Below are positions 1-64,000 of a stretch of DNA of 64,000 nt, one piece after another. Both the position numbers and the translations under genes were made by a program. The number at the start of each line of letters is the position of its first letter. The first letter of the stretch is position 1. Under the pieces are notes generated by a model. The model worked only from the letters and a program-made list of their open reading frames with translations. It did not search any database and was not told the origin of the DNA. Source of the stretch: an uncultured Eudoraea sp. Lineage in GTDB: Bacteria > Bacteroidota > Bacteroidia > Flavobacteriales > Flavobacteriaceae. Where the stretch lies: positions 455,821 through 519,820 of the forward strand of contig NZ_CANLGX010000003.1 of assembly GCF_947490415.1 (NCBI RefSeq), given 5' to 3'.

Positions 1-454
1 TATACTCTTCGATGGGTATTTCCATTCGTTCTTTAATACAATTCCGATCAGTTATTGGTTTGTAAAATGACCTGCTCGTTAATTTAACTTCGGTGAGGAA
101 TCCTCCTTTAACAGCCAGATAACTTCTGAAACCATTAATTAGTTTTCCAAAAGATAATACATCACCTTCATTCGCTTTGTGTACTTCATAGGAATTAACT
201 GGAATTCCATTTAAATTCGGGGACATTTCAGCTCCGGTAATAGCGAAAAAACTCGAAGTATGAAATTCTAGCTTAGGACCTGTCATCGTTATTTCCATTA
301 CAGCATCCGTTTCCTCATTCTCCAATAAAGAATTGGCTATAGAGGCGGAATAATTATCCATACATCCAGATACTGGTACTCCTTTTTCACGGTATCCATA
401 TCTCCCTGTATCCTGAATTGTGGTAAAAAACCCCGGATGAATTACTTTAAGCAT
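1..454 (-). CDS. pxpC: 5-oxoprolinase subunit C (biotin-dependent carboxyltransferase family), 5' part only
   Basis: The amino-terminal 151 residues of a PxpC/KipA-family protein; the gene runs off the left edge of the window. The start MLKVIHPGFFTTIQDTGRYG is the standard opening of this family, followed by GVPVSGCMDNYSASIAN and ITGAEMSPNLNG. PxpC works with PxpA and PxpB as an ATP-dependent cytoplasmic enzyme that opens 5-oxoproline (pyroglutamate) to glutamate. The ATG lies inside the end of pxpB (8-base overlap, ATGCTTAA), so translation is probably coupled. It is the fourth gene of a minus-strand operon with an Nramp-like transporter, pxpA and pxpB. The family assignment is firm; the carboxyl half cannot be seen. 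Confidence 0.93.
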   Translation of the reverse strand, partial: MLKVIHPGFFTTIQDTGRYGYREKGVPVSGCMDNYSASIANSLLENEETDAVMEITMTGPKLEFHTSSFFAITGAEMSPNLNGIPVNSYEVHKANEGDVLSFGKLINGFRSYLAVKGGFLTEVKLTSRSFYKPITDRNCIKERMEIPIEEY

Positions 455-1184
455 CTATCTTGATTTTATCGAGGTTATATATTCCAACCTCTGTCTCTAT
501 TTTATGTAAATCATATTCTGCACGGCTAATAGCATAGAATTGAATCTGATCTCCAACACTTACAAAGCAGGGGTTTTCAAGATTCACATTAAAAAGAGAT
601 ATCGGACAGTTTCCAATAATATTCCATCCACCTGGAGAATCTTGCGGATATATACCGGTTTGTTTGCCTGCAAGACCAACAGAACCTTTAAATACCTGTA
701 GCCTGGGCATAGATTTTCTGGGGGTTTCCAATTCTTTAGGCAATCCTCCTAAATACATAAATCCAGGTAAAAATCCAATGCCGTAAACAGTGTAAATGTG
801 ATGCGTATGTGCCTTAATAATATCCTTGACACTAATACCTAAAATTTTGGAAACTTCTTCCAGATCAATACCAAATTCAAGATCGTAACAAACGGGTAGT
901 TTCCATAAATAACGTTGAGGATGACCGCTGGCCTTCCTGTTCTTATAGCATTCCAGCAGCTGAAATTTAATTTTAGAAAATTCTATTCTATTTTCCCGGT
1001 TAATCAGGGTAAGAGAATTGTAGGCCGGGACTAGTTCCCAATTAATAGCGTCTTTAAAAACCAATTTGAAACTTTCAGCAAAATCTAGGATATCATAAAG
1101 GATAGCTTCTGAAACCTCATTTGGCCATTCTATTAAAATTGCATGTTCTCCAAAAGGTCTAATTGATATGGGATAGGAACTCAC
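447..1184 (-). CDS. pxpB: 5-oxoprolinase subunit B (PxpB/KipI family)
   Basis: A 245-residue protein of the KipI/PxpB family, the partner of PxpC in ATP-dependent 5-oxoprolinase. Family signatures are RPFGEHAILIEWP near the start, the segment YTVYGIGFLPGFMYLGGLP around residue 130-150 (the FxPGFxYLGGL motif), PRKSMPRLQVFKGSVGLAG, and GIYPQDSPGGWNIIG near residue 180. Length is normal for the family. The start overlaps the end of pxpA by 4 bases, and the end overlaps pxpC by 8, so the three subunits should be made together. KipI was first described in Bacillus subtilis as an inhibitor of the KinA sporulation kinase. No such role applies here; the metabolic role is the sensible one. Confidence 0.94.
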   Translation of the reverse strand: MSSYPISIRPFGEHAILIEWPNEVSEAILYDILDFAESFKLVFKDAINWELVPAYNSLTLINRENRIEFSKIKFQLLECYKNRKASGHPQRYLWKLPVCYDLEFGIDLEEVSKILGISVKDIIKAHTHHIYTVYGIGFLPGFMYLGGLPKELETPRKSMPRLQVFKGSVGLAGKQTGIYPQDSPGGWNIIGNCPISLFNVNLENPCFVSVGDQIQFYAISRAEYDLHKIETEVGIYNLDKIKIDA

Positions 1185-1927
1185 TTTTTTAGAAAAATAT
1201 GCTGTTTAGGCAATTCGTCCGAAAGATACATTAATATTTGTAAAGCTGTAGCTGTATCACCATGAATACAATAAGTGTCTGCCCAAATTGGTATTTGAAC
1301 TCCATTCAAGGTATATACCTTGTTATTTATAACCATTGATACAATGTGATCCAGTACCTTTTTTGGCTCTTCTATCATGGCCAGTGATGAGTGCCGAGAA
1401 ACAAGGCTTAAGTCCTCATTATAATTTCGATCACCAAAAGCTTCAAGTGATATTTTATATCCTTGTTTGCGAGCTTCTTCTTCTATAACTGAACCATAAG
1501 GCAGGTACAATAAAACATGGTCCTTATACGCGCGAATGCTTTCCAAATACATAATAGATAAATCCAAATCACGCGCAATATCATTATATAGAGCTCCGTG
1601 TGCTTTAATATGATGTAGTTGTATTTCGGCCTTGCTTAAAATGGCTTCTAATCCTTTAATTTGTTTCTGAATACTTTCTTTGAGACGCCCCTTTTCTATT
1701 TTCATTGATTTGCGACCAAAGTTATCTCTATCCGGATATGAAGGGTGTGCACCCACTTTAATTCCAAACTTTTGTGCCAACTGAACTATTTCAGACATAG
1801 TATTGATATCTCCTGCATGACCGCCACAAGCTATATTACATGAACTAATATGCGGAAAAAGGGCACTTTCATTACCTACACCTTCTCCTACATCACAGTT
1901 AATATCTATAAACACTTTGTTGATCAT
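1181..1927 (-). CDS. pxpA: 5-oxoprolinase subunit A (LamB/YcsF family)
   Basis: A 248-residue LamB/YcsF-family protein, subunit A of the prokaryotic 5-oxoprolinase. It shows the family opening IDINCDVGEGVG, then SSCNIACGGHAGD (residues about 28-40), GAHPSYPDRDNFGR, and HIKAHGALYND (about 105-115), all hallmark stretches of this TIM-barrel-like family. Together with PxpB and PxpC it converts 5-oxoproline plus ATP to glutamate, clearing a damage product that forms spontaneously from glutamine and glutamate. The ATG overlaps the stop of the upstream transporter gene in an ATGA arrangement, and its own end overlaps pxpB by 4 bases. Confidence 0.95.
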   Translation of the reverse strand: MINKVFIDINCDVGEGVGNESALFPHISSCNIACGGHAGDINTMSEIVQLAQKFGIKVGAHPSYPDRDNFGRKSMKIEKGRLKESIQKQIKGLEAILSKAEIQLHHIKAHGALYNDIARDLDLSIMYLESIRAYKDHVLLYLPYGSVIEEEARKQGYKISLEAFGDRNYNEDLSLVSRHSSLAMIEEPKKVLDHIVSMVINNKVYTLNGVQIPIWADTYCIHGDTATALQILMYLSDELPKQHIFLKK

Positions 1928-3117
1928 ATTATTCCAAAAACACTGAAAATACTTTTAGCCCCAAGAACTATTACTAAAATAATGATAATAATTGCAGGTA
2001 CATTCTGCCAAATGGAATTCTTGAAGTCTCCCAGAACTGACGATTTATTTACTATCCAAATTAAAATTATTGCAATAATGGGTAACAACAGCCCATTGGC
2101 AACCTGTGCAAATTGTATGATTACTATTGGCCTGATTCCAAAAGAGAGTGAGATCACTCCAATAAAAAGTACAACCATCCAAACAATTCTGAACCGGACA
2201 TCCGTTACTTTAGTATTCCATCCAAAACAGCTATTAGCTACATAGGCAGCTGCTAAAGGGGCCGTAATAGCTGAGGTAATCCCCGCTGCAAAAAGACCAA
2301 TTCCCATTAAATATTTGGCGCTTTTACCATACAATGGTTCTAGTCCTTTGGCCAGATCCAATGCATCCTTAACTTCTGTTGAATTAATTGCTGCCGCGGA
2401 AATAATAATAGCTATTGAAACAAGTCCTCCTACTCCAATGGATAATAAGGTATCTCTTCGGACGCTTTTAAGATCGTCTGACGAATTCCATTTTTCCTTT
2501 ATTAATGATGCATGTAGAAATAAATTATAAGGAACTACTGTAGTGCCTACCAAAGCAATTATATTAAAGATGCTTTTGTCGGGAATAGAAGGAATAAATA
2601 AGCCCTTTAAAATTTCCATTAGATCTGGTTTGGTAAAAAGGGCGGTTAATACAAACGAAACACTCATAATCAACACGAGTGAAATAAATACCTTTTCCAG
2701 GGTTTTATAGGACCCTAAATACAATAACAAAAAGGCAATAAAACCAATAATCCATGGATATAGTGCGGCATAGTTAGAGCCGAATAAGACTTGCAAACCC
2801 AAGGTTGCCCCGCTTATATTCCCTGCCTCGTACGCCGTATTACCAATTACTATTGCGCTTAGTATAATACCCATAACAAGGTAATGCAGCCACGGAATGG
2901 CTAACTGTTCCCCTATGACCTCTGCAAGTCCTTTCTGTGTAATAACCCCGACTCTGGCAGACATTTCCTGCAGGATAATCGTGGCAATAATGGAAAGTAA
3001 CATAGCCCAAAGCAATGCATATCCAAATCCAACACCTGCAATTGTACAAGCGGTTATTGTACCCGGACCTATAAATGCAGCAGCAACTAATACCCCTGGG
3101 CCTAATTTCTTGAACAT
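1924..3117 (-). CDS. Nramp-family transporter with divergent metal-binding motifs
   Basis: A 397-residue polytopic membrane protein with about 11 hydrophobic segments and the overall Nramp/SLC11 plan. In true metal Nramps TM1 carries DPGN and TM6 carries an M-P-H type motif. Here the TM1 motif reads GPGT (residues about 18-21, FIGPGTITACTIAG) and TM6 reads VVPYNLFLHAS (about 193-203), so the metal-coordinating aspartate and methionine are both gone. It is the first gene of the pxp operon and overlaps pxpA by 4 bases. The Bacillus pxp locus also carries an Nramp-family gene (ycsG). The context suggests import of 5-oxoproline, a related amino acid or a peptide product rather than Mn2+ or Fe2+; that is inference. 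Family membership is firm, substrate is open. Confidence 0.85.
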   Translation of the reverse strand: MFKKLGPGVLVAAAFIGPGTITACTIAGVGFGYALLWAMLLSIIATIILQEMSARVGVITQKGLAEVIGEQLAIPWLHYLVMGIILSAIVIGNTAYEAGNISGATLGLQVLFGSNYAALYPWIIGFIAFLLLYLGSYKTLEKVFISLVLIMSVSFVLTALFTKPDLMEILKGLFIPSIPDKSIFNIIALVGTTVVPYNLFLHASLIKEKWNSSDDLKSVRRDTLLSIGVGGLVSIAIIISAAAINSTEVKDALDLAKGLEPLYGKSAKYLMGIGLFAAGITSAITAPLAAAYVANSCFGWNTKVTDVRFRIVWMVVLFIGVISLSFGIRPIVIIQFAQVANGLLLPIIAIILIWIVNKSSVLGDFKNSIWQNVPAIIIIILVIVLGAKSIFSVFGII

Positions 3118-3220
3118 TTAATTGTAATAAGTTAAAGATGGAGGAGTAAATATAGACTCTTTAAAGAATAATAGAGCTCCGGAATCTAATATTAGTTCAA
3201 AAAAAATTAACATAATAAGT

Positions 3221-3254
3221 GCAGTTCATCTAAAATATTGCAGTTCGTCTAAAA
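3221..3254. repeat. Two direct repeats upstream of the pxp operon
   Basis: Positions 3221-3235 (GCAGTTCATCTAAAA) and 3240-3254 (GCAGTTCGTCTAAAA) are the same 15-mer with one change, 19 bases apart start to start. They lie about 105-140 bases upstream of the transporter start on the minus strand and about 90-120 bases before the plus-strand gene at 3341. They could be paired half-sites for a regulator of either gene. The rest of 3118-3340 shows nothing else I can name. Confidence 0.3.
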
Positions 3255-3340
3255 GTGAGTTGCCATACATCGATAAAATATAATATTCCAAAAAACTCTG
3301 GGTTATAACTATCCCAAATTAAAATATTACCTACTTAAGA

Positions 3341-3784
3341 ATGACATGTTTAGATTGTAAAAAAGAGCTTAGTTATTTGGATCATAAAACGTCTATGGAA
3401 TTTTATGATGTAGAATTGTGTTCCAAACATAAAAAGCGTATAGACAGACTCATCAGTCAAAATAACACCCCAATTGAGGCTATAAAGCTTTACTATGGGC
3501 TTAAGAAAGCCGGAGTTCATCCAATGTTAGAATGGTGGGACGGTAAAAAATCAGTAGACATTGCTTTTTCAAGGGTAAAATTAAATATAGAAATCGATTC
3601 TGAATATCAAATGCTTACCCATGAACAGGCAATGAACGATCTGGAAGAATCCATGCACTCATTTCAAGATGGATTCACAACCTTAAGAATTCCTAGTACA
3701 CTTATTAAGTATTATTTAAATGAAACAGTAAATAATATTTTGGGGATAAAGGAAGGTTTAAGGGCCAATATAAAAGTAATCTAA
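3341..3784 (+). CDS. Zinc-ribbon plus restriction-endonuclease-fold-like protein
   Basis: A 147-residue soluble protein I cannot name. The first 30 residues hold a C3-x2-C6 ... C27-x2-H30 pattern suggesting a small zinc ribbon. The body carries KSVDIAFSRVKLNIEIDSEYQ (residues about 71-90), with Asp73, Glu84 and Asp86 spaced like the PD-(D/E)xK core of DUF559/Vsr-type nucleases (D ... E-x-D after a beta strand). This is followed by a helix and FTTLRIPSTLI, which resembles the closing strand of that fold. A nuclease or nuclease-like role is inference from this pattern. The next gene begins directly after its stop codon, so the two may be cotranscribed. Confidence 0.6.
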   Translation: MTCLDCKKELSYLDHKTSMEFYDVELCSKHKKRIDRLISQNNTPIEAIKLYYGLKKAGVHPMLEWWDGKKSVDIAFSRVKLNIEIDSEYQMLTHEQAMNDLEESMHSFQDGFTTLRIPSTLIKYYLNETVNNILGIKEGLRANIKVI

Positions 3785-3811
3785 TTGCGTTTTAACAAAA
3801 CCCCGGAAATT

Positions 3812-4102
3812 ATGGAAGCTAATAATTCATATACAGAAAGATCCTATAAGTTGAGTAAACTTATCCTTTTTCTACTCACTTTTGCGGCATTTGCAATTGT
3901 GGTTAACATTAATCCAGTTTTTTCACGTTACCTCTTTGGTTTACCAATAATCCTCTCAGGTATTTTAGGTGTAGTTGGCACAATCATCCTTTATAAGGGT
4001 CGTAATGAACCTATTAATGAAAAGAAGATTATTGCTATTACAGTTAATGCGGCAATGGTAATTCTCATTGTAACTATTTTTATTTCCAATACCCTTTATT
4101 AA
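3812..4102 (+). CDS. Small integral membrane protein, unknown function
   Basis: A 96-residue protein with three predicted transmembrane helices: about residues 16-33 (LSKLILFLLTFAAFAIVV), 42-60 (LFGLPIILSGILGVVGTII) and 73-92 (IIAITVNAAMVILIVTIFI). The reading frame is open from a TTG at 3785 directly after the previous stop codon, but the ATG at 3812 gives the more likely start. I do not recognise a family. Its position behind the nuclease-like gene is the only context; it could be an independent small membrane protein. Confidence 0.6.
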   Translation: MEANNSYTERSYKLSKLILFLLTFAAFAIVVNINPVFSRYLFGLPIILSGILGVVGTIILYKGRNEPINEKKIIAITVNAAMVILIVTIFISNTLY

Positions 4103-4311
4103 AATTCGGTGCGGTTTATTCTAAAGTCAGAAATTAGTAGTTTGCTGTTAAGACGCCTGTTTACAATAATTTAGTCTGCTAAAGTTTGAATGATTTCTCT
4201 CTTTTGTTTGAGATTTAATCAGTTTAAATTATTTATTCCCTAAAGGCTAATTAAATAACTAAACTTATTCTTCAATTATTCTTTGTAACTTATTTTTCAT
4301 AATTTCAGAAC

Positions 4312-5424
4312 ATGAAAAATATAGATAGAAGGCATTGGTTAAAAACAGTAGGTTTAACCGGCAGTTTCGCTTTATTAGGCGGATTAGAAAGTATGGCACT
4401 GGATTTCCCCCTGCGAACTAATTCAGCGGATTCTATGGTATTACTTAATGCCAATGAGAATCCTTATGGCCCTTCAGAAAGGGTTAGAAAAATACTTACA
4501 AATTCGTTTGATGAAGCTTGTAGATACCCGTTCAGAAGTTTATCCGGTTTAGTTGAAATGATTGCCTTAAAAGAAGGTATTACCAAGGATCATGTAGTTG
4601 TGACCGGAGGCTCTACAGAAGGCTTAAAGGCGGCCGGCCTTGTCTACGGACTGGGTGGTGGCGAGATTATTTCTGCAGACCCTACTTTTCAAGCCATGTT
4701 GCGGTATGCGGAAACATTTAAGGCAAAAGTACATCGAGTTCCTATAAATGAAGCCATGGGGCATGACTTGCCTGCAATGGCAGAAAAAATAAACAAGAAT
4801 ACCAGGCTTATTTTTATTTGCAATCCAAATAATCCAACCGGTACTCTATTGAATAAATCAAGTTTACTGGATTTCTGTAAATCCCATGAAAAAGATGCCG
4901 TAATATTTAGTGATGAAGCCTACTACGATTTTATTACAGAACCCGAATATCCTTCAATGGTAGAGTTGGTTAAAGAAGGTAGAAATATTATTGTCTCTAA
5001 AACATTTTCAAAAGTTTATGGTCTAGCCGGATTAAGAGTTGGTTATTTAATTGCAAAGCCAGAGATTGCCCGTAATTTGAAATCAGCTGTAATGGCAAAT
5101 ACCAATATTCTCGCTATTGAAGCAGCAAAGGAAGCCTTGAGAGATGATGAATTCTACAAATTTAGTATTATGCAAAATTTTAAGGCAAAATCACTGATCT
5201 ACCAGAACCTGGATGATTTAGGTTTGGATTATGTAAAGTCGCACACCAATTTTGTCTTTTTCAAAACCGGTAGGCCAATTCAAACTGTGATCAATGAGAT
5301 GAAGAAGCATAATGTTCTGATTGGGCGCCCTTTTCCACCTTTAAACAATTGGGCACGTATTAGTACCGGAAGATTAGAGGATATGGAAACATTTGGCCAA
5401 GCTTTAAAAAAAGTAATGAGTTAA
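4312..5424 (+). CDS. Exported (Tat signal) PLP-dependent aminotransferase, HisC-like
   Basis: A 370-residue fold-type I aminotransferase of the histidinol-phosphate aminotransferase-like group. Seen: NANENPYGPSERV (about 46-58), VTGGSTEGLKAAGL, FICNPNNPTGTLL (the cofactor-contacting NPNNPTG), SDEAYYDF, and SKTFSKVYGLAGLRVGYL with the PLP lysine in SKTFSK. The first 30 residues, DRRHWLKTVGLTGSFALLGG, look like a twin-arginine (Tat) signal with a hydrophobic core. This implies the folded, cofactor-loaded enzyme is exported to the periplasm or anchored there. Cytoplasmic HisC has no such leader, so it is unlikely to be the histidine-pathway enzyme. The substrate is unknown. The gene stands alone, with a decayed gene following. 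Confidence 0.85.
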   Translation: MKNIDRRHWLKTVGLTGSFALLGGLESMALDFPLRTNSADSMVLLNANENPYGPSERVRKILTNSFDEACRYPFRSLSGLVEMIALKEGITKDHVVVTGGSTEGLKAAGLVYGLGGGEIISADPTFQAMLRYAETFKAKVHRVPINEAMGHDLPAMAEKINKNTRLIFICNPNNPTGTLLNKSSLLDFCKSHEKDAVIFSDEAYYDFITEPEYPSMVELVKEGRNIIVSKTFSKVYGLAGLRVGYLIAKPEIARNLKSAVMANTNILAIEAAKEALRDDEFYKFSIMQNFKAKSLIYQNLDDLGLDYVKSHTNFVFFKTGRPIQTVINEMKKHNVLIGRPFPPLNNWARISTGRLEDMETFGQALKKVMS

Positions 5425-5476
5425 AACTGTTGGTGATACTCTTCATTCTGGGCATGAAAATTCATATAAACACATT

Positions 5477-5795
5477 TTGACAGAAGATTCCAGAGCACAT
5501 AATGAAAAACCTTGCATAAAAGCTCAGGTTTCCTGAAGAAATACGAAGAGTATTTAGGTGAATTCTTTTATGGTGGGATCGATGGTTGTGCAACTACTTT
5601 TGCCGTTGTAGCCGGCTCTGTAGGTGCGGGCCTTGATAGTGTCATAATAATTATTCTTGGATTTGCAAATTTGCTGGCAGATGGGTGCGCTATGTCTTTT
5701 GGAAGGGAATACTGGAAACATTATTATTAGGAAGTATTGCTGCGATGGTTGCCTATTTTATTGGAGATTTCCTCGAGAGCATAATTGTCATTTGA
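5477..5795 (+). pseudogene. Decayed VIT1/CCC1-family transporter gene (frameshifts and internal deletion)
   Basis: From 5512 one frame encodes the amino end of a VIT/CCC1 iron/manganese transporter: [20 protein letters not shown] and [16 protein letters not shown], which are TM1 and TM2 signatures. That frame stops at 5730. The carboxyl end of the same family, [20 protein letters not shown] (last helix), is encoded in another frame from 5712 and ends with TGA at 5793-5795. The roughly 130 residues that should lie between them are missing. Further upstream a third frame from 5477 ([10 protein letters not shown]) would join to the start if one A were added to the run at 5505-5509. The gene cannot make a functional transporter. 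An intact full-length protein of this family is about 230 residues. Confidence 0.8.
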
Positions 5796-5933
5796 AAATA
5801 TTTAAGTTTATTCATAATCGTAAAATAGCTGTTTTCAACGAATATTTGTGTCTAAAATCGGATTTCCTGCGCTAAAAAGGAGGAAAAGTATTACTATAGA
5901 TCTCTTAATATTTATTAATATAACCCCTATCTG

Positions 5934-6029
5934 ATGAAAAAAAGAGCTACACTTTCCTTTATTCTTTATAGCTTTTTTATTTTTTGTTTTCTTTGGTCGG
6001 TTTATATTTTTCTTTTTAAGTTTTCCTAA
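5934..6029 (+). CDS. Possible 31-residue single-span membrane microprotein
   Basis: An ATG-started ORF (MKKRATLSFILYSFFIFCFL and on, ending KFS) encodes a basic amino end and one strongly hydrophobic, phenylalanine-rich helix. It lies in the otherwise geneless 5796-6319 stretch. Thymine-rich DNA easily gives such ORFs by chance, and I see no clear promoter or ribosome site, so it is only a candidate. Nothing else in the surrounding stretch can be identified. Confidence 0.22.
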   Translation: MKKRATLSFILYSFFIFCFLWSVYIFLFKFS

Positions 6030-6319
6030 AAAGAGATTTGAATCTTTATTAATTCTAAATTGATCCTGTGAATCTAAACTAATTTTTCCTGGTTAGATTA
6101 TTCATAATCCGATGTAAAACAAGTGACTAGGTAGCGTAACATCTACTCTTTCGAACCAGATAACTAGTAATTATTAGTTTAAGGAATCCAATCTCTGTTT
6201 TTAATTATATTAGCTTGAGGAAGACATTATAATGTTAAAAAGAAACATATTAAGGTCGTACTTTTTGTTATAGAATGCATTCCTTTTATAAAGCTAACCT
6301 AAGCCTATACTTTTTTGCT

Positions 6320-7183
6320 ATGTCAGATAAATTGATAGTCAACTTCACTCCTACGGGGATGATCCCTACAAAAAAAATGACTCCCCACGTCCCTATCAGT
6401 GTATCAGAAATAATAGACGATGTACATCGGGCAACCGAAGCAGGAATTACAATGGTTCATCTGCACGCACGGGATGAAATCACTGAAGAACCCAGTTATA
6501 AAAAAGAAATATATAGCGAAATAATTAGTGGTATCAGAAAATTTGATCCTTTTCTTGTGATTTGCGTTTCATTAAGTGGTAGAAATTTTAAAGAACTGGA
6601 ACAACGGGCAGATGCCCTGCACCTGGAGGGTGATCTGAAACCAGATATGGGTAGTTTAACCTTGAGCTCCCTGAATTTTAATAAAGTCGCCAGCATGAAT
6701 TCCCCTGATATGATACAAAGTTTAGCGGCTATAATGAAGGAAAAGGGAATTGTTCCCGAATTGGAAGCATTTGATATCGGGATGGTGAATTTTTCGAAGT
6801 ATCTTATAAAAAAAGGCCTGCTTGAACCGCCGTATTACTTTAATCTTCTTCTTGGTAACATTGCGTGTTCACAAGCAAATTTATTACATACGGGGATTAT
6901 GATTCAGGATCTTCCGGAAAACTCACTTTGGAGTTTGGCAGGAATTGGGAATGCACAACTTAAAATGAATTCATTATCAATTGCTGTTGGTGGAGGAGTT
7001 AGAGTGGGTATTGAGGATAATATCTGGTATGATGCATATAGAACAAAGTTGGCAAATAATCTTGAATTAATTGAAAGAATACATACCATTGCTAAAGTGA
7101 ATGGAAGGGAGCTTATGTCCTCCAAGGAGTTCAGAAGGCTTATGAATATGGAGCCTGGAAATGGAAGATATGGACGTAAATAG
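6320..7183 (+). CDS. Beta-keto acid cleavage enzyme (BKACE, DUF849 family)
   Basis: A 287-residue TIM-barrel enzyme of the 3-keto-5-aminohexanoate cleavage enzyme family. These Zn-dependent enzymes condense a beta-keto acid with acetyl-CoA to give acetoacetate and a CoA ester. Zn ligands are visible in MVHLHARDE (HxH, about residues 44-52) and in the closing GGGVRVGIEDNIWYD (glutamate). PTGMIPTKKMTP at the start is the family's substrate-loop opening. Reading from 6275 adds 15 residues, but MSDKLIVNFTPTG at 6320 matches the family start, so I chose that. Family members differ in keto-acid substrate, so the substrate here (for example 3-keto-5-aminohexanoate from lysine fermentation, or dehydrocarnitine) cannot be read. 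A GNAT gene follows after 20 bases. Confidence 0.88.
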   Translation: MSDKLIVNFTPTGMIPTKKMTPHVPISVSEIIDDVHRATEAGITMVHLHARDEITEEPSYKKEIYSEIISGIRKFDPFLVICVSLSGRNFKELEQRADALHLEGDLKPDMGSLTLSSLNFNKVASMNSPDMIQSLAAIMKEKGIVPELEAFDIGMVNFSKYLIKKGLLEPPYYFNLLLGNIACSQANLLHTGIMIQDLPENSLWSLAGIGNAQLKMNSLSIAVGGGVRVGIEDNIWYDAYRTKLANNLELIERIHTIAKVNGRELMSSKEFRRLMNMEPGNGRYGRK

Positions 7184-7203
7184 AAATATAATCCAATGCA
7201 CTA

Positions 7204-7848
7204 ATGGAAGTAAACAAGGACAAATTTTATAGGATAAAATGGTTTTGGAATATTCTTAAGAACGGCCTTTTTTTATTTGGGGTAAGGAATCAACTTGCAA
7301 GGTTCGGATTTGATATAAATCCTTTTTACTGGGTACAGGAAGGCGCATCAGATTGTGAACCACCTCAAATAAAGGGCGATTCTTTGGATTATGAATTAGT
7401 CCATCTTGATATAGAAGCAATTAAGGCTTTAAGAAAAAAAATAATTGGTAATGATCAGATAGCGGGAATACTTTATTTTCATGATCAGCTCAAATGTATT
7501 GGTTTAAAATACAAGGGAGAAATTGCTGCATTTATGCTAATCGAATTAAAAGATACTAATTTTTACCAAAAAACTTTTCAAATTGGTGAAAACGAGGGCT
7601 ATCTCTTTCATATGTACACTTTTGAATCACACCGGGGAAAAAATCTTGCTCCTTATTTAAGATATCAGAGTTATCTCATTCTCAAAGATATGGGAAGGGA
7701 TAAAATATACAGTATAACCCAATACTTCAATAAATCTTCCAAAAAATTTAAAAATAAACTGAAGGCTAGGAATCTGCGGCTTTATTTGTATGTCATTTTG
7801 TTTAAAAAATATCATTATTATTTTCTTCTAAAAACATTTGATTCCTAG
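7204..7848 (+). CDS. GNAT-like acyltransferase
   Basis: A 214-residue protein with a GNAT-type core in its second half. IAAFMLIELKD is followed by EGYLFHMYTFESHRGKNLAP, where the S/H-R-G-K-N-L-A stretch (about residues 143-151) resembles the acetyl-CoA pyrophosphate loop (R/Q-x-x-G-x-G/A). The helix APYLRYQSYLILKDMG follows. The first 60 residues (FWNILKNGLFLFGVRNQLAR) are amphipathic and unassigned. Similar proteins occur in polysaccharide and lipid modification loci of Bacteroidota. It follows the BKACE gene by 20 bases on the same strand and a hairpin terminator closes the pair at 7864-7890, so they are probably one transcript. The acceptor is unknown. Confidence 0.65.
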   Translation: MEVNKDKFYRIKWFWNILKNGLFLFGVRNQLARFGFDINPFYWVQEGASDCEPPQIKGDSLDYELVHLDIEAIKALRKKIIGNDQIAGILYFHDQLKCIGLKYKGEIAAFMLIELKDTNFYQKTFQIGENEGYLFHMYTFESHRGKNLAPYLRYQSYLILKDMGRDKIYSITQYFNKSSKKFKNKLKARNLRLYLYVILFKKYHYYFLLKTFDS

Positions 7849-7863
7849 AATACCTCTAAAATA

Positions 7864-7890
7864 AAAGCCAGCTATTGGAAGCTGGCCTTT
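7864..7890 (+). terminator. Hairpin terminator after the BKACE-GNAT pair
   Basis: GCCAGCT (7867-7873) pairs with AGCTGGC (7880-7886) around a six-base loop, flanked by AAAA on the left and CTTT on the right. It lies between the stop of the GNAT gene and the convergent HTH gene and could serve both strands. Confidence 0.7.
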
Positions 7891-7968
7891 AAAGAGAGAT
7901 CAAACGAAAAACTAATTAACAATTCTTTTTAATCCTATAGGTCTCTTTTATTATTCTTAATTTAATAC

Positions 7969-8253
7969 TTAATTTAAATAACTACCTTTAAATAATTCAG
8001 TCACTTCATTGTTATTTGTAACCGACAGTGAAATTCGAAAATCAAGTTTAAAATGGTTACTGTAATAATACGTTTTCCTCCTTCTGCTGTACGCTACAGG
8101 AGCATTAAAATCCTTTAATACTTCCAGTAGGTTATATACAGAACGTTCGCTCAATTCCATTCTACGTGAAAGTGACCGAGGTGGACCTGTACATTCTGCC
8201 TCTATAAGTAAATGAAGTTTTTGCAGGTTTTCTAAGGTTTTAATTTTATTCAT
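7969..8253 (-). CDS. Small helix-turn-helix (HTH_11/DeoR-type) protein
   Basis: A 94-residue protein whose first 60 residues form a winged-helix DNA-binding unit like the amino end of WYL/DeoR-type regulators: TLENLQKLHLLIEAECTG, then SLSRRMELSERSVYNLLEVL (helix-turn-helix), then a wing AYSRRRKTYYYSN. No effector domain follows; the tail FKLDFRISLSVTNNNEV is probably a dimerising strand pair. Small stand-alone proteins of this type are common in flavobacteria. The promoter region is shared with the divergent XRE gene across 255 very AT-rich bases, so mutual or self regulation is possible. Targets are unknown. Confidence 0.75.
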   Translation of the reverse strand: MNKIKTLENLQKLHLLIEAECTGPPRSLSRRMELSERSVYNLLEVLKDFNAPVAYSRRRKTYYYSNHFKLDFRISLSVTNNNEVTELFKGSYLN

Positions 8254-8464
8254 CTTCTACCCTTTTTTTCAATAACAATATTTTCGGGGATATTTAAAGT
8301 GTTTTTTAAAAATATGGTTTAATAAACCAGGTACATTAATTCTTTTATAATATTATAGATTATTTTCTATATATGCAAATAAAATATAGATATTTTTCTA
8401 TTTTCTTACAAATTAGACTACCTTTCACATATATTCAGTTCTTTTTTATCTCTTTTTAAATCCT

Positions 8465-8472
8465 TACCTTTG
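8465..8472 (+). promoter_or_regulatory. Bacteroidota -7 element for the XRE gene
   Basis: TACCTTTG fits the TAnnTTTG consensus exactly and ends 36 bases before the XRE start codon. No good TTTG -33 box is visible at the usual spacing. Confidence 0.45.
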
Positions 8473-8508
8473 ATAAAATGAAGTTTTATATCGATTATTT
8501 TCTAGGAA

Positions 8509-8898
8509 ATGTTTAAAACGATAGATCGTTTAATGCAGTTTATTAAATTTGCCGGACTCAGTGCAAGACAGTTCGATTTATCAATAGGTGCCAGTAATGG
8601 CTATACCTTAAGAATGAAAAAGAACAATGCATCTATTGGTAGCGACGTCATTGAAAACATTCTTAAAGTTTATCCCCAACTTAATGTAGTATGGCTTATT
8701 ACCGGAGAAGGAGATATGTTGAACAAGGGAGAAGAGGATGAAATTCTTGATTTTGATCATCTGCCCAAATCCAGGCAACAAGAGATTGAAGACCTTATTG
8801 AACAAAAAATCAAAGAACACCAGGAAGAGGAATTGAAACGATTACTAAAAGAAGTAACCGAAGAGATTGAAAAAACACAGAAGCGTTTAAAAGAATAG
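8509..8898 (+). CDS. XRE-like DNA-binding protein with coiled-coil tail
   Basis: A 129-residue protein with a lambda-repressor-like amino domain of the flavobacterial type. Seen: RLMQFIKFAGLSARQFDLSI, SNGYTLRMKKNNASIGSDVI (recognition region), and LNVVWLITGEGDMLNKGEE, the usual closing LNxxWLLTGxGxM of this group. The tail from about residue 85 is a strongly charged Glu/Lys coiled coil that may mediate oligomerisation. A second protein of the same domain type is at 22322. Its stop is only two bases from the stop of the convergent membrane-protein gene, so no terminator separates them. Target genes are unknown. Confidence 0.8.
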   Translation: MFKTIDRLMQFIKFAGLSARQFDLSIGASNGYTLRMKKNNASIGSDVIENILKVYPQLNVVWLITGEGDMLNKGEEDEILDFDHLPKSRQQEIEDLIEQKIKEHQEEELKRLLKEVTEEIEKTQKRLKE

Positions 8899-8900
8899 CT

Positions 8901-10151
8901 TTAATAGTTGATATTTAACTGTTTTACTAATTCTTCTCTTAAAGTTATAAGCTTCATTAATTGCTTCCGGGCATTGGTTTCTTTCGCTATTTCTGCTTTT
9001 AGCAATTTAAACCGTTTTACGTTTTTATAAAGTACGCTGTTTGCATTAAAATCAGCATTTTTTAGAAGATCCTCTATCTCCTCCGTCAGATGTTCGTACA
9101 TCATTAATATTTCCACCCTGTATTTGATGGCTTTAGATATCATTAAAAGAAGAAGTACAACACAAAAAATGGCGGGGAAAGCTTTTATATTACCCGCAGC
9201 ATCCAATGAACTTACATCCTGTGTGGCTTCCCAAAACTGAAAGGAGTACAAAATTATTGGCGAAAGAATAGCGTATTTCCACCAATGCTGACAAGTAATA
9301 AACCACAGCACCAGAGGAATAAGGATAATCAATTTTTGCAGCAAAAACCAAACAAAAATTCTCACATTAAGGAATCCATTATTATGAACCTGAATTATGC
9401 CTAAATCCAATACTTGTTTATTATCAGGAATCAGAAAATGTATAAACCAGAGAAGTGTTGTAAAAATCAATAAACCAACTACTATAAAATTTAGGCAATC
9501 TCGATGGACCTTAACTAATTGATTTATTGAGCTTGTCTGCCTATTAAGGCGATTTTCTAATATTAGTTTCGCATTATAGATTTTTTGAAGGTAGCTAGAC
9601 CAGCTTATTTTATCTCTTTTCTCATTCAAAGAATTTAAATTTTCTCGGTAAAAGTTGTGGGATTTTCGAATGTTCCTTCTCATTAAAGATTTAATAGAAA
9701 TCTCTAACATTCTTTTGCGGTAAGATTTAAAATAATAAAAATCCCAAAAAATGATTATTCCAATTATAGAGGTTATTATAAAAATATTAAATGTTAAAGG
9801 ATAATTCTCATAATAAAATGGGTAAAAGGTGTACTTTCCATACGGCAGAAATAAATTTTCCAATATGTCATTAAAGTATAATATTAATAAGGGAACGATC
9901 AGGTATCTCCACTTTGTCGAAATTGAGGTAAACCATATCAAAAGTAGAGTAAATGGAATGATATCCTTAAAAAGATACCAAACAAAAAGTTTATTACTAG
10001 GGAAGACATGCGAATATTCAAGTCCAAAAAATGAAAATGCCCTTGAATCATAGCTAAAAAGTAAATGAATATAACCTAAAAATGGCAAAGCAGCTATCAA
10101 AAATGCTACTAGTACATCCAACTTGTATTTACTTTGCCAATTAGATTTCAA
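8901..10151 (-). CDS. Membrane protein with two copies of a four-helix module
   Basis: A 416-residue protein I cannot name. It consists of two similar halves, each with four hydrophobic helices and a soluble helical tail. First half, residues about 12-150: FVWYLFKDIIPFTLLLIWFT, WRYLIVPLLILYFNDILENL. Second half, about 218-355: VRIFVWFLLQKLIILIPLVL, HWWKYAILSPIILYSFQFWE. The single-module protein at 11429 matches the second half closely, with NGFxNVRxxxWFLLxK, TxxHWW and the PIxxYxFQxxE stretch in both. Charged helical segments (about 155-215 and 370-416) follow each module. It faces away from tsaE, and its gene is adjacent to the tsaE-ald cluster. Function unknown; no enzyme or channel motif is visible. 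Confidence 0.7.
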   Translation of the reverse strand: MKSNWQSKYKLDVLVAFLIAALPFLGYIHLLFSYDSRAFSFFGLEYSHVFPSNKLFVWYLFKDIIPFTLLLIWFTSISTKWRYLIVPLLILYFNDILENLFLPYGKYTFYPFYYENYPLTFNIFIITSIIGIIIFWDFYYFKSYRKRMLEISIKSLMRRNIRKSHNFYRENLNSLNEKRDKISWSSYLQKIYNAKLILENRLNRQTSSINQLVKVHRDCLNFIVVGLLIFTTLLWFIHFLIPDNKQVLDLGIIQVHNNGFLNVRIFVWFLLQKLIILIPLVLWFITCQHWWKYAILSPIILYSFQFWEATQDVSSLDAAGNIKAFPAIFCVVLLLLMISKAIKYRVEILMMYEHLTEEIEDLLKNADFNANSVLYKNVKRFKLLKAEIAKETNARKQLMKLITLREELVKQLNINY

Positions 10152-10170
10152 TCTTATGGTATATTAATTA

Positions 10171-10200
10171 TTTGACATACAAATTCTATTTTTACCTTTA
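10171..10200 (+). promoter_or_regulatory. Promoter for tsaE
   Basis: TTTG at 10171-10174, an 18-base spacer, then TACCTTTA at 10193-10200 (7 of 8 matches to TAnnTTTG). This stands 78 bases before the ATG chosen for tsaE. Confidence 0.45.
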
Positions 10201-10277
10201 GAAAAGTAAAAAAGGCATAACATAGTTATGTTTAAACTAAAAAATTGATTCTTAAATATACTGATTTTATCCTATAT

Positions 10278-10700
10278 ATGCAGAAAATAATCTACACAAT
10301 TCAGGAATTAGACCAGGTTTCGGTTAAAATACTGGATCAGGCCTGCTCTAAAATCCTTTGTTTTTACGGTGAGATGGGTGCCGGGAAAACCACACTAATC
10401 AAAGCGCTGGTCCGAAATTTAGATGGGGGAGATCAGGCCAATAGCCCGACATTTGGAATAGTTAATGAATATCAAAACAGCAACGGAGATTTGTTAGGAT
10501 ATCATTTCGATTTTTACCGACTGGATAGTGAAGAAGAAGCACTGGACTTAGGTCTGGAAGATTATTTTAGTCAGGATACCTGGATTTTTATTGAATGGCC
10601 CGAAAAGATTGGAGCGCAACTCCCCGAAAATTGCACAAGAATTTCTCTGGAAATACTTGATCCTGTTACTCGCCAAATTCAAATAAACCAGCCTGAATAA
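10278..10700 (+). CDS. tsaE: tRNA threonylcarbamoyladenosine biosynthesis ATPase TsaE
   Basis: A 140-residue P-loop ATPase that supports the TsaB-TsaC-TsaD machinery making the t6A37 modification of ANN-decoding tRNAs in the cytoplasm. The Walker A motif GEMGAGKTT is at residues 31-39, followed by SPTFGIVNEY, HFDFYRLDSEEEALDLGLED (family block) and WIFIEWPEKI. I chose the ATG at 10278 rather than the upstream one at 10245 because MQKIIYTIQELD matches the family's usual start and a promoter lies just upstream. Length is normal. In flavobacteria tsaE commonly sits just before alanine dehydrogenase, as here, although a lipoprotein gene and a membrane-module gene come between. Confidence 0.92.
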   Translation: MQKIIYTIQELDQVSVKILDQACSKILCFYGEMGAGKTTLIKALVRNLDGGDQANSPTFGIVNEYQNSNGDLLGYHFDFYRLDSEEEALDLGLEDYFSQDTWIFIEWPEKIGAQLPENCTRISLEILDPVTRQIQINQPE

Positions 10701-11015
10701 TGAGATCGCAGACTTAAGTAAATTGAGGATATGTGCCTTTAAATACTAATTTTCCAAAATTTCCCATTAGGTCATCATCGATAAAGTGTTTTAAAACACC
10801 GACCATTGATCAATGGAATAAAAAAATATATATTTTTCTTTCCTTCATTTTTTAAAATTTTAGACAAGAAAATAAGAACTTTTATGAATACACCCTTTTC
10901 TGTTTTAGATTTTAAATCATGAATTATTATAATCAATTGCAAAGTCAAAAATAAAAACTAATTACTCTGTAACAAGCTAGTTGATGTGATTTCGTTCAAG
11001 AAGAGATGAATTAGC

Positions 11016-11094
11016 TATCGTAAAAGGACCTTTTTTATTGCCTTGAACTCGACGAACGGTAAAAAAATCGGTAAAATGAACGCTTTTTACGATA
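11016..11094. repeat. Cluster of TCG(G)TAAAA motifs and a 10-bp inverted repeat
   Basis: In the 490-base geneless stretch after tsaE, TATCGTAAAA (11016-11025) and its exact inverse TTTTACGATA (11085-11094) flank two more related copies, ACGGTAAAA (11056-11064) and ATCGGTAAAA (11067-11076). The cluster ends 30 bases before the promoter of the small lipoprotein gene. It could be a regulator-binding array or a stem. The rest of 10701-11015 is AT-rich and shows nothing I can name. Confidence 0.4.
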
Positions 11095-11123
11095 AAAGGT
11101 TGTATTTTTCGGATAAATAACAA

Positions 11124-11151
11124 TTTGTTAGTGCTTTTTTTCCTACATTTG
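11124..11151 (+). promoter_or_regulatory. Promoter of the small lipoprotein gene
   Basis: TTTG at 11124-11127 and TACATTTG at 11144-11151 match the Bacteroidota -33 and -7 boxes, with a slightly short 16-base spacer. It places the transcription start near 11158 and gives a leader of about 36 bases. The long ORF reading from 11125 would start upstream of its own promoter, which supports the ATG at 11194. Confidence 0.55.
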
Positions 11152-11193
11152 TTATTGAGAACAGATCAAATCTTTAACGAAAAACGTATTACG

Positions 11194-11328
11194 ATGAACA
11201 CTAAGAGACTTTTTTTTGGAATTTGTACCTGCCTTATTCTGATGGCAGCAGCTTGCACCCCGAACAGTACTGCAGATGATCAATTGTATGAAGATGCAGT
11301 GGATAAAAAAGATATTATTATTAAATAA
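11194..11328 (+). CDS. Small (44-residue) lipoprotein
   Basis: A tiny secreted lipoprotein: basic start MNTKRLFF, hydrophobic core GICTCLILM, and a lipobox with the lipidated cysteine at residue 21 (MAAAC). That leaves a mature peptide of only about 24 residues, acidic then lysine-rich (DDQLYEDAVDKKDIIIK). It has its own promoter and a strong terminator, so it is expressed alone. Small proteins of this look are found near alanine dehydrogenase in other flavobacteria. Function unknown; the mature part is too short for an enzyme and suggests a structural or signalling peptide in the envelope. Confidence 0.75.
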   Translation: MNTKRLFFGICTCLILMAAACTPNSTADDQLYEDAVDKKDIIIK

Positions 11329-11362
11329 TAAATATTATTGAATATAAAATTACTTTTTAAAG

Positions 11363-11389
11363 AAAAGGGCAATCATAAATTGCCCTTTT
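11363..11389 (+). terminator. Strong intrinsic terminator
   Basis: AAAAGGGCAA (11363-11372) pairs perfectly with TTGCCCTTTT (11380-11389) around a seven-base loop, ending in a T run. It closes the small lipoprotein gene. Confidence 0.88.
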
Positions 11390-11428
11390 TTACGTTAGAG
11401 CAATATATACCCTCGAAATATTGTTTTA

Positions 11429-12076
11429 ATGAGTCAAATTCCAGACAAGAGTAAAAAAGCCAAAACTAGATTGTATATAGAATCTATAGCTATTTTTTTA
11501 ATTATTGCAGCCCCTTTTATTTTTAAATTTCATGATTATTTGCCCAAAGACCCTGAGGCTACTTTCAATTTCCTAGGGATAACTATTGATAGTAACGGAT
11601 TTGCCAATGTGCGTACTTATGCGTGGTTCTTATTAGGTAAAATAGTTCCTTTTTATTTGTTATTAATCTGGTTCTTTACCAACAAGCACTGGTGGTATCA
11701 TATACTTTTGGTACCTATTTGCATGTATGCCTTCCAAATTTTGGAAGTCTTTTACTACTATGATGATCAAACCGTAGATATAGAAAACATTTTTTGGATA
11801 TTACCTGTTTGTATGGTCGTTATTCCCTTCGTTTACTTTATTAGAGTAAAACTTTACGATAAATATGTGCACGGTATTGACCTGGACGCAATGGATGTAG
11901 AGCTGCAATACTATAAAGACAAAGAACGACGGGAAAATGAAAGAATAAATGTTAAGACAAAAATAGAAGATGAATTGGAAGAAGACTTATCACAAAAAAC
12001 ACCAAATAAGTCGCTTCAGCAATTATATAATCGGTTTCAACACTCTTTAAAGACTCTGTTTAATATGTTTTTATAA
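11429..12076 (+). CDS. Single-copy four-helix membrane module protein
   Basis: A 215-residue membrane protein with four helices (about residues 14-33, 64-86, 88-107 and 117-135) and a charged coiled-coil tail (about 150-215). It shares the blocks FxFLGI, NGFANVRTYAWFLLGKIVPF, NKHWW and the LVPICMYAFQILEV stretch with the second half of the protein at 8901-10151, so the two are paralogs with one and two modules. No functional motif is visible. The conserved tryptophan/histidine pair (HWW) between helices two and three is the most striking feature. The gene has its own terminator and sits between the lipoprotein gene and ald. Confidence 0.7.
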   Translation: MSQIPDKSKKAKTRLYIESIAIFLIIAAPFIFKFHDYLPKDPEATFNFLGITIDSNGFANVRTYAWFLLGKIVPFYLLLIWFFTNKHWWYHILLVPICMYAFQILEVFYYYDDQTVDIENIFWILPVCMVVIPFVYFIRVKLYDKYVHGIDLDAMDVELQYYKDKERRENERINVKTKIEDELEEDLSQKTPNKSLQQLYNRFQHSLKTLFNMFL

Positions 12077-12096
12077 AAGAGAAAAATAATTAGCGT

Positions 12097-12125
12097 AAAT
12101 CCTGCCTTTTGAGCAGGATTTTTTT
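12097..12125 (+). terminator. Intrinsic terminator
   Basis: AAATCCTGC (12097-12105) pairs with GCAGGATTT (12113-12121) around a seven-base loop and is followed by TTTT. It follows the membrane-module gene. Confidence 0.85.
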
Positions 12126-12165
12126 ACCCTCCGTTTTACTAACCTACTTGATCAAAAAAAAATTG

Positions 12166-12173
12166 TAATTTTG
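12166..12173 (+). promoter_or_regulatory. -7 element for ald
   Basis: TAATTTTG matches TAnnTTTG and lies 36 bases before the ald start. The -33 box is weak. Confidence 0.45.
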
Positions 12174-12209
12174 AGATTGACCTAAATTATTGGTTAGAAA
12201 TTACTTTTT

Positions 12210-13409
12210 ATGAATCAACCTTCCTCACCATTTAGTAAACAACAGCTACTTCCTCAGGAAGAAACACTGGAAGTTTTAAAGCAAAAAGGAGAACTCTTCA
12301 TTGGGATCCCAAATGAAAACCAATATCAGGAAAAACGTATTTGCCTCACTCCGGATGCCGTAAATGCCCTAACCTCAAATGGTCACCGGGTATTAATGGA
12401 GGCAGGAGCAGGTGAAAGTGCAAGCTACACGGATAAGGAATATACTGAAGCAGGTGCCAAAATAACACGAGACACAAAAAAGGTTTTTTCCTGTCCGCTT
12501 TTATTAAAAGTAGAGCCCCCTACCCTGTCGGAAATTCAATTAATGAATCCACAGGCGACTATTATTTCGGCTTTGCAAATAAAAACAAGATCTAAGGAAT
12601 ATTTTGAGGAACTGGCAAAAAAAAGGATTACAGCAATAGCCTTTGAATATATTCGGGATGAGGATGGTAAGTATCCCGCTGTACGTTCCTTAAGTGAAAT
12701 TGCAGGTATTGCTTCGGTACTTATTGCTTCGGAAATCATGGCCGCTACCAACCAGGGTAACGGGCTTATGTTTGGTAATATTAGTGGGGTACCCCCTATA
12801 GAAGTGGTAATTGTAGGAGCAGGAACCGTTGGGGAGTTTGCAGCCAGGTCTGCTTTAGGGCTTGGAGCCAATGTAAAAGTCTTTGATAATTCCCTTACTA
12901 AATTACGGAACATTCAAACCAATCTTAAACAGACTATATATACCTCTACTCTGCAACCAAAGAACCTTTTGAAGAGTTTAAAGCGCTGCGATGTTGCAAT
13001 AGGGGCCGTACGTGGCAGTGACAGATCGCCAATTGTAGTTTCTAGTACGATGGTAGAACATATGAAAAAAGGATCCGTGATCATTGACGTAAGCATAGAT
13101 ATGGGGGGGTGTTTCGAAACCAGTGAACTTACTACCCACGATAAACCCACTCGAGAAAAATTTGGTGTCATTCATTACGGTGTACCAAATATTCCTGCCA
13201 GATATCCCAGGACGTCATCAGTATCAATCAGTAATATTTTTACCCCTTATCTCTTAAAGATTGGAGAAGATGGAGGCCTGGAAAATTCACTGCGATTTGA
13301 CAGAGGCCTGCGAAATGGTTTATATATGTATCACGGCATACTTACTAATAAATCCGTTGGTGAATGGTTCGATCTAAAATACAGTGATATCAACTTCCTT
13401 ATTTTTTAG
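12210..13409 (+). CDS. ald: Alanine dehydrogenase
   Basis: A 399-residue NAD-dependent L-alanine dehydrogenase (AlaDH/PNT family), which interconverts alanine and pyruvate plus ammonium in the cytoplasm. The amino domain has GIPNENQYQEKRICLTPDAV, the substrate-binding pattern of the family, and HRVLMEAGAGE. The Rossmann motif VIVGAGTVGEFAARSALGLG is at about residues 208-227. The end has IDVSIDMGGCFETS and a VIHYGVPNIPARYPRTSS stretch. The 30-residue lead (NQPSSPFSKQQLLPQEE) is usual for the Bacteroidota form. The next gene follows after three bases and is probably cotranscribed. Confidence 0.92.
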   Translation: MNQPSSPFSKQQLLPQEETLEVLKQKGELFIGIPNENQYQEKRICLTPDAVNALTSNGHRVLMEAGAGESASYTDKEYTEAGAKITRDTKKVFSCPLLLKVEPPTLSEIQLMNPQATIISALQIKTRSKEYFEELAKKRITAIAFEYIRDEDGKYPAVRSLSEIAGIASVLIASEIMAATNQGNGLMFGNISGVPPIEVVIVGAGTVGEFAARSALGLGANVKVFDNSLTKLRNIQTNLKQTIYTSTLQPKNLLKSLKRCDVAIGAVRGSDRSPIVVSSTMVEHMKKGSVIIDVSIDMGGCFETSELTTHDKPTREKFGVIHYGVPNIPARYPRTSSVSISNIFTPYLLKIGEDGGLENSLRFDRGLRNGLYMYHGILTNKSVGEWFDLKYSDINFLIF

Positions 13410-13412
13410 TTC

Positions 13413-13799
13413 ATGGCATTTCTGAAACGATTGGGATTTTATCTTATAGGATTATCCATCGGACTTGTTTTCCTTTTCTTTTTTCTGAAAAAAAAATCCG
13501 ATGAAACCGGTGTCAGTTTTTGTTATCTGCCTAATTGCAGGGTGTTAAAAGAATTGAGGTCCAAACCCCTTATTTATTCCAAGCAGGTAGATCAGATGGT
13601 TGCTGAACGTGTCCTGGACTCTCTAACTATTGCCTACTTTCTGAATGAAGGTGATGTTAATTTTAAAAAGAGTATCACTAAAAATACAACTTGTAAGACC
13701 TATTTAATTGAAGGAATGGTAAAGGAAAAATTTATGGCCTTGACTGTAAAGAATTGCGACAGTACAATTTTGATAGATGATTTACAAACAATGGACTAA
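13413..13799 (+). CDS. DUF4258-like membrane-anchored protein
   Basis: A 128-residue protein with one amino-terminal helix (about residues 7-26, LGFYLIGLSIGLVFLFFFLK) and a small soluble domain with three widely spaced cysteines. It resembles the DUF4258-type protein that flavobacterial genomes carry directly behind alanine dehydrogenase. Visible blocks are CYLPNCRVLKELRSKPLIYS and CKTYLIEGMVKEKFMALTVK. The start codon is three bases after the ald stop, so the two share a transcript. Function unknown. Confidence 0.75.
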   Translation: MAFLKRLGFYLIGLSIGLVFLFFFLKKKSDETGVSFCYLPNCRVLKELRSKPLIYSKQVDQMVAERVLDSLTIAYFLNEGDVNFKKSITKNTTCKTYLIEGMVKEKFMALTVKNCDSTILIDDLQTMD

Positions 13800-13945
13800 T
13801 AATTATATATATTATTTTTATTAAAGTTATAATTGATCATATTTCGAATGATTTAACATTTGAAAAAAGGTAATTTTTTGAGCAAATAACCATTAATCAT
13901 CTATGTTCTTACTAACTTAAACCATAACCGACTCAATTCTAAAAA

Positions 13946-14752
13946 ATGAAATCATTCAAATACGCTATAATAGTTTGTTTACTAATTTTAGGTGGTTGCG
14001 AAACAAAGAAAGAAACAACTAATGAACAAATTGAGGTAAAACAGAGCAGAGAATTCTATCAACTTAAAACCTATTATTTTGATTCTAAGGAACAAGAATC
14101 TAAAACTGATGACTATTTCAGGAATTCTTTGATACCTGCACTTCACAGACAGAATATAAAAAATATTGGTGTTTTTAAGCCCATACCAAACAAGATTGAT
14201 ACAACTAAACGTATTATGCTATTAATTCCATTTGAATCTATGGAACAATTTCTTGGTCTGGACAAGACGCTGGGAAAAGACAGTATGTATTTGGTTACCG
14301 GAAGTAAATTTATCAACGCTTCACATGAAAATCCTCCATATAACCGCATACAATCCATAATTATGCAAGCATTCGAAAATATGCCTAAGATGTTTGCCCC
14401 GCAATTTGAAGTTCCAAAGGCCAATCGTATATATGAATTACGTAGTTATGAATCTCCTACGGAAGCATATTACAAAAGAAAAGTAGCTATGTTTAACGAG
14501 GGTGGTGAAATTAAGCTATTTGATCGGTTAGGTTTTAATGCCGTTTTTTACGCAGAAGTAATATCGGGATCCCAAATGCCTAATCTTATGTATATGACCA
14601 CTTTTAAAGATCAAGAAACAAGGGATAAACTTTGGGAAGCTTTTTTTGATTCCCCTGAATGGAAAGAATTGCTTACTTATCCAAAATATGAGAATACTGT
14701 TTCTCATGCAGATATTCACTTTCTGTACCCGACGGATTACTCCGACTATTAA
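13946..14752 (+). CDS. NIPSNAP-domain lipoprotein
   Basis: A 268-residue lipoprotein: signal MKSFKYAIIVCLLILGGC with the lipobox cysteine at residue 18. It contains two ferredoxin-like alpha/beta-barrel repeats of the NIPSNAP type. The first runs over about residues 37-130, REFYQLKTYYFDSKEQES to the ILINASHEN region. The second is about 160-255, RIYELRSYESPTEAYYKRKV then GFNAVFYAEVISG and MYMTTFKDQETRDKLWEAFF. Dimeric alpha/beta-barrel proteins bind small molecules or heme or act as mono-oxygenases, but this subfamily has no settled role. It stands alone. The downstream 14753-15137 stretch contains an imperfect hairpin near 14757-14800 and no gene. Confidence 0.85.
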   Translation: MKSFKYAIIVCLLILGGCETKKETTNEQIEVKQSREFYQLKTYYFDSKEQESKTDDYFRNSLIPALHRQNIKNIGVFKPIPNKIDTTKRIMLLIPFESMEQFLGLDKTLGKDSMYLVTGSKFINASHENPPYNRIQSIIMQAFENMPKMFAPQFEVPKANRIYELRSYESPTEAYYKRKVAMFNEGGEIKLFDRLGFNAVFYAEVISGSQMPNLMYMTTFKDQETRDKLWEAFFDSPEWKELLTYPKYENTVSHADIHFLYPTDYSDY

Positions 14753-15137
14753 ACTTGAACCCTCTTATTTAAACAAATTTCAATTTGTATACAGGGGTTT
14801 AGCATATGAGTTAATCTGATTGTCTTCTCAACTAATGAAGTATGACCAAATTTTAATAGATATCATACTTTGTAGTCTTATTCTTATGTATAATACATTT
14901 AGACCTATAAAGGACAGTAATCACTTAAAACTAAATAGGAGTTAATCTCGTATATAAGGTCAGAAGTATAATAAATTAGGGTGTTTTGGAGTTATTATGT
15001 AAGATAAGTCGCAATTAATTGGTCGTTTCTTGCCCGAACACCGGATAGTGCGTTTTTTATAGTATTCTAAAATTGAAAATTCGATATTGTTAATGGGGCT
15101 TAAGGTGAGTGAAATATCACTGTGACAACATATTTTG
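14753..15137. other. Intergenic stretch without a recognisable gene
   Basis: About 385 AT-rich bases between two plus-strand genes. An imperfect hairpin (ACCCTC ... GAGGGGT-like arms around CAAATTTCAATTTG, 14757-14800) follows the NIPSNAP gene and may act as a weak terminator, though no T run follows. The promoter of the gene at 15138 must lie in the right half, but I see no exact TAnnTTTG box. Confidence 0.4.
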
Positions 15138-16802
15138 ATGAAAAATATATTGATTCTTTTTTTATGGTTTTTCTTTAGTCAGCCAAACCATGCGCATGAT
15201 CGGGCTCCCTTAATAGTGTCCCGGATTGATGACCCAATTGAATTGAGTAAGAAAATTATAAGTGAGAACACCGACTCCTGGAGCGAAGATGCAAAACGGC
15301 GAATACTTGAAACTTATGGATCCGGGAACTTGTCCAATGCAGCAAACAAGAATTATATTTTGCTGGAATCGCCTACCCTGGTATTTGATTATTTCCAAGG
15401 TGGATTTTCCAATTCACAAGAACTGTTAAGTAAAGATCTTTTTCTTAAAATTTTGAATCAGGCTGTCGATTCACCCGAGGTACTAAGTACAGAAGTAGCC
15501 AAAGCAAGTCTGGATCAAAGCCTGAAAGAATACCTTTTAGCCTATAACATAGTAAAGAAATTTAAAGAATCTAATTCTCTTAGCAACGAAGATGCTATTA
15601 AGTTTTTAGAAAATAGATTTGGATATGAGAAGCTTAGTTTCGCTAAAAATTTAAATAATGCCAGTTCAGAGAATTATAATCAGGTATCAAATAAAAAAAA
15701 CGCTAAAAAAGTAATTTCAAAAATAAATTTTATAAAAAAGACATATCCAAGTCAAATCCCTTTAATAAATGTTCTTGCAGAACTGGAAGAATTTTACCAG
15801 TTATTACAAGAGGCAAATATTGGATTAACTGCATATGTACCATATAATAATTTCAAAAATTCCGTTTATAAGTTAAATAAACAAAGAATAAACGAAAGAA
15901 TACAATGGCGTTCATCCATAGAAATTACCTATCCTACAACTGGAACTGTTTGGATTGCCCCTAGCCCTGTAGAAATAAAATGGTCTACATCTAATATGGA
16001 TGAAAGCAAAACTATTAAGTTCTTTTTAACCAGAGACGATGTGGTAGTGCAAGAACTAGGAGTTTTTAAAAACAATCACTTTGTAAAAGATGTAAAGCTT
16101 AGAAAAGGACTTCCCTCCGGAAATAAGTATAAAATTATGGGTATTGAACTCTTCCCTGTTAATAAATACCATATAGCGAAGTATGCCACTCCCTATTTTA
16201 CGATAAAAAAAGAAGATAAAATACCTGAAGAAATAATAGTTGATGCCCCTGCCGAAATAGTAGAAGCCCCCGCTGAAGTTATAGAGGCTCCTGTTGAAGT
16301 TCAAGAAGTTTCTGTAGAGCCAGTTCCGGAGCCCGCGAAAATAGTTGAGAAACTCGAAGCCCCGGCGCAAAAACCTATAGAGACAATTGCTATAGTAGAG
16401 GAAGAAACGAAAGAAATAGCAGTTAAGGAGGTAGTTAAGACTCCAAACCGAACTGTTTTTGAAGGAAGAAAAATTTCATATCAAAAAGAAATGATCGTAG
16501 AGAACGAAATAATAACTATAAGTCTTTATGACCATGGCAGAGCAGATGGTGACATTGTATCTATCTATCTAAATGGTGAGCAAATTGTAGCTAGTCATAT
16601 TTTAACATATAAGAAAAAGAGTTTTGAGGTAAAATTGAATTTAAACAAATCCAATGATCTATTTCTCTATGCCCATAATCTGGGTAATTTTCCTCCAAAT
16701 ACAGTCTCCTTAGAAATAAAAGATGGTTCAAATTCAGAAAATATTGTACTAAATTCTGACTTATCCAGTTGCGAGGCAGTATTAATAAGTGTAAAACAAT
16801 AA
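15138..16802 (+). CDS. Large secreted multidomain protein, unknown function
   Basis: A 554-residue exported protein with signal peptide KNILILFLWFFFSQPNHAHD. Residues about 30-240 form a helical domain. Residues about 265-360 look like an Ig-like beta domain (ITYPTTGTVWIAPSPVEIKW ... FLTRDDVVVQELGVF). About 370-445 is a low-complexity linker rich in APAE/APVE-type repeats (EAPAEVIEAPVEVQEV). The last 110 residues form a beta domain (TISLYDHGRADGDIVSIYLN ... LNSDLSSCEAVLI) seen at the carboxyl ends of other Bacteroidota surface proteins. I chose ATG at 15138, although TTG precedes it directly. The linker suggests it spans cell-wall or periplasmic space. Function unknown. Confidence 0.75.
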   Translation: MKNILILFLWFFFSQPNHAHDRAPLIVSRIDDPIELSKKIISENTDSWSEDAKRRILETYGSGNLSNAANKNYILLESPTLVFDYFQGGFSNSQELLSKDLFLKILNQAVDSPEVLSTEVAKASLDQSLKEYLLAYNIVKKFKESNSLSNEDAIKFLENRFGYEKLSFAKNLNNASSENYNQVSNKKNAKKVISKINFIKKTYPSQIPLINVLAELEEFYQLLQEANIGLTAYVPYNNFKNSVYKLNKQRINERIQWRSSIEITYPTTGTVWIAPSPVEIKWSTSNMDESKTIKFFLTRDDVVVQELGVFKNNHFVKDVKLRKGLPSGNKYKIMGIELFPVNKYHIAKYATPYFTIKKEDKIPEEIIVDAPAEIVEAPAEVIEAPVEVQEVSVEPVPEPAKIVEKLEAPAQKPIETIAIVEEETKEIAVKEVVKTPNRTVFEGRKISYQKEMIVENEIITISLYDHGRADGDIVSIYLNGEQIVASHILTYKKKSFEVKLNLNKSNDLFLYAHNLGNFPPNTVSLEIKDGSNSENIVLNSDLSSCEAVLISVKQ

Positions 16803-16903
16803 CTCTTTAAGGTAATACCCCTAGCTATACACGGGTGCTCGGCAAAAGCATCTTAATTTAGCAGCTCCAAAAATCAATAAACTACATAGAATAAAATAGT
16901 CCT

Positions 16904-18070
16904 CTAAATTTTTCTTCGAAGACGTTCTTTTTTTATCAGCTCCAATTCCCTATTTGTTTGTCCTGCTACTGAAGTATTTTCTTCGGCACGTCTTATTAAA
17001 TAAGGCATTACATCACGTACAGGTCCAAAAGGCAAATACTTTGCCACATTAAAACCCTTCTCAGCCAGATTAAAAGAAATATGGTCACTCATTCCGTAAA
17101 GTTGGCCAAACCAGATTCGGGTATCATTGTGTGAAATACCTTTTTGATCCATCAATTCAATTAATTTGTAAGAACTCAATTCATTATGGGTGCCCGAAAA
17201 AAGTGAGATCCTGTCCAGATGTTCAACTATATAGGCTACTGTTGCATCATAATTAGAATCACTTTCGGATTTAGTAGCACATATAGGGGAGGTATAATTA
17301 TATTCCAAAGCTCTTTCATTTTCCTTTTCCATATAGGCCCCGCGAACAGTCTTGATTCCTATTTTAAAATCTTCCTTCAGGGCTTTTGCATGAAGCTCTT
17401 TAAGGTAATCCATACGATCCCATCGGTAAAGTTGTAGTGTATTAAAAACAATAGCTTTTTCCTTATTGTATTTACGCATCATTTCCTCCACCAATTCATC
17501 TGCCGCATCTTGCATCCAGCTTTCTTCGGCATCTATTAAAAGTGGAACATCAAGGTCATATGCTTTTTTACATGTGGTCTCAAAACGGCCCACTACCCTA
17601 TCCCATTCTTCTTGTTCTTTTTTTGACAAAGATTTACCCTCTCCAATTTTATGAAAAAGTGACACTCTGCCATAACCACTAGGCTTAAAAACTGCAAAAG
17701 GAATAGCATCCAGTTCCTTTACAAAATCTAGTATCATTAAGGTTTTCTCAAGAGCGGCATCAAGAGGATCTTCTGTATCTTTACCTTCAACAGAATAATC
17801 AAGAACAGAACAAACACCTTTGCTCCACATTTTATCCACTACGGTCATACAATCGGCCTCACTTACACCTCCGCAAAAATGATCGAATACAGTTGCCCGA
17901 ATAAGGCCGTCAACTGGTAATCTTGCTTTTAGAGCAAAATTGGTCATTGCTGTACCAATTTTAACAAGTGGTTCATTAGCTATCATCTTAAAAAGAAAAT
18001 AGGCTCGCTCCAATTCAGAATCGGATTTAAGAGAAAATGCGGTTGAGGTATCTTCAAAAATTCTGTTCAT
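16904..18070 (-). CDS. Proline dehydrogenase
   Basis: A 388-residue single-domain proline dehydrogenase (PRODH), an FAD-dependent TIM barrel that oxidises L-proline to pyrroline-5-carboxylate and passes electrons to the quinone pool at the inner membrane. Family blocks: RATVFDHFCGGVS near residue 60, FAVFKPSGYGR, PLLIDAEESWMQDA (about 190-203), FNTLQLYRWDR, KTVRGAYMEKEN (about 255-266), FSGTHNELS, FGQLYGMSDHIS, LPFGPVRDVMPYLIRRAEEN with the substrate-contacting RR-x-x-EN. It is the monofunctional type, not a PutA fusion. It is divergent from aroB, a neighbour pair common in flavobacteria. Confidence 0.93.
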   Translation of the reverse strand: MNRIFEDTSTAFSLKSDSELERAYFLFKMIANEPLVKIGTAMTNFALKARLPVDGLIRATVFDHFCGGVSEADCMTVVDKMWSKGVCSVLDYSVEGKDTEDPLDAALEKTLMILDFVKELDAIPFAVFKPSGYGRVSLFHKIGEGKSLSKKEQEEWDRVVGRFETTCKKAYDLDVPLLIDAEESWMQDAADELVEEMMRKYNKEKAIVFNTLQLYRWDRMDYLKELHAKALKEDFKIGIKTVRGAYMEKENERALEYNYTSPICATKSESDSNYDATVAYIVEHLDRISLFSGTHNELSSYKLIELMDQKGISHNDTRIWFGQLYGMSDHISFNLAEKGFNVAKYLPFGPVRDVMPYLIRRAEENTSVAGQTNRELELIKKERLRRKI

Positions 18071-18092
18071 TATTACGAATTAGTTATCATTT

Positions 18093-18100
18093 CAAAGATA
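18093..18100 (-). promoter_or_regulatory. -7 element of proline dehydrogenase
   Basis: Read on the minus strand this is TATCTTTG, an exact TAnnTTTG, ending 22 bases before the start codon. No TTTG -33 box is visible. Confidence 0.45.
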
Positions 18101-18208
18101 ATAACAGAATTTGTATCCATTTACTAAAAAATTGCCTTTATTTTGTGCTTTGCTTTTAAAAAGGCATTTCTTTAGGATTATCAAGAAAGGTACTATAAAC
18201 TATAACCC

Positions 18209-19270
18209 ATGGAATCAATTACTTCTTTTTCTGCCCAAATCCATTTTAACTATTTGGGATATGAGGCTTTCGAATATCATTTAAAAAAATCAAACTATTC
18301 CAGTCTTTTTATACTTGTTGATGAAAATACCCGGGAGCATTGTCTGCCTAAATTTTTAGCAAGTGTTGGAGGGAGTTATGACTTCGAGATTATAGAGATA
18401 GAATCTGGTGAAATTAACAAAAGTATTACTAGTTGTATAAAAGTTTGGGAAGCGCTTTCACAAAAAGGCGCAGATAGACAGAGTTTGTTAATAAATCTCG
18501 GAGGGGGTGTTATTACAGATTTGGGTGGTTTTGTGGCTTCAACATTTAGAAGAGGTATAGATTTTATCAATATTCCCACAAGCCTCCTAGCTATGGTAGA
18601 TGCGTCAGTTGGAGGTAAGACCGGAGTTGATATGGGAATGTTAAAAAATCAGATAGGCGTAATAAACCAGCCTAAAATGGTGCTTATTATCCCTAAATTC
18701 CTAAACACATTAGATAAGAGGCAATTGAATAGCGGCTTTGCGGAAATGCTAAAACATGGCCTGATTGTTAGTGAACCCTTTTGGAGAGTTCTTAAACAAG
18801 TCAATTCTGTTGACCAATTGGAAGATCATATTTACGAATCTATAGTCATAAAAAATGAAATAGTTCGCCAGGATCCGAGGGAGAAAAGTCTTAGAAAAAT
18901 ATTAAATTTTGGTCATACCCTGGGTCACGCTATAGAATCCTATTTTTTAGAGAATGTGGAACGTGAGTCCCTGCTTCACGGTGAGGCAATTGCCATTGGT
19001 ATGATATTGGAAGCATTCCTATCACATCAACAAACCGGCCTAGGTATAAATCAATTGGAAGATATTAAGATGACAATACTCAGACATTTTAAAAAAGTTG
19101 AATTTAACGATGACGACATTCGTTCTATAATAGATCTACTGAAATACGATAAGAAGAATTCCCATGGAAGTGTTTTCTTCGTACTTCTAAAAAGGATTGG
19201 TGATGCCCAGATTGACAATAGAGTTCCTGATGATATTTTAAGCCAGGCATTTGCATACTACAAAGAATAG
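18209..19270 (+). CDS. aroB: 3-dehydroquinate synthase
   Basis: A 353-residue AroB, the second enzyme of the shikimate pathway, which converts DAHP to 3-dehydroquinate using NAD+ and a divalent metal. NAD-binding and active-site blocks are NLGGGVITDLGGFVASTFRR (about 94-113), NIPTSLLAMVDASVGGKTGV and GFAEMLKHGLI (metal-binding glutamate). Metal histidines are in NFGHTLGHAIES and LLHGEAIAIGM. Length and order of motifs are normal. The gene is divergent from proline dehydrogenase, and a small acidic protein gene follows on the same strand. Confidence 0.95.
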   Translation: MESITSFSAQIHFNYLGYEAFEYHLKKSNYSSLFILVDENTREHCLPKFLASVGGSYDFEIIEIESGEINKSITSCIKVWEALSQKGADRQSLLINLGGGVITDLGGFVASTFRRGIDFINIPTSLLAMVDASVGGKTGVDMGMLKNQIGVINQPKMVLIIPKFLNTLDKRQLNSGFAEMLKHGLIVSEPFWRVLKQVNSVDQLEDHIYESIVIKNEIVRQDPREKSLRKILNFGHTLGHAIESYFLENVERESLLHGEAIAIGMILEAFLSHQQTGLGINQLEDIKMTILRHFKKVEFNDDDIRSIIDLLKYDKKNSHGSVFFVLLKRIGDAQIDNRVPDDILSQAFAYYKE

Positions 19271-19386
19271 CAGCTACATATACTAAAATTGCTGTTTTAC
19301 AACTCTTTGAATTCCCAAAGGAAAAAAAAGTATAGTTTAGGTACAGGATTAAGACAACTGCTATAGTTGTATTCAAATACCTGCTT

Positions 19387-19707
19387 ATGAAACGTATACT
19401 CATTGATTACAAAAAATTAAACCCCCAAGTGACCGCTCTTCTGATTGAAACCTATCCCGACGGATATGGAGATGAAGATATAATTTCTTTTAGAAATGTT
19501 AACGGTGAATTCATTGAAGCCGTAGAACTACAAACTGCGGATACCCTATACCTTATTAAAATAAGTAAAAGTCTTTCTCATTTCATTGCTAATTTCGATG
19601 AAAACATAGACGAAGGGCTTGAAGCAATAAAAGATGAATCTATTGAAGGGCCTTCTTTAGAACTTAATATTGAAGAGGAAAATGAGGATGAAAAAGATTT
19701 TGATTAG
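19387..19707 (+). CDS. Small acidic conserved protein, unknown function
   Basis: A 106-residue soluble protein with a short alpha/beta domain (residues about 1-75: MKRILIDYKKLNPQVTALLI, YPDGYGDEDIISFRNVNGE, AVELQTADTLYLIKIS) and a very acidic tail of about 20 residues (EEENEDEKDFD). I recall proteins of this look next to aroB in other flavobacteria but know no function. Its stop overlaps the stop of the convergent DinB gene by four bases (19704-19707). Confidence 0.72.
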   Translation: MKRILIDYKKLNPQVTALLIETYPDGYGDEDIISFRNVNGEFIEAVELQTADTLYLIKISKSLSHFIANFDENIDEGLEAIKDESIEGPSLELNIEEENEDEKDFD

Positions 19708-20225
19708 TCTTTAAGGTAGCGCTCACGTAATACATTTCTATGGTGTTTCTGGTGGCCGCAACAAATGAAACCCAAAGCCGCAACACTCATAGGTGAATCA
19801 CTGGCAATTCCAGCTCTTTTTAATGTCTTCTCAGAAAATTTTTCAAAAAGAGCAATTGTAGACTTTCGTATGGTTCTATAATTTTCTATCACTTCTTGCT
19901 GATTCCAATTTTCTGCATCAGATTCCATAACAAACTTATCCTGATCGAATCCCGGTAAAGGTGTTTTGTCGTTTCTGGCAAATCGAAGCGCCCTATATTG
20001 AAATACGCGTTCCGTATCCAAGACATGGACCAAAACCTGGGCCACTGTCCATTTTCCCTCACTATAGGTATAATGAAATTTATCTTTCGGAATACTCGAA
20101 ATAAATAATGGAAAATTCTCCAATTGCCTTCTTAACATCTCCACTAATTCCACGTCACCCAAAGTAGCAATATACGGTTGGTAAAAGGGGTGATAATCTT
20201 CTTTTTTGAGTTCAGAACTCTTCAT
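19704..20225 (-). CDS. DinB-family protein
   Basis: A 173-residue four-helix-bundle protein of the DinB/YfiT metalloenzyme superfamily. Signature pieces are LVEMLRRQLENFPLFISS, YSEGKWTVAQVLVHVLDTER (the GKWSVxxxLxHxxDxE block with the first metal histidine, about residues 57-76), FARNDKTPLPGFDQD, and the closing ICCGHQKHHRNVLRERYL with the remaining histidines. Members often act as thiol-dependent transferases or hydrolases; the substrate is unknown here. The gene is single and convergent with the acidic protein at 19387. Confidence 0.86.
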   Translation of the reverse strand: MKSSELKKEDYHPFYQPYIATLGDVELVEMLRRQLENFPLFISSIPKDKFHYTYSEGKWTVAQVLVHVLDTERVFQYRALRFARNDKTPLPGFDQDKFVMESDAENWNQQEVIENYRTIRKSTIALFEKFSEKTLKRAGIASDSPMSVAALGFICCGHQKHHRNVLRERYLKD

Positions 20226-20364
20226 TTAAGGAAAATAACAATGTTAGTAGTATTTCTAAAAGTATTTTGTTTAAGGATAATGATTAATCTGAAGTTAACT
20301 AATGCCCATTGAAATTGCGGATATTCTGACAGATCAGCAATCTTAATTTATAAAATGTCCCATT

Positions 20365-20844
20365 TTATAATTCATTAAAAATGGTGTGCATCAAACGTTT
20401 TTTGTCATTAATACTCTCTTCCAGGGAAATCATAGTCTCCGTCCTGCTAATACCATCAATATCATCTATCTTAAATATGATATTTTTAGCATGGTTAGTA
20501 TCCTTTGCCCTTATTTTACAAAAGATGTTGAATTTACCAGTAGTAATATGTGCAACGGTAACATTGGGTATTTGATTCAAACGTTCTAAAACAAATTTGG
20601 TTTGATGTGTTTTTTCCAGAAAAATGCCCACATAAGCTATGAATGCATAACCCAGTTTTACATAATCCAGTGTAAGTGAAGATCCGCGTATAATTCCGGA
20701 TTCCTCCATCTTTTTAACCCTAACATGAACAGTTCCCGCAGATATTAGTAATTTTTTAGCTATATCAGTAAATGGTGTTCTGGTGTTGTCAATTAACATG
20801 TCCAGAATTTGATGATCTATTTCGTCTAGTTTTATTTTCCCCAT
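20365..20844 (-). CDS. Lrp/AsnC-family transcriptional regulator
   Basis: A 159-residue Lrp/AsnC-type regulator. The amino winged helix-turn-helix is KLDEIDHQILDMLIDNTRTP then TDIAKKLLISAGTVHVRVKK (about 6-45). It is followed by GIIRGSSLTLDYVKLGYAFIAYVGIF, which links into the carboxyl RAM/AsnC ligand-binding domain (FVLERLNQIPNVTVAHITTG ... FCKIRAKD). Such proteins sense amino acids and form octamers. The nearby proline dehydrogenase or M14 peptidase could be targets, but this is a guess. It has its own 107-base upstream region and no operon partner. Confidence 0.92.
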   Translation of the reverse strand: MGKIKLDEIDHQILDMLIDNTRTPFTDIAKKLLISAGTVHVRVKKMEESGIIRGSSLTLDYVKLGYAFIAYVGIFLEKTHQTKFVLERLNQIPNVTVAHITTGKFNIFCKIRAKDTNHAKNIIFKIDDIDGISRTETMISLEESINDKKRLMHTIFNEL

Positions 20845-20950
20845 TTTAAGAATAATTTTTACTTGGGGGTAAATTTAAGAATTTAAATGTAATAAATACT
20901 AGGTTTTTTTGAATTATGTGCAAAATATTATAGCTTTTTCACATGATAAT

Positions 20951-22054
20951 TTAAAAAAGGAGTTTACGCAATTTACTATCAGATTTTAAGAAATTGAGAT
21001 CATTTTGATCTTTACAATCAAGATATTTATGGCCAAAGCTATCCTTTAATTCACCAATAGCTTCTATAAAAGGGTTAAAAATTATAATTTCTTCATTCAA
21101 TATCTCTTTATAAAGAATGCCAATATTGTGGTCATATTTCTTATTAATAAGATTTGCATTTAATATTAAGACATCAAAATAACGTTTATTATTTTCAGGA
21201 ATGTCAAAATAAGTATCCAAACTGTATCCTTCAATTTTACGTTGAGCTATTACCGATATTGCAGTGAGTAAGGAGTAAAATACGAACTCCCTTGTTTGTT
21301 CTCTTTGGTAATCATCTGGAAAATGACCTGCTTCAAATAATATAGTGGGTGTTCCCAGTAGTTGAAATGTATCTCCAACACAATTGGGATTAAAGGCATC
21401 GTCATATCTTCCAATCTGATCCGGTATAACGGAAGACAAAGCTTTGTGTATGGCCGCAATAATTTTCATGCTTTGACCCCGGCTGGCTGAGACGTTACGT
21501 TGAATATCATGCGCAGGGGCCAAAAACGACAAAGTAGCTGGTTTCTCAAGACTACCCACATTAAAAATCGTTCGCTGATCATGGAGATTAAAACAATAAT
21601 CAGGCTTTATTTCATTATAAAGAACTCGCAGAATTCTGCTTTCTGGTTGACTTAATTCCATTGCGTCTCGGTTTAAATCTACTTTATTTGCATTTTCCCT
21701 GGTATAGTCCACAGCACCATCAGGATTTAAGACAGGAACAATTGTTAATGTGACTGATGATAAAATTTGAGTAACGAGTTCATTGGTCTTATTTAAATAA
21801 TTAATCAAATCCAGTACAGCTTTTGTGGTGGTGGTCTCATTACCATGCATCTGGGACCACATTAAAATTTTAATTTTACCGCTACCTAATGTTACTTTAT
21901 GAATGGGACTGTTTCTTACAGAAATCCCTAACTGAGAAACTTTACTCTGAATTGAATTTCTATTTATTACAGATTGCAGTTGTGAACGTCTGATATATCT
22001 TCCATGCACGGAAAGCTCTTTTATATCCTGATAATTTAAAGAAGAAAAATTCAC
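20951..22054 (-). CDS. M14-family zinc carboxypeptidase
   Basis: A peptidase of family M14. Zn ligands His and Glu lie in MWSQMHGNETTTTKAV (H-x-x-E), substrate-binding arginine in ENANKVDLNRDA, third ligand in CFNLHDQR, and the catalytic glutamate in TILFEAGHFPDD. It probably trims carboxy-terminal amino acids or cell-wall peptides; there is no clear signal peptide. The frame is open to a TTG at 22090, but that start lies inside an operator-like palindrome. GTG at 22052-22054 gives MNFSSLNYQDIKEL, which fits the family start better, so I use it. Three TACA-NN-TGTA sites stand 19 to 73 bases upstream, suggesting repression. Confidence 0.82.
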   Translation of the reverse strand: MNFSSLNYQDIKELSVHGRYIRRSQLQSVINRNSIQSKVSQLGISVRNSPIHKVTLGSGKIKILMWSQMHGNETTTTKAVLDLINYLNKTNELVTQILSSVTLTIVPVLNPDGAVDYTRENANKVDLNRDAMELSQPESRILRVLYNEIKPDYCFNLHDQRTIFNVGSLEKPATLSFLAPAHDIQRNVSASRGQSMKIIAAIHKALSSVIPDQIGRYDDAFNPNCVGDTFQLLGTPTILFEAGHFPDDYQREQTREFVFYSLLTAISVIAQRKIEGYSLDTYFDIPENNKRYFDVLILNANLINKKYDHNIGILYKEILNEEIIIFNPFIEAIGELKDSFGHKYLDCKDQNDLNFLKSDSKLRKLLF

Positions 22055-22072
22055 AATAGAGTTAATTAATAT

Positions 22073-22127
22073 TACAAATGTAAAGGACAAATCAATTACA
22101 AATGTGATTAAATTAGTTACATTTGTA
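22073..22127. promoter_or_regulatory. Three TACA-NN-TGTA operator-like palindromes
   Basis: TACAAATGTA at 22073-22082, TACAAATGTG at 22097-22106 (one mismatch) and TACATTTGTA at 22118-22127 are spaced 24 and 21 bases apart (about two helical turns). The core TACANNTGTA is the form bound by BlaI/MecI/CopY-type repressors. They sit just upstream of the M14 peptidase start and about 195-250 bases before the XRE gene. No BlaI-like gene is in the window. Confidence 0.6.
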
Positions 22128-22321
22128 AACAGAATAGGTGATTTTTCGCAGCGTTTTGAGTACCGTTGTAAACAAATAAAGGTTAGTTTATTAAAATAAA
22201 CTTAATAAATTGTATTTCAGCTATTTAAATACCTTTAATTCTATTATTTATATAATATTTATTGATTCAAATTAAATACTTATATCCAAAGAAAAAAAAT
22301 ATTTAATTAGATTATTGTACA

Positions 22322-22690
22322 ATGGTAAACACAGAAGAATTTGTACGGCGTTTAGAAAAAATATTAAATTATTATGGGCTTTCAGCATCTGCTTTTGCAG
22401 ATAAGATAGCAGTCCAAAGATCTACCATTTCCCATTTGCTTACAGGCAGAAATAAACCCAGCCTTGAATTCGTACTAAAAGTTGTAAAGTCATTTCCAGA
22501 AGTTAACCTTTATTGGCTGCTCAACGGAAAAGGTGCCTTTCCTGCAGTTCAAAAAGAAACAACGCTACCCTACTCTCCCGAAACAGTATCCTCCACGGAA
22601 AACCCGTCCAATTCGAAATCAATTAAAAAAATAATCATTTTTTATGAAGATGGTAGTTTTGAGGCATTTAATAAAAATAAGGGGCAATAG
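22322..22690 (+). CDS. XRE-family transcriptional regulator
   Basis: A 122-residue protein with an amino-terminal lambda-repressor-like helix-turn-helix: FVRRLEKILNYYGLSASAFA, then DKIAVQRSTISHLLTGRNKP (recognition helix) and SLEFVLKVVKSFPEVNLYWL ending in LLNGKGAF, the normal flavobacterial form. The last 50 residues are a flexible Ser/Pro/Thr linker and a short beta hairpin (KKIIIFYEDGSFEAF). A palindrome, ATTGTACAAT (22314-22323), overlaps its start codon and could be an autoregulatory site. The gene is divergent from the M14 peptidase, so it is one candidate for the protein bound to the TACA-NN-TGTA sites. Confidence 0.88.
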   Translation: MVNTEEFVRRLEKILNYYGLSASAFADKIAVQRSTISHLLTGRNKPSLEFVLKVVKSFPEVNLYWLLNGKGAFPAVQKETTLPYSPETVSSTENPSNSKSIKKIIIFYEDGSFEAFNKNKGQ

Positions 22691-22758
22691 CAGCATCACT
22701 TCATAAATTCGTATAATACTCCGCCTAGATATCCGTACTATTTTGTTATTTTGCAACT

Positions 22759-23133
22759 ATGAAATGGTCCTTCCTCATAGTTTGTGTTTTTCTTATAGCA
22801 AACTCGTGTTACCAACCTGAAAGAGACTGCAAAGCTTTTAAATATGGAACTTTTACATTTTCTTCAACCATAAATAATGAAGAAAAGACTACCACATTTG
22901 TTCGATATGAAAATATTGAGATCGATTTTTATGAAGGAAAAAGTGACACGTCATCCTTAAGGTGGATAAATGATTGCGAGTATATAGTGAAGAAAATAAA
23001 ACCCAGGAATAGGGCTGAAGAGAAATCAATTCATATAAAAATAAGAACCACAACAGATAGCTCTTATACTTTTGAGTACGGTATTGTAGGGGAAACAAAT
23101 AAATCTGTGGGAACTGCTATAAAAATTAAGTAA
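22759..23133 (+). CDS. Small lipoprotein
   Basis: A 124-residue predicted lipoprotein: signal MKWSFLIVCVFLIANSC with the lipobox cysteine at residue 17. The mature part is a compact beta-rich domain with two more cysteines (DCKAFKYGTFTFSS and WINDCEYIVKKIKP). Similar proteins near terC are often mislabelled as topoisomerase-related because parC/parE are close by; there is no topoisomerase homology here. It is followed after two bases by terC on the same strand, so the two are cotranscribed. Function unknown. Confidence 0.75.
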   Translation: MKWSFLIVCVFLIANSCYQPERDCKAFKYGTFTFSSTINNEEKTTTFVRYENIEIDFYEGKSDTSSLRWINDCEYIVKKIKPRNRAEEKSIHIKIRTTTDSSYTFEYGIVGETNKSVGTAIKIK

Positions 23134-23135
23134 TA

Positions 23136-23951
23136 ATGTTTGAAATTTTAACTAGCCCGGATGCCTGGGTAGCTCTGTTAACCTTAACCTTCTTAGAGAT
23201 AGTATTAGGTATAGATAATATTGTATTTATATCGATTGCCGCAAACAAGTTGCCTGCAAAGGATCAGCGCAAAGCTACAAATCTGGGATTAATTTTGGCT
23301 ATGCTACAGCGCATCATATTGTTGTTTGCAGTTTCTTTTCTTATTGGTTTAAAGATTCCCTTTTATTATATAGATGCCTCCTGGATCTCTATAGGAATTA
23401 GTGGCCAGGCCCTGATCCTTTTTTTTGGAGGTCTTTTCCTATTATATAAAAGCACTTCAGAAATTCATGAAAAGGTGGAGATGCCAGAACATGACGAAGA
23501 CGCACTAAAATCCAGGAATATTACCACGCTCTCTAAAGCAATTGTGCAAATTGTTATAATTGATTTTATATTTTCCATAGATTCAATATTAACAGCTGTA
23601 GGCATGACTAATGGCATTGGTGATAAGCCTATGGATGCTTTGGTCCTAATGGTTATTGCTGTAGTTATTTCTATCATAATCATGATGGTTTTTGCTAATC
23701 CTATCCGGGTTTTTATTAATAATCACCCATCCATGCAGATACTCGCTCTTTCCTTTTTAATTCTAATAGGATTTATGCTAATTGCTGAAGCTGCACATTT
23801 GAGCCATGCAAGAATATTTAATCAGGAGATTGGAGCTATTCCGAAAGGATATTTATATTTTGCCATTGCCTTCTCTTTATTGGTAGAGTTTTTGAATATG
23901 AAGATTCGCAAAAAAAATAATTTAAAAAAGGTTCCGGAAAAGCAAAAATAA
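23136..23951 (+). CDS. TerC-family membrane protein
   Basis: A 271-residue inner-membrane protein of the TerC family with about seven helices. The two pseudo-repeat acidic motifs are EIVLGIDNIVFISIAANKLP (about residues 21-40) and VQIVIIDFIFSIDSILTAVG (about 136-155). The aspartates in GIDN and FSID are the ones thought to handle metal. TerC homologs (Alx, MntX/MeeF) export Mn2+ or metallate exoenzymes; tellurite resistance is the historical label. The gene follows a lipoprotein gene by two bases. Confidence 0.92.
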   Translation: MFEILTSPDAWVALLTLTFLEIVLGIDNIVFISIAANKLPAKDQRKATNLGLILAMLQRIILLFAVSFLIGLKIPFYYIDASWISIGISGQALILFFGGLFLLYKSTSEIHEKVEMPEHDEDALKSRNITTLSKAIVQIVIIDFIFSIDSILTAVGMTNGIGDKPMDALVLMVIAVVISIIIMMVFANPIRVFINNHPSMQILALSFLILIGFMLIAEAAHLSHARIFNQEIGAIPKGYLYFAIAFSLLVEFLNMKIRKKNNLKKVPEKQK

Positions 23952-24009
23952 AATCCAGGCAGGATTAACCTGTCGCGCTATAGCTTTAAGGTCATTGCTC
24001 GACTATTAG

Positions 24010-24936
24010 CTACGCCAATTGTGATTCCCTAAGTTTTTGTTGCTGTTGTTTCACAGTCAATGTACTGCCGTCATGGCTCCATCCTGGTGGTCCAAATATA
24101 TACATCAAGGCATGGGAAAGTTTTTTCGACTTTTTCACATCCTTCCAGATATCCTTATATTCATGAGTAAGGATCACCAGAGGGTTGTAAGAGTTTGGGG
24201 AATGAATAACGCCGTATTTGATCTTTGTATCATTATCCAGTTCTTTCCAGGTACCGAAGACTTTGTCAAAAATATTAAGGATCCCTCCATGATTTTTATC
24301 CAGATATTCTACATTTTGAGAATGATGAACCTGATGCATCGTGTGTGTATTAAATATCTTTTCGAGAAATCCCATTTTTGGAATATAGACGGAATGCAAC
24401 TGAAATTGCCACATAATCTCTATTCCTATACATACGATAACCATTTCCGGGGGAAAACCAATTGCAGGCATCCACATATAGAAAAAGGGTTTGTGAAAAA
24501 TTGTGAACCATCCATTACGAACCGCAGTACCTAAGTTAAAATTATCAGAAGAATGATGGACGATATGACCTGCCCAAAATAATCTTATTTCATGGTTTGC
24601 TCTATGAAAACAATAGTAAGTAAAATCATCAGCCAACATACAAAGTAACCATACATACCATGCGTAACCAAAGGATTCGTACCCCAATAGGTTTGTACGC
24701 ACTCCATTAGTAACAGGGTTAAAAAATTCATAGGATACCTCAAAAAGCGCTATGGCAAAGATGATTTTAAACAACGGTCCTATAATTGCAGCTCCAACAC
24801 CCATGGCGCCGCTAGCGAACAAATCTTTCCAATTATATAATTGTTCGTTTCCATGTGTTTTGCTGTAAATAAGTTCAAAAATAATTAGGGCGATAAAACA
24901 GGGGACGCCATAAATCAGGGGGTTTGTAAAATCCAT
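24010..24936 (-). CDS. Sterol desaturase / fatty acid hydroxylase family protein
   Basis: A 308-residue membrane di-iron enzyme. The eight-histidine pattern of the family is present: HRANHEIRLFWAGHIVHHSS (H-x3-H and H-x2-HH) and HTMHQVHHSQNVEYLDKNHG (H-x2-HH). Hydrophobic helices lie at about 8-22, 45-68 and 92-112. Members hydroxylate or desaturate lipids, carotenoids or alkylglycerols. In flavobacteria the product is unassigned; a lipid-modifying role in the inner membrane is the best inference. It is convergent with terC and single. Confidence 0.88.
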   Translation of the reverse strand: MDFTNPLIYGVPCFIALIIFELIYSKTHGNEQLYNWKDLFASGAMGVGAAIIGPLFKIIFAIALFEVSYEFFNPVTNGVRTNLLGYESFGYAWYVWLLCMLADDFTYYCFHRANHEIRLFWAGHIVHHSSDNFNLGTAVRNGWFTIFHKPFFYMWMPAIGFPPEMVIVCIGIEIMWQFQLHSVYIPKMGFLEKIFNTHTMHQVHHSQNVEYLDKNHGGILNIFDKVFGTWKELDNDTKIKYGVIHSPNSYNPLVILTHEYKDIWKDVKKSKKLSHALMYIFGPPGWSHDGSTLTVKQQQQKLRESQLA

Positions 24937-25057
24937 AAATTTGTTGCAGTTTTCTCTTTGTTGTTGCAGGAATTGGCAATTATAGCCAAAACAAATACAA
25001 TTAGCAAGTTAAAATTAGTGTCATTCTCATTATTGCGTATGAATATTCTATAATTTG

Positions 25058-27733
25058 CTAAAAAAGCTTTGTTTGCCCATCATCATCTTTTTTACCAGGA
25101 TTATCTTTGCTATTGGCCTGATTATTTTCTTTCTTAGATTTTGAAGGTGAATCTTTCTTCTCCGGAATTATATTTTCTTCATCCACCACCTCAATATCCA
25201 AGGTGTCATGAACCTCCGGCACTTCATACGGCAAGGGATCCAATGCGTTAATCTCAAGGACTTTATCTTTGGTTAATTGATTTCCCATTGCAGAACTGCC
25301 TTTTACGCTAATAAACTCCTCTATATTGATTGTAAGGTTGTCTTTGCGTTCCATCCCTCTTTTTTTAGAATACACTAATTCCGCCATGGGCCGATAATCT
25401 GTAAATACTTTTTCGAGGTAGGATTTTGGATGGTCCGTAATTATCTTTTCCTCTTTATCGCAGTTTTCCACCAAAAATCGTTTTATGTAAAACAGTTCTT
25501 TTTCTCCCTCCCAGTATATTACAGATATAGGTTTATTAGGCACCCATTTTTCCAAGACAATAATATCATCATCAAAACGCATTGTCAGTTCCGGAATAAC
25601 TGTTTTCAATAATCCTTTTTGGTTAACAATAAGAAGTCTGTCTTCATTGGTAAAATCTCCCAGAAGTTCACCCCTGTTATCAACATTCAGCCGCTGAACT
25701 GTATCGTCAAACCAAAGTTTGCGAGGTTTAAGTGTGGAAAGTCCTTTTTCCTTTAGTTCTACTTTTTTTACAGAATATTTAGTTACGATGTTCCCTTTTG
25801 AAGCACGACCCTTTATCATAACATCTGCAAAATCCAAATCCCACTTTAATTTCTTTATATTGCCTGCCTGCCTAAGAAAAATCGTAACTACTTCTGCTTC
25901 CCCATTTGGATTCGCCGAAAAATAAATAATCTCTGAATTGCTTTTACCTGCTGTAAGATCATAATGTTTATCTCGCGTAACTCCAGTAACAAAAAAGCGC
26001 TTTACATAGCTCGATCCTCCTCTGCCATCCTTATAAATCATATTGTAGGTTGTCCGCTTGTCTTTCTTCTTAAATACGGCTACGTGAATTATGTTTTTGC
26101 CTATAAATGTTTTTGAATCTACCTTGGTTATCATCATATGACCATTTTTGGTGAATACGATGATATCATCTATATCACTGCAGTCTGTAACATACTCGTC
26201 GCGTTTTAAAGAAGTTCCAATAAAACCCTCCTCCCTGTTTACATATAGTTTGGTGTTTCTAATGACTACTTTGGTTGCCTCAATATCATCAAAAATTCTA
26301 ATTTCAGATTTACGCTCCCTGCCTTTACCATATTTACTTTTTAATTCCTTAAAATATGCTATTGCAAAATCTACCAAATTAGCAAGGTGGTCTTTAGTTT
26401 GGGCAATTTTATCTTCCAGACTATCAATGTATTGTTGTGCTTTATCCAAATCAAATTTGGATATTCTTTTTATCCTAATCTCCGTAAGCCGCACAATATC
26501 TTCTTCCGTCACCTCCCTTTTGAGGTGTTTAATATGTGGCTTTAGTCCTTTATCTATAGCACTTATGACTCCTTCCCATGTTTCTTCTTCTTCTATATCC
26601 CTATAGATTCGGTTTTCTATAAATATCCGCTCTAGAGATGCAAAATGCCACTGTTCCTGGAGTTCTGATAACTGTATCTCCAATTCTGCTTTAAGCATAG
26701 CTACAGTATTGTCTGTAGAACGTTCAAGCATTTCTGTAACGCCTATAAATAAAGGTTTGTTATCTTCAATAATACAGCCCAAAGGAGAAATTGAAGATTC
26801 GCAGGAAGTAAACGCGTATAGGGCATCAATGGTCTTATCAGGCGAAATACCCCCCGGCAGATGTATAAGTATCTCAACCTGGGCTGCTGTATTATCTTCA
26901 ATCTTCTTTATTTTAATCTTCCCTTTATCATTTGCTTTCAGGATTGAATCTATTAATGAAGAAGTATTTGTGCCATAGGGTATTTCATTAATAACCAGTG
27001 TATTTTTATCAAGTTGTGAAATTTTAGCCCTTACCCTTACTTTGCCGCCCCTTAATCCATCATTGTAGTTGGTAACATCAATAATACCTGCGGTAGGGAA
27101 ATCTGGAAACAATTTAAAACGCTGCCCTTTCAAATGTTTAATAGATCCATCAATAATCTCATTAAAATTATGAGGGAGAATCTTAGTAGACAAACCAACT
27201 GCAATGCCTTCTGCTCCTTGAGCCAGTAATAAGGGAAATTTAACCGGAAGATTTACAGGTTCTTTCTTTCTTCCATCATAAGATGACTGCCACTCGGTGA
27301 TTTTTGGACTAAATACTACCTCTAATGCAAATTTGGAAAGTCTGGCTTCAATATATCGGGATGCCGCAGCTCCATCGCCCGTTAAAATATTACCCCAATT
27401 CCCTTGAGTATCAATAAGTAGTTCTTTCTGGCCAATCTGAACCATGGCATCAGCTATACTTGCATCGCCATGAGGGTGATACTGCATTGTATGTCCAACT
27501 ACATTGGCAACCTTATTATACCTACCATCATCCAACTCCTTAAGCGCATGCATAATTCTGCGTTGCACGGGCTTAAAACCATCTTCAATAGCTGGCACCG
27601 CCCTTTCTAAAATTACATAAGAAGCATAATCTAAAAACCAATCCTTGTACATGCCTGTAACCCGGGTAAGTGCCTCCTGGCCATTACCCTGGTCTTCTTC
27701 ATGTACCTCATTTACTTCTTCATTCTCCTCCAT
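25058..27733 (-). CDS. parC: DNA topoisomerase IV subunit A
   Basis: An 891-residue type IIA topoisomerase A subunit, the DNA-cleaving half that decatenates daughter chromosomes. The breakage domain shows EDGFKPVQRRIMHAL, GHTMQYHPHGDASIADAM and the catalytic tyrosine 127 in GAAASRYIEA. The carboxyl half (about 500-750) has weak beta-pinwheel blades. The last 60 residues are a charged, Lys/Asp/Ser-rich tail (SKSKKENNQANSKDNPGKK). The GyrA box is not visible, which favours ParC over GyrA. The gene follows parE by 31 bases in the same operon. Confidence 0.93.
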   Translation of the reverse strand: MEENEEVNEVHEEDQGNGQEALTRVTGMYKDWFLDYASYVILERAVPAIEDGFKPVQRRIMHALKELDDGRYNKVANVVGHTMQYHPHGDASIADAMVQIGQKELLIDTQGNWGNILTGDGAAASRYIEARLSKFALEVVFSPKITEWQSSYDGRKKEPVNLPVKFPLLLAQGAEGIAVGLSTKILPHNFNEIIDGSIKHLKGQRFKLFPDFPTAGIIDVTNYNDGLRGGKVRVRAKISQLDKNTLVINEIPYGTNTSSLIDSILKANDKGKIKIKKIEDNTAAQVEILIHLPGGISPDKTIDALYAFTSCESSISPLGCIIEDNKPLFIGVTEMLERSTDNTVAMLKAELEIQLSELQEQWHFASLERIFIENRIYRDIEEEETWEGVISAIDKGLKPHIKHLKREVTEEDIVRLTEIRIKRISKFDLDKAQQYIDSLEDKIAQTKDHLANLVDFAIAYFKELKSKYGKGRERKSEIRIFDDIEATKVVIRNTKLYVNREEGFIGTSLKRDEYVTDCSDIDDIIVFTKNGHMMITKVDSKTFIGKNIIHVAVFKKKDKRTTYNMIYKDGRGGSSYVKRFFVTGVTRDKHYDLTAGKSNSEIIYFSANPNGEAEVVTIFLRQAGNIKKLKWDLDFADVMIKGRASKGNIVTKYSVKKVELKEKGLSTLKPRKLWFDDTVQRLNVDNRGELLGDFTNEDRLLIVNQKGLLKTVIPELTMRFDDDIIVLEKWVPNKPISVIYWEGEKELFYIKRFLVENCDKEEKIITDHPKSYLEKVFTDYRPMAELVYSKKRGMERKDNLTINIEEFISVKGSSAMGNQLTKDKVLEINALDPLPYEVPEVHDTLDIEVVDEENIIPEKKDSPSKSKKENNQANSKDNPGKKDDDGQTKLF

Positions 27734-27764
27734 AAAGAAAGATTCGTATTATTCTATTTTATAA

Positions 27765-29618
27765 TTAATTATCTTCTATTAGGTCAACTTCAACTTTAAG
27801 GTTCTCAATTATAAATTCCTGACGGTCCGGAGTATTTTTTCCCATATAAAACTTTAAAAGTTCTTCAATAGACAATGCTTTATCGAGCATAACCGGCTCT
27901 AACCGTATGTCATCTCCAATAAAGTGTTTAAACTCATCCGGCGAAATTTCACCCAGTCCTTTAAAACGAGTTATTTCCGGTTTACCTGATAATTTGGTAA
28001 TCGCCTCCCTCTTTTCGTCCTGACTGTAGCAATAATAGGTTTCTTTTTTATTTCTTACCCTAAATAACGGTGTCTGTAAAATATATAAATGATTCTCTTT
28101 TATTAATTCAGGAAAAAATTGAAGAAAAAATGTAATCAGTAATAATCGAATATGCATTCCGTCAACATCGGCATCAGTAGCAATTACAATATTATTATAA
28201 CGTAAATCCTCCATGGATTCTTCTATATTCAGAGCAGCCTGAAGCAGATTGAATTCTTCATTTTCATACACTATTTTTTTTGACATCCCATAGGAGTTCA
28301 ATGGCTTACCCCGAAGACTAAAAACTGCCTGCGTATTTACATCTCTCGATTTAGTTATGGAACCGGAAGCTGAATCACCCTCAGTAATAAACAAGGTCGA
28401 TTCCAGTCGTCTTTCGCTTTTCATATCTCCCAGATGCAACCTGCAATCTCGTAATTTCTTGTTATGCAAACTTGCTTTTTTCGCTCTTTCCCGTGCCAGT
28501 TTTCGTATTCCCGAAAGTTCCTTTCGTTCGTTCTCAGCCTGAACAATTTTACGTTGAATTTTCTCAGCGGTTTCCGGGTTTTTATGCAAGTAATTATCAA
28601 GCTGCTTCCCTATAAAATCGTTGATGTATGTTCTTACCGTTGGGAATTCTCCTCCCATATCTGTTGAGCCAAGTTTGGTTTTCGTCTGACTTTCAAAAAC
28701 AGGCTCCATCACTTTGATAGAAATCGCCGAAATTATTGATTTTCGGATATCGGAAGCATCATAATTCTTACCGTAGTAGTCTCTTATTGTTTTCACAATA
28801 GCCTCTCTGAAAGCAGATTGATGGGTACCCCCCTGAGTGGTATGCTGTCCGTTAACAAAAGAGTGGTATTCCTCGCTATACTGTGTTTTACTATGCGTAA
28901 TAGCTACTTCAATGTCTTGTCCTTTGAGGTGAATTATCGGGTACAATAAATCTTCTTTAGTATTGTTATCTTCCAGTAAATCCTTAAGTCCATTTTCGGA
29001 AAAGAATTTTTCTCCATTAAAAACAATAGTAAGGCCAGGGTTAAGATATACGTAATTTCTGAGCATGCGTTCTACATACTCATTTCTATATTTATATTTT
29101 TTAAATATAACCTCATCAGGAATAAATGTAATCTTGGTTCCTCTTCTCCTGGAAGTTTCCTCCAAAAGTTCTTCGTTCACCAATTCTCCTGTTTCAAATT
29201 CAGCCGATTTGGATTTACCATCCCTATTCGACTCTACTTTAAAATATGCAGATAGTGCATTAACAGCCTTTGTTCCGACCCCGTTGAGTCCAACCGATTT
29301 TTTAAATGCACGGGTATCATACTTTCCTCCTGTATTCATTTTGGAGACCACATCAACCACCTTACCCAGTGGAATACCCCGGCCATAGTCCCTTACGGTT
29401 ACTTTTTCACCCTGAATAGAAATATCAATGGATTTTCCGGCACCCATGACAAATTCATCAATACAATTGTCTATTGTTTCTTTTAGTAGGATATAAATGC
29501 CGTCATCAGCAGAAGATCCGTCGCCAAGTTTTCCAATATACATTCCAGGTCGCAGACGAATATGCTCCTTCCAGTCAAGTGATCTTATGTTATCTTCGGT
29601 ATATTGTGATTCTGCCAT
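27765..29618 (-). CDS. parE: DNA topoisomerase IV subunit B
   Basis: A 617-residue ATPase subunit of topoisomerase IV. The GHKL ATP site is seen in [27 protein letters not shown] and [14 protein letters not shown]. The TOPRIM metal site is in [13 protein letters not shown] and the [12 protein letters not shown] stretch. It ends with the [12 protein letters not shown] block. The short carboxyl end is typical of ParE. It is cotranscribed with parC, and an upstream structured leader lies between it and ychF. Confidence 0.94.
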
Positions 29619-29708
29619 GATATTTGGGGATTACCCTGCTAATATAAAATTTCGGGGCAGAAATCAAAATGTGCAGTATAGAAAGTAATTAACAATAAAA
29701 CGCCATGT

Positions 29709-29765
29709 ATTGTTGATAGCGGGATTATATCACTATTAAAAACAACAATTCCAGCGATATCGCTG
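29709..29765. repeat. Inverted repeats between ychF and parE
   Basis: ATTGTTG (29709-29715) pairs with CAACAAT (29743-29749) around a 27-base loop with a further ATAG/CTAT pair. Next to it CAGCGATATCGCTG (29752-29765) is a perfect 14-base palindrome placed directly after the ychF stop codon. On the minus strand this would fold in the ychF-parE spacer, so it may be a weak terminator, a leader structure or a protein site. Confidence 0.4.
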
Positions 29766-29766
29766 C

Positions 29767-30861
29767 TTAAACATTAAACCTAAAATGCATAATATCACCA
29801 TCCTTTACTACATAATCTTTTCCTTCCACACGCATTTTCCCGGCTTCCTTGACTTTTGTTTCGCTTCCATAGCTAATGTAGTCGCTATATGAAATAACCT
29901 CAGCCCGGATAAATCCTTTTTCAAAATCTGTATGGATAACCCCTGCTGCCTGAGGCGCCGTGGAGCCTACTTTTATGGTCCAGGCCCTGACTTCTTTAAC
30001 TCCTGCTGTAAAATAGGTTTGAAGGTGTAAAAGAGAATAAGCTGCTCTGATCATTTTAGCCGAGCCTGCCTCTGTCAACCCTAAATCTTCTAAAAACATT
30101 TGTCGTTCTTCGTAAGTATCTAATTCGGTAATGTCCGCTTCTGTCCCTACAGCCAAAACAATTACCTCTGCCTGCTCATCTGCTACGGCAGCTTTCACCT
30201 TTTCTACATAAGCATTTCCAGATACTGCTGATGCTTCATCTACATTGCAGATATAGAGAACCGGTTTGTCTGTAATAAACTGCAGAGGTTTAATAAAATC
30301 ATTTCGGTCATCATCTTCAAAAGCTAAAGCACGCACAGATTTACCTGTTTCTAATCCTTCTTTTACGGCTTGAAGGACCGCAGCTTCTTTTTGAGCCTCT
30401 TTATTACCTGTTCTGGCAGCTCTATTTACCTTGTCTAACTTCTTTTCAACCGTTTCCAGGTCTTTTAGCTGCAATTCCATATCTATGGTCTCTTTATCCC
30501 TAATAGGATCGATAGACCCATCCACATGAACTACATTGTCATTATCAAAACAACGTAAAACATGTAAAATAGCATCGGTTTCCCGTATGTTACCTAAAAA
30601 TTGATTCCCTAAACCTTCTCCTTTGCTTGCTCCTTTAACCAGTCCGGCAATATCTACTATTTCTACCGTTGCAGGAATAACCCTCTCAGGGTTAACCAAT
30701 TCTGCCAATTTTTCCAGCCTTGGATCCGGCACATTCACAACCCCAATATTTGGCTCAATCGTGCAAAAGGGAAAATTGGCGCTTTGCGCCTTTGCATTGG
30801 ACAAACAATTAAAAAGAGTTGATTTACCAACATTAGGTAATCCTACAATACCTGCTTTCAT
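29767..30861 (-). CDS. ychF: Redox-regulated ATPase YchF
   Basis: A 364-residue Obg-family P-loop NTPase that prefers ATP. The G1 motif GLPNVGKSTLFN is at residues 6-17, with NFPFCTIEPNIGVV (G2), DIAGLVKGASKGEGLGNQFL (G3 region), a helical hairpin insert (about 125-165) and a TGS domain at the end (about 280-362). YchF binds ribosomes and is linked to oxidative stress in other bacteria. The minus-strand promoter at 30919-30926 lies upstream. Confidence 0.95.
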   Translation of the reverse strand: MKAGIVGLPNVGKSTLFNCLSNAKAQSANFPFCTIEPNIGVVNVPDPRLEKLAELVNPERVIPATVEIVDIAGLVKGASKGEGLGNQFLGNIRETDAILHVLRCFDNDNVVHVDGSIDPIRDKETIDMELQLKDLETVEKKLDKVNRAARTGNKEAQKEAAVLQAVKEGLETGKSVRALAFEDDDRNDFIKPLQFITDKPVLYICNVDEASAVSGNAYVEKVKAAVADEQAEVIVLAVGTEADITELDTYEERQMFLEDLGLTEAGSAKMIRAAYSLLHLQTYFTAGVKEVRAWTIKVGSTAPQAAGVIHTDFEKGFIRAEVISYSDYISYGSETKVKEAGKMRVEGKDYVVKDGDIMHFRFNV

Positions 30862-30918
30862 CTATTCTATCTTAGAAATATCCTGACAATCTACTATCTG
30901 CTTGCCATAATTTGGGTG

Positions 30919-30926
30919 CAAATATA
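30919..30926 (-). promoter_or_regulatory. -7 element of ychF
   Basis: On the minus strand this reads TATATTTG, an exact TAnnTTTG, 58 bases before the ychF start. On the plus strand TATATTTA (30939-30946) could serve the divergent agmatinase-like gene. Confidence 0.45.
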
Positions 30927-30965
30927 GTTTTTACCAGTATATTTAGAGTTATTTAAATAGCCATA

Positions 30966-31754
30966 ATGAAGAAAATTACCCTTCAGGGAATTCAATATGA
31001 CGAGAAGTCATCCTTTTTAAAAGGTCCTGCACTGGCACCACCTAAAATTAGAAGTTTTTATAAGAGTCCATCTGTGAATTACTTTGCAGAAAACGGTCTG
31101 GAAATACTCCCTGAAATTTTCGATGATAAAGGAGACTTTGAAATAAGCACTTATTTCGACATTGAAAAATTCACCTTTGAAAACATAAAAGACAAAAAGT
31201 ATTTGCTGACTTTGGGGGGCGATCATTCAATAACTTATCCCGTTATAAAAGCTTTCAGCAAGGTACATGGGGCAATAGATCTGATTCATATAGATGCTCA
31301 TGCCGACCTATATGACACATTTGAGGGAGACAAATACTCCCACGCTTGCCCATTTGCAAGAATCATGGAGGAAAAATTGGTCAACAGATTGATGCAAATT
31401 GGCATAAGGACACTTTCAAAGCATCAGCGTGAACAGGGAGAAAAATATGGAGTTGAAACCATTGAAATGGCGCAAATACATAAATCAACGTCTTTAGAAC
31501 TTAGAAATCCGGTTTATATCTCATTGGATATGGATGCTCTGGACCCTGCTTATGCCCCCGGTGTTTCGCATCACGAACCAGGTGGCTTGAGTACCCGGGA
31601 GGTATTAACTATTATTCAGGCAATAGATGTTCCTATACTGGGAGCCGATATTGTGGAATACAATCCAACCCGCGACATAAACAATATGACAGGTATGGTC
31701 TGCGCAAAATTATTTAAAGAAATAGCTTCGAAAATGATCGAAAACAACCCGTAG
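30966..31754 (+). CDS. Agmatinase / arginase-family ureohydrolase
   Basis: A 262-residue ureohydrolase with the binuclear Mn2+ site: LTLGGDHSITYP (first His), DLIHIDAHADLYD (DAHAD), YISLDMDALDPAYAPGVSHH (DxD). It also has GGLSTREVL and the closing ADIVEYNPTRDI. The GVSHHEPGG stretch and the short length are like agmatinase (agmatine to putrescine plus urea), but formimidoylglutamase, arginase and guanidine hydrolases share these motifs, so the substrate is not certain. It is on the plus strand alone, divergent from ychF and convergent with the ferredoxin gene. Confidence 0.88.
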   Translation: MKKITLQGIQYDEKSSFLKGPALAPPKIRSFYKSPSVNYFAENGLEILPEIFDDKGDFEISTYFDIEKFTFENIKDKKYLLTLGGDHSITYPVIKAFSKVHGAIDLIHIDAHADLYDTFEGDKYSHACPFARIMEEKLVNRLMQIGIRTLSKHQREQGEKYGVETIEMAQIHKSTSLELRNPVYISLDMDALDPAYAPGVSHHEPGGLSTREVLTIIQAIDVPILGADIVEYNPTRDINNMTGMVCAKLFKEIASKMIENNP

Positions 31755-31763
31755 AATATTAAT

Positions 31764-32129
<366 letters not shown>

Positions 32130-32156
32130 TTAATAAGCAATATACTTGCCCTGATT

Positions 32157-32222
32157 GTTGCTACAATGTCCCAGCATGCATATTTTTGCGCAAAGGTAAA
32201 TCCTTAAACACTATTGCACAAA
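32157..32222. promoter_or_regulatory. Overlapping face-to-face promoters (ferredoxin and acyl-CoA reductase)
   Basis: Minus strand, for the ferredoxin: TTTG box at 32219-32222, a 20-base spacer, and TACCTTTG at 32191-32198. Plus strand, for the acyl-CoA reductase: GTTG at 32157-32160, a 20-base spacer, and TATTTTTG at 32181-32188. The two -7 boxes are only two bases apart and face each other (TATTTTTGCGCAAAGGTA), so both cannot be occupied at once. Confidence 0.6.
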
Positions 32223-32226
32223 TATA

Positions 32227-33288
32227 ATGGCCACACTGGAGCAACGATTTAACGCTTTTATAAAACTTGGAGAGTTTTTTGGGAATTTCACCAAAACTTT
32301 ATCAGATAATTTAAGTTTAGCAGATGACAATAATGAATGGCATCAAAAATTTGAGAGTGCTATTACTTTAGCCGGCCATAAAAATGGTTGGTTCACAAAA
32401 CAACAGGTGATGTTCGCAATAAATGCCTGGGCGGAACAGCTTAACGAAAAAAACCTGAATAAATGGTTATCGCCTTATCCTCTCGAGAATAATACTCACA
32501 AAATTGTTGCTATAATAATGGCAGGGAATATTCCACTGGTAGGATTTCATGATTTCGTTGCTACCCTTATAAGTGGGAACCAGGTTTTAGCAAAATGCTC
32601 CTCTAATGATAATATACTCTTACCCTTTATTGCCAAGTATTTAATACATATTGAGCCGGAGCTGGCCTCTGAAATAGAGTTTAGCGAGGGAAGATTAACC
32701 AAATTTGATGTTGTTATAGCAACCGGAAGTAATAATACAGCCCGTTATTTTGCACATTACTTTGGAAATAAACCCAATATCATACGAAAAAACAGAAACT
32801 CCATTGCCATACTTACAGGAAAGGAAACTAAAGAACAACTTAGTGAGCTAGGCGAAGACATATTTCGATATTACGGATTAGGGTGCCGAAATGTTTCTAA
32901 ATTATTTGTTCCGAAGGAGTATAGTTTCGATGATTTTTTTAAGAGCATCAATATTTATCAAAGTTTAATTGACCAGAATAAGTACGCGAATAATTATGAT
33001 TATAATAAGGCCGTTTATTTGATGAGTGAATTCCAATTTCTGGATAATGGTTTTTTCTTATTAAAAGAAGATGTGGGATATGCCTCGCCTATAGGTACGG
33101 CATTTTACGAGAGATATACCACTACTGAAGAATTGAGAAAAAGACTTCTCAGGGATTCTGATCAGATCCAATGTATTGTTGGAGTTGATATAATTGAAAA
33201 TTCACTGCCGTTTGGTAAAACCCAAAAACCAGACTTATGGGATTATGCTGATGGAATAGACACTGTTGAATTCCTGTTAAAAACATAA
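32227..33288 (+). CDS. Acyl-CoA reductase (LuxC family)
   Basis: A 353-residue LuxC-type acyl-CoA reductase, a relative of aldehyde dehydrogenases that reduces acyl-CoA or acyl-enzyme to an aldehyde with NADPH. Seen: IMAGNIPLVGFHDFVATLIS (about residues 97-116), KFDVVIATGSNNTARYFAHY (dinucleotide fold) and the catalytic cysteine in YYGLGCRNVSKLFVP (about 215-229). The end has QCIVGVDIIENSLPFGKTQK. No bioluminescence genes are present. In flavobacteria it usually stands between a ferredoxin and serC, as here; its metabolic role there is unsettled. serC follows after 75 bases. Confidence 0.88.
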   Translation: MATLEQRFNAFIKLGEFFGNFTKTLSDNLSLADDNNEWHQKFESAITLAGHKNGWFTKQQVMFAINAWAEQLNEKNLNKWLSPYPLENNTHKIVAIIMAGNIPLVGFHDFVATLISGNQVLAKCSSNDNILLPFIAKYLIHIEPELASEIEFSEGRLTKFDVVIATGSNNTARYFAHYFGNKPNIIRKNRNSIAILTGKETKEQLSELGEDIFRYYGLGCRNVSKLFVPKEYSFDDFFKSINIYQSLIDQNKYANNYDYNKAVYLMSEFQFLDNGFFLLKEDVGYASPIGTAFYERYTTTEELRKRLLRDSDQIQCIVGVDIIENSLPFGKTQKPDLWDYADGIDTVEFLLKT

Positions 33289-33363
33289 TGGAAATAATCC
33301 ATATTACTGATTAGTTTTTCGGTATTATTTATGACCTTTAGATCCTCAAAAAATAAGTTAATG

Positions 33364-34428
33364 ATGAAAAAACATAATTTTAGTGCAGGACCATGCATAT
33401 TGCCAAAAGAAGTGATGCAAAAGGCATCAGAAGCAGTAGTTGAATTAGATGGCATTGGTCTTTCTCTTATTGAAATTTCACATCGCAGTAAAGAATTCGT
33501 TGCTGTAATGGAAAAAGCAAGGTCTTTAGCTCTTGAACTTTTGGGGCTTGAAGGAAAAGGATATAAGGCTTTATATCTCCAGGGAGGTGCAAGTCTGGAA
33601 TTTCTTATGGTCGCTTATAACTTTTTAGAAAACAAAGCTGGTTATATCAATACCGGCACCTGGAGTACTAAAGCAATCAAAGAGGCAAAGCTATTTGGTG
33701 ATGTTATTGAAGTTGCTTCTTCCAAAGACAAGAATTTCAACTATATCCCCAGAGGTTATGTGGTTCCTAATGACCTGGATTACCTTCACCTAACTTCTAA
33801 TAATACCATTTTCGGGACTCAGATAAAGGAATTTCCTAACACTAAAGTTCCATTAATTTGCGACATGAGTTCCGATATTTTCTCAAGACAAATGGATTTT
33901 TCCAAATTTGATCTTATCTATGCCGGAGCGCAAAAAAATATGGGGCCGGCAGGTACAACTCTGGTCATTATTAAGGATGATATACTGGGACAAGTATCCA
34001 GGCAAATTCCTTCCATGCTGGATTATCAGGTTCATTTAAGTAAGGATAGTATGTATAATACTCCGTCAGTTTTTGCAGTATATGTATCGATGCTTACTCT
34101 TCAATGGTTGAAAGATTTGGGCGGAATAGCCGCAATTGAAGAAATCAATGATAAAAAGGCCAGCCTCATTTACTCTGAGATTGACCTTAATCCTCTTTTT
34201 AATGGATTTGCAAAAAAAGAAGATCGCTCAAATATGAATGCCACATTTACATTAACTGATGAATTACTTAAAGATACCTTTGACGAAATGTGGAAAGAAG
34301 CAGGAATAAATGGATTGAACGGTCATAGATCCGTAGGAGGCTATCGTGCGTCCATGTACAATGCACTTCCATTGGAAAGTGTAGGTGTTTTAGTTGATAT
34401 AATGAGTGATCTGGAAAGAAGAGGTTAA
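33364..34428 (+). CDS. serC: Phosphoserine aminotransferase
   Basis: A 354-residue PLP enzyme that makes 3-phosphoserine from 3-phosphohydroxypyruvate in serine synthesis (and the related pyridoxine step). Seen: KHNFSAGPCILPKEVM at the start, YLQGGASLEFLMVAYNFL, CDMSSDIFSRQMDFSKFDLI, the PLP lysine in YAGAQKNMGPAGTTLVI, and VGGYRASMYNALPLESVGVL at the end. I chose the ATG at 33364 because MKKHNFSAGPC matches the family start; the frame extends to 33331. serA follows on the same strand after 53 bases. Confidence 0.95.
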   Translation: MKKHNFSAGPCILPKEVMQKASEAVVELDGIGLSLIEISHRSKEFVAVMEKARSLALELLGLEGKGYKALYLQGGASLEFLMVAYNFLENKAGYINTGTWSTKAIKEAKLFGDVIEVASSKDKNFNYIPRGYVVPNDLDYLHLTSNNTIFGTQIKEFPNTKVPLICDMSSDIFSRQMDFSKFDLIYAGAQKNMGPAGTTLVIIKDDILGQVSRQIPSMLDYQVHLSKDSMYNTPSVFAVYVSMLTLQWLKDLGGIAAIEEINDKKASLIYSEIDLNPLFNGFAKKEDRSNMNATFTLTDELLKDTFDEMWKEAGINGLNGHRSVGGYRASMYNALPLESVGVLVDIMSDLERRG

Positions 34429-34481
34429 TTACTTGATCAAAGAAGCAAATAAATTTAAAGTTAAACTTAGAACATCAAAGG

Positions 34482-35432
34482 ATGAAAATACTCGCTAACG
34501 ACGGTATATCAGAAAATGGAATTTCAGCATTGGAAAAAGCCGGATTCGAAGTAATTACAACCACAGTTGCCCAGGAACAGCTAGTAGACTATATCAATGA
34601 AAATGAGATTATAGGCATTCTGGTTAGAAGTGCTACCCAAGTTCGTAAGGATATTATTGATAATTGTCCTTCTTTGAAGCTTATTGGCAGAGGTGGTGTT
34701 GGTATGGATAATATTGACGTAGCTTATGCCAAGGAAAAAGGCCTACATGTTATTAATACACCGGCCGCTTCATCTGAATCTGTAGCTGAATTAGTTTTTG
34801 CTCATTTGTTTGGTGGGGTTCGGTTTCTATATGATGCCAATAGAAATATGCCTCTTGAAGGAGACAGCAATTTTAAAAAATTAAAAAAATCCTATGCCAA
34901 AGGCGTTGAGTTACGCGGTAAAACGCTTGGGGTAATTGGATTTGGAAGAATAGGACAGGCAACTGCCAAAATTGCAATTGGGATAGGCATGAATGTTATC
35001 TTTCACGACCCGTTTTTAGATTCGGCAACGATTAAAGTACCCTTCTTTGATGGGCAGTCGGTCAGTTTTACCTTTGAAAGCAGATCCAAGGCAGAAGTGT
35101 TGAGGGATTCCGATTTTATTACTGTTCATGTGCCGGCTCAAAAGGAATATGTAATAGGTAAAAAAGAATTTGACATTATGAAAAACGGGGTTGGTATCGT
35201 GAATGCCGCGAGAGGTGGTGTAATTGATGAGGTTGCTCTTATTGAAGCTTTGGAGAGTGGAAAAATTGCTTTTGCCGGCCTCGACACCTTTGAATCTGAA
35301 CCCACTCCGGAAATAAAGATTCTAATGCATTCCAAAATATCACTAACTCCGCATATTGGGGCGGCTACTGCAGAAGCTCAAGACCGTATTGGCCTGGAAT
35401 TGGCTAATCAAATTATTGCGCTTTTAAAATAA
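34482..35432 (+). CDS. serA: D-3-phosphoglycerate dehydrogenase (short form)
   Basis: A 316-residue D-2-hydroxyacid dehydrogenase that should oxidise 3-phosphoglycerate, the first step of serine synthesis. Seen: LIGRGGVGMDNIDV (about 67-80), the NAD fold LGVIGFGRIGQATAKIA (about 148-164), VNAARGGVIDEVAL with active-site arginine, and TPHIGAATAEAQDRIG with the catalytic histidine. There is no carboxyl ACT domain, so no serine feedback through ACT is expected. It directly follows serC, supporting the assignment. serB is not in the window. Confidence 0.9.
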   Translation: MKILANDGISENGISALEKAGFEVITTTVAQEQLVDYINENEIIGILVRSATQVRKDIIDNCPSLKLIGRGGVGMDNIDVAYAKEKGLHVINTPAASSESVAELVFAHLFGGVRFLYDANRNMPLEGDSNFKKLKKSYAKGVELRGKTLGVIGFGRIGQATAKIAIGIGMNVIFHDPFLDSATIKVPFFDGQSVSFTFESRSKAEVLRDSDFITVHVPAQKEYVIGKKEFDIMKNGVGIVNAARGGVIDEVALIEALESGKIAFAGLDTFESEPTPEIKILMHSKISLTPHIGAATAEAQDRIGLELANQIIALLK

Positions 35433-35545
35433 GCCGAAGCAATTGTTAAAAATCTTAGCTTTAGGTAGTAAAAATATTTTAATCCTTTAAGAACATAGGC
35501 TTTTCAGTCATGTTCTTTAAACTGATTATTGGTTTTTTCAAAAGC

Positions 35546-36199
35546 CTATTTCACAATTTTAATCTCTGATAGTGTTAAAAAGATCTTACCGGTTTTGGAT
35601 CCTTCCTGCTTAAGGGCTTTACGATCAACTTCAGTTTCTTTCCCCAGAAAACGCAAAGGTATTTTTACACTATTGACAGCAAATTCAACCTCAATTTTCA
35701 TCGGAAGAATATCCGCATAATTTTTATAGTCTAAATAGGTAGTAAAAACGCCTTCCATTTTAGTACTTATTTCTGATTTCACTATTCTTTTTGCCTTAGT
35801 ATCCATAAAAATAGTCGCTATAGAGAAGTCAGATTTTGAAGAGGTGGGAATTAGATTAATAACCTTGCATAAAATCCCTTTGTGGTTGGCTTCGCCCCTA
35901 TTTACAGTTATAAATGGATACTTAAAGATTTCATTTAAGGTAAGATCCAAGCCTCGTTTAGGAAGCATAATAAAATCCTCAGAGGTAACCTTAGTAGTTT
36001 CTCCTTGTTTATATAACACTTTCCCATATTTGGATGGCATATTAATAAAACTGATGTCTACATCCAGTTTTATTTGTGCATCGTAAGACTTAATTGAATC
36101 CATACGCTTTTTTATCTGAAGGAGATCATTATCAATCTCCTGTGCGCAAACTTGATTCAGGCCTATTAAAAATATCGATAAAAAAAATAATCCTTTCAT
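35546..36199 (-). CDS. LolA-like periplasmic protein, last gene of ABC operon
   Basis: A 217-residue exported protein (signal MKGLFFLSIFLIGLNQVCAQ) with an unclosed beta-barrel-like pattern resembling LolA/LppX: ISFINMPSKYGKVLYKQG, FIMLPKRGLDLTLNEIF, GEANHKGILCKVINLIP, ATIFMDTKAKRIVKSEISTK. The last part (EVDRKALKQEGSKTGKIFLT) resembles the ends of flavobacterial LolA-like proteins. It overlaps the ABC permease gene upstream by 4 bases, so it should act in the same envelope process, perhaps carrying a lipid or lipoprotein between membranes; that is inference. Confidence 0.68.
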   Translation of the reverse strand: MKGLFFLSIFLIGLNQVCAQEIDNDLLQIKKRMDSIKSYDAQIKLDVDISFINMPSKYGKVLYKQGETTKVTSEDFIMLPKRGLDLTLNEIFKYPFITVNRGEANHKGILCKVINLIPTSSKSDFSIATIFMDTKAKRIVKSEISTKMEGVFTTYLDYKNYADILPMKIEVEFAVNSVKIPLRFLGKETEVDRKALKQEGSKTGKIFLTLSEIKIVK

Positions 36200-37029
36200 C
36201 CCTGAATGTCCCTTCGTTTAAAAATTAGTACGCCAATTACCATGACAAGTATGGAATATCCCAACAACATAAAATTTTTGAAGTAAATAGTAGAATACGG
36301 TATTTCATAATAGAAAAAATACTGCCAGCTATCTGTTAACTTAGAAAAAAATAACTCATTGATGACTTCATTTCTAAAGTCGATTTTTAACAACAGATTG
36401 CTGCATATCAAAAAAATAGCCGATACAATCCAGGTTTTTGTAGCATCTTTTAAAATAACAGCCAGCGTTAAACTAACCACCGAAAAGAATACCATGGTTA
36501 TTGAGCCCGACAAAAATGCATATATCAGTCTGTAAAAAGCATCGTCTGATTTAAAAAAATTCAATCCGTCTAAATACACCACCAAATCCCCGTACCCAAA
36601 AATCCAATAGGAAATAAAAAAGGTGGTAACAGCCAAAATAAGGACAATAAAAAGCGTAAAAACTATGGAAACGATATATTTACTCAATATAAAATATAAC
36701 TTACTTACGGGTTGAAGCATAACCGTCTCCAAGGTCTTGTCTTTATATTCGGAAGTTAAAAATCCCGAAATAATAATCATTAGAATTAAGGGGATATGAA
36801 ACCACAACGAATTCAGGATCAAGTAAATAATTAAGTTCCCATTTAAAAGATTACCTCTGAATTCAAAAGAATCTTTCAGGTTGTCTAACAAAAGGTCTAT
36901 TATTCCCGCGCCCTGATAATAGGCACTCATAATTACAAATCCTTCAATAATAAGTATGGCAGCCAGGGCATAAAGTGTTTTGCTCTGTTTGCTGATTTTA
37001 TAAATTTCTGAACGAATCAATGATATCAT
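36196..37029 (-). CDS. ABC-2 type transporter permease
   Basis: A 277-residue membrane protein of the ABC-2 permease type with six hydrophobic segments (about residues 20-38, 68-86, 105-130, 150-185, 190-212, 250-270). It shows EIYKISKQSKTLYALAAILI at the start and GFLTSEYKDKTLETVMLQPV (the typical SSExxxGTLxxLLxxP motif, about 100-119). It pairs with the ATPase encoded just upstream (4-base overlap), and its end overlaps the LolA-like gene. An exporter is likely; the substrate is unknown. Confidence 0.86.
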   Translation of the reverse strand: MISLIRSEIYKISKQSKTLYALAAILIIEGFVIMSAYYQGAGIIDLLLDNLKDSFEFRGNLLNGNLIIYLILNSLWFHIPLILMIIISGFLTSEYKDKTLETVMLQPVSKLYFILSKYIVSIVFTLFIVLILAVTTFFISYWIFGYGDLVVYLDGLNFFKSDDAFYRLIYAFLSGSITMVFFSVVSLTLAVILKDATKTWIVSAIFLICSNLLLKIDFRNEVINELFFSKLTDSWQYFFYYEIPYSTIYFKNFMLLGYSILVMVIGVLIFKRRDIQG

Positions 37030-37883
37030 ACTGGTTCCCTTCCAAATAGGGCTTTTAAATCTGTTTGTGGAATACAGGCGGTGATTTCTATCCCCTCTTT
37101 CATTAATTTATGCAGAACCTCAGAAATGCTCATACTTTTGGGTGAAACAAGAGCAGATTTATTTAAAAAAACAGCACTGACATCTTTTAACACTTCCGAC
37201 ATTTCCAGATTCTTTCCAGAAATTTTAAAGGTGGTAACATTTTCCTTAATCAGCTGGGCAGTTGATCCTGATTTAATTATTTCTCCCTCATTGAGAACAT
37301 AAAGTGTATCGCACAGGTCTGTTAATTCACTGACAATGTGAGATGAGATTATAACCGTTATGTGATTCTCGCTGCTTAGTTTTTTGATCAATTCATGTAG
37401 TGCAAATATTCCCATAGGATCCAAACCGGAAAAAGGTTCATCTAATACAATGCATTCGGGATTATTCAATAAAGCTATGGCCAGACCAAGGCGCTGCTTC
37501 ATCCCCAGGGAATAATTTCTTATTACGTCTTTCCGCGTTGGTGAAAGACCCACCTGTTCCATGGATTGGCAAAATAAATCTTTGGTAAGTTTCAAACCCT
37601 GAATTTGGGCGAAAACTTTTAAATTTCCGAAAGCAGATAGATATCCGTACAAGGCAGGCTTTTCTACAATACCACCAATAGGCTTAATTCCTTGTGAATT
37701 TATTTCTATACTACCGCTGTCTTGTTTAATGAGACCTAACAGTATCCTAAATAAGGTAGTCTTCCCTGCGCCATTTGCCCCGATAAGCCCGTAGATTTTG
37801 CCCCTGTGACATTCTATAGTCACATTTTTCAGAACTTTAATCGAACCATAGGACTTGAAAATATTCCTGGCTTCAAGTATCAT
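37026..37883 (-). CDS. ABC transporter ATP-binding protein
   Basis: A 285-residue ABC ATPase of the ABC-2 exporter class. Walker A GLIGANGAGKTTLFRIL (about 32-48), Q-loop KPALYGYL, signature NYSLGMKQRLGLAIALL (about 128-144), Walker B CIVLDEPFSGLDP, and H-loop VIISSHIVSEL are all present. It is coupled by 4-base overlaps to the upstream gene and to the permease. The class exports drugs, lipids or surface components. Confidence 0.92.
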   Translation of the reverse strand: MILEARNIFKSYGSIKVLKNVTIECHRGKIYGLIGANGAGKTTLFRILLGLIKQDSGSIEINSQGIKPIGGIVEKPALYGYLSAFGNLKVFAQIQGLKLTKDLFCQSMEQVGLSPTRKDVIRNYSLGMKQRLGLAIALLNNPECIVLDEPFSGLDPMGIFALHELIKKLSSENHITVIISSHIVSELTDLCDTLYVLNEGEIIKSGSTAQLIKENVTTFKISGKNLEMSEVLKDVSAVFLNKSALVSPKSMSISEVLHKLMKEGIEITACIPQTDLKALFGREPV

Positions 37884-38422
37884 ATTGCTCTTTCCAGATG
37901 TAGGCTCCTGTAGTCAAATTTAGGCTCATAAACCTTTTCAAGAAATGTTCTTTCCCAAAAGTAATTTCGAAACAAAAATAAAGGGTCATGAATCATAAAA
38001 TAAGGTAAATAATGAAACCATTTTATTCCCCTGGATTGATAATAGTTCAATATTTCATCTTTATAACCTAATTCTTCCGCAGCAACTATTGCCGCATTGC
38101 GCTGACATTTTGACCCAACGTACATGTCGGCAATCCTGGAATTAAATCCATGAACAAAAAAAAGATCTTTAGCCCTTTTATAATTCTGAAATCTCGACCA
38201 TCCGTCCATAATCACAAGGAAGATATGAACAAAAGAAAAGAGAAAACAACTAAACCAAAGAGCTACCCAAAAGAGGGAGAATTGTTGCAATGAAGCCTGA
38301 AATTGCCCCCAGTAGAACCACGATTCCAATAAAAAAAGTATTAAAGACCAATACAACAGTCTTCCTACCCGTAAATAAGAAACTGCAGGATGAGGCTGGG
38401 AAGGAAGTTCTAAAAAATTCAT
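37880..38422 (-). CDS. Membrane protein opening the ABC-LolA-like operon, unknown function
   Basis: A 180-residue protein with two hydrophobic helices near the start (about 27-45, LLYWSLILFLLESWFYWGQF, and 52-72, LFWVALWFSCFLFSFVHIFL) and an aromatic-rich soluble carboxyl half (FFVHGFNSRIADMYVGSKCQ, LGYKDEILNYYQSRGIKWFH, FMIHDPLFLFRNYFWERTFL). It overlaps the ABC ATPase by 4 bases. I recognise no family. It may be an accessory subunit of the exporter. Confidence 0.7.
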   Translation of the reverse strand: MNFLELPSQPHPAVSYLRVGRLLYWSLILFLLESWFYWGQFQASLQQFSLFWVALWFSCFLFSFVHIFLVIMDGWSRFQNYKRAKDLFFVHGFNSRIADMYVGSKCQRNAAIVAAEELGYKDEILNYYQSRGIKWFHYLPYFMIHDPLFLFRNYFWERTFLEKVYEPKFDYRSLHLERAI

Positions 38423-38570
38423 GCTTTAAAGATAAAAAGATAATTAAAAAAGGAGCAATTTAATTTAATTATGAAGTTAACCAAAGTAATTTTTGCTTTT
38501 TTAGGGCACTGTTCTTATGCATTAATTACTTTTCGTACATTTCCATGATATAAAACTAAACAGTAAGTTA

Positions 38571-39203
38571 ATGGGAGGATTATTAGATTTATTAAACAGT
38601 CCCATTGGGAAACAGGTAATAAGCGGAGTTGCAGGCCAAACAGGGCAAGCTGAAAACAAAACAGCTGATGTACTGAGTATGGCTATGCCTTTGCTATTAG
38701 GGGCAATGAAAAAAAATGTAGCCACGCCGGAAGGTGCACAAGGATTGATGAACGCTTTATCATCTAAACATAATGGAAGTATTCTTGATGATCTCGGAGG
38801 CCTTTTTAGTGGAGGTGTAGATCAATCAGTTATGGACGATGGGGCTGGTATATTAGGTCATGTCTTTGGTGGTAAACAGGCAAATGTTGAGAATGCTTTG
38901 AGCCAGCGATCCGGAATGGATGCAGGATCTATTGCTAATATTCTAAAAATTACGGCTCCTCTGGTTATGGGTATTTTAGCAAAACAAACTGCTGAAAATA
39001 AAGTCAGTGATGCGAGTGGAATGAATACGCTGCTAAGTAGTATGTTGGGTGGACAACCAGAACAAAACCAAAGTCTTCTTACTACCCTTCTGGATGCAGA
39101 TGGAGATGGTAGTATTCTTGATGACGTAGCAGGAATGGTTATGGGTGATTCTAAACAGAAAGGTGGTATCGGAGGTTTATTGGGTGGCCTCTTCGGTAAA
39201 TAA
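38571..39203 (+). CDS. DUF937 (YidB-like) protein
   Basis: A 210-residue Gly/Ser/Leu-rich soluble protein of the DUF937 type. Tandem helical repeats are MGGLLDLLNSPIGKQVISGV, ADVLSMAMPLLLGAMKKNVA, and a second copy IANILKITAPLVMGILAKQT. Each is followed by NGSILDDLGGLF or DGSILDDVAGMV, so the domain is internally duplicated. It ends in a glycine-rich tail (GGIGGLLGGLFGK). Function unknown across the family. It has its own terminator at 39231-39262. Confidence 0.88.
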   Translation: MGGLLDLLNSPIGKQVISGVAGQTGQAENKTADVLSMAMPLLLGAMKKNVATPEGAQGLMNALSSKHNGSILDDLGGLFSGGVDQSVMDDGAGILGHVFGGKQANVENALSQRSGMDAGSIANILKITAPLVMGILAKQTAENKVSDASGMNTLLSSMLGGQPEQNQSLLTTLLDADGDGSILDDVAGMVMGDSKQKGGIGGLLGGLFGK

Positions 39204-39230
39204 ATTCAAAGTTTTTCCAAATAAATTAAC

Positions 39231-39262
39231 AAAACCATTTGATAAAACAAATGGTTTTTTTG
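39231..39262 (+). terminator. Intrinsic terminator
   Basis: AAAACCATTT (39231-39240) pairs with AAATGGTTTT (39249-39258) around an eight-base loop and continues into a T run. It follows the DUF937 gene. Confidence 0.82.
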
Positions 39263-39288
39263 TACTTTATTATTTCAATTATAATGCT

Positions 39289-39750
39289 ATGATGCCTAAA
39301 GTTTTAATACGAATTTTTTTCTGTTCAATTTTGGTTTTATTTATTATTCAATGTTCCGGATCTAAGAAAGTTCTTGATATTTCAAAAGAAGAGAAGGAAG
39401 TATTTAATCAAAATACGAGAGACACCGTTATCATTGAGAACGATAGCTTAGAATATGAAATAATAATTATGGAGATAGGTTTCAATACCTGGCTCCAAAG
39501 TATAGCAAAGCCAAGGGGATATTATACCCAAAATTATATGGAAAACAGAAATCGTATTTATGTTATGAACTGGAATCAACGCGTTCTGGAACCTTCAAGA
39601 TTTGATCCTAATTTATATGAGCTGCAGATCAACTATGACTCCAATATTGATTATGGGTATGAAGTGAACTATAAACTTTATAATTATTTTATTTATTTTC
39701 AACGCAAATACAATCAACGCCTTGGACCCTTTGCACCACGAATTAATTGA
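39289..39750 (+). CDS. DUF6146-like lipoprotein
   Basis: A 153-residue lipoprotein: signal MMPKVLIRIFFCSILVLFII with the lipobox cysteine in IIQCSGSKK (about residue 23). The mature part has YEIIIMEIGFNTWLQSIAKP, YYTQNYMENRNRIYVMNWNQ and a long YELQINYDSNIDYGYEVNYK stretch. It matches the DUF6146-type protein usually followed by a DUF6787-type gene, as here. The frame is open from 39145, but that part would run through the DUF937 terminator; ATG at 39289 gives a proper signal peptide. Function unknown. Confidence 0.78.
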   Translation: MMPKVLIRIFFCSILVLFIIQCSGSKKVLDISKEEKEVFNQNTRDTVIIENDSLEYEIIIMEIGFNTWLQSIAKPRGYYTQNYMENRNRIYVMNWNQRVLEPSRFDPNLYELQINYDSNIDYGYEVNYKLYNYFIYFQRKYNQRLGPFAPRIN

Positions 39751-39776
39751 ATATATTTGCCCCGATCTTATTTAAA

Positions 39777-40094
39777 ATGAATAAACTTAAAAAACGCTGG
39801 GGTATAGAATCCAGTTTTCAACTTATCATAATTTTAATTGTATTTTCTATCACAGGTTCTGCTGCGGTATTTATTGCAAAACCATTTCTTGAGTGGGTTG
39901 GTCTGGAAAGAAGCAACTTACCTGACACATGGTGGAGTGGCTGGGTATACTGGACTTTAAGAATAATGGTGATCTTTCCAATTTACCAGATTCTTCTAGT
40001 GGTTTTTGGAGGGCTTTTTGGACAATTTAAATTTTTCTGGAACTTTGAAAAAAAAATGTTAAGCAGAATCGGACTAGGTTTTCTTTTTAAGTAA
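39777..40094 (+). CDS. DUF6787-like small membrane protein
   Basis: A 105-residue inner-membrane protein: NKLKKRWGIESSFQLIIILI, with helices at about residues 14-34 and 62-85 and a conserved FFWNFEKKMLSRIG end. The block LPDTWWSGWVYWTLRIMVIF lies between the helices. I place the start at ATG 39777 (MNKLKKRWGI) because it matches the family start; the reading frame extends back to 39747 in the preceding gene. Function unknown. It follows the DUF6146-like gene by 26 bases. Confidence 0.8.
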   Translation: MNKLKKRWGIESSFQLIIILIVFSITGSAAVFIAKPFLEWVGLERSNLPDTWWSGWVYWTLRIMVIFPIYQILLVVFGGLFGQFKFFWNFEKKMLSRIGLGFLFK

Positions 40095-40148
40095 ATTAAT
40101 CTTTTCTTAACTTATCCTGATTGCTTTATTTGATTACTTTGTATCGTG

Positions 40149-40469
40149 ATGGACAAAAACAAATCACTTTCCATAATTTCATTGGTGCTAATCATTTTTT
40201 TGGCGCTTCCTTCGGTTATTCAATTATCACACGTTTCCAATCATTTAGAAATTAGCTGCGACAACACTTTTGAGTCGCATATTCATGCCAAAGAATTGGA
40301 TTGTGATTTTAGTAAATTTAATTTTTCTCATCACTTTTATATTCGACTTTTTAAAACACAATTAGTAGCCGCTGTTTTTATAAGAAATGAATTCTCACAC
40401 TCTTATATATATAATCCGGTATCAGACACTCCACTATTTTCTCTTAGAGCCCCACCCTCATTTTCGTAA
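40149..40469 (+). CDS. Small His-rich exported protein before a TonB receptor
   Basis: A 106-residue protein with a signal or anchor helix (LSIISLVLIIFLALPSVIQL) and a histidine-rich mature part. It has SHVSNHLEISCDNTFESHIH, then NFSHHFYIRLF and EFSHSYIY, 10 or so histidines and two cysteines. Such a pattern suggests metal binding. It sits 39 bases before a TonB-dependent receptor gene on the same strand, so they are probably cotranscribed in metal (perhaps zinc) uptake. I chose the ATG at 40149 over the GTG three bases earlier. Function is inferred. Confidence 0.68.
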   Translation: MDKNKSLSIISLVLIIFLALPSVIQLSHVSNHLEISCDNTFESHIHAKELDCDFSKFNFSHHFYIRLFKTQLVAAVFIRNEFSHSYIYNPVSDTPLFSLRAPPSFS

Positions 40470-40507
40470 CTCCATTTGTTAGATTTTTTTTAATTTAAAA
40501 ACAGGTT

Positions 40508-42754
40508 ATGAAATATTTATTTTTAACACTTTTTGTATTATTTTATTTTAATAGTAAAGCACAGTGCACACTTAGGGGCACTATTTCAGCAGAAGATTCA
40601 AATACCCCATTAGAACAGGTTTCCGTATACATGCCACAATTGGAAAAAGGCACGGTAACCGGAAGCAATGGAGAATTTGTCATGAATAATCTTCCCGTGG
40701 GGACTTACAAAATTGTTGCTTCCTATATGGGCTACCAAACATATTCTTCAACCATAACGCTTACTCAGGGCACAATTACCTTGGATATTGTCCTTTCGCC
40801 CAGTGCCATAGAAATGGAAGAGGTAATTGTATCTACACCATTCCACAAATTACAACGTGAAAACGTAATGAAGGTAGAACAGGCTGCCGTTGAATCATTG
40901 AGAAAAATGGGGGCTATAACGCTTTCTGATGGAATCACAAACATCCCGGGTGTGGAAAGTGTTTCCACAGGGATAGGGATTGGAAAACCTGTGATAAGAG
41001 GTTTAAGCTCCAACAGGGTTTTGGTTTATTCTCAAAGCATACGACTGGAGAACCAACAATTTGGGGATGAACACGGCCTTGGTATCAGTGCAGCAGGTGT
41101 GGAAAGTGTAGAGGTCATTAAGGGTCCAGCATCTCTTCTTTATGGCTCGGATGCCTTAGGTGGGGTACTTTATTTAAATCCGGAACAATTTGCCAATGTT
41201 AATTCAAGCAAGGGTGATATAAATTTAAACTATTTTACGAATACGCAGGGTGTCAATGCCAATGCAGGCTTCAAAACTTCTGGAGAAAAATTCAAATTCC
41301 TGGTACGTGGTGCATATACATCTCATGCTGATTATAAAGGCGGAAACAGTTTAAGAGTAACTAACTCCCGTTTTAATGAATTTGATCTTAAAACAGCGCT
41401 TGGATACCAATTAGGAAAATTTAAAACAGAGTTGCGCTATAATTTAAATAGCTCCGATTTAGGCATTCCGGAAGAAATTGGAATACAGGATTTAGGACGA
41501 ACTCCAATTTCGCCATATCAGGAAATAAACAGCCATATATTGAGTTCAAAAAGCGATTTGTTTTTTAACAATTCAAGCCTGAGAATTACACTAGGCTATA
41601 TCTTAAATAACCGAAAAGAGTTTGAGGAGGAGGAAGATGAAGAAATACCACCGGTTAACGCGGTTGATTTAAAACCAGCTCTGGACATGAAACTTTCTAC
41701 ATTTAGCTATAATGTCCAATATAATTTGCCAACCCTTGGCCGCTTGGAGACCATAGCAGGGCTCCAGGGAATGAGCCAGGATAATAAAAACTTTGGAGAG
41801 GAGGTGTTAATACCCAATGCAATTACCAATGATATTGGCCTTTTGGCAACCTCACATATACACTTCGAAAAAAGCGATGTTCAGCTAGGTATCCGATTTG
41901 ACAATCGGACTATTAAAGGAGAGGAAACGGGCATCGTGGGTGAAGAAGGATACATAGCACAATTGGATAGAAATTTCAATAGCTTTAATGCAGCACTGGG
42001 ATATCGAATTGATTTTTTAAAGAATTTTATAGGTCGAATTAATCTTGCAAGTGGATTTAGAGCTCCTAATTTGGCTGAATTAACTTCAAATGGTATTCAT
42101 GAAGGTACTAACCGATTTGAAATAGGCAATCCCAACCTGAAGAATGAAAATAATCTGCAAATAGATATTGCACTGGAATATGGTAGTCAACATTTTGAAT
42201 TTTTTGCAAATGGTTTTTATAATATTATCAGCGATTATATTTTTATTGAACCCAATGGCGAATTTGTAGATAATAATCCGGTGTACAATTACATACAGCA
42301 GGATGCCAATTTATATGGTGGAGAAATTGGATTTCATTTTCACCCTCACCCTTTAGACTGGTTGCATGTGCAGAGCAGCTTCGAATCTGTGATAGGACAG
42401 TTGGACAATGACGACTACCTTCCATTGATACCTGCAAATAAGCTAAGCAATACCTTAAGGTTAGAATTTAATAATTCCCAAAAATGGATAACAGATGGTT
42501 ATACCTTTATCACCTTAAACACCATATTTGATCAAAATAGAGTGGCAACCTTTGAGACGTCCACTAAGGGTTATAATCTTTTAAACGCTGGTTTTGGAGC
42601 AAGTCTGAAACTCTTTAAACAAGATGTTGAATTGGTGGTAACTGCCCTAAATATTCTGAATAAGGATTATATTTCCCATTTATCCAGGCTAAAGGTAGAT
42701 GATATTTCAAATATTGGAAGGAATATTAATATAGGATTAAGTATTCCTCTGTAA
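40508..42754 (+). CDS. TonB-dependent outer membrane receptor, probable metal uptake
   Basis: A 748-residue TonB receptor. It has a signal peptide (residues 1-18), an amino carboxypeptidase-regulatory-like beta domain (LRGTISAEDSNTPLEQVSVY, about 22-95), a plug (IPGVESVSTGIGIGKPVIRG, then YSQSIRLENQQFGDEHGLGI and VEVIKGPASLLYGSDALGGV) and a beta barrel with a closing amphipathic strand (INIGLSIPL). The plug segment RLENQQFGDEHG is like that of ZnuD-like zinc receptors. A Glu/Asp-rich loop (EFEEEEDEEIPP, about 378-389) could hold metal. The His-rich gene just upstream supports zinc or a similar metal; the substrate is inference. Confidence 0.9.
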   Translation: MKYLFLTLFVLFYFNSKAQCTLRGTISAEDSNTPLEQVSVYMPQLEKGTVTGSNGEFVMNNLPVGTYKIVASYMGYQTYSSTITLTQGTITLDIVLSPSAIEMEEVIVSTPFHKLQRENVMKVEQAAVESLRKMGAITLSDGITNIPGVESVSTGIGIGKPVIRGLSSNRVLVYSQSIRLENQQFGDEHGLGISAAGVESVEVIKGPASLLYGSDALGGVLYLNPEQFANVNSSKGDINLNYFTNTQGVNANAGFKTSGEKFKFLVRGAYTSHADYKGGNSLRVTNSRFNEFDLKTALGYQLGKFKTELRYNLNSSDLGIPEEIGIQDLGRTPISPYQEINSHILSSKSDLFFNNSSLRITLGYILNNRKEFEEEEDEEIPPVNAVDLKPALDMKLSTFSYNVQYNLPTLGRLETIAGLQGMSQDNKNFGEEVLIPNAITNDIGLLATSHIHFEKSDVQLGIRFDNRTIKGEETGIVGEEGYIAQLDRNFNSFNAALGYRIDFLKNFIGRINLASGFRAPNLAELTSNGIHEGTNRFEIGNPNLKNENNLQIDIALEYGSQHFEFFANGFYNIISDYIFIEPNGEFVDNNPVYNYIQQDANLYGGEIGFHFHPHPLDWLHVQSSFESVIGQLDNDDYLPLIPANKLSNTLRLEFNNSQKWITDGYTFITLNTIFDQNRVATFETSTKGYNLLNAGFGASLKLFKQDVELVVTALNILNKDYISHLSRLKVDDISNIGRNINIGLSIPL

Positions 42755-42821
42755 GAAATATTGGTTTAGTTTATAATATAAATTAAAACAGGTGGTTTAA
42801 GGAATTTGAAATATAAACGGT

Positions 42822-43115
42822 TTAGTCTTCTTCAATAGTTATGTACTTGTTAGTCGCAAAAACATAGGTATAGAGCCACATTAAGGTGAAAGAAGGAATC
42901 ACGTCTAATCCGGGAACAATTTCTTCGATAAAAGCTATCAGTCCGGCTATTTTTCCGGGATTCCCCTTGTACATTCTTGTCATTAACCAACCTGCTATGG
43001 GCGCCCATATCAAATCTGTGAATTCCCCAATACCCGGCATCATAAAAGAAAGCATGCCAATTCCATCAAAAAGGAGCCCCAATGCAAGGAGTTTGTATTT
43101 TTTCTTCTTAATCAT
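42822..43115 (-). CDS. Small conserved membrane protein
   Basis: A 97-residue protein with three hydrophobic helices (about residues 8-27, 35-52 and 68-88). Visible stretches are LALGLLFDGIGMLSFMMPGI, LIWAPIAGWLMTRMY and IVPGLDVIPSFTLMWLYTYV. The frequent Gly/Pro pattern and PGLDVIPSFTLMW at the end are conserved in my recollection of flavobacterial proteins, but I know no function. It faces the TonB receptor tail-to-tail and lies just before folE on the minus strand. Confidence 0.72.
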   Translation of the reverse strand: MIKKKKYKLLALGLLFDGIGMLSFMMPGIGEFTDLIWAPIAGWLMTRMYKGNPGKIAGLIAFIEEIVPGLDVIPSFTLMWLYTYVFATNKYITIEED

Positions 43116-43171
43116 TTAGAAATTATAAAAACGAATCCTATTCTATAAATTTAATTCTCTATATGACAAAA

Positions 43172-43771
43172 TTAAGACAGGTTTGAACTGATTAATTTTA
43201 AAAATTCATTACGAGTTTCTTCTTTTTGGAAAGAGCCTCTAAATCCGGATGTTGTAGTCACGGAATTCTGTTTCTGAACCCCCCGCATCATCATACACAT
43301 GTGTGCGGCCTCTATAACAACGGCAACTCCCTGAGGCTTTAGAGTGTCATTTATACAATCTAATATTTGCTCGGTTAAGCGTTCCTGAACCTGCAACCTT
43401 CTTGCAAAAACATCTACGATTCTTGGCAATTTGCTCAACCCTACGATTTGTCCATTGGGGATATAAGCAATATGAGCTTTCCCAAAAAAAGGTAACATAT
43501 GATGTTCACATAGAGAATACAATTCAATATCCTTAACAATTACCATTTCGTTATAAGATTCATTAAACATTGCACTCTTAAGGATTGCCGCGGCATCTTG
43601 TTTATATCCCTGTGTTAAAAACAACATTGCTTTGGCCGCTCGTTCAGGGGTTTTAATTAATCCTTCACGACCAACTTCCTCCCCTATTTCGTTAATTATT
43701 CCAGAAAAACGCTCAGTTATTTCATTGGTAATTTCTATGTTATATTCTTCCAGGTTGTGGTATGATGTCAT
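43172..43771 (-). CDS. folE: GTP cyclohydrolase I
   Basis: A 199-residue GTP cyclohydrolase I, which converts GTP to 7,8-dihydroneopterin triphosphate, the first step of tetrahydrofolate synthesis. Seen: [20 protein letters not shown] (about 38-57), [20 protein letters not shown] with Zn-binding CxxH (about 78-97), [30 protein letters not shown] and [20 protein letters not shown] with the second Zn cysteine. Length and motif order are normal for the type IA enzyme. Confidence 0.95.
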
Positions 43772-43969
43772 AATAAAAAGGTATAAATGGCTTGATTTAA
43801 AAGTACTTCGAAATTAAAGGTTTCTACTTTAAAAATCATAAATAAATGTATTATTAGTAAAATGAAGGCATCAATAGAATTATACCAGGCTGCTGCCAAC
43901 ATATTCCCCATTCATAACATTTTGAAGTGTTAAGGGTATTGTTTACTTTCATGCCCTAATTATTAATTG

Positions 43970-44632
43970 ATGATTAAGGCCACTAATATCCAAAAATATT
44001 TCGGAAAACTTCAGGTTTTGAAGGGGGTAGATTTGCGTATAAAAGCTGGAGAAGTGGTATCTATTGTAGGGCCCTCAGGTGCCGGTAAAACAACATTATT
44101 GCAAATTTTGGGCACACTGGATACCCAATCAAACAAAAAGGAAAGTGAGCTAAAAATCAATGGTATTGATATTACTTCATTAAAAGATAAAGCACTGGCT
44201 GCATTTAGAAATAATCATATTGGATTTATTTTTCAATTCCACCAATTATTACCGGAATTTACAGCCATTGAAAACGTCTGCATTCCGGCATTTATTAAAA
44301 GGACCGGGAAGGCAGAGGCGGAGTCCAGAGCAACTGAATTGCTAAATTTCCTTGGGCTTTCCAGTCGCATGCACCACCGACCTAATGAGCTATCTGGTGG
44401 TGAACAACAACGTGTGGCAGTCGCAAGGGCATTGATAAACAATCCAAGCATAATACTTGCCGATGAACCAAGTGGCAATCTGGATTCGGAAAGTGCAGAT
44501 AAACTGCATCAGCTTTTTTTTCAGTTACGCGATGAATTTGGGCAAACCTTTGTTATTGTTACTCATAATGAAGAATTAGCTGATATGGCAGACAGAAAGT
44601 TAACCATGATAGACGGACAAATCATAGACTAA
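43970..44632 (+). CDS. LolD-like ABC transporter ATP-binding protein
   Basis: A 220-residue ABC ATPase of the LolD/MacB type: Walker [16 protein letters not shown] (about 37-51), Q-loop [18 protein letters not shown], signature [16 protein letters not shown] (about 138-153), Walker [17 protein letters not shown] and H-loop [13 protein letters not shown]. The closest match by eye is LolD, which powers removal of lipoproteins from the inner membrane for transfer to LolA. No permease gene is adjacent, but a LolA-like protein is at 35546. The ATG at 43970 is preferred to the TTG just before it. Confidence 0.85.
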
Positions 44633-44633
44633 T

Positions 44634-44708
44634 ATGTTGAGAGAAGTATGGGAATCTATAAAAAAACCCATTTATCACATTAGCCCCACCAAAATAAAAA
44701 ATCAGTGA
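44634..44708 (+). CDS. Possible 24-residue coupling ORF
   Basis: An ORF from ATG at 44634 (one base after the LolD-like stop) to TGA at 44706-44708 encodes MLREVWESIKKPIYHISPTK and four more residues. Its stop overlaps the GTG start of the next gene as GTGA, a form of translational coupling. It has no recognisable domain. It may be a leader that carries ribosomes into the next gene or chance. Confidence 0.28.
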   Translation: MLREVWESIKKPIYHISPTKIKNQ

Positions 44709-45469
44709 CTATATATGAGTTAAGAGATTTTTTGGATGCAAAAGTCATCCAATACAATAATCCTCAATTTCTTGATTCAGATCCAATTCAGGTTCCCCAT
44801 TTGTTTACTAAAAAAGAAGATATTGAGATTAGTGCATTTCTCACATCAACAATTGCCTGGGGTAATCGAAAAAGCATTATAAACAATGCCCGATATTTAA
44901 TGGATTTATTAGATAATGACCCTCTTAACTTTGTTTTATTCCATAAAGAATCAGAATTGATGAAGCTTGAGCCATTTGTCCATCGCACTTTTAATCATAT
45001 TGACCTGGTATATTTTATTAAAGCATTGAGATATATATATAAACAACAGGGAGGTTTAGAAGCAATTTTTAGTCAACATACTACGAATAAATCAACACAG
45101 CCTGCAATTTCTAAATTCAAGCTAACCTTTTTTGAGTTAACACATCCAAAAAGAACAACAAAGCATATTTCCGATCCAGCCAAAGGTTCCGCCGCCAAAC
45201 GCCTGAATATGTTTCTGAGATGGATGGTTCGCGATAATTCAACCAAGGTAGATTTCGGGATCTGGAAATCCATCTCCCCTGCCCTTTTATCCTGCCCCCT
45301 GGATGTTCATTCAGGCAATGTGGCCAGAAAGCTAGGGATATTACATCGGAAACAAAACGATTCCAAAGCGGTGTATGAACTGGATTCCTTTCTTCGAAAA
45401 ATGGACCCACTAGATCCCGTAAAATACGATTTTGCACTATTTGGACTGGGCGTATTTGAAAAGTTCTAG
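44705..45469 (+). CDS. TIGR02757-family protein
   Basis: A 254-residue soluble protein of the conserved Bacteroidota family TIGR02757 with the hallmark IEISAFLTSTIAWGNRKSII (about 41-60), NHIDLVYFIKALRYIYKQQG, and the end RKMDPLDPVKYDFALFGLGV. The core helical part resembles helix-hairpin-helix DNA glycosylases, with AAKRLNMFLRWMVRDN being close to the HhH region of such enzymes; that reading is inference. It begins with GTG inside the stop of a short upstream ORF. Confidence 0.85.
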   Translation: MTIYELRDFLDAKVIQYNNPQFLDSDPIQVPHLFTKKEDIEISAFLTSTIAWGNRKSIINNARYLMDLLDNDPLNFVLFHKESELMKLEPFVHRTFNHIDLVYFIKALRYIYKQQGGLEAIFSQHTTNKSTQPAISKFKLTFFELTHPKRTTKHISDPAKGSAAKRLNMFLRWMVRDNSTKVDFGIWKSISPALLSCPLDVHSGNVARKLGILHRKQNDSKAVYELDSFLRKMDPLDPVKYDFALFGLGVFEKF

Positions 45470-45488
45470 GAAATATTAATGTAATTTG

Positions 45489-46619
45489 CTACAGACCCAT
45501 AGAACCCAATTTCAATTCAATTTTTGAATTCCCTTTCGCAATCGACTCATAAATAGCTTTTACAATTATCATATCCCGTTTGCCCATTTCGCCAGGTGCA
45601 ACGTTTGGAGCATCATTTAAAATATGTCTTGCAAAATCATCCATCTGTAATTTTTGCTGACGTTCATGTGGGAAACTCAAGTCTCCGCTGGAGGTTTTAC
45701 CTGCCAATGGCCCATATGAACTGGCAGGATTTAATTCAAACCACCCCTTATCACATGAGCCATACATTCTGTTTACATTCGTATTATGTGACGTCATGAT
45801 ATTACCAAAAGCTCCGCTTGAAAATTCGAATTGAGCGGTGATGGTCTCATCGGTATCCTTAAAATAATCCGGTCTTGAGCTAAACTCCTGTGCAGTTACA
45901 GATATTGGGTTCTCTCCGGTTCCATAAATTGCACTTTGGATCGCATAAACCCCCATATTCATTAAGGCTCCTCCACCAGAAAGCGCTTTGTTTAATCGCC
46001 ATTGATCTGGATTGCCGCCAGATCTGTAGGCAGCTTCCGCGGATATATACTGTACATTTCCAAAAACCTTTTCATCAACCAATCGCTTTATTTCCTGAGT
46101 ATAGGGCTCTGAGTGAAGACGGTAACCTACACTTAATTTAACATTTGCTTTTTTACATGCTTCAATTATTGCATCGCATTCCTCAACAGTAACGGCCATA
46201 GGTTTTTCGCATATAACATGTTTACCTGCTTTGGCAGCTCTTATGGAGAAATCTGCATGCATAGAATTAGGTAGTACAACGTAGACTATATCTATGGAAT
46301 CATTAGATGCGATAGTATCAAAATTCTCATAACTATAAACATTTGTGCGGGGAATATTATATTTATCCTGCCATATCTTTTCTTTTTCAGGAGTTCCGGT
46401 AACTATCCCTGCCAAATAGCAATATTCGCAGTCCATTAAAGAAGGTGCCAGTTGATACGTGCTGTAGCTTCCTAAACCTACCAATGCCACGCCTAATTTC
46501 TTCTTGTCCTGTTTTTGTTCACCCATTGCACAAGCCCATGGCATCGCGCTAAGCAAGGTAGCTCCGCCAATTCCTTTAGACATTGTTTTATTAAAAGTTC
46601 TTCTGGTAATATTATTCAT
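45489..46619 (-). CDS. Exported Gfo/Idh/MocA-family oxidoreductase
   Basis: A 376-residue NAD(P)-dependent sugar oxidoreductase of the Gfo/Idh/MocA family. The leader NNITRRTFNKTMSKGIGGAT is a Tat-type signal (RRTFNK), so the enzyme is exported with its cofactor, as in Zymomonas glucose-fructose oxidoreductase. The Rossmann motif is VALVGLGSYSTYQLAP (about 44-59), with the EKP catalytic lysine in KHVICEKPMAVTVEECD (about 135-151). The start at 46619 (cat on the plus strand, MNNITRRTF) is preferred to a GTG two codons upstream. The substrate is unknown. Confidence 0.87.
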   Translation of the reverse strand: MNNITRRTFNKTMSKGIGGATLLSAMPWACAMGEQKQDKKKLGVALVGLGSYSTYQLAPSLMDCEYCYLAGIVTGTPEKEKIWQDKYNIPRTNVYSYENFDTIASNDSIDIVYVVLPNSMHADFSIRAAKAGKHVICEKPMAVTVEECDAIIEACKKANVKLSVGYRLHSEPYTQEIKRLVDEKVFGNVQYISAEAAYRSGGNPDQWRLNKALSGGGALMNMGVYAIQSAIYGTGENPISVTAQEFSSRPDYFKDTDETITAQFEFSSGAFGNIMTSHNTNVNRMYGSCDKGWFELNPASSYGPLAGKTSSGDLSFPHERQQKLQMDDFARHILNDAPNVAPGEMGKRDMIIVKAIYESIAKGNSKIELKLGSMGL

Positions 46620-46773
46620 GTTCACCTAATTAGTTGTTGGAAATCCTTTTTTTTATATAAGCTAAATTTAAAGATAGCAAACAAATTTCTATTTTTTTTT
46701 AATCTTAATATTTAGGATAATCAGATTTATCAGTCAAATTCCATATTTTAGGGCTTTCTAAAACTACCCAAAA

Positions 46774-48261
46774 ATGAAAAGATCGTTCCTGTTCTCCCTT
46801 TTGATACTAGGCCTCAATATCACATTATCTCAAAATCGCAAATTACCCATAGATACTGTTATTACTACACAACATAGTGTCACTGTTAACGGTACTGCAT
46901 TTACATATACCGCAAAAACGGGGACTCAACCGGTCTGGGATGAATTAGGAGAGCCTATTGCGTCTTTGCATTACACTTATTATACTCGCAACAATATCAA
47001 AGACAGGGCAAGTCGCCCATTACTAATATCATTTAACGGAGGGCCAGGATCTGGTTCAGTTTGGATGCATTTGGCATATACAGGACCCAGGATTTTAAAG
47101 ATTGACGACGAAGGCTATCCTGTTCAACCCTACGGTGTAAAGCAAAACCCTTATTCTATATTGGATGTAACAGATATAGTCTATGTAAACCCCGCTAATA
47201 CAGGATATTCCAGAACCATTCCCGAAAGTGGAAAAGAAGTGGACCGCAGTAAATTTTTTGGTATTAATGCAGATATAAAATATTTGGCAGAATGGCTGAA
47301 TACTTTTGTCACCCGCAATAACAGATGGAGTTCTCCTAAATATATAATTGGTGAAAGTTATGGCGGTACCAGAGTAATGGGCTTGGCGCTTGCCCTTCAA
47401 AACCAGCAGTGGATGTATTTAAACGGTGTTATTATGGTTTCTCCTGCAGATTATAAAGTAATTCGTGTTGGCGGCCCCGTAAGCAGTGCTTTAAATTTAC
47501 CTTATTATACAGCAGCAGCCTGGTATCAAAAAGCTTTAGACAGCGACCTTCAACAAAAAGATTTATTGGATATTTTACCCGAATCAGAGGCTTTTACAAT
47601 TAATACTGTACTCCCGGCAATCGCAAAAGGAGGGTTTATTAGTGAAACGGAGAAAAATACGGTTGCAGAAAAAATGGCATACTATTCAGGGCTTTCTAAA
47701 AAGGAAATATTAGATCATAATCTTGTAGTTCCTACTTCGTATTTCTGGAAAGGGTTATTAAGAGACCGCAGCGGTAATACTATTGGTAGACTAGATAGCC
47801 GATATTTGGGAATAGATAAGCAAATTTCGGGAACTGCGCCAGATTATAACCCCGAACTAACTTCCTGGCTGCATAGCTTCACACCAGCTATAAATTATTA
47901 CCTGCAAGAAGAACTTCAATTTAAAACAGATATCAAATATAATATGTTTGGCCCCGTACGTCCGTGGGATAATAAAGATGATGATACAAGAGATAATCTG
48001 AGACAGGCCATGGCACAGAATCCATATCTGCATGTATTGGTTCAGTCCGGATATTATGACGGTGCCACCACTTATTTCAATGCCAAATACACCATGTGGC
48101 AGGTAGACCCGAGTGGTCGCATGAGAGATCGGTTTGAATTTAAAGGTTATCGAAGTGGACATATGATGTACTTGCGCAAAGAAGATTTGCAAAAAGCCAA
48201 CTCCGACATTAGGCTATTTATTGAAAAAACAATGGCAAAAGGAAAATCTGCCAAGTATTAA
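46774..48261 (+). CDS. Secreted S10-family serine carboxypeptidase
   Basis: A 495-residue serine carboxypeptidase (family S10). Signal KRSFLFSLLILGLNITLSQ. Seen: SFNGGPGSGSVWMHLAYTGP (oxyanion region, about 88-107), NPANTGYSRTIPE, the nucleophile serine in IGESYGGTRVMGLAL (about 192-206), the acid in VQSGYYDGATTYFN, and the histidine in YRSGHMMYLRKED. It probably degrades peptides outside the cell or in the periplasm. It is single and divergent from the oxidoreductase gene. Confidence 0.9.
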   Translation: MKRSFLFSLLILGLNITLSQNRKLPIDTVITTQHSVTVNGTAFTYTAKTGTQPVWDELGEPIASLHYTYYTRNNIKDRASRPLLISFNGGPGSGSVWMHLAYTGPRILKIDDEGYPVQPYGVKQNPYSILDVTDIVYVNPANTGYSRTIPESGKEVDRSKFFGINADIKYLAEWLNTFVTRNNRWSSPKYIIGESYGGTRVMGLALALQNQQWMYLNGVIMVSPADYKVIRVGGPVSSALNLPYYTAAAWYQKALDSDLQQKDLLDILPESEAFTINTVLPAIAKGGFISETEKNTVAEKMAYYSGLSKKEILDHNLVVPTSYFWKGLLRDRSGNTIGRLDSRYLGIDKQISGTAPDYNPELTSWLHSFTPAINYYLQEELQFKTDIKYNMFGPVRPWDNKDDDTRDNLRQAMAQNPYLHVLVQSGYYDGATTYFNAKYTMWQVDPSGRMRDRFEFKGYRSGHMMYLRKEDLQKANSDIRLFIEKTMAKGKSAKY

Positions 48262-48479
48262 AGATCTTAACAAATATTAATTAATTTCCGCACTACCCTG
48301 CAAACTGACTTTTATTTCTTTTAGCCGAAATAAATTGCAGATTCCTTGTTAGTTAATCTTTGTTTGGCGGTAAATTTTATCGCTAAGTTTTCGATATATG
48401 ACTCCTTACCCTACACTTTTATGACTACTTAAGCGTTAATATTAGATATAAAAGTGATTAATAAACAAATAATTACGTT

Positions 48480-49340
48480 ATGAAAAATTGGAGAGTATAT
48501 GGCATATTAATGGCCTTTGCCTTTATTTTTACAACTTCCTGTGATAACTCTGATGAAGCCACAGATGAAGCCAATAACCTGGCGTTACCGTTATATGAAT
48601 CAATGGTTATAGATTTTAGCAATTTTACCGATGATTCAAATACAGGGAAAAGTACAGCCCAGGTTTATGATAATAAAGCACCTAATGGCAATTGGTTTTT
48701 TTCACGAATTGTTGTGGGAGTATGGAATTCAACCCTTTTTACCAACCTGGCCGTGCCTGTAGCCTCTTTCAAATCTGCTTTTGCAAATACCCCTGAAAAT
48801 TTAGGTGATAATATCTGGCAATGGACCTATAGTGTAGATGGCTTTACAAGCGAATATTCTGCACGTCTTACAGGAGAGGTAACCGGAGAAGAAGTTCTTT
48901 GGGAAATGTACATAACCAAGATAGGAATTGGAGCTTTTGAAGAATTCTTGTGGTTTTCAGGGAGTTCTGCGATGGATGGTAACAGTGGTTTTTGGTTATT
49001 AAATGAAAGTGCGGAGAGACCAGAAGCAATGTTAAGAATAGACTGGGAACGTTCAAATGATGAAATTGGCAGTATTCGATATACCTGGGTCAGAGAACTG
49101 GATGAACAAGAGAATGACGACATGTTTAAAGACAGTTATCTTGAATATGGACTTCAGGACGGTGATTTAGATGCTTATTTTAAAGCATACGCTTATGACA
49201 GCAATAAGCAGGATTTTAGTGATGTTAGAATTGAATGGAGTAGAACAACATTTGTGGGAAGAGTAATGGCATTTGATTATTTCGAAGATGAAGAATGGCA
49301 TTGTTGGGATAGTAATGGCGATGACGTACAATGTGAATAA
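48480..49340 (+). CDS. Lipoprotein, unknown function
   Basis: A 286-residue lipoprotein: signal KNWRVYGILMAFAFIFTTSC with the lipobox cysteine near residue 21 (TTSCDNSDEA). The mature part is acidic, rich in Trp, Phe and Asp, and probably beta-sheet (NWFFSRIVVGVWNSTLFTNL, EVLWEMYITKIGIGAFEEFL, RYTWVRELDEQEN). It ends in WHCWDSNGDDVQCE, with two nearby cysteines that may pair. No family is recognised. A strong terminator at 49362-49394 closes it. The 48262-48479 region before it holds only a promoter-like AT stretch. Confidence 0.7.
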   Translation: MKNWRVYGILMAFAFIFTTSCDNSDEATDEANNLALPLYESMVIDFSNFTDDSNTGKSTAQVYDNKAPNGNWFFSRIVVGVWNSTLFTNLAVPVASFKSAFANTPENLGDNIWQWTYSVDGFTSEYSARLTGEVTGEEVLWEMYITKIGIGAFEEFLWFSGSSAMDGNSGFWLLNESAERPEAMLRIDWERSNDEIGSIRYTWVRELDEQENDDMFKDSYLEYGLQDGDLDAYFKAYAYDSNKQDFSDVRIEWSRTTFVGRVMAFDYFEDEEWHCWDSNGDDVQCE

Positions 49341-49361
49341 TTAAGAATTTTATTGATATAT

Positions 49362-49394
49362 AGCCCTGCATTTGTTTAAATGCAGGGCTTTTTA
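49362..49394 (+). terminator. Strong intrinsic terminator
   Basis: AGCCCTGCATTT (49362-49373) pairs perfectly with AAATGCAGGGCT (49378-49389) around a four-base loop, followed by TTTT. Confidence 0.9.
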
Positions 49395-49501
49395 ATATTT
49401 AGTATCTCTAGAATTACAATTTCCAATTGATATATTAAATTTAGTTATTTATGTTTTCTACATTTTGTATCTTTTGAAACATTAAAATATAACTTTCCAT
49501 T

Positions 49502-50194
49502 ATGATTTTAACAAAGCCAAAAAGCCTTTTAGTTATCTGTCTTTTTTTTATGTATTCTATTTTGAGCGCCCAGGATTGGGCACAGCTTGGACACTTTGAC
49601 GCTGCTAACAAAGAATTACCCGATGCCAAAACCAATGAAAACCGTGTGGTATTTATGGGGAACTCTATTACCATCGGATGGTCTCATCATCAACCCGAAT
49701 TCTTTGAGGGTAAACCCTATGTAAATAGAGGAATAAGTGGCCAGACAACCCCCCAAATGCTGGTACGGTTCAGACAAGATGTAATTGATCTAAAACCTAA
49801 AGTAGTGGTCATTCTTGCCGGAACTAATGACATAGCTGGTAACACAGGACCATCAACCCTGCAAATGATTGCAGACAATATATTGTCTATGGCAGAATTG
49901 GCAGAAGCTAATGGTATAAAAGTAGTTTTATGCTCTGTATTACCGGCTTATGATTATCCCTGGCGAAAAGGGCTTATGCCAAACGAAAAAATACCCGCGC
50001 TGAATACTATGATAAAGAGCTACGCCAATAGTAAAGGCTTTGTCTACCTGGATTATTTTTCGGCAATGACCGATGGTAATAACGGTCTAAGGGAAGATCT
50101 TGGCAGTGACGGGGTTCACCCTAATAAAAAAGGGTATGAGCTAATGGCTCCATTGGCCGAAAAAGCAATCGCCAAGGCATTAAGTAAGCATTAG
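49502..50194 (+). CDS. Secreted SGNH/GDSL-family hydrolase
   Basis: A 230-residue esterase of the SGNH superfamily with signal PKSLLVICLFFMYSILSAQ. The four blocks are VVFMGNSITIGWS (block I, Ser, about residues 50-62), VNRGISGQTTPQML (block II, Gly), VVILAGTNDIAGNT (block III, Asn) and GSDGVHPNKKGYEL (block V, Asp/His). Platelet-activating-factor acetylhydrolase-like and acetylxylan esterase members share this form. It probably deacetylates sugars or lipids outside the cytoplasm. Confidence 0.9.
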   Translation: MILTKPKSLLVICLFFMYSILSAQDWAQLGHFDAANKELPDAKTNENRVVFMGNSITIGWSHHQPEFFEGKPYVNRGISGQTTPQMLVRFRQDVIDLKPKVVVILAGTNDIAGNTGPSTLQMIADNILSMAELAEANGIKVVLCSVLPAYDYPWRKGLMPNEKIPALNTMIKSYANSKGFVYLDYFSAMTDGNNGLREDLGSDGVHPNKKGYELMAPLAEKAIAKALSKH

Positions 50195-50413
50195 TTCTGT
50201 ACTAGTGCGATGGGATCGTTTACTCTTTCCGCTATTGCTAAAAATAGTACAGTAAGGTTTTACTTTACCACCTTTTTCACCTTACGGTATTGAAAACAAT
50301 ACCATGGCGATTCGGATCCTAAAGGTTGCCGAAATTTCCGCAAAAAATGAATTCATTATGCTTTGAAATTTTTTTTTGGAAACAATAAAATAAATTCGAC
50401 AATTGCTCTTTTA
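50195..50413. other. Intergenic stretch with hairpins
   Basis: About 219 bases before the glycosyltransferase gene. GGTATTG (50286-50292) pairs with CAATACC (50297-50303) around an AAAA loop. GTAAGG and CCTTAC, near 50251 and 50279, form a second inverted repeat. This could be a leader structure, a small RNA or the remains of something lost. No gene is seen. Confidence 0.3.
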
Positions 50414-51421
50414 ATGAAAAATCATCTGATTAGTGTATTAATTCCATTTAAAAATACTTCGGTTTACCTTCCGGAGTGCATTGATTCGATTTTATCTCAA
50501 AGTTACCAAAACTGGGAAGTCATTGCTATAGACGATCATTCGGAGGACAATAGTCTTAGTATAGTTGAATATTATTCATCAAGAGATACCAGAATAAAAG
50601 TACATCCAAATAAAGGAAATGGTATAATTTCTGCACTTAGGAAGGCGTATAATTTAAGCAAAGGTGAATTGTTGACAAGAATGGATTCTGATGATATAAT
50701 GAACTCCAATAAGCTGGAAATCATGGCTTCCTCATTGGAAAAACATGGAAAAGGACATATTGCAGTAGGAGGTGTTCGTTATTTTTCTGATCGTGGAATA
50801 AGCAATGGATATGAGCGATATGAAAAATGGTTGAACAAACTCACTGCCACAGGAGCAAACTACTCTGAAATCTATAAGGAATGTGTTATCCCCTCCCCTT
50901 GCTGGATGGTCTACAAAAAAGATTTAGAAGAATGTGGTGCCTTTGAGCCCAATAGATACCCGGAAGACTATGATCTTACGTTTCGATTTTATGAGCGGGG
51001 TTTGCAATGTATTCCGTGTAACGAGATATTACACAGATGGCGTGACTATGACAGTAGAACCTCAAGAACCAGTGAGCACTATGCTCAGAATTATTTTTTA
51101 CATATAAAACTACATTACTTTCTAAAGCTTCACCATGATCACAGGCGACCTTTAACCGTCTGGGGTGCGGGGAACAAAGGAAAAAGTATTGCCAGAGATT
51201 TGTTACAGCAGAATATTCCGTTTCATTGGTTATGCGACAACCCAAATAAAATCGGCAAAACTATATATGGTAAGGAAATGAAGCATTTTAATTATTTGCT
51301 TAATCTGGAAAAGCCAATAAGTATAGTTACCGTTGCAAATGAAGAGGCCCAGGAAATGATCACGAATTTCTTCTCAAATTTGGGACAAACTCCAATGGTC
51401 GATTATTTTTTCTTTTGTTAA
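50414..51421 (+). CDS. GT2-family glycosyltransferase with extra carboxyl domain
   Basis: A 335-residue glycosyltransferase of the GT-A fold. Seen: LISVLIPFKNTSVYLPECID (about 4-23), IDDHSEDNSLSIVEYY (UDP-sugar contact), the metal-binding RMDSDDIMN (DxD, about 92-100), CWMVYKKDLEECGAFEPNRY and EDYDLTFRFYERG. After about residue 235 a second short domain has TVWGAGNKGKSIARDL, a Rossmann-like glycine turn. This looks like a nucleotide or sugar-acid binding module added to the transferase. The ATG at 50414 is chosen over a TTG at 50363. Confidence 0.83.
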   Translation: MKNHLISVLIPFKNTSVYLPECIDSILSQSYQNWEVIAIDDHSEDNSLSIVEYYSSRDTRIKVHPNKGNGIISALRKAYNLSKGELLTRMDSDDIMNSNKLEIMASSLEKHGKGHIAVGGVRYFSDRGISNGYERYEKWLNKLTATGANYSEIYKECVIPSPCWMVYKKDLEECGAFEPNRYPEDYDLTFRFYERGLQCIPCNEILHRWRDYDSRTSRTSEHYAQNYFLHIKLHYFLKLHHDHRRPLTVWGAGNKGKSIARDLLQQNIPFHWLCDNPNKIGKTIYGKEMKHFNYLLNLEKPISIVTVANEEAQEMITNFFSNLGQTPMVDYFFFC

Positions 51422-51582
51422 AAATTTTTTCTTTCAATCAACCTTAAATAGTCCATTTCTAGCGCACTTAGCTTAAATATTAATTCCATTTGTTCATTCA
51501 ACGCATTTCATTACCAATTTTGTCATAATTACTAGGCAATATCTTCTCAATACTTTATATATTTGTCAAATCAAAATTGGGA

Positions 51583-53505
51583 ATGCTGTTTAAATATCCG
51601 GAACTCCTTTGGGCCTTTTTTCTGCTACTAATTCCCATATTAATTCACCTCTTTCAACTTCGGAGATTTAAAAAAACACCATTTACTAACGTAAAGCTTT
51701 TACAAAAAGTAGTTGCGCAATCTCGCAAAAGCAGTACGATAAAAAAATGGCTTTTACTTTTCTCCCGGGTATTATTGCTTTCAGGCCTTATCCTTGCTTT
51801 TTCACAGCCCTATTTCGCCAAGGAGTCGGCTTCATACGCCAAAGAAACCGTAATATATCTGGACAACTCATTTAGCATGCAGGCCAAGACAGAGAATGGA
51901 ACCCTGCTCCAGGATGCAGTTCAGAATTTATTACAAGGTCTTCCTAAGGATAATACTTTTAGTCTTTTTACTAATGATAAAGTCTTTACTAATATTACCT
52001 TAATGGATATTCGCAATGAGCTTTTATCCCTGCCATATACTTATAGTCAGTTGGGTTTTAAGGATATCCTTCTCAAAGGGAAAAATTTCTTTAGCGAAGA
52101 TGAAAAATCTGTTAAATATTTGGTTCTGATCTCAGATTTTCAAAACAGAACCGCTATCCAGGAATCCGATACTCTAGGAAATATCCAAACTTTTATGGTT
52201 CGGCTTAAGGCAGAAAATCTTGATAATACTGTTTTGGATTCGGTATATATAGCTGAGGTAAATGCAGCTACAATAGACCTCTCGGTGAATTTAACTACAA
52301 CTGCAGCTCTAGAAACGATCCCAGTTTCTTTATATAATGACGATAAGTTAATTGCTAAAACAGCTGCAACTTTTGATAAGAACAGAAAATCTAATGTAGT
52401 ATTTACATTACCTTCTAATGAAGTTATTCGAGGTAAAATTGAAATATCAGATATTGGATTACCTTATGATAATCAGTTGTTTTTTAATATTAATCAGAAG
52501 GACAAAATCAAAGTATTGTCTGTTAGTGAGTCAGATAGTGAGTTTTTAAAAAGAATATTTACCGAAGATGAATTCATATATGCGGATGTACAAATGAATA
52601 ATCTTAATTACAGCATACTGGAGTCGCAAAACTTAATAATATTAAATGAATTAAAAACTATTCCCGTCTCTCTAAAAAATACCTTAAGCAATTATACTCA
52701 AAAAGGTGGTCATTTAATGATTATCCCTTCTTTTGATGCCAATATAGAGAGCTATAATAGTTTCCTCGGAAATTATTATTCTACTTCATTTGTAAACAGA
52801 CTTGATGAAGAGCGCAATGTAACGGAAATTAACTTTGATCATCCTCTTTATAAAAATGTATTTGCCCAAAGAGTAAGCAATTTTCAATATCCAAGGGTGA
52901 AAAGCTATTTCATTACCAGAACAACGGCCCCAAAAATACTTTCATTACAGGATCAATCAGCTTTTCTTGTAGGACTGGATGGGCTATACTTGTTCACAGC
53001 TCCAATCGTTAATACAAATTCTAATTTTAAGAATTCGCCTCTTATCGTGCCTACAATCTATAGTATTGGGGCAAATAGTCTTAAATCGCCTGAATTATAC
53101 AATACCCTGGGTCAAAAAACCACAATAGATGTTAAGACAGTAATGGCAAGCGATAATATTTTAAAGGTTTCCCAGAAAGAATATGAATTTATCCCTGAAC
53201 AGCAGTCTTTTTCTAATAGAACTACCTTAACCTTTGATTACAATCCTAATAAAGATGGTATTTATGTGATAAGTGAAGAATCCAGACCCATTCAAAATAT
53301 AAGTTTTAATTACCCCAGAACGGAAAGCGAATCTATATATGCCGATTTAGACATATTAAATAGTAATGCCACCTTAAATAATTTATCGGAAGTCTTTGAA
53401 ACCATGGAAAAAGACAACAGAGTAACTGAGCTATGGAAATGGTTTACTATTTTTGCTTTGCTTTTTATGCTGGCCGAAGTTCTTATTCAAAAAATATTTA
53501 AATGA
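51583..53505 (+). CDS. BatA-type membrane protein with VWA-like domain
   Basis: A 640-residue protein beginning with the aerotolerance (BatA) amino domain: LFKYPELLWAFFLLLIPILI, HLFQLRRFKKTPFTNVKLLQ and a second helix LLFSRVLLLSGLILAFSQ (about 60-80). A von Willebrand A-like domain follows with VIYLDNSFSMQAK (MIDAS-type DxSxS, about 91-103). The remaining 450 residues are periplasmic domains, and a final helix WFTIFALLFMLAEVLIQKIF anchors the end. It overlaps the next gene by four bases. In Bacteroidota such genes often precede dihydroorotase-like genes; the role is unclear. The ATG at 51583 follows a TTG two codons earlier. Confidence 0.83.
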   Translation: MLFKYPELLWAFFLLLIPILIHLFQLRRFKKTPFTNVKLLQKVVAQSRKSSTIKKWLLLFSRVLLLSGLILAFSQPYFAKESASYAKETVIYLDNSFSMQAKTENGTLLQDAVQNLLQGLPKDNTFSLFTNDKVFTNITLMDIRNELLSLPYTYSQLGFKDILLKGKNFFSEDEKSVKYLVLISDFQNRTAIQESDTLGNIQTFMVRLKAENLDNTVLDSVYIAEVNAATIDLSVNLTTTAALETIPVSLYNDDKLIAKTAATFDKNRKSNVVFTLPSNEVIRGKIEISDIGLPYDNQLFFNINQKDKIKVLSVSESDSEFLKRIFTEDEFIYADVQMNNLNYSILESQNLIILNELKTIPVSLKNTLSNYTQKGGHLMIIPSFDANIESYNSFLGNYYSTSFVNRLDEERNVTEINFDHPLYKNVFAQRVSNFQYPRVKSYFITRTTAPKILSLQDQSAFLVGLDGLYLFTAPIVNTNSNFKNSPLIVPTIYSIGANSLKSPELYNTLGQKTTIDVKTVMASDNILKVSQKEYEFIPEQQSFSNRTTLTFDYNPNKDGIYVISEESRPIQNISFNYPRTESESIYADLDILNSNATLNNLSEVFETMEKDNRVTELWKWFTIFALLFMLAEVLIQKIFK

Positions 53506-54755
53506 ACATACTTCTAAAATCTGCCACAATTGTTGATAAAACCAACGATAAACTTCATTTAAAAAAACGTGATATCCTTATTCTTAATGGGGTTATTGAA
53601 GAAATATCTACCTCGATTAAACCTGCCGGGAATATAAAAACACTAAACTTCAAAAATTTGCATGTCTCTGCTGGTTGGTTCGATAGCAGTGTAAGTTTTG
53701 GTGAACCAGGGTATGAAGAACGTGAAACCATTAATAACGGCCTCATGGTGGCTGCAAAAAGTGGTTATACAGATATTGTTCTCAACACTAATACCAATCC
53801 ACTACCGGACAGCAGTGGCGCAATTGTTTTTTTGAAAAATGCTGCCAAAGAACAACCGACAAAATTACACCCTTTGGGTACACTTACGGTTCTTAGTGAA
53901 GGTATTGATCTTGCTGAGCTCTATGACATGCAGAATTCAGGAGCTGTTGGATTCTATGATTTTAAGAGATCTATTTCAAATTCCAATTTATTAAAGATAG
54001 CCTTGCAATACTCCCAGGATTTTAATGGATTAGTTTACTCTTTTCCAATGGATAAACAAATCATGAGCAAGGGTATTGTTAATGAAGGTATTTCATCTAC
54101 AAGGGTTGGTTTAAAGGGAATTCCGGCCTTGGCGGAAGAACTTCAAATTGCTAGAGACCTTTTTATTCTGGAATATACGGGTGGGTATCTCCATATCCCA
54201 ACCATATCTACAGCCAGGTCCGTGAAGCTTATTGGCGAAGCTAAACGAAAGGGGCTTAATGTAAGTTGTAGTGTCGCTGTGCATAATTTGTTATTTTCTG
54301 ACGAGGTTTTGGACAGCTTTGATAGTAATTACAAAGTTTTACCCCCACTTCGCACCAGTAAAGATATCAATGCTTTGATAAAAGGTCTTAAAGAAGGTAT
54401 TATTGATTTTGTGACTTCAGATCACACACCCATTGATATTGAAGAAAAACGAATAGAATTTGATAATGCTGCTTATGGCACAATAGGACTTGAAAATGCG
54501 TTTGGTGTCTTAAATAAGCTATTCGGCACCGAAACGGCCGTCACCCTTTTATCTAAAGGAAGAGAACGCTATGGATTAAGTCCGGTGGCCATAAAAAAAG
54601 GTTCTTTGGCTAATCTTACTCTTTTTGATCCTGAATCCGAATATATTTTTACAAAAGAAAGTTGTAATTCTACTTCAAAAAACAGTATGTTTTTTGGTGA
54701 AAAAATGAGAGGCAAGGTTTACGGAATAATAGCAAACAATCAAATAATCGTCTGA
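53502..54755 (+). CDS. Dihydroorotase-like amidohydrolase lacking the HxH metal motif
   Basis: A 417-residue amidohydrolase-superfamily protein closest to dihydroorotase (PyrC). Normal enzymes have PGFIDxHVHxREPG; here it is SAGWFDSSVSFGEPGYEERE (about 57-76), with both metal histidines replaced by serines. Other landmarks remain (GYLHIPTISTARSVKLI, SCSVAVHNLLF, FVTSDHTPIDIEEKRIEF, TAVTLLSKGRERYGL). It is probably not a working dihydroorotase by itself, but may be a structural partner of aspartate transcarbamoylase, like PyrC' of other bacteria, or have another function. It is coupled to the VWA gene by a four-base overlap. Confidence 0.85.
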   Translation: MNILLKSATIVDKTNDKLHLKKRDILILNGVIEEISTSIKPAGNIKTLNFKNLHVSAGWFDSSVSFGEPGYEERETINNGLMVAAKSGYTDIVLNTNTNPLPDSSGAIVFLKNAAKEQPTKLHPLGTLTVLSEGIDLAELYDMQNSGAVGFYDFKRSISNSNLLKIALQYSQDFNGLVYSFPMDKQIMSKGIVNEGISSTRVGLKGIPALAEELQIARDLFILEYTGGYLHIPTISTARSVKLIGEAKRKGLNVSCSVAVHNLLFSDEVLDSFDSNYKVLPPLRTSKDINALIKGLKEGIIDFVTSDHTPIDIEEKRIEFDNAAYGTIGLENAFGVLNKLFGTETAVTLLSKGRERYGLSPVAIKKGSLANLTLFDPESEYIFTKESCNSTSKNSMFFGEKMRGKVYGIIANNQIIV

Positions 54756-54793
54756 ACCAATTATAGTTTATATAGCAATAAAAAAATAAAGTT

Positions 54794-55123
54794 TTGGGAC
54801 AAGATTCGGTAGCAAAAGGAAAAACAACGGCGATAATAGCCTATTTCACCATTATTGGATCTTTAATAGCAATAACTATGAATATGGAACCAAAAAATGA
54901 ATTTGCGAGATTCCATACAAGGCAAGCATTTGGTTTGCATCTGGTTTTTATGGGATGTGCGCTTTTCTTAAGTCAATGGTTCAATTTTTTTGTTTGGGTA
55001 GGTTTGTATGTATTTTACTTTGCTCTCTGGATATATGGTCTTGTAGGAGCTTTGAACAATAAAAAACAACCGGTTCCAATCTTGGGAACTTCATTTCAGC
55101 AATGGTTTAGCTTTATTCAGTAA
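54794..55123 (+). CDS. DUF4870-like small membrane protein
   Basis: A 109-residue membrane protein. VAKGKTTAIIAYFTIIGSLI and FARFHTRQAFGLHLVFMGCA are the usual blocks of the DUF4870/Tic20-like small membrane family in flavobacteria, with three to four helices (about 11-28, 43-62, 65-92). The only start in frame near the natural position is TTG at 54794. It is in the VWA-dihydroorotase-hydrolase operon, and the next gene begins one base after it. Function unknown. Confidence 0.72.
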   Translation: MGQDSVAKGKTTAIIAYFTIIGSLIAITMNMEPKNEFARFHTRQAFGLHLVFMGCALFLSQWFNFFVWVGLYVFYFALWIYGLVGALNNKKQPVPILGTSFQQWFSFIQ

Positions 55124-55124
55124 T

Positions 55125-55784
55125 ATGAAAACAGTTCCCTTATCCTTATATCATATAATTCGCCCTTCATCAACAGAACATGGCCGTCCACCTGTTATAT
55201 TTCTCTTTCACGGCTATGGCAGCAATGAAGAAGATTTATTTTCATTCGCCTCAGAATTACCTTCGGAATGTTTTATTATTTCTGCAAGAGGCCCACACCC
55301 TTTACCCCCCTTTGGTAATGCCTGGTATGCTATTAACTTTGATGCATCCTATGGAAAATGGAGTGATGAGAAACAGGCTATCTCATCCAGAAACAAAATT
55401 GTAGATTTTATTGAGGAAGCCTGTGAAGCCTATTTACTGGATAAAGACAATGTAACCTTGTTGGGGTTTAGCCAGGGTACGGTATTGAGTTATGCGGTTG
55501 CGCTTTCATATCCGGATAAGGTTAAAAATGTGGTGGCCCTAAGCGGCTATATAGATGAGAATATTCTCGAGAAGAATTATACCCAAAAAGACCATAAAAA
55601 CCTGAACATTTATATATCCCACGGTCAGGTAGACCAGGTAATCCCACCTGAATGGGCTCAAAAAGCACCTGTTCTCTTAAAAAAGCTTGGCATTAACTTT
55701 AAATATGAGGAATTTCCAGTAGGCCATGGGGTATCCGCCGAAAATTTTTATTCCTTTAGAAAATGGCTTGAAGAAAATATTTAA
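55125..55784 (+). CDS. Alpha/beta hydrolase (carboxylesterase/phospholipase type)
   Basis: A 219-residue serine hydrolase of the acyl-protein thioesterase/carboxylesterase family. Oxyanion stretch IFLFHGYGSNEEDLFSFA (about 26-43), nucleophile in TLLGFSQGTVLSYAVAL (GFSQG, about 110-126), Asp in YISHGQVDQVIPPEWA and His in FPVGHGVSAENF. Substrates may be esters of carboxylic acids, lipids or S-acyl groups. It is the last gene of the operon from 51583; its stop overlaps that of the convergent gene by four bases. Confidence 0.88.
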   Translation: MKTVPLSLYHIIRPSSTEHGRPPVIFLFHGYGSNEEDLFSFASELPSECFIISARGPHPLPPFGNAWYAINFDASYGKWSDEKQAISSRNKIVDFIEEACEAYLLDKDNVTLLGFSQGTVLSYAVALSYPDKVKNVVALSGYIDENILEKNYTQKDHKNLNIYISHGQVDQVIPPEWAQKAPVLLKKLGINFKYEEFPVGHGVSAENFYSFRKWLEENI

Positions 55785-56275
55785 TTGCTCCTGGTATATA
55801 AAAGATGATCCATCATTGTAAAATCAACACTCATATTATCTTTTAACTCGTATTTCAAAAGAAGTTCTCCCCAAAATTTACCATCGGAAAAATCGGCTAT
55901 TATCCATTGATGATTCAGTATTTTAATCTTATTGATCTTAAAATCACTTTCCATACCCTCATACGGTACCAATGGATTATCTCCTTTCTGTTCATTGGTT
56001 TCCAATAACTTATCTGAAATATAGCCCGAAGGGTTGTCCAGGCCAAGATGATCATAATATGACAAGGCGTCGTCATTATTTTGCAATGAAAAATATTGCA
56101 TATCAAAAACCTGAAGTTGTAATTTTTGAACAGAATCCTGAAGTACACTAACTTCAGACTCCAGATTTTGAATTTTTAAATCCTTACTCTCTAGCATGGT
56201 ATTGCTGCTTACAAACAAGTAAAGTGATAACAAAGAAGCAAAAATGAACAGGTAAATAAATATTCTACTTTTCAT
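55781..56275 (-). CDS. Membrane-anchored coiled-coil protein, unknown function
   Basis: A 164-residue protein with one amino helix (about 6-24, FIYLFIFASLLSLYLFVSS), a coiled coil (LESKDLKIQNLESEVSVLQD and on, about 30-60), and a soluble domain (FKINKIKILNHQWIIADFSD, GELLLKYELKDNMSVDFTMM). Such a design suits a periplasmic spacer or envelope sensor. I recognise no family. Its end overlaps the hydrolase gene by four bases. Confidence 0.7.
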   Translation of the reverse strand: MKSRIFIYLFIFASLLSLYLFVSSNTMLESKDLKIQNLESEVSVLQDSVQKLQLQVFDMQYFSLQNNDDALSYYDHLGLDNPSGYISDKLLETNEQKGDNPLVPYEGMESDFKINKIKILNHQWIIADFSDGKFWGELLLKYELKDNMSVDFTMMDHLLYTRSN

Positions 56276-56324
56276 AAATTTAAAGAATCAAGTATCAAAC
56301 TAACTAAAATTATTGTTTTGTAGC

Positions 56325-57089
56325 TCAAACAGAGACAACAAGATTATCATAGGCCAGGTGCACATTATCAGGTAATTTTTCTTCCACTTCATCATGAAAA
56401 CCCAAATAATGGCTAATATGAGAAAGATATGCTATCTCAGGTTTAATTATATCAACTAATTTAAGTGCTTCTTCAAGGTTTAAGTGAGAGTGATGTGGTT
56501 CTATACGTAATGCATTTACCGATAGCAACTTAACTCCCTTTATCTTATTTATTTCTTCACTAGATATGGTCTTAACATCGGTAAGGTAGGCAAAGTCACC
56601 TATTCTAAATCCATATACTCTTAACCGGTTATGAAAAGCCTCAATTGGAATTGCTTCTTGGTCCCCTATTATGAAAGGTTCATTATTCCGTATCAGGTTA
56701 ACCTTTACCGCCGGAGCCCCGGGATACCTGTTCTCGTCGGCAAAAATATAGTCAAATCTCCTTTTTAAAGAGAAGATTACATCTGCATGAGCATAAACAG
56801 GAATGTCACCCTGTCTAAAGAAAAAAGGGCGGATATCATCTATCCCTGCTGTATGATCTGAATGTTCATGAGTAAAAAGAATACCATCTAATTTGGAAAC
56901 TTTATGAGTTAACATCTGTTGCCTGAAATCAGGACCACAATCAATTACATAATTATAGTCTTTCCATGAAATAAGCACAGAAACTCGAAGTCTTTTATCT
57001 TTGGGGTTTTTACTTAAACAGACCGGATGATTGCTTCCAATAACCGGGATTCCTTGCGATGTGCCAGTGCCTAAAAAAGTTATTTTCAA
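56325..57089 (-). CDS. MBL-fold metallo-hydrolase
   Basis: A 254-residue metallo-beta-lactamase-fold hydrolase: FLGTGTSQGIPVIGSNHPVC at the start, the metal site in LFTHEHSDHTAGIDDIRPFF (HxHxDH, about 74-93), and later SVNALRIEPHHSHLNLEEAL and YLSHISHYLGFHDEV. This is the PhnP-like group of the phosphodiesterase/RNase Z family, which hydrolyses cyclic or linear phosphodiesters. The exact substrate is unknown. A minus-strand -7 box, TAAATTTG at 57108-57115, lies just upstream. Confidence 0.9.
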   Translation of the reverse strand: MKITFLGTGTSQGIPVIGSNHPVCLSKNPKDKRLRVSVLISWKDYNYVIDCGPDFRQQMLTHKVSKLDGILFTHEHSDHTAGIDDIRPFFFRQGDIPVYAHADVIFSLKRRFDYIFADENRYPGAPAVKVNLIRNNEPFIIGDQEAIPIEAFHNRLRVYGFRIGDFAYLTDVKTISSEEINKIKGVKLLSVNALRIEPHHSHLNLEEALKLVDIIKPEIAYLSHISHYLGFHDEVEEKLPDNVHLAYDNLVVSV

Positions 57090-57107
57090 CCTGTCATCTA
57101 TTTATTT

Positions 57108-57157
57108 CAAATTTATAACATATTTATTTAATAGATACCCCAATCTTGTTAACTTTG
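57108..57157. promoter_or_regulatory. Divergent -7 elements (MBL gene and 485-residue protein gene)
   Basis: On the minus strand TAAATTTG (57108-57115) stands 18 bases before the MBL start. On the plus strand TAACTTTG (57150-57157) stands 19 bases before the ATG at 57177. Both match TAnnTTTG exactly; the -33 boxes are weak. Confidence 0.45.
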
Positions 57158-57176
57158 CCGTAAGCAAACTATACAT

Positions 57177-58634
57177 ATGGCTTCAGTCTTCAAAAAGGAT
57201 CCTGCTTTTGAAAATATTCCCTCAATAAAAGCTAAGACTCTTAGAATAAATCTAAATCCCGATATCTATGGGACTTTTGCGGAAATAGGGGCCGGACAAG
57301 AGACTGCCAGGTGGTTTTTTAGATCAGGTGGTGCCTCAGGGACCATAGCAAAAGCTATGAGTGCCTATGACAAGTCTTTCAGCGATGCCGTTTATGGTGT
57401 GGAAACTGAAGGCAGGTATGTTACCCAAAGTAGACTAAAAAAGATGCTTTCTCATGAAATGCATCTTATGGAAGAGCGTATTAGCAGGGATAAAAATCCG
57501 GATAAACTGTTTTTTACTTACGCAAATACGGTTGCAACTATAGACTTTTCAAAGCGATATAAAGGCCATGGCTGGGTAGGAATCCGTTTTCAATTAGATC
57601 CAACCCAAAAGGAATTTGACGAGATCATATTACATGTCAGGTTTAAACAAAATGAAGCCCGTTTGCAGCAGGAGACCCTGGGAATAGTTGGAGTGAACCT
57701 TATCTATGGTGCTTTTTATAAGTATAATAAACCCAGAAAGCTATTAAAATACCTATATGATCATATAGACCGTGATACCCTGGAGATTGATATGGTAAAT
57801 TTCTCAGGCCCAAACTTTAAAAACGTTGACAATAGACTTATGAGTCTTCAGCTTATCAGATATGATATGACTGATGCTGTCATGTTTGGCCCAGACGGAA
57901 ACAATCTTCTTCCGGCTGCCATTCTCTATAAAAAGAATATTCTTGCGCTTAGAGGGAGTTTTAGGCCTGTAACTAAGGTGAACATGGATATGTTTGAAAA
58001 GTCTTATGAAATTTTTATTCGTGATCCGGCAGTTGATGAAGACAATTCTATTGTAATATTTGAAATCACATTGTCTAATCTAAAAGCTTCCGGGGAAATA
58101 GATGAAAGTGACTTTATGGACCGGGCCAAATTATTGTGTTCATTAGGACATTCCGTGATGATTTCGAAATTTCAGGAATATTTTAAATTGGTGGAATACT
58201 TCAACAATTATACGAAAGCAAAAATTGGTCTTACTATGGGTGTTAATAACCTGGTGGACATATTTGATGAAAAATATTACAGGCATCTGAGCGGAGGTAT
58301 TTTGGAAGCATTTGGCAAGTTATTCTTTAAAGAACTCATCGTATATCTTTATCCGATGAAGAATCCCGAGACCGGTCAGATCATGACTAGTAATAATGTT
58401 AAGGTTCATCCGAGAATGAAGGAGTTGTACAAATTTTTTAAGTACAATGGGAAAGTTATGGATATTATAGACTACGATCCTGAAATTATGGACATATTTT
58501 CCAGGGATGTCTTGAAAAAAATTCAAAGCGGAGAAGGTGGTTGGGAGGAAATGCTACCAGAAGGTATTGCGGAAACAATAAAGAAAGAACACCTTTTTAT
58601 GCGAACTTCCGATAAACTAGAGGAAAAAGCTTAA
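57177..58634 (+). CDS. Conserved flavobacterial protein of unknown function (485 residues)
   Basis: A 485-residue soluble protein. It has no signal peptide and no membrane helix. I recall homologs throughout Bacteroidota that are variously auto-labelled TonB receptor or nicotinate-nucleotide adenylyltransferase, but neither is supported: no plug/barrel and no nucleotidyltransferase HxGH motif is present. Strongly characteristic stretches are YGTFAEIGAGQETARWFFRS (about 31-50), ASGTIAKAMSAYDKSFSDAV (about 53-72), GHGWVGIRFQLDPTQKEFDE and FFKELIVYLYPMKNPETGQI. The FAEIGAGQE glycine-rich turn is suggestive of a ligand pocket. It is single and divergent from the MBL gene. Confidence 0.8.
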   Translation: MASVFKKDPAFENIPSIKAKTLRINLNPDIYGTFAEIGAGQETARWFFRSGGASGTIAKAMSAYDKSFSDAVYGVETEGRYVTQSRLKKMLSHEMHLMEERISRDKNPDKLFFTYANTVATIDFSKRYKGHGWVGIRFQLDPTQKEFDEIILHVRFKQNEARLQQETLGIVGVNLIYGAFYKYNKPRKLLKYLYDHIDRDTLEIDMVNFSGPNFKNVDNRLMSLQLIRYDMTDAVMFGPDGNNLLPAAILYKKNILALRGSFRPVTKVNMDMFEKSYEIFIRDPAVDEDNSIVIFEITLSNLKASGEIDESDFMDRAKLLCSLGHSVMISKFQEYFKLVEYFNNYTKAKIGLTMGVNNLVDIFDEKYYRHLSGGILEAFGKLFFKELIVYLYPMKNPETGQIMTSNNVKVHPRMKELYKFFKYNGKVMDIIDYDPEIMDIFSRDVLKKIQSGEGGWEEMLPEGIAETIKKEHLFMRTSDKLEEKA

Positions 58635-58647
58635 CGCTTAACTCCAT

Positions 58648-58678
58648 AAAAAAGGCCCTAATCTTTAGGGCCTTTTTT
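58648..58678. terminator. Bidirectional terminator
   Basis: AAAAAAGGCCCTA (58648-58660) pairs with TAGGGCCTTTTTT (58666-58678) around a five-base loop. It has A and T runs on both sides and serves both the 485-residue protein gene and the convergent bcp gene. Confidence 0.9.
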
Positions 58679-58696
58679 CATACTGATAATTTCAGA

Positions 58697-59146
58697 TTAA
58701 AGAATCTGGGCAGCGTGATCTTTGGTTTTAACTTTGTCAATAACCTTTATAACGAATCCGTTTCCGTCAATAATAAAAGTCATTCTGTGAATACCATCGT
58801 ATTCCCTACCCATAAATTTTTTAGGCCCCCAAACTCCAAATGTCTTAATTACGGTATGGTCCTCATCCGCCAAAAGCGGAAATGGAAATTCATATTTATT
58901 TCTAAAACCCGCTTGCTTTTTTTGAGAATCTTCACTTACCCCTAGAAGTTCATAACCTTTTGATTGCAGTTCTGCATAATTATCCCGTAGATTACAAGCC
59001 TCTGCAGTACATCCGGGGGTATTAGCCCTTGGATAAAAAAATACCACTAACTTCTTACCGGAATAATCGCTTAATTTTACCAAATTGCCATCCTGATCAA
59101 CAGAAGTAAAATCAGGCACTCTATCACCTTCTTTAAGTGTGTTCAT
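58697..59146 (-). CDS. bcp: Thiol peroxidase Bcp (peroxiredoxin)
   Basis: A 149-residue thioredoxin-dependent peroxiredoxin of the BCP/PrxQ type, reducing peroxides in the cytoplasm. The peroxidatic cysteine is in FYPRANTPGCTAEACNLRDN (about 37-56), and the second cysteine five residues later (C-x4-C) is the usual PrxQ resolving one. It is followed by ELLGVSEDSQKKQAGFRNKY and FPLLADEDHTVIKTFGVWGP. It faces nth across a divergent promoter region. Confidence 0.94.
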   Translation of the reverse strand: MNTLKEGDRVPDFTSVDQDGNLVKLSDYSGKKLVVFFYPRANTPGCTAEACNLRDNYAELQSKGYELLGVSEDSQKKQAGFRNKYEFPFPLLADEDHTVIKTFGVWGPKKFMGREYDGIHRMTFIIDGNGFVIKVIDKVKTKDHAAQIL

Positions 59147-59160
59147 AGTCTATTTTGAAT

Positions 59161-59168
59161 TAAATTTG
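59161..59168 (+). promoter_or_regulatory. -7 element for nth
   Basis: TAAATTTG matches the TAnnTTTG consensus and ends 33 bases before the nth start codon. Confidence 0.4.
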
Positions 59169-59201
59169 TGTTTATTTTTTTCATTGTAAAATTAAACAAA
59201 A

Positions 59202-59864
59202 ATGACGAAATCGGAAAAAGTATCCTTTACTATAAAAAAATTGCAGGAATTATATCCCGTGATACCTGTTCCTCTTCAGCATAAAGATCCATATACATTG
59301 TTAATCGCTGTATTATTATCGGCCCAAAGTACAGATGTACGCGTAAACCAGATAACCCCTATATTATTTGCAAGAGCAGATAATCCCTTCGACATGATTA
59401 AAATGTCTGTTGAGGAAATAAAAGAAATTATTAGGCCCGTAGGACTTTCACCGATGAAATCGAAAGGAATACATGGTCTATCCAAAATATTGATCGAAAA
59501 ATATGAGGGTAATGTCCCTTCAGAAATTAGCTTGTTGGAAGAATTACCGGCTGTGGGTCATAAAACCGCAAGTGTAGTAGTCTCTCAGGCCTTTGGTATA
59601 CCGGCTTTTCCGGTTGATACGCATATTCATCGTCTAATGTATCGTTGGGGTTTTTCCAATGGTAAAAATGTGGTTCAAACCGAGAAAGATGCAAAAAGGT
59701 TGTTTCCTAAAGAATTATGGAACGATTTGCATCTTCAGATTATTTGGTATGGCCGTGAATATTCTCCGGCAAGAGGCTGGGATATAGACAAAGATTTAAT
59801 AACCAAAACGATAGGGAGAAAAAAAGTATTAGAAGATTATTATAAAATTAAAAAGGCCCGCTAA
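59202..59864 (+). CDS. nth: Endonuclease III without the Fe-S cluster cysteines
   Basis: A 220-residue DNA glycosylase/AP lyase of the HhH-GPD type, removing oxidised pyrimidines. Seen: LLIAVLLSAQSTDVRVNQIT (about 29-48, the usual LSAQTTD), VGLSPMKSKGIHGLSKIL, and the helix-hairpin-helix LEELPAVGHKTASVVVSQAF with catalytic lysine then FPVDTHIHRLMYRWG with catalytic aspartate. Standard enzymes end in a [4Fe-4S] loop with four cysteines; here the same region (HLQIIWYGREYSPARGWDID) has none. The stop codon is inside the downstream terminator hairpin. Confidence 0.9.
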   Translation: MTKSEKVSFTIKKLQELYPVIPVPLQHKDPYTLLIAVLLSAQSTDVRVNQITPILFARADNPFDMIKMSVEEIKEIIRPVGLSPMKSKGIHGLSKILIEKYEGNVPSEISLLEELPAVGHKTASVVVSQAFGIPAFPVDTHIHRLMYRWGFSNGKNVVQTEKDAKRLFPKELWNDLHLQIIWYGREYSPARGWDIDKDLITKTIGRKKVLEDYYKIKKAR

Positions 59865-59873
59865 TTGCGGGCC
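59855..59873. terminator. Bidirectional hairpin terminator (nth and first sigma module)
   Basis: GGCCCGC (59855-59861) pairs with GCGGGCC (59867-59873) around TAATT. On the minus strand it is followed by a T run (AAAA at 59851-59854 on plus), so it is strongest for the minus-strand sigma module. It overlaps the nth stop codon. Confidence 0.75.
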
Positions 59874-59881
59874 ATCTTGTC

Positions 59882-60025
59882 TTAATTCAAAATTGTTTCA
59901 AATTTGAATGTCTTGTACTTCGTGATTCTGAAGGACCTGGAATAATTCAGTAAGAACTGAATCGTCTCAGGACTGGTTTTTGCCAGTTTACAAGCGTTTT
60001 GCTCTTCAGAGTAAATTTTTTCCAT
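59882..60025 (-). CDS. 47-residue partner ORF of sigma copy 1
   Basis: A small ORF with ATG at 60023-60025 and TAA at 59882-59884, placed 72 bases after the first sigma gene and just before a terminator on the same strand. It begins MEKIYSEEQNACKLAKTSPE and ends KFETILN. It shares 24 of 47 residues with the ORF after the second sigma gene (61041-61184), including the conserved EQN/HQN-x-CKL-x-K-x-x-PE block and the final FE-x-x-LN. Equal length, position and divergence pattern show it is a real gene. It is soluble, mixed charge, with one conserved cysteine. A role in regulating the neighbouring sigma factor is inference. Confidence 0.78.
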   Translation of the reverse strand: MEKIYSEEQNACKLAKTSPETIQFLLNYSRSFRITKYKTFKFETILN

Positions 60026-60097
60026 ATTATTATAGTATAGTTATGTTCTAATAACGCAACTAAAATGGAAATATTGCTCGGATGTTATTCCTTGCTC

Positions 60098-60679
60098 TTA
60101 ATTTGTTAAAACTATATTGTGTCTTTCAATTATCTTTCTGAGATTTATAAGTGCATATCGCATTCTTCCAAGGGCAGTATTTATGCTTACTCCGGTATTT
60201 TCAGAAATCTCCTTAAAGCTCATGTCCTTGTATATTCTCATAAGCAGAACTTCTTTTTGATCATCGGGTAATTCTTCAATCAAAGAACCAAGATCACTAT
60301 CTATCTGATCTTTAATAATCTGCTTTTCTGCATTAAGTTTGTCGTCACCTATAACGGAGAAAATATTAAAATCATCACTTCCTTCAAACTTAGGCATACG
60401 CTTGTTCTTCCTAAAGTGATCAATAATTAAGTTATGTGCAATTCTCATGACCCATGGCAAAAATTTTCCCTCTTCACTATAAGATCCTTTTTTTAGAGTT
60501 TTAATTACTTTTATAAAGGTGTCCTGAAAAATATCCTCAGTTATATCCCTATCCATTACCTTGGAATAAATAAAACTACTTATACGTTGATTGTGTCTGT
60601 TTATAAGAACTTCAAGTGCTTTTTCGTCACCGCTGATATAGTCTCTTACTAATTCTGAGTCGTTAATTTCAAATTCCAT
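60098..60679 (-). CDS. ECF-type RNA polymerase sigma factor, copy 1
   Basis: A 193-residue sigma-70 family ECF factor. Region 2: LVRDYISGDEKALEVLINRH then DITEDIFQDTFIKVIKTLKK (the DxxxDxFQDxFIK core, about 48-70), FLPWVMRIAHNLIIDHFRKN (-10 contact). Region 4: LPDDQKEVLLMRIYKDMSFK and the helix-turn-helix EISENTGVSINTALGRMRYA (about 158-177). It is about 85 percent identical to the next sigma gene (165 of 193 residues) and most likely arose by tandem duplication. Differences are mostly at the amino end. No anti-sigma gene with a membrane span is adjacent; a 47-residue ORF follows instead. Confidence 0.93.
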   Translation of the reverse strand: MEFEINDSELVRDYISGDEKALEVLINRHNQRISSFIYSKVMDRDITEDIFQDTFIKVIKTLKKGSYSEEGKFLPWVMRIAHNLIIDHFRKNKRMPKFEGSDDFNIFSVIGDDKLNAEKQIIKDQIDSDLGSLIEELPDDQKEVLLMRIYKDMSFKEISENTGVSINTALGRMRYALINLRKIIERHNIVLTN

Positions 60680-60981
60680 AATTGGTAGTATTTTTTGGTT
60701 AATATAAAGGGGCTTCTTTTTGACGGACCTTTGGTTACTAGTTTAAATATTTAGTAGCTATGATTTCATAATTACAATTTAAAAGTATCGAAATAGCCAT
60801 GTCTGAGAAAAACTATGTTGTCAAACCCGTGATTTTTGATGTCAAAGAGCGATTTGGCAAGTAAAGACACAATAAATCCATAATAAATTAGTTACCAATT
60901 GATTTTCAGGAAGCCTGGAAATATTCCCGGATTAATTCCAATTAATTATATAAGCGGCTTCAATAACAACCAGAAACTAAA
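60680..60981. other. Upstream region of sigma copy 1
   Basis: About 300 AT-rich bases between the first sigma start and the terminator of the second module. Next to the sigma start, TTTTTTGGTTAA (60690-60701) and the AGGGGC stretch (60707-60713) are shared with the upstream region of copy 2 (61846-61866), which shows that the duplication included the promoter region. No gene is seen. Confidence 0.5.
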
Positions 60982-61010
60982 AATCCCCTTGATGTATTAT
61001 CAAAGGGATT
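60982..61010 (-). terminator. Terminator of sigma module 2
   Basis: AATCCCCTTGAT (60982-60993) pairs with ATCAAAGGGATT (60999-61010) with one mismatch around a five-base loop; on the minus strand it runs into TTTAGTTT. It closes the second sigma/mini-protein unit. Confidence 0.7.
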
Positions 61011-61040
61011 AATGAATATCCTAATAAAATGGTTATATGG

Positions 61041-61184
61041 TTAATTCAAGTTACTCTCAAATGTAAGTTCTTTATGTTTTACAATATTTAATGCCTTAGA
61101 ATACTGAAGCAATAACTGTACACTCTCTGGCTTAACTTTTACAAGCTTGCATTTGTTTTGATGTCTAGGGTAAATCTGTTCCAT
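61041..61184 (-). CDS. 47-residue partner ORF of sigma copy 2
   Basis: A small ORF with ATG at 61182-61184 and TAA at 61041-61043, located 69 bases after the second sigma gene. It begins MEQIYPRHQNKCKLVKVKPE and ends TFESNLN. Same length as the ORF behind sigma copy 1 and about 51 percent identical, against 85 percent for the sigma pair. Basic in the first half, amphipathic helix in the middle (SVQLLLQYSKALNIV, residues 21-35). It has no membrane helix, signal or known domain. The two are best read as a partner family of the sigma factors; function is unproven. Confidence 0.78.
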   Translation of the reverse strand: MEQIYPRHQNKCKLVKVKPESVQLLLQYSKALNIVKHKELTFESNLN

Positions 61185-61253
61185 AAATAATATTGTTATG
61201 ACTAAATAACGCAACTATTATGAAACCATTTGTATTAGTCGTTATAGAACCTA

Positions 61254-61835
61254 TTAATTCGTTAAAACAATATTGTTCTTTTCTATGATTTTTCTTAAGT
61301 TAATTAACGCATATCGCATTCGTCCTAAAGCAGTATTAATACTTACTCCTGTATTTTCAGATATTTCTTTAAAACTCATATCCTTATATATACGCATTAC
61401 CAGGACTTCTTTTTGATCATCGGGAAGTTCTTCTATCAATAATCCAAGATCATTGTCTATCTGGTCTTTGATTATCTGTCTCTCAGCATCTAGTTTATCA
61501 TCCCCCAAAACGGAAAAAATGTTAAAATCATCACTACCTTGAAATTTAGGCATTCGTTTATTTCTTCTAAAATGGTCAATGATCAGATTATGAGCTATTC
61601 GCATAACCCAAGGTAAGAACTTACCCTCTTCATTATAGGCCCCTCTTTTTAAGGTCTTTATTACCTTTATAAAGGTATCCTGAAAGATATCTTCAGTAAT
61701 AGCCCTGTCCTGGACCTTGGAATAAATAAAACTCGTTAGACGTTGATTGTGCTTGTTTATTAGAATTTCCAGGGATTTTTCATCCCCGCTAATGTAATTC
61801 TGAACTAAAATTGAATCCGCGACTTGTAGTTGCAT
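61254..61835 (-). CDS. ECF-type RNA polymerase sigma factor, copy 2
   Basis: A 193-residue sigma-70 ECF factor, paralog of copy 1. Region 2: LVQNYISGDEKSLEILINKH and AITEDIFQDTFIKVIKTLKR; -10 contact HNLIIDHFRRNKRMPK. Region 4: LPDDQKEVLVMRIYKDMSFK and EISENTGVSINTALGRMRYA, identical in the recognition helix to copy 1. So both should recognise the same -35 element, while the amino ends (MQLQVADSILV against MEFEINDSELV) differ. The gene is followed by its own mini-protein gene and terminator. It lies upstream of and divergent from uvrA. Confidence 0.93.
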   Translation of the reverse strand: MQLQVADSILVQNYISGDEKSLEILINKHNQRLTSFIYSKVQDRAITEDIFQDTFIKVIKTLKRGAYNEEGKFLPWVMRIAHNLIIDHFRRNKRMPKFQGSDDFNIFSVLGDDKLDAERQIIKDQIDNDLGLLIEELPDDQKEVLVMRIYKDMSFKEISENTGVSINTALGRMRYALINLRKIIEKNNIVLTN

Positions 61836-62032
61836 ACTAATTACTTTTTTGGTTAAACTTAGGGGCCTTTCTTTTGGGAAAGGACTTTAGTTATTCAGAT
61901 TAATGCTCAAAAAAGTAATTTTCGCGTATAGGCGGTTTTTTTTAGTTATTAAGATTCAAATATAGAGAAAAAATATTTTTTCAAGTAAACAATGTTGTGA
62001 TATTGCAGAATTTAGATGTAAAAGACTACCTA

Positions 62033-62064
62033 TTGGTGTTTGAATTCAACATATCGTATCTTTG
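62033..62064 (+). promoter_or_regulatory. Promoter of uvrA
   Basis: TTGG at 62033-62036, a 20-base spacer and TATCTTTG at 62057-62064 match the Bacteroidota -33/-7 pair, 17 bases before the uvrA start. No LexA-like box could be recognised. Confidence 0.55.
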
Positions 62065-62081
62065 CGAACCTAACGGAAGAA

Positions 62082-64000
62082 ATGTCTGCAATAACCGAAG
62101 TAAATCCAAAGGAAAACATCATAATCAAAGGGGCTAAACTGCATAATCTTAAAAATATCGATGTAGTTATACCCCGAAATAAATTAGTTGTAATTACCGG
62201 GCTTTCGGGTTCAGGTAAATCCAGTCTGGCTTTTGATACCCTCTACGCTGAGGGACAGCGTCGTTATGTAGAAAGCCTTTCCTCATATGCCAGGCAATTC
62301 CTTGGCAAATTAGATAAGCCTAAAGTGGATTACATTAGAGGTATTGCTCCGGCAATAGCCATTGAACAAAAGGTAAATTCCACTAATCCACGATCAACAG
62401 TGGGTACAACGACGGAAATCTATGACTATTTGAAACTTCTCTATGCCAGAATTGGTAAGACCTATTCGCCAATTTCCGGTAATGAAGTTAAAAAGCATAA
62501 CGTATCAGATGTAATTAATCATGTAAAATCTTTTGAAGAAGGCACCAAGCTTTTATTGTTGGCTCCCATTGTTATTTCGAAGGACAGAGATCCGGTAAAA
62601 TCTTTACAATTGCTTTCCAAACAAGGTTATGCAAGGATAAAACATAAGGGTAAAGTCATCAGGATTGATGAATCGTTACAGGATATTGGTTATAATTTTG
62701 AGTTGGTTGTAGATCGAATTATTAAGAAGGATGATGAGGATTTTCTTAATCGATTGGCCAATGCAGTGGATACTGCTTTTTTTGAAGGTAAAGGATACTG
62801 TTTTATAGAAGAAATCGCTAATGGCACGGTGACTCAGTTTAGCAATAAGTTTGAACTGGACGGAATGGTTTTTATGGAACCTAACGCACATCTCTTCAGT
62901 TTCAATAATCCTTACGGGGCTTGTCCGCAGTGTGAAGGTTATGGTGATGTTATTGGCATAGATGAAGATCTTGTAATACCTAATTCCGGGTTGTCTGTAT
63001 TTGAAAATGCGATATTTCCGTGGCGAGGCGAGAGCATGAGTTGGTATAAGGATCAATTAGTAAATTCTGCTTATAAGTTTGATTTTCCCATCCATAAGCC
63101 ATGGTATCAACTTAATGAGGAGCAAAAACTATTGGTCTGGCAAGGCAATGAGCATTTTATAGGAATAGATAAATTTTTCCGGCAATTAGAAGAAAAGAGT
63201 TATAAGATCCAAAATAGGGTAATGCTCTCCAGATATAGAGGTAAAACTAGATGCAACTCCTGCAAAGGGAAGCGCCTTAGAATGGAAACCAATTATATTA
63301 AGATTGATAAAAAATCTATTTCAGATCTTGTGGAATTATCAATTGAAAACTTAATCATATTTTTTGATACACTTTCATTAAGCGAACACGACCTTCAAAT
63401 CGCAAAAAGATTATTAGTAGAAATCAAAACCAGGCTAAGTTATTTGGATAAGGTCGGATTGAGCTATTTAACAATCAACAGAAAATCAAATACTCTTTCA
63501 GGTGGGGAAAGTCAGCGAATAAACCTGGCAACATCTCTTGGCAGTAGTTTGGTTGGATCCATGTATATCCTGGATGAACCTAGTATTGGCCTGCATCCGA
63601 AAGATACAGAAAATCTTATAATGGTTTTAAAATCTCTGAGAGATTTAGGTAATACTGTCATTGTTGTTGAGCATGATGAAGATATAATGCTTGCGGCAGA
63701 TGAAGTTATTGACATTGGTCCGGAAGCAGGCACCCATGGAGGCGAAGTAGTTGCGCACGGGCCAATGGAGGCAATCCTGAAATCGTCCTCACTTACGGCA
63801 GCATACCTGAATGGAACCATGGAAATTGAAATTCCCAAAAAACGCCGAACCTCTAATTACTTTATTGAAATTAAAGGAGCCAGGGAAAACAATTTAAAGA
63901 ATATTGATGTTACTTTCCCCCTTAATATGCTCACAGTAATAACTGGTGTTTCAGGAAGTGGGAAAAGCACATTGGTAAAAAAATTACTTTACCCAATTTT
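62082..64000 (+). CDS. uvrA: Excinuclease ABC subunit A (partial, 3' end outside window)
   Basis: About 639 residues of UvrA, the ATPase that detects bulky DNA damage and loads UvrB in nucleotide excision repair. The first Walker [21 protein letters not shown] is at about residues 39-58. [16 protein letters not shown] block follows, with zinc sites CPQCEGYGD and CNSCKGKRL, signature [20 protein letters not shown], Walker [14 protein letters not shown], and the second Walker [21 protein letters not shown] at the very end of the window. The gene is open to the edge; about 300 residues (second ATPase half) are missing only because of the window. Its start [20 protein letters not shown] is typical. 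Confidence 0.95.

Follow-up and report, generated by a model that had tools for sequence, protein, structure and literature searches.

We analyzed a stretch of 64,000 nucleotides from an uncultured Eudoraea species of the Flavobacteriaceae (the window). It contains two copies of a unit in which the gene for an ECF sigma factor is followed by a gene for a protein of 47 amino acids (the mini-protein), for which the best reading is an anti-sigma factor that was reduced to its last helix and a beta-hairpin. More broadly, we propose that the unit encodes an ECF sigma factor with its cognate anti-sigma factor, eroded to the last helix, and that masking by an RNA leader and feedback from the mini-protein's own promoter belong to the same circuit. 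We put the probability of this combined reading at roughly two in three.

Two sigma factor units in tandem

Both units are on the minus strand. In copy A, the sigma factor gene (61254..61835) is followed by mini-protein A (61041..61184) and by a terminator-like hairpin (60982..61010); in copy B, the corresponding features are at 60098..60679, 59882..60025, and 59855..59873. Each sigma factor has 193 amino acids, each mini-protein begins with ATG, and the gaps between the sigma factor and the mini-protein are 69 and 72 nt in the two units. There are four terminator-like sites on the two strands of this region, versus 1.0 (standard deviation 0.9) in shuffled sequences. An earlier reading, which used the sequence only, had described this layout, and its positions and gaps are as we find them. 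Its counts of identical residues also hold: the two sigma factors are 85% identical and the two mini-proteins are 51% identical (23 of 47 positions differ). We also saw, on comparing the copies, that the recognition helices of the two sigma factors are identical, as it had claimed. That the copies have upstream sequence in common is true in part: the shared sequence is real (families D2 and D3), but it covers only part of the upstream region, and copy B lacks the leader that precedes copy A.

Both sigma factors match Sigma70_r2 and Sigma70_r4 from Pfam above the cut-off, so regions 2 and 4 are present, and Pfam finds no further sigma domains in either protein. After these two, the most similar ECF gene of the genome is 32% identical. 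The units are flanked by uvrA (divergent, from 62082 onward) on one side and by nth and bcp on the other side. This order is kept in relatives, as the named loci with enough flanking sequence show (72 of 75 for uvrA, 74 of 79 for nth, and 69 of 76 for bcp). Elsewhere in the window, a protein of 485 amino acids on the plus strand (57177-58634) has no match in NCBIfam at E ≤ 1e-20.

By profile score, close homologs of the sigma factor are shown to span the class Bacteroidia and beyond: we found them in 250 of 295 genomes from the class (E ≤ 1e-50) and in 93 of 198 genomes from the phylum (E ≤ 1e-45). (Outside of Flavobacteriaceae, orthology is by profile score, as our tree covers the family only.) At one locus from Flavobacteriaceae (L112:4986-5696), the reading frame of the sigma factor continues to 21 nt short of the start of the mini-protein, so this sigma factor may be extended at its C-terminus or may have lost its stop codon. 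The string AGGTCGA occurs shortly downstream of the sigma factor's stop codon in many A copies, and also in some units that have no second copy (in the intergenic regions of L021, L022, L026, L027, L037, and several of L066-L076).

The mini-protein and its relatives in other Bacteroidota

Conservation and the pattern of substitutions confirm that the mini-protein is a real conserved gene, not a chance ORF. At 80 named Flavobacteriaceae-like loci, it follows the sigma factor in 90 of 90 units. (These loci are the best 80 of over 580 hits for the sigma factor, not a random draw.) The ORF withstands two of the checks that the sequence-only reading had named: it is conserved outside of this genome (a single-sequence search matched it in 109 of 149 genomes from the family), and its substitutions are codon-constrained. 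Across 16 close pairs, some of which overlap, the mini-protein has a pN/pS of 0.23 and the sigma factor has one of 0.04. This confirms purifying selection on the ORF, and with the family-wide conservation it rules out a non-coding or chance ORF. Across 395 genomes from the phylum, a profile of the mini-protein matched 49, of which 41 are from this family and eight are from one other family in the same order. We also collected 126 mini-proteins (some may be the same species sampled twice); all 126 end in N, and 111 end in LN. The start codon is ATG. We rejected readthrough of the sigma factor's stop codon into the mini-protein because their relative frame varies among loci, though they are in frame in both copies in the window.

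No Pfam or NCBIfam model matches the mini-protein up to E = 1, and a fold search of the PDB found no matches at E ≤ 0.001. A simple hydropathy test found transmembrane-like segments in 0 of the 126 mini-proteins. The mini-proteins in the window have one cysteine each and 65 of the 126 have none, so a zinc-binding motif is absent. For the mini-protein alone, AlphaFold2 predicts a helix (residues 19-31) and a hairpin (32-37/40-45), with a pLDDT of 83-93 for the block from residue 21, and at most a short extra helix at 7-11. When the mini-protein is fused to the sigma factor, the same fold is predicted (pLDDT of 75-92 over that part). These models support a folded small protein; since the fold is the same alone and fused, they say nothing on docking. 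Foldseek with the fused model returned sigma factors from complexes and gave no placement of the mini-protein. A coevolution analysis of the sigma factor and the mini-protein on 221 pairs (effective depth Neff 54) gave no clear signal in either direction, and neither did a comparison that looked for relaxed constraint in sigma factors without a partner. Within the open-access literature, we found no prior description of the mini-protein or of the leader.

The slot downstream of the sigma factor was read in loci from many families, drawn by hits to the sigma factor. In other classes, the slot holds a protein of 180-270 amino acids in 21 of 22 loci. (The other locus, L176, had no downstream ORF listed and was dropped.) By the hydropathy test, 17 of these 21 proteins have a transmembrane-like segment. 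Among 19 N-terminal pieces, 15 match the "anti-sigma factor" model from NCBIfam (NF052375) at E ≤ 0.01 (the best is 1.1e-9), with bit scores that, where shown, fall below the model's curated cut-off. Within the class Bacteroidia, the partners are soluble, with 44-93 amino acids (median 65) and transmembrane-like segments in 0 of 94; the last residue is N in 70 of 94, and the last two are LN in 51 of 94. What follows the sigma factor in this class is mostly such a small soluble protein with the C-terminal helix (motif P-x4-(T/S)-(I/V)-x2-(I/L)-L-x-(Y/F)-S-(K/R)), and in many cases the tail has LN at its end. Some of the partners, with about 72-82 amino acids, align with the outgroup proteins as an apparently whole anti-sigma domain; others, with 53-70 amino acids, retain the C-terminal helix and have the LN tail. 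The proteins from Flavobacteriaceae have only the helix and the predicted beta-hairpin left.

A downstream homolog was found at E ≤ 0.01 in 94 of 138 loci from the class, versus 0 in antisense frames, and at E ≤ 1 in 99, versus 7 in antisense frames. (The 138 loci were chosen by hand from the sigma factor hits, and 28 of the 94 are seeds of the model; among non-seeds, the count is 66 of 110.) Thirty-nine of the 138 loci have no partner at E ≤ 1, so the sigma factor can do without one. These include 8 of 10 loci from families f4 and f5; the remaining two (L158 and L220) have chance-level matches only. Partner lengths of 39-63 amino acids at L159, L161, L162, L224, and L226 were rejected, as they reflect late starts: longer frames overlap the end of the sigma factor. 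L162 and L226 stand in alignment A5 (see below) in their short form.

Profile comparisons link these forms step by step. The mini-protein matches the forms of 55-70 amino acids (Prob 97.3, E = 2.2e-11), which match the forms of 59-81 amino acids in alignment A5 (Prob 97.1, E = 7.3e-11), which in turn match the domains at the N-termini of the outgroup proteins (Prob 98.0, E = 2e-13). (As each step compares just two profiles, the E-values are not database E-values; alignment A6 excludes L175 and also L167, which is a near copy of L165.) Controls against the sigma factor alignment gave Prob of 0.3 and 0.6. The mini-protein and the A5 forms match with Prob 81, over the helix only. Comparing the mini-protein's profile to the outgroup anti-sigma factors directly finds nothing (Prob 0.2), so homology rests on the intermediates and on gene position. 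When the profile of the forms of 55-70 amino acids, which has no Flavobacteriaceae rows, was run against 1,248 frames from the window, mini-protein B ranked first (E = 7.1e-6) and mini-protein A ranked second (E = 1.5e-4). With the A5 profile, both are again at the top of the window, with E-values that are not significant (0.14 and 0.63). The outgroup domains have no significant relative in the PDB; the best is RskA (E = 0.22). Given the stepwise links between neighbors, the mini-protein is best read as a reduced anti-sigma factor.

The nearest points of comparison include the class I anti-sigma factors, such as RseA, RsiW, RskA, and ChrR. As described in PMC7406223, their helices 1-3 bind region 4 of the sigma factor, while region 2 is contacted by helix 4, at the site of the polymerase clamp; of the 14 contacts with the strongest coevolution, 12 join helix 4 to region 2. 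Like these proteins, the mini-protein is encoded next to an ECF sigma factor, and by alignment (via the intermediates) its helix would correspond to helix 4. In the outgroup, the proteins at this position match the anti-sigma model from NCBIfam, with scores under its cut-off. Unlike class I proteins, the mini-protein has no part equivalent to helices 1-3, no transmembrane-like segment (PMC7406223 gives one for about 65% of class I anti-sigma factors), and no sensor domain, and it has just 45-50 amino acids across Flavobacteriaceae. (The zinc-binding motif that it lacks is found in part of class I only.) Because the bundle of helices 1-3 was tested for and is absent, with one main helix and a hairpin predicted instead, we file the mini-protein as a strongly reduced anti-sigma derivative and not as a member of class I.

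CnrY, the class II anti-sigma factor of CnrH, is anchored in the membrane and has two helices, while the mini-protein has one main helix and a hairpin. The stretch of CnrY that acts on its sigma factor is very short as well, and the last helix of CnrY is described as binding region 2 as helix 4 does (PMC7406223). EcfO-Reo and the Dma family, from Bacteroides, are likewise pairs of ECF sigma and anti-sigma factors from Bacteroidota, but Reo and Dma are described as reaching from the cytoplasm to the outer membrane (PMC13114119, PMC13088901), and the mini-protein has no membrane segment. We rejected EcfO/Reo as the identity of our pair. SigP from Porphyromonas gingivalis is another ECF sigma factor from Bacteroidota with 193 amino acids, and those parts of PMC4800418 and PMC7712824 that deal with it name no downstream anti-sigma candidate. 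In this, SigP may be comparable to the partner-less loci of f4 and f5; a difference is that SigP is activated by PorX.

The leader RNA and a candidate promoter

The sigma factor gene of copy A is preceded by a structured leader (61836..61937, minus strand) in which GCCTATA is followed by AATTACTTTTTT, which pairs with AAAAAAGTAATT immediately upstream of the ATG, with an inner hairpin. Upstream of this leader, TATATTTG (61957..61964, minus strand) matches the sigma-A box of flavobacteria (TAnnTTTG, the consensus given in PMC9723704). We aligned 50 such leaders, chosen by hand from about 80 of the same type. Their consensus has GCCTATA and the arm ATTACTTT, which pairs with AAAGTAAT a few bases upstream of the ATG; when folded with the arms constrained, most of the 50 have an inner hairpin of variable sequence. 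In the stem, 93.7% of the cells pair, and sliding the partner arm reduces the pairing to 59% or less. There are 30 cells with changes on both sides, versus 10.6 when shuffled, and 0 of 500 shuffles reach this number. Two other counts are not extreme: the pairs with two-sided changes (4 versus 2.9, reached by 73 of 500 shuffles) and the further pair types (reached by 27 of 500).

Across 67 leaders, the probability that positions -13 to -1 are unpaired is 0.15, versus 0.53 when shuffled, and 60 of the 67 fall below at least 19 of 20 of their own shuffles. In copy A from the window, this probability is 0.12, but the AUG itself is mostly unpaired (0.66). We infer that the stem masks the start region of the sigma factor and restrains its translation. 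A model of the leader (R1), built from the 50 leaders including that of copy A, has 32 matches in 31 of 41 genomes from the family. Twenty-six of these are paired with a listed mini-protein, all at 635-695 nt upstream of it, and the six others were not placed. Copy A is the only R1 match in its own genome at E ≤ 0.01. No match from Rfam overlaps the leader of copy A up to E = 5.

Outside of Flavobacteriaceae, many of the sigma factors have a Shine-Dalgarno sequence. GGAG or GAGG precedes the start in 48 of 138 sigma factor genes from the class, versus 1 of 70 other long ORFs from the same loci and 0 of 90 units from Flavobacteriaceae. (Shine-Dalgarno sequences are rare in this class; PMC9976891 reports them at rpsU and at some other ribosomal genes.) Among these 48 (from loci L187-L226 and L227-L306), 30 have AGGAGG or AAGGAG, and 27 of those 30 have an arm of the form TAC(T/G/C)(T/C)T at 30-75 nt upstream. 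R1 matches some leaders from the class (L192 with E = 3e-6; L200, L190, and L197 below 0.001). The Shine-Dalgarno region is unpaired with a probability of 0.26, versus 0.37 if the upstream part is shuffled, and 9 of 30 leaders are clearly below their shuffles. These results weakly support hiding of the Shine-Dalgarno sequence by a leader outside of Flavobacteriaceae.

The mini-protein seems to have a promoter of its own. In 126 units, the distance from a CAAT, CTAT, or CAAA box to a CGT box is most often exactly 20 nt (73 cases); 18 nt comes second, with 7 cases. The CGT box was found by pattern in 108 of the 126 units (most of the other 18 have CGTTT), and it is mostly 26-44 nt upstream of the mini-protein's ATG. 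The candidate for mini-protein B is CAATA-N15-CGTTA (60052..60076, minus strand). For mini-protein A, the candidate is present in degenerate form only (61207..61232, minus strand), with CAAAT and CGTTA at 21 nt. A CGT box at -10 is described for the ECF promoters of Flavobacterium psychrophilum (PMC9723704); the -35 element of the SM6 promoters of that species and the sigma factor responsible for them were not matched here. The fixed spacing of an ECF-like promoter candidate upstream of the mini-proteins suggests feedback.

We also looked for a regulon by the promoter motif and found none. CAATA-N15-CGTTA is not enriched in its own genome (8 matches, versus 11 for the reversed control). A slightly longer pattern has 52 matches in 41 genomes from the family, versus 33 for the control; several of the 52 are at mini-protein promoters, and many belong to a look-alike repeat that, in the own genome, falls within an ORF. 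From these counts, we do not name a regulon. Two of the eight matches in the own genome (L308 and L309) are intergenic, at 28 and 36 nt before genes that by eye are lipoprotein-like. These distances are close to the spacing at the mini-protein, and the two genes could be members of the regulon or due to chance.

The duplication, other explanations, and what the unit means

The tandem arrangement is not particular to the window's genome and is common to related genera. Two matches to the mini-protein were found in 18 of 149 genomes from the family, and in 17 of these 18, they are on one contig about 1.1-1.5 kb apart. Among the 80 named loci, 10 are tandem. In a tree of the sigma factors, whose bootstrap had not settled and which has many weak branches, 12 of the 16 A copies form one cluster that spans different genera (support of 82/96), and the A copy from the window groups with that of a Muriicola genome (93/82). 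Because the A copies cluster across genera, the tree suggests that the duplication predates these genera.

The clearest difference between the copies is the loss of the leader in copy B. The upstream region of copy B (60680..60800, minus strand) folds without the leader stem and has no R1 match at E ≤ 0.01, and its positions -13 to -1 are unpaired with a probability of 0.66. Similarly, among tandem loci with a name, the leader motif precedes the upstream copy in 10 of 10, and the downstream copy is exposed in 10 of 10 (unpaired probability of 0.42-0.95). As it has no leader, copy B should be a translationally unmasked version, lacking this brake. The sequence-only reading had tied the unequal divergence of the sigma factor and the mini-protein to the duplication, and this did not survive: most of the 16 pairs are from lineages with a single copy, which means that the duplication is not what makes the mini-protein change faster. 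It had also proposed that two circuits of sigma factor and partner, either insulated from each other or in competition, are arising from the duplication. The persistence of both copies in several genera agrees with that, as do mini-proteins that differ at nearly half of their positions beside identical recognition helices. But the mini-protein outpaces the sigma factor in single-copy genomes too, and the consistent difference between the copies is the leader, which points to expression rather than specificity. We consider such circuits to be less likely than not.

The broader idea that the mini-protein is a soluble modulator of the sigma factor remains the best reading, and it is supported and sharpened by the stepwise homology to anti-sigma domains. 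In our proposed mechanism, an ancestral anti-sigma factor would have lost its membrane sensor and the bundle that binds region 4, and the mini-protein, which by alignment retains the helix-4 part, would bind and inhibit the sigma factor. The sigma factor would transcribe the mini-protein from an ECF-type promoter, giving negative feedback. The sigma factor's mRNA begins with a covarying stem that probably masks the initiation region, so translation would be a further control on the output of the sigma factor. The duplication would be an old event in Maribacter/Muriicola-like lineages, with copy A keeping its masked leader and copy B losing it.

A descendant of an anti-sigma factor might instead have stopped inhibiting and could be a stabilizer, a delivery adaptor, a degradation tag, or an aid to polymerase binding for the sigma factor. 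The mini-protein has lost the part equivalent to the helices that bind region 4 and has gained a tail ending in LN (the predicted hairpin), and positive partners do exist in this phylum: PorX binds SigP as well as activating it (PMC7712824). Yet what was retained is the very part of class I proteins that has the most contacts with the sigma factor (PMC7406223), and we consider a non-inhibitory role to be unlikely. It is far less probable still that the mini-protein is an unrelated small protein that merely belongs to the sigma factor's regulon, driven by the intergenic ECF-like promoter. That would fit with its own promoter-like element and with the non-significant direct link to the outgroup anti-sigma factors, but it leaves aside the stepwise chain of profiles and the intermediates that occupy the same slot.

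Our preferred reading, of a sigma factor with an anti-sigma factor eroded to its last helix, can be extended to the class, more tentatively. Across Bacteroidia, one conserved ECF sigma factor might be under a two-layer circuit that has no sensor, with a masking leader RNA and a one-helix anti-sigma peptide made from the sigma factor's own promoter. The two tandem copies would then differ as masked and unmasked forms of this sigma factor. The rare Shine-Dalgarno sequences in many species outside of Flavobacteriaceae would then possibly be read by ribosomes with a free anti-Shine-Dalgarno tail.

If the mini-protein is an anti-sigma factor, then it would be among the smallest natural ones, at the end of a visible series from a membrane anti-sigma factor to a single helix. 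This would show how far an anti-sigma factor can shrink and yet stay beside its sigma factor across much of a class, and with the intermediates one could test directly how much of an anti-sigma factor, and which part, suffices for control. It may also explain why a conserved sigma factor of Bacteroidota would look like an orphan in annotations, given a partner that is so small and that no family model covers. Finally, the leader would probably add an input at the level of translation, in a group where Shine-Dalgarno sequences are seldom used.
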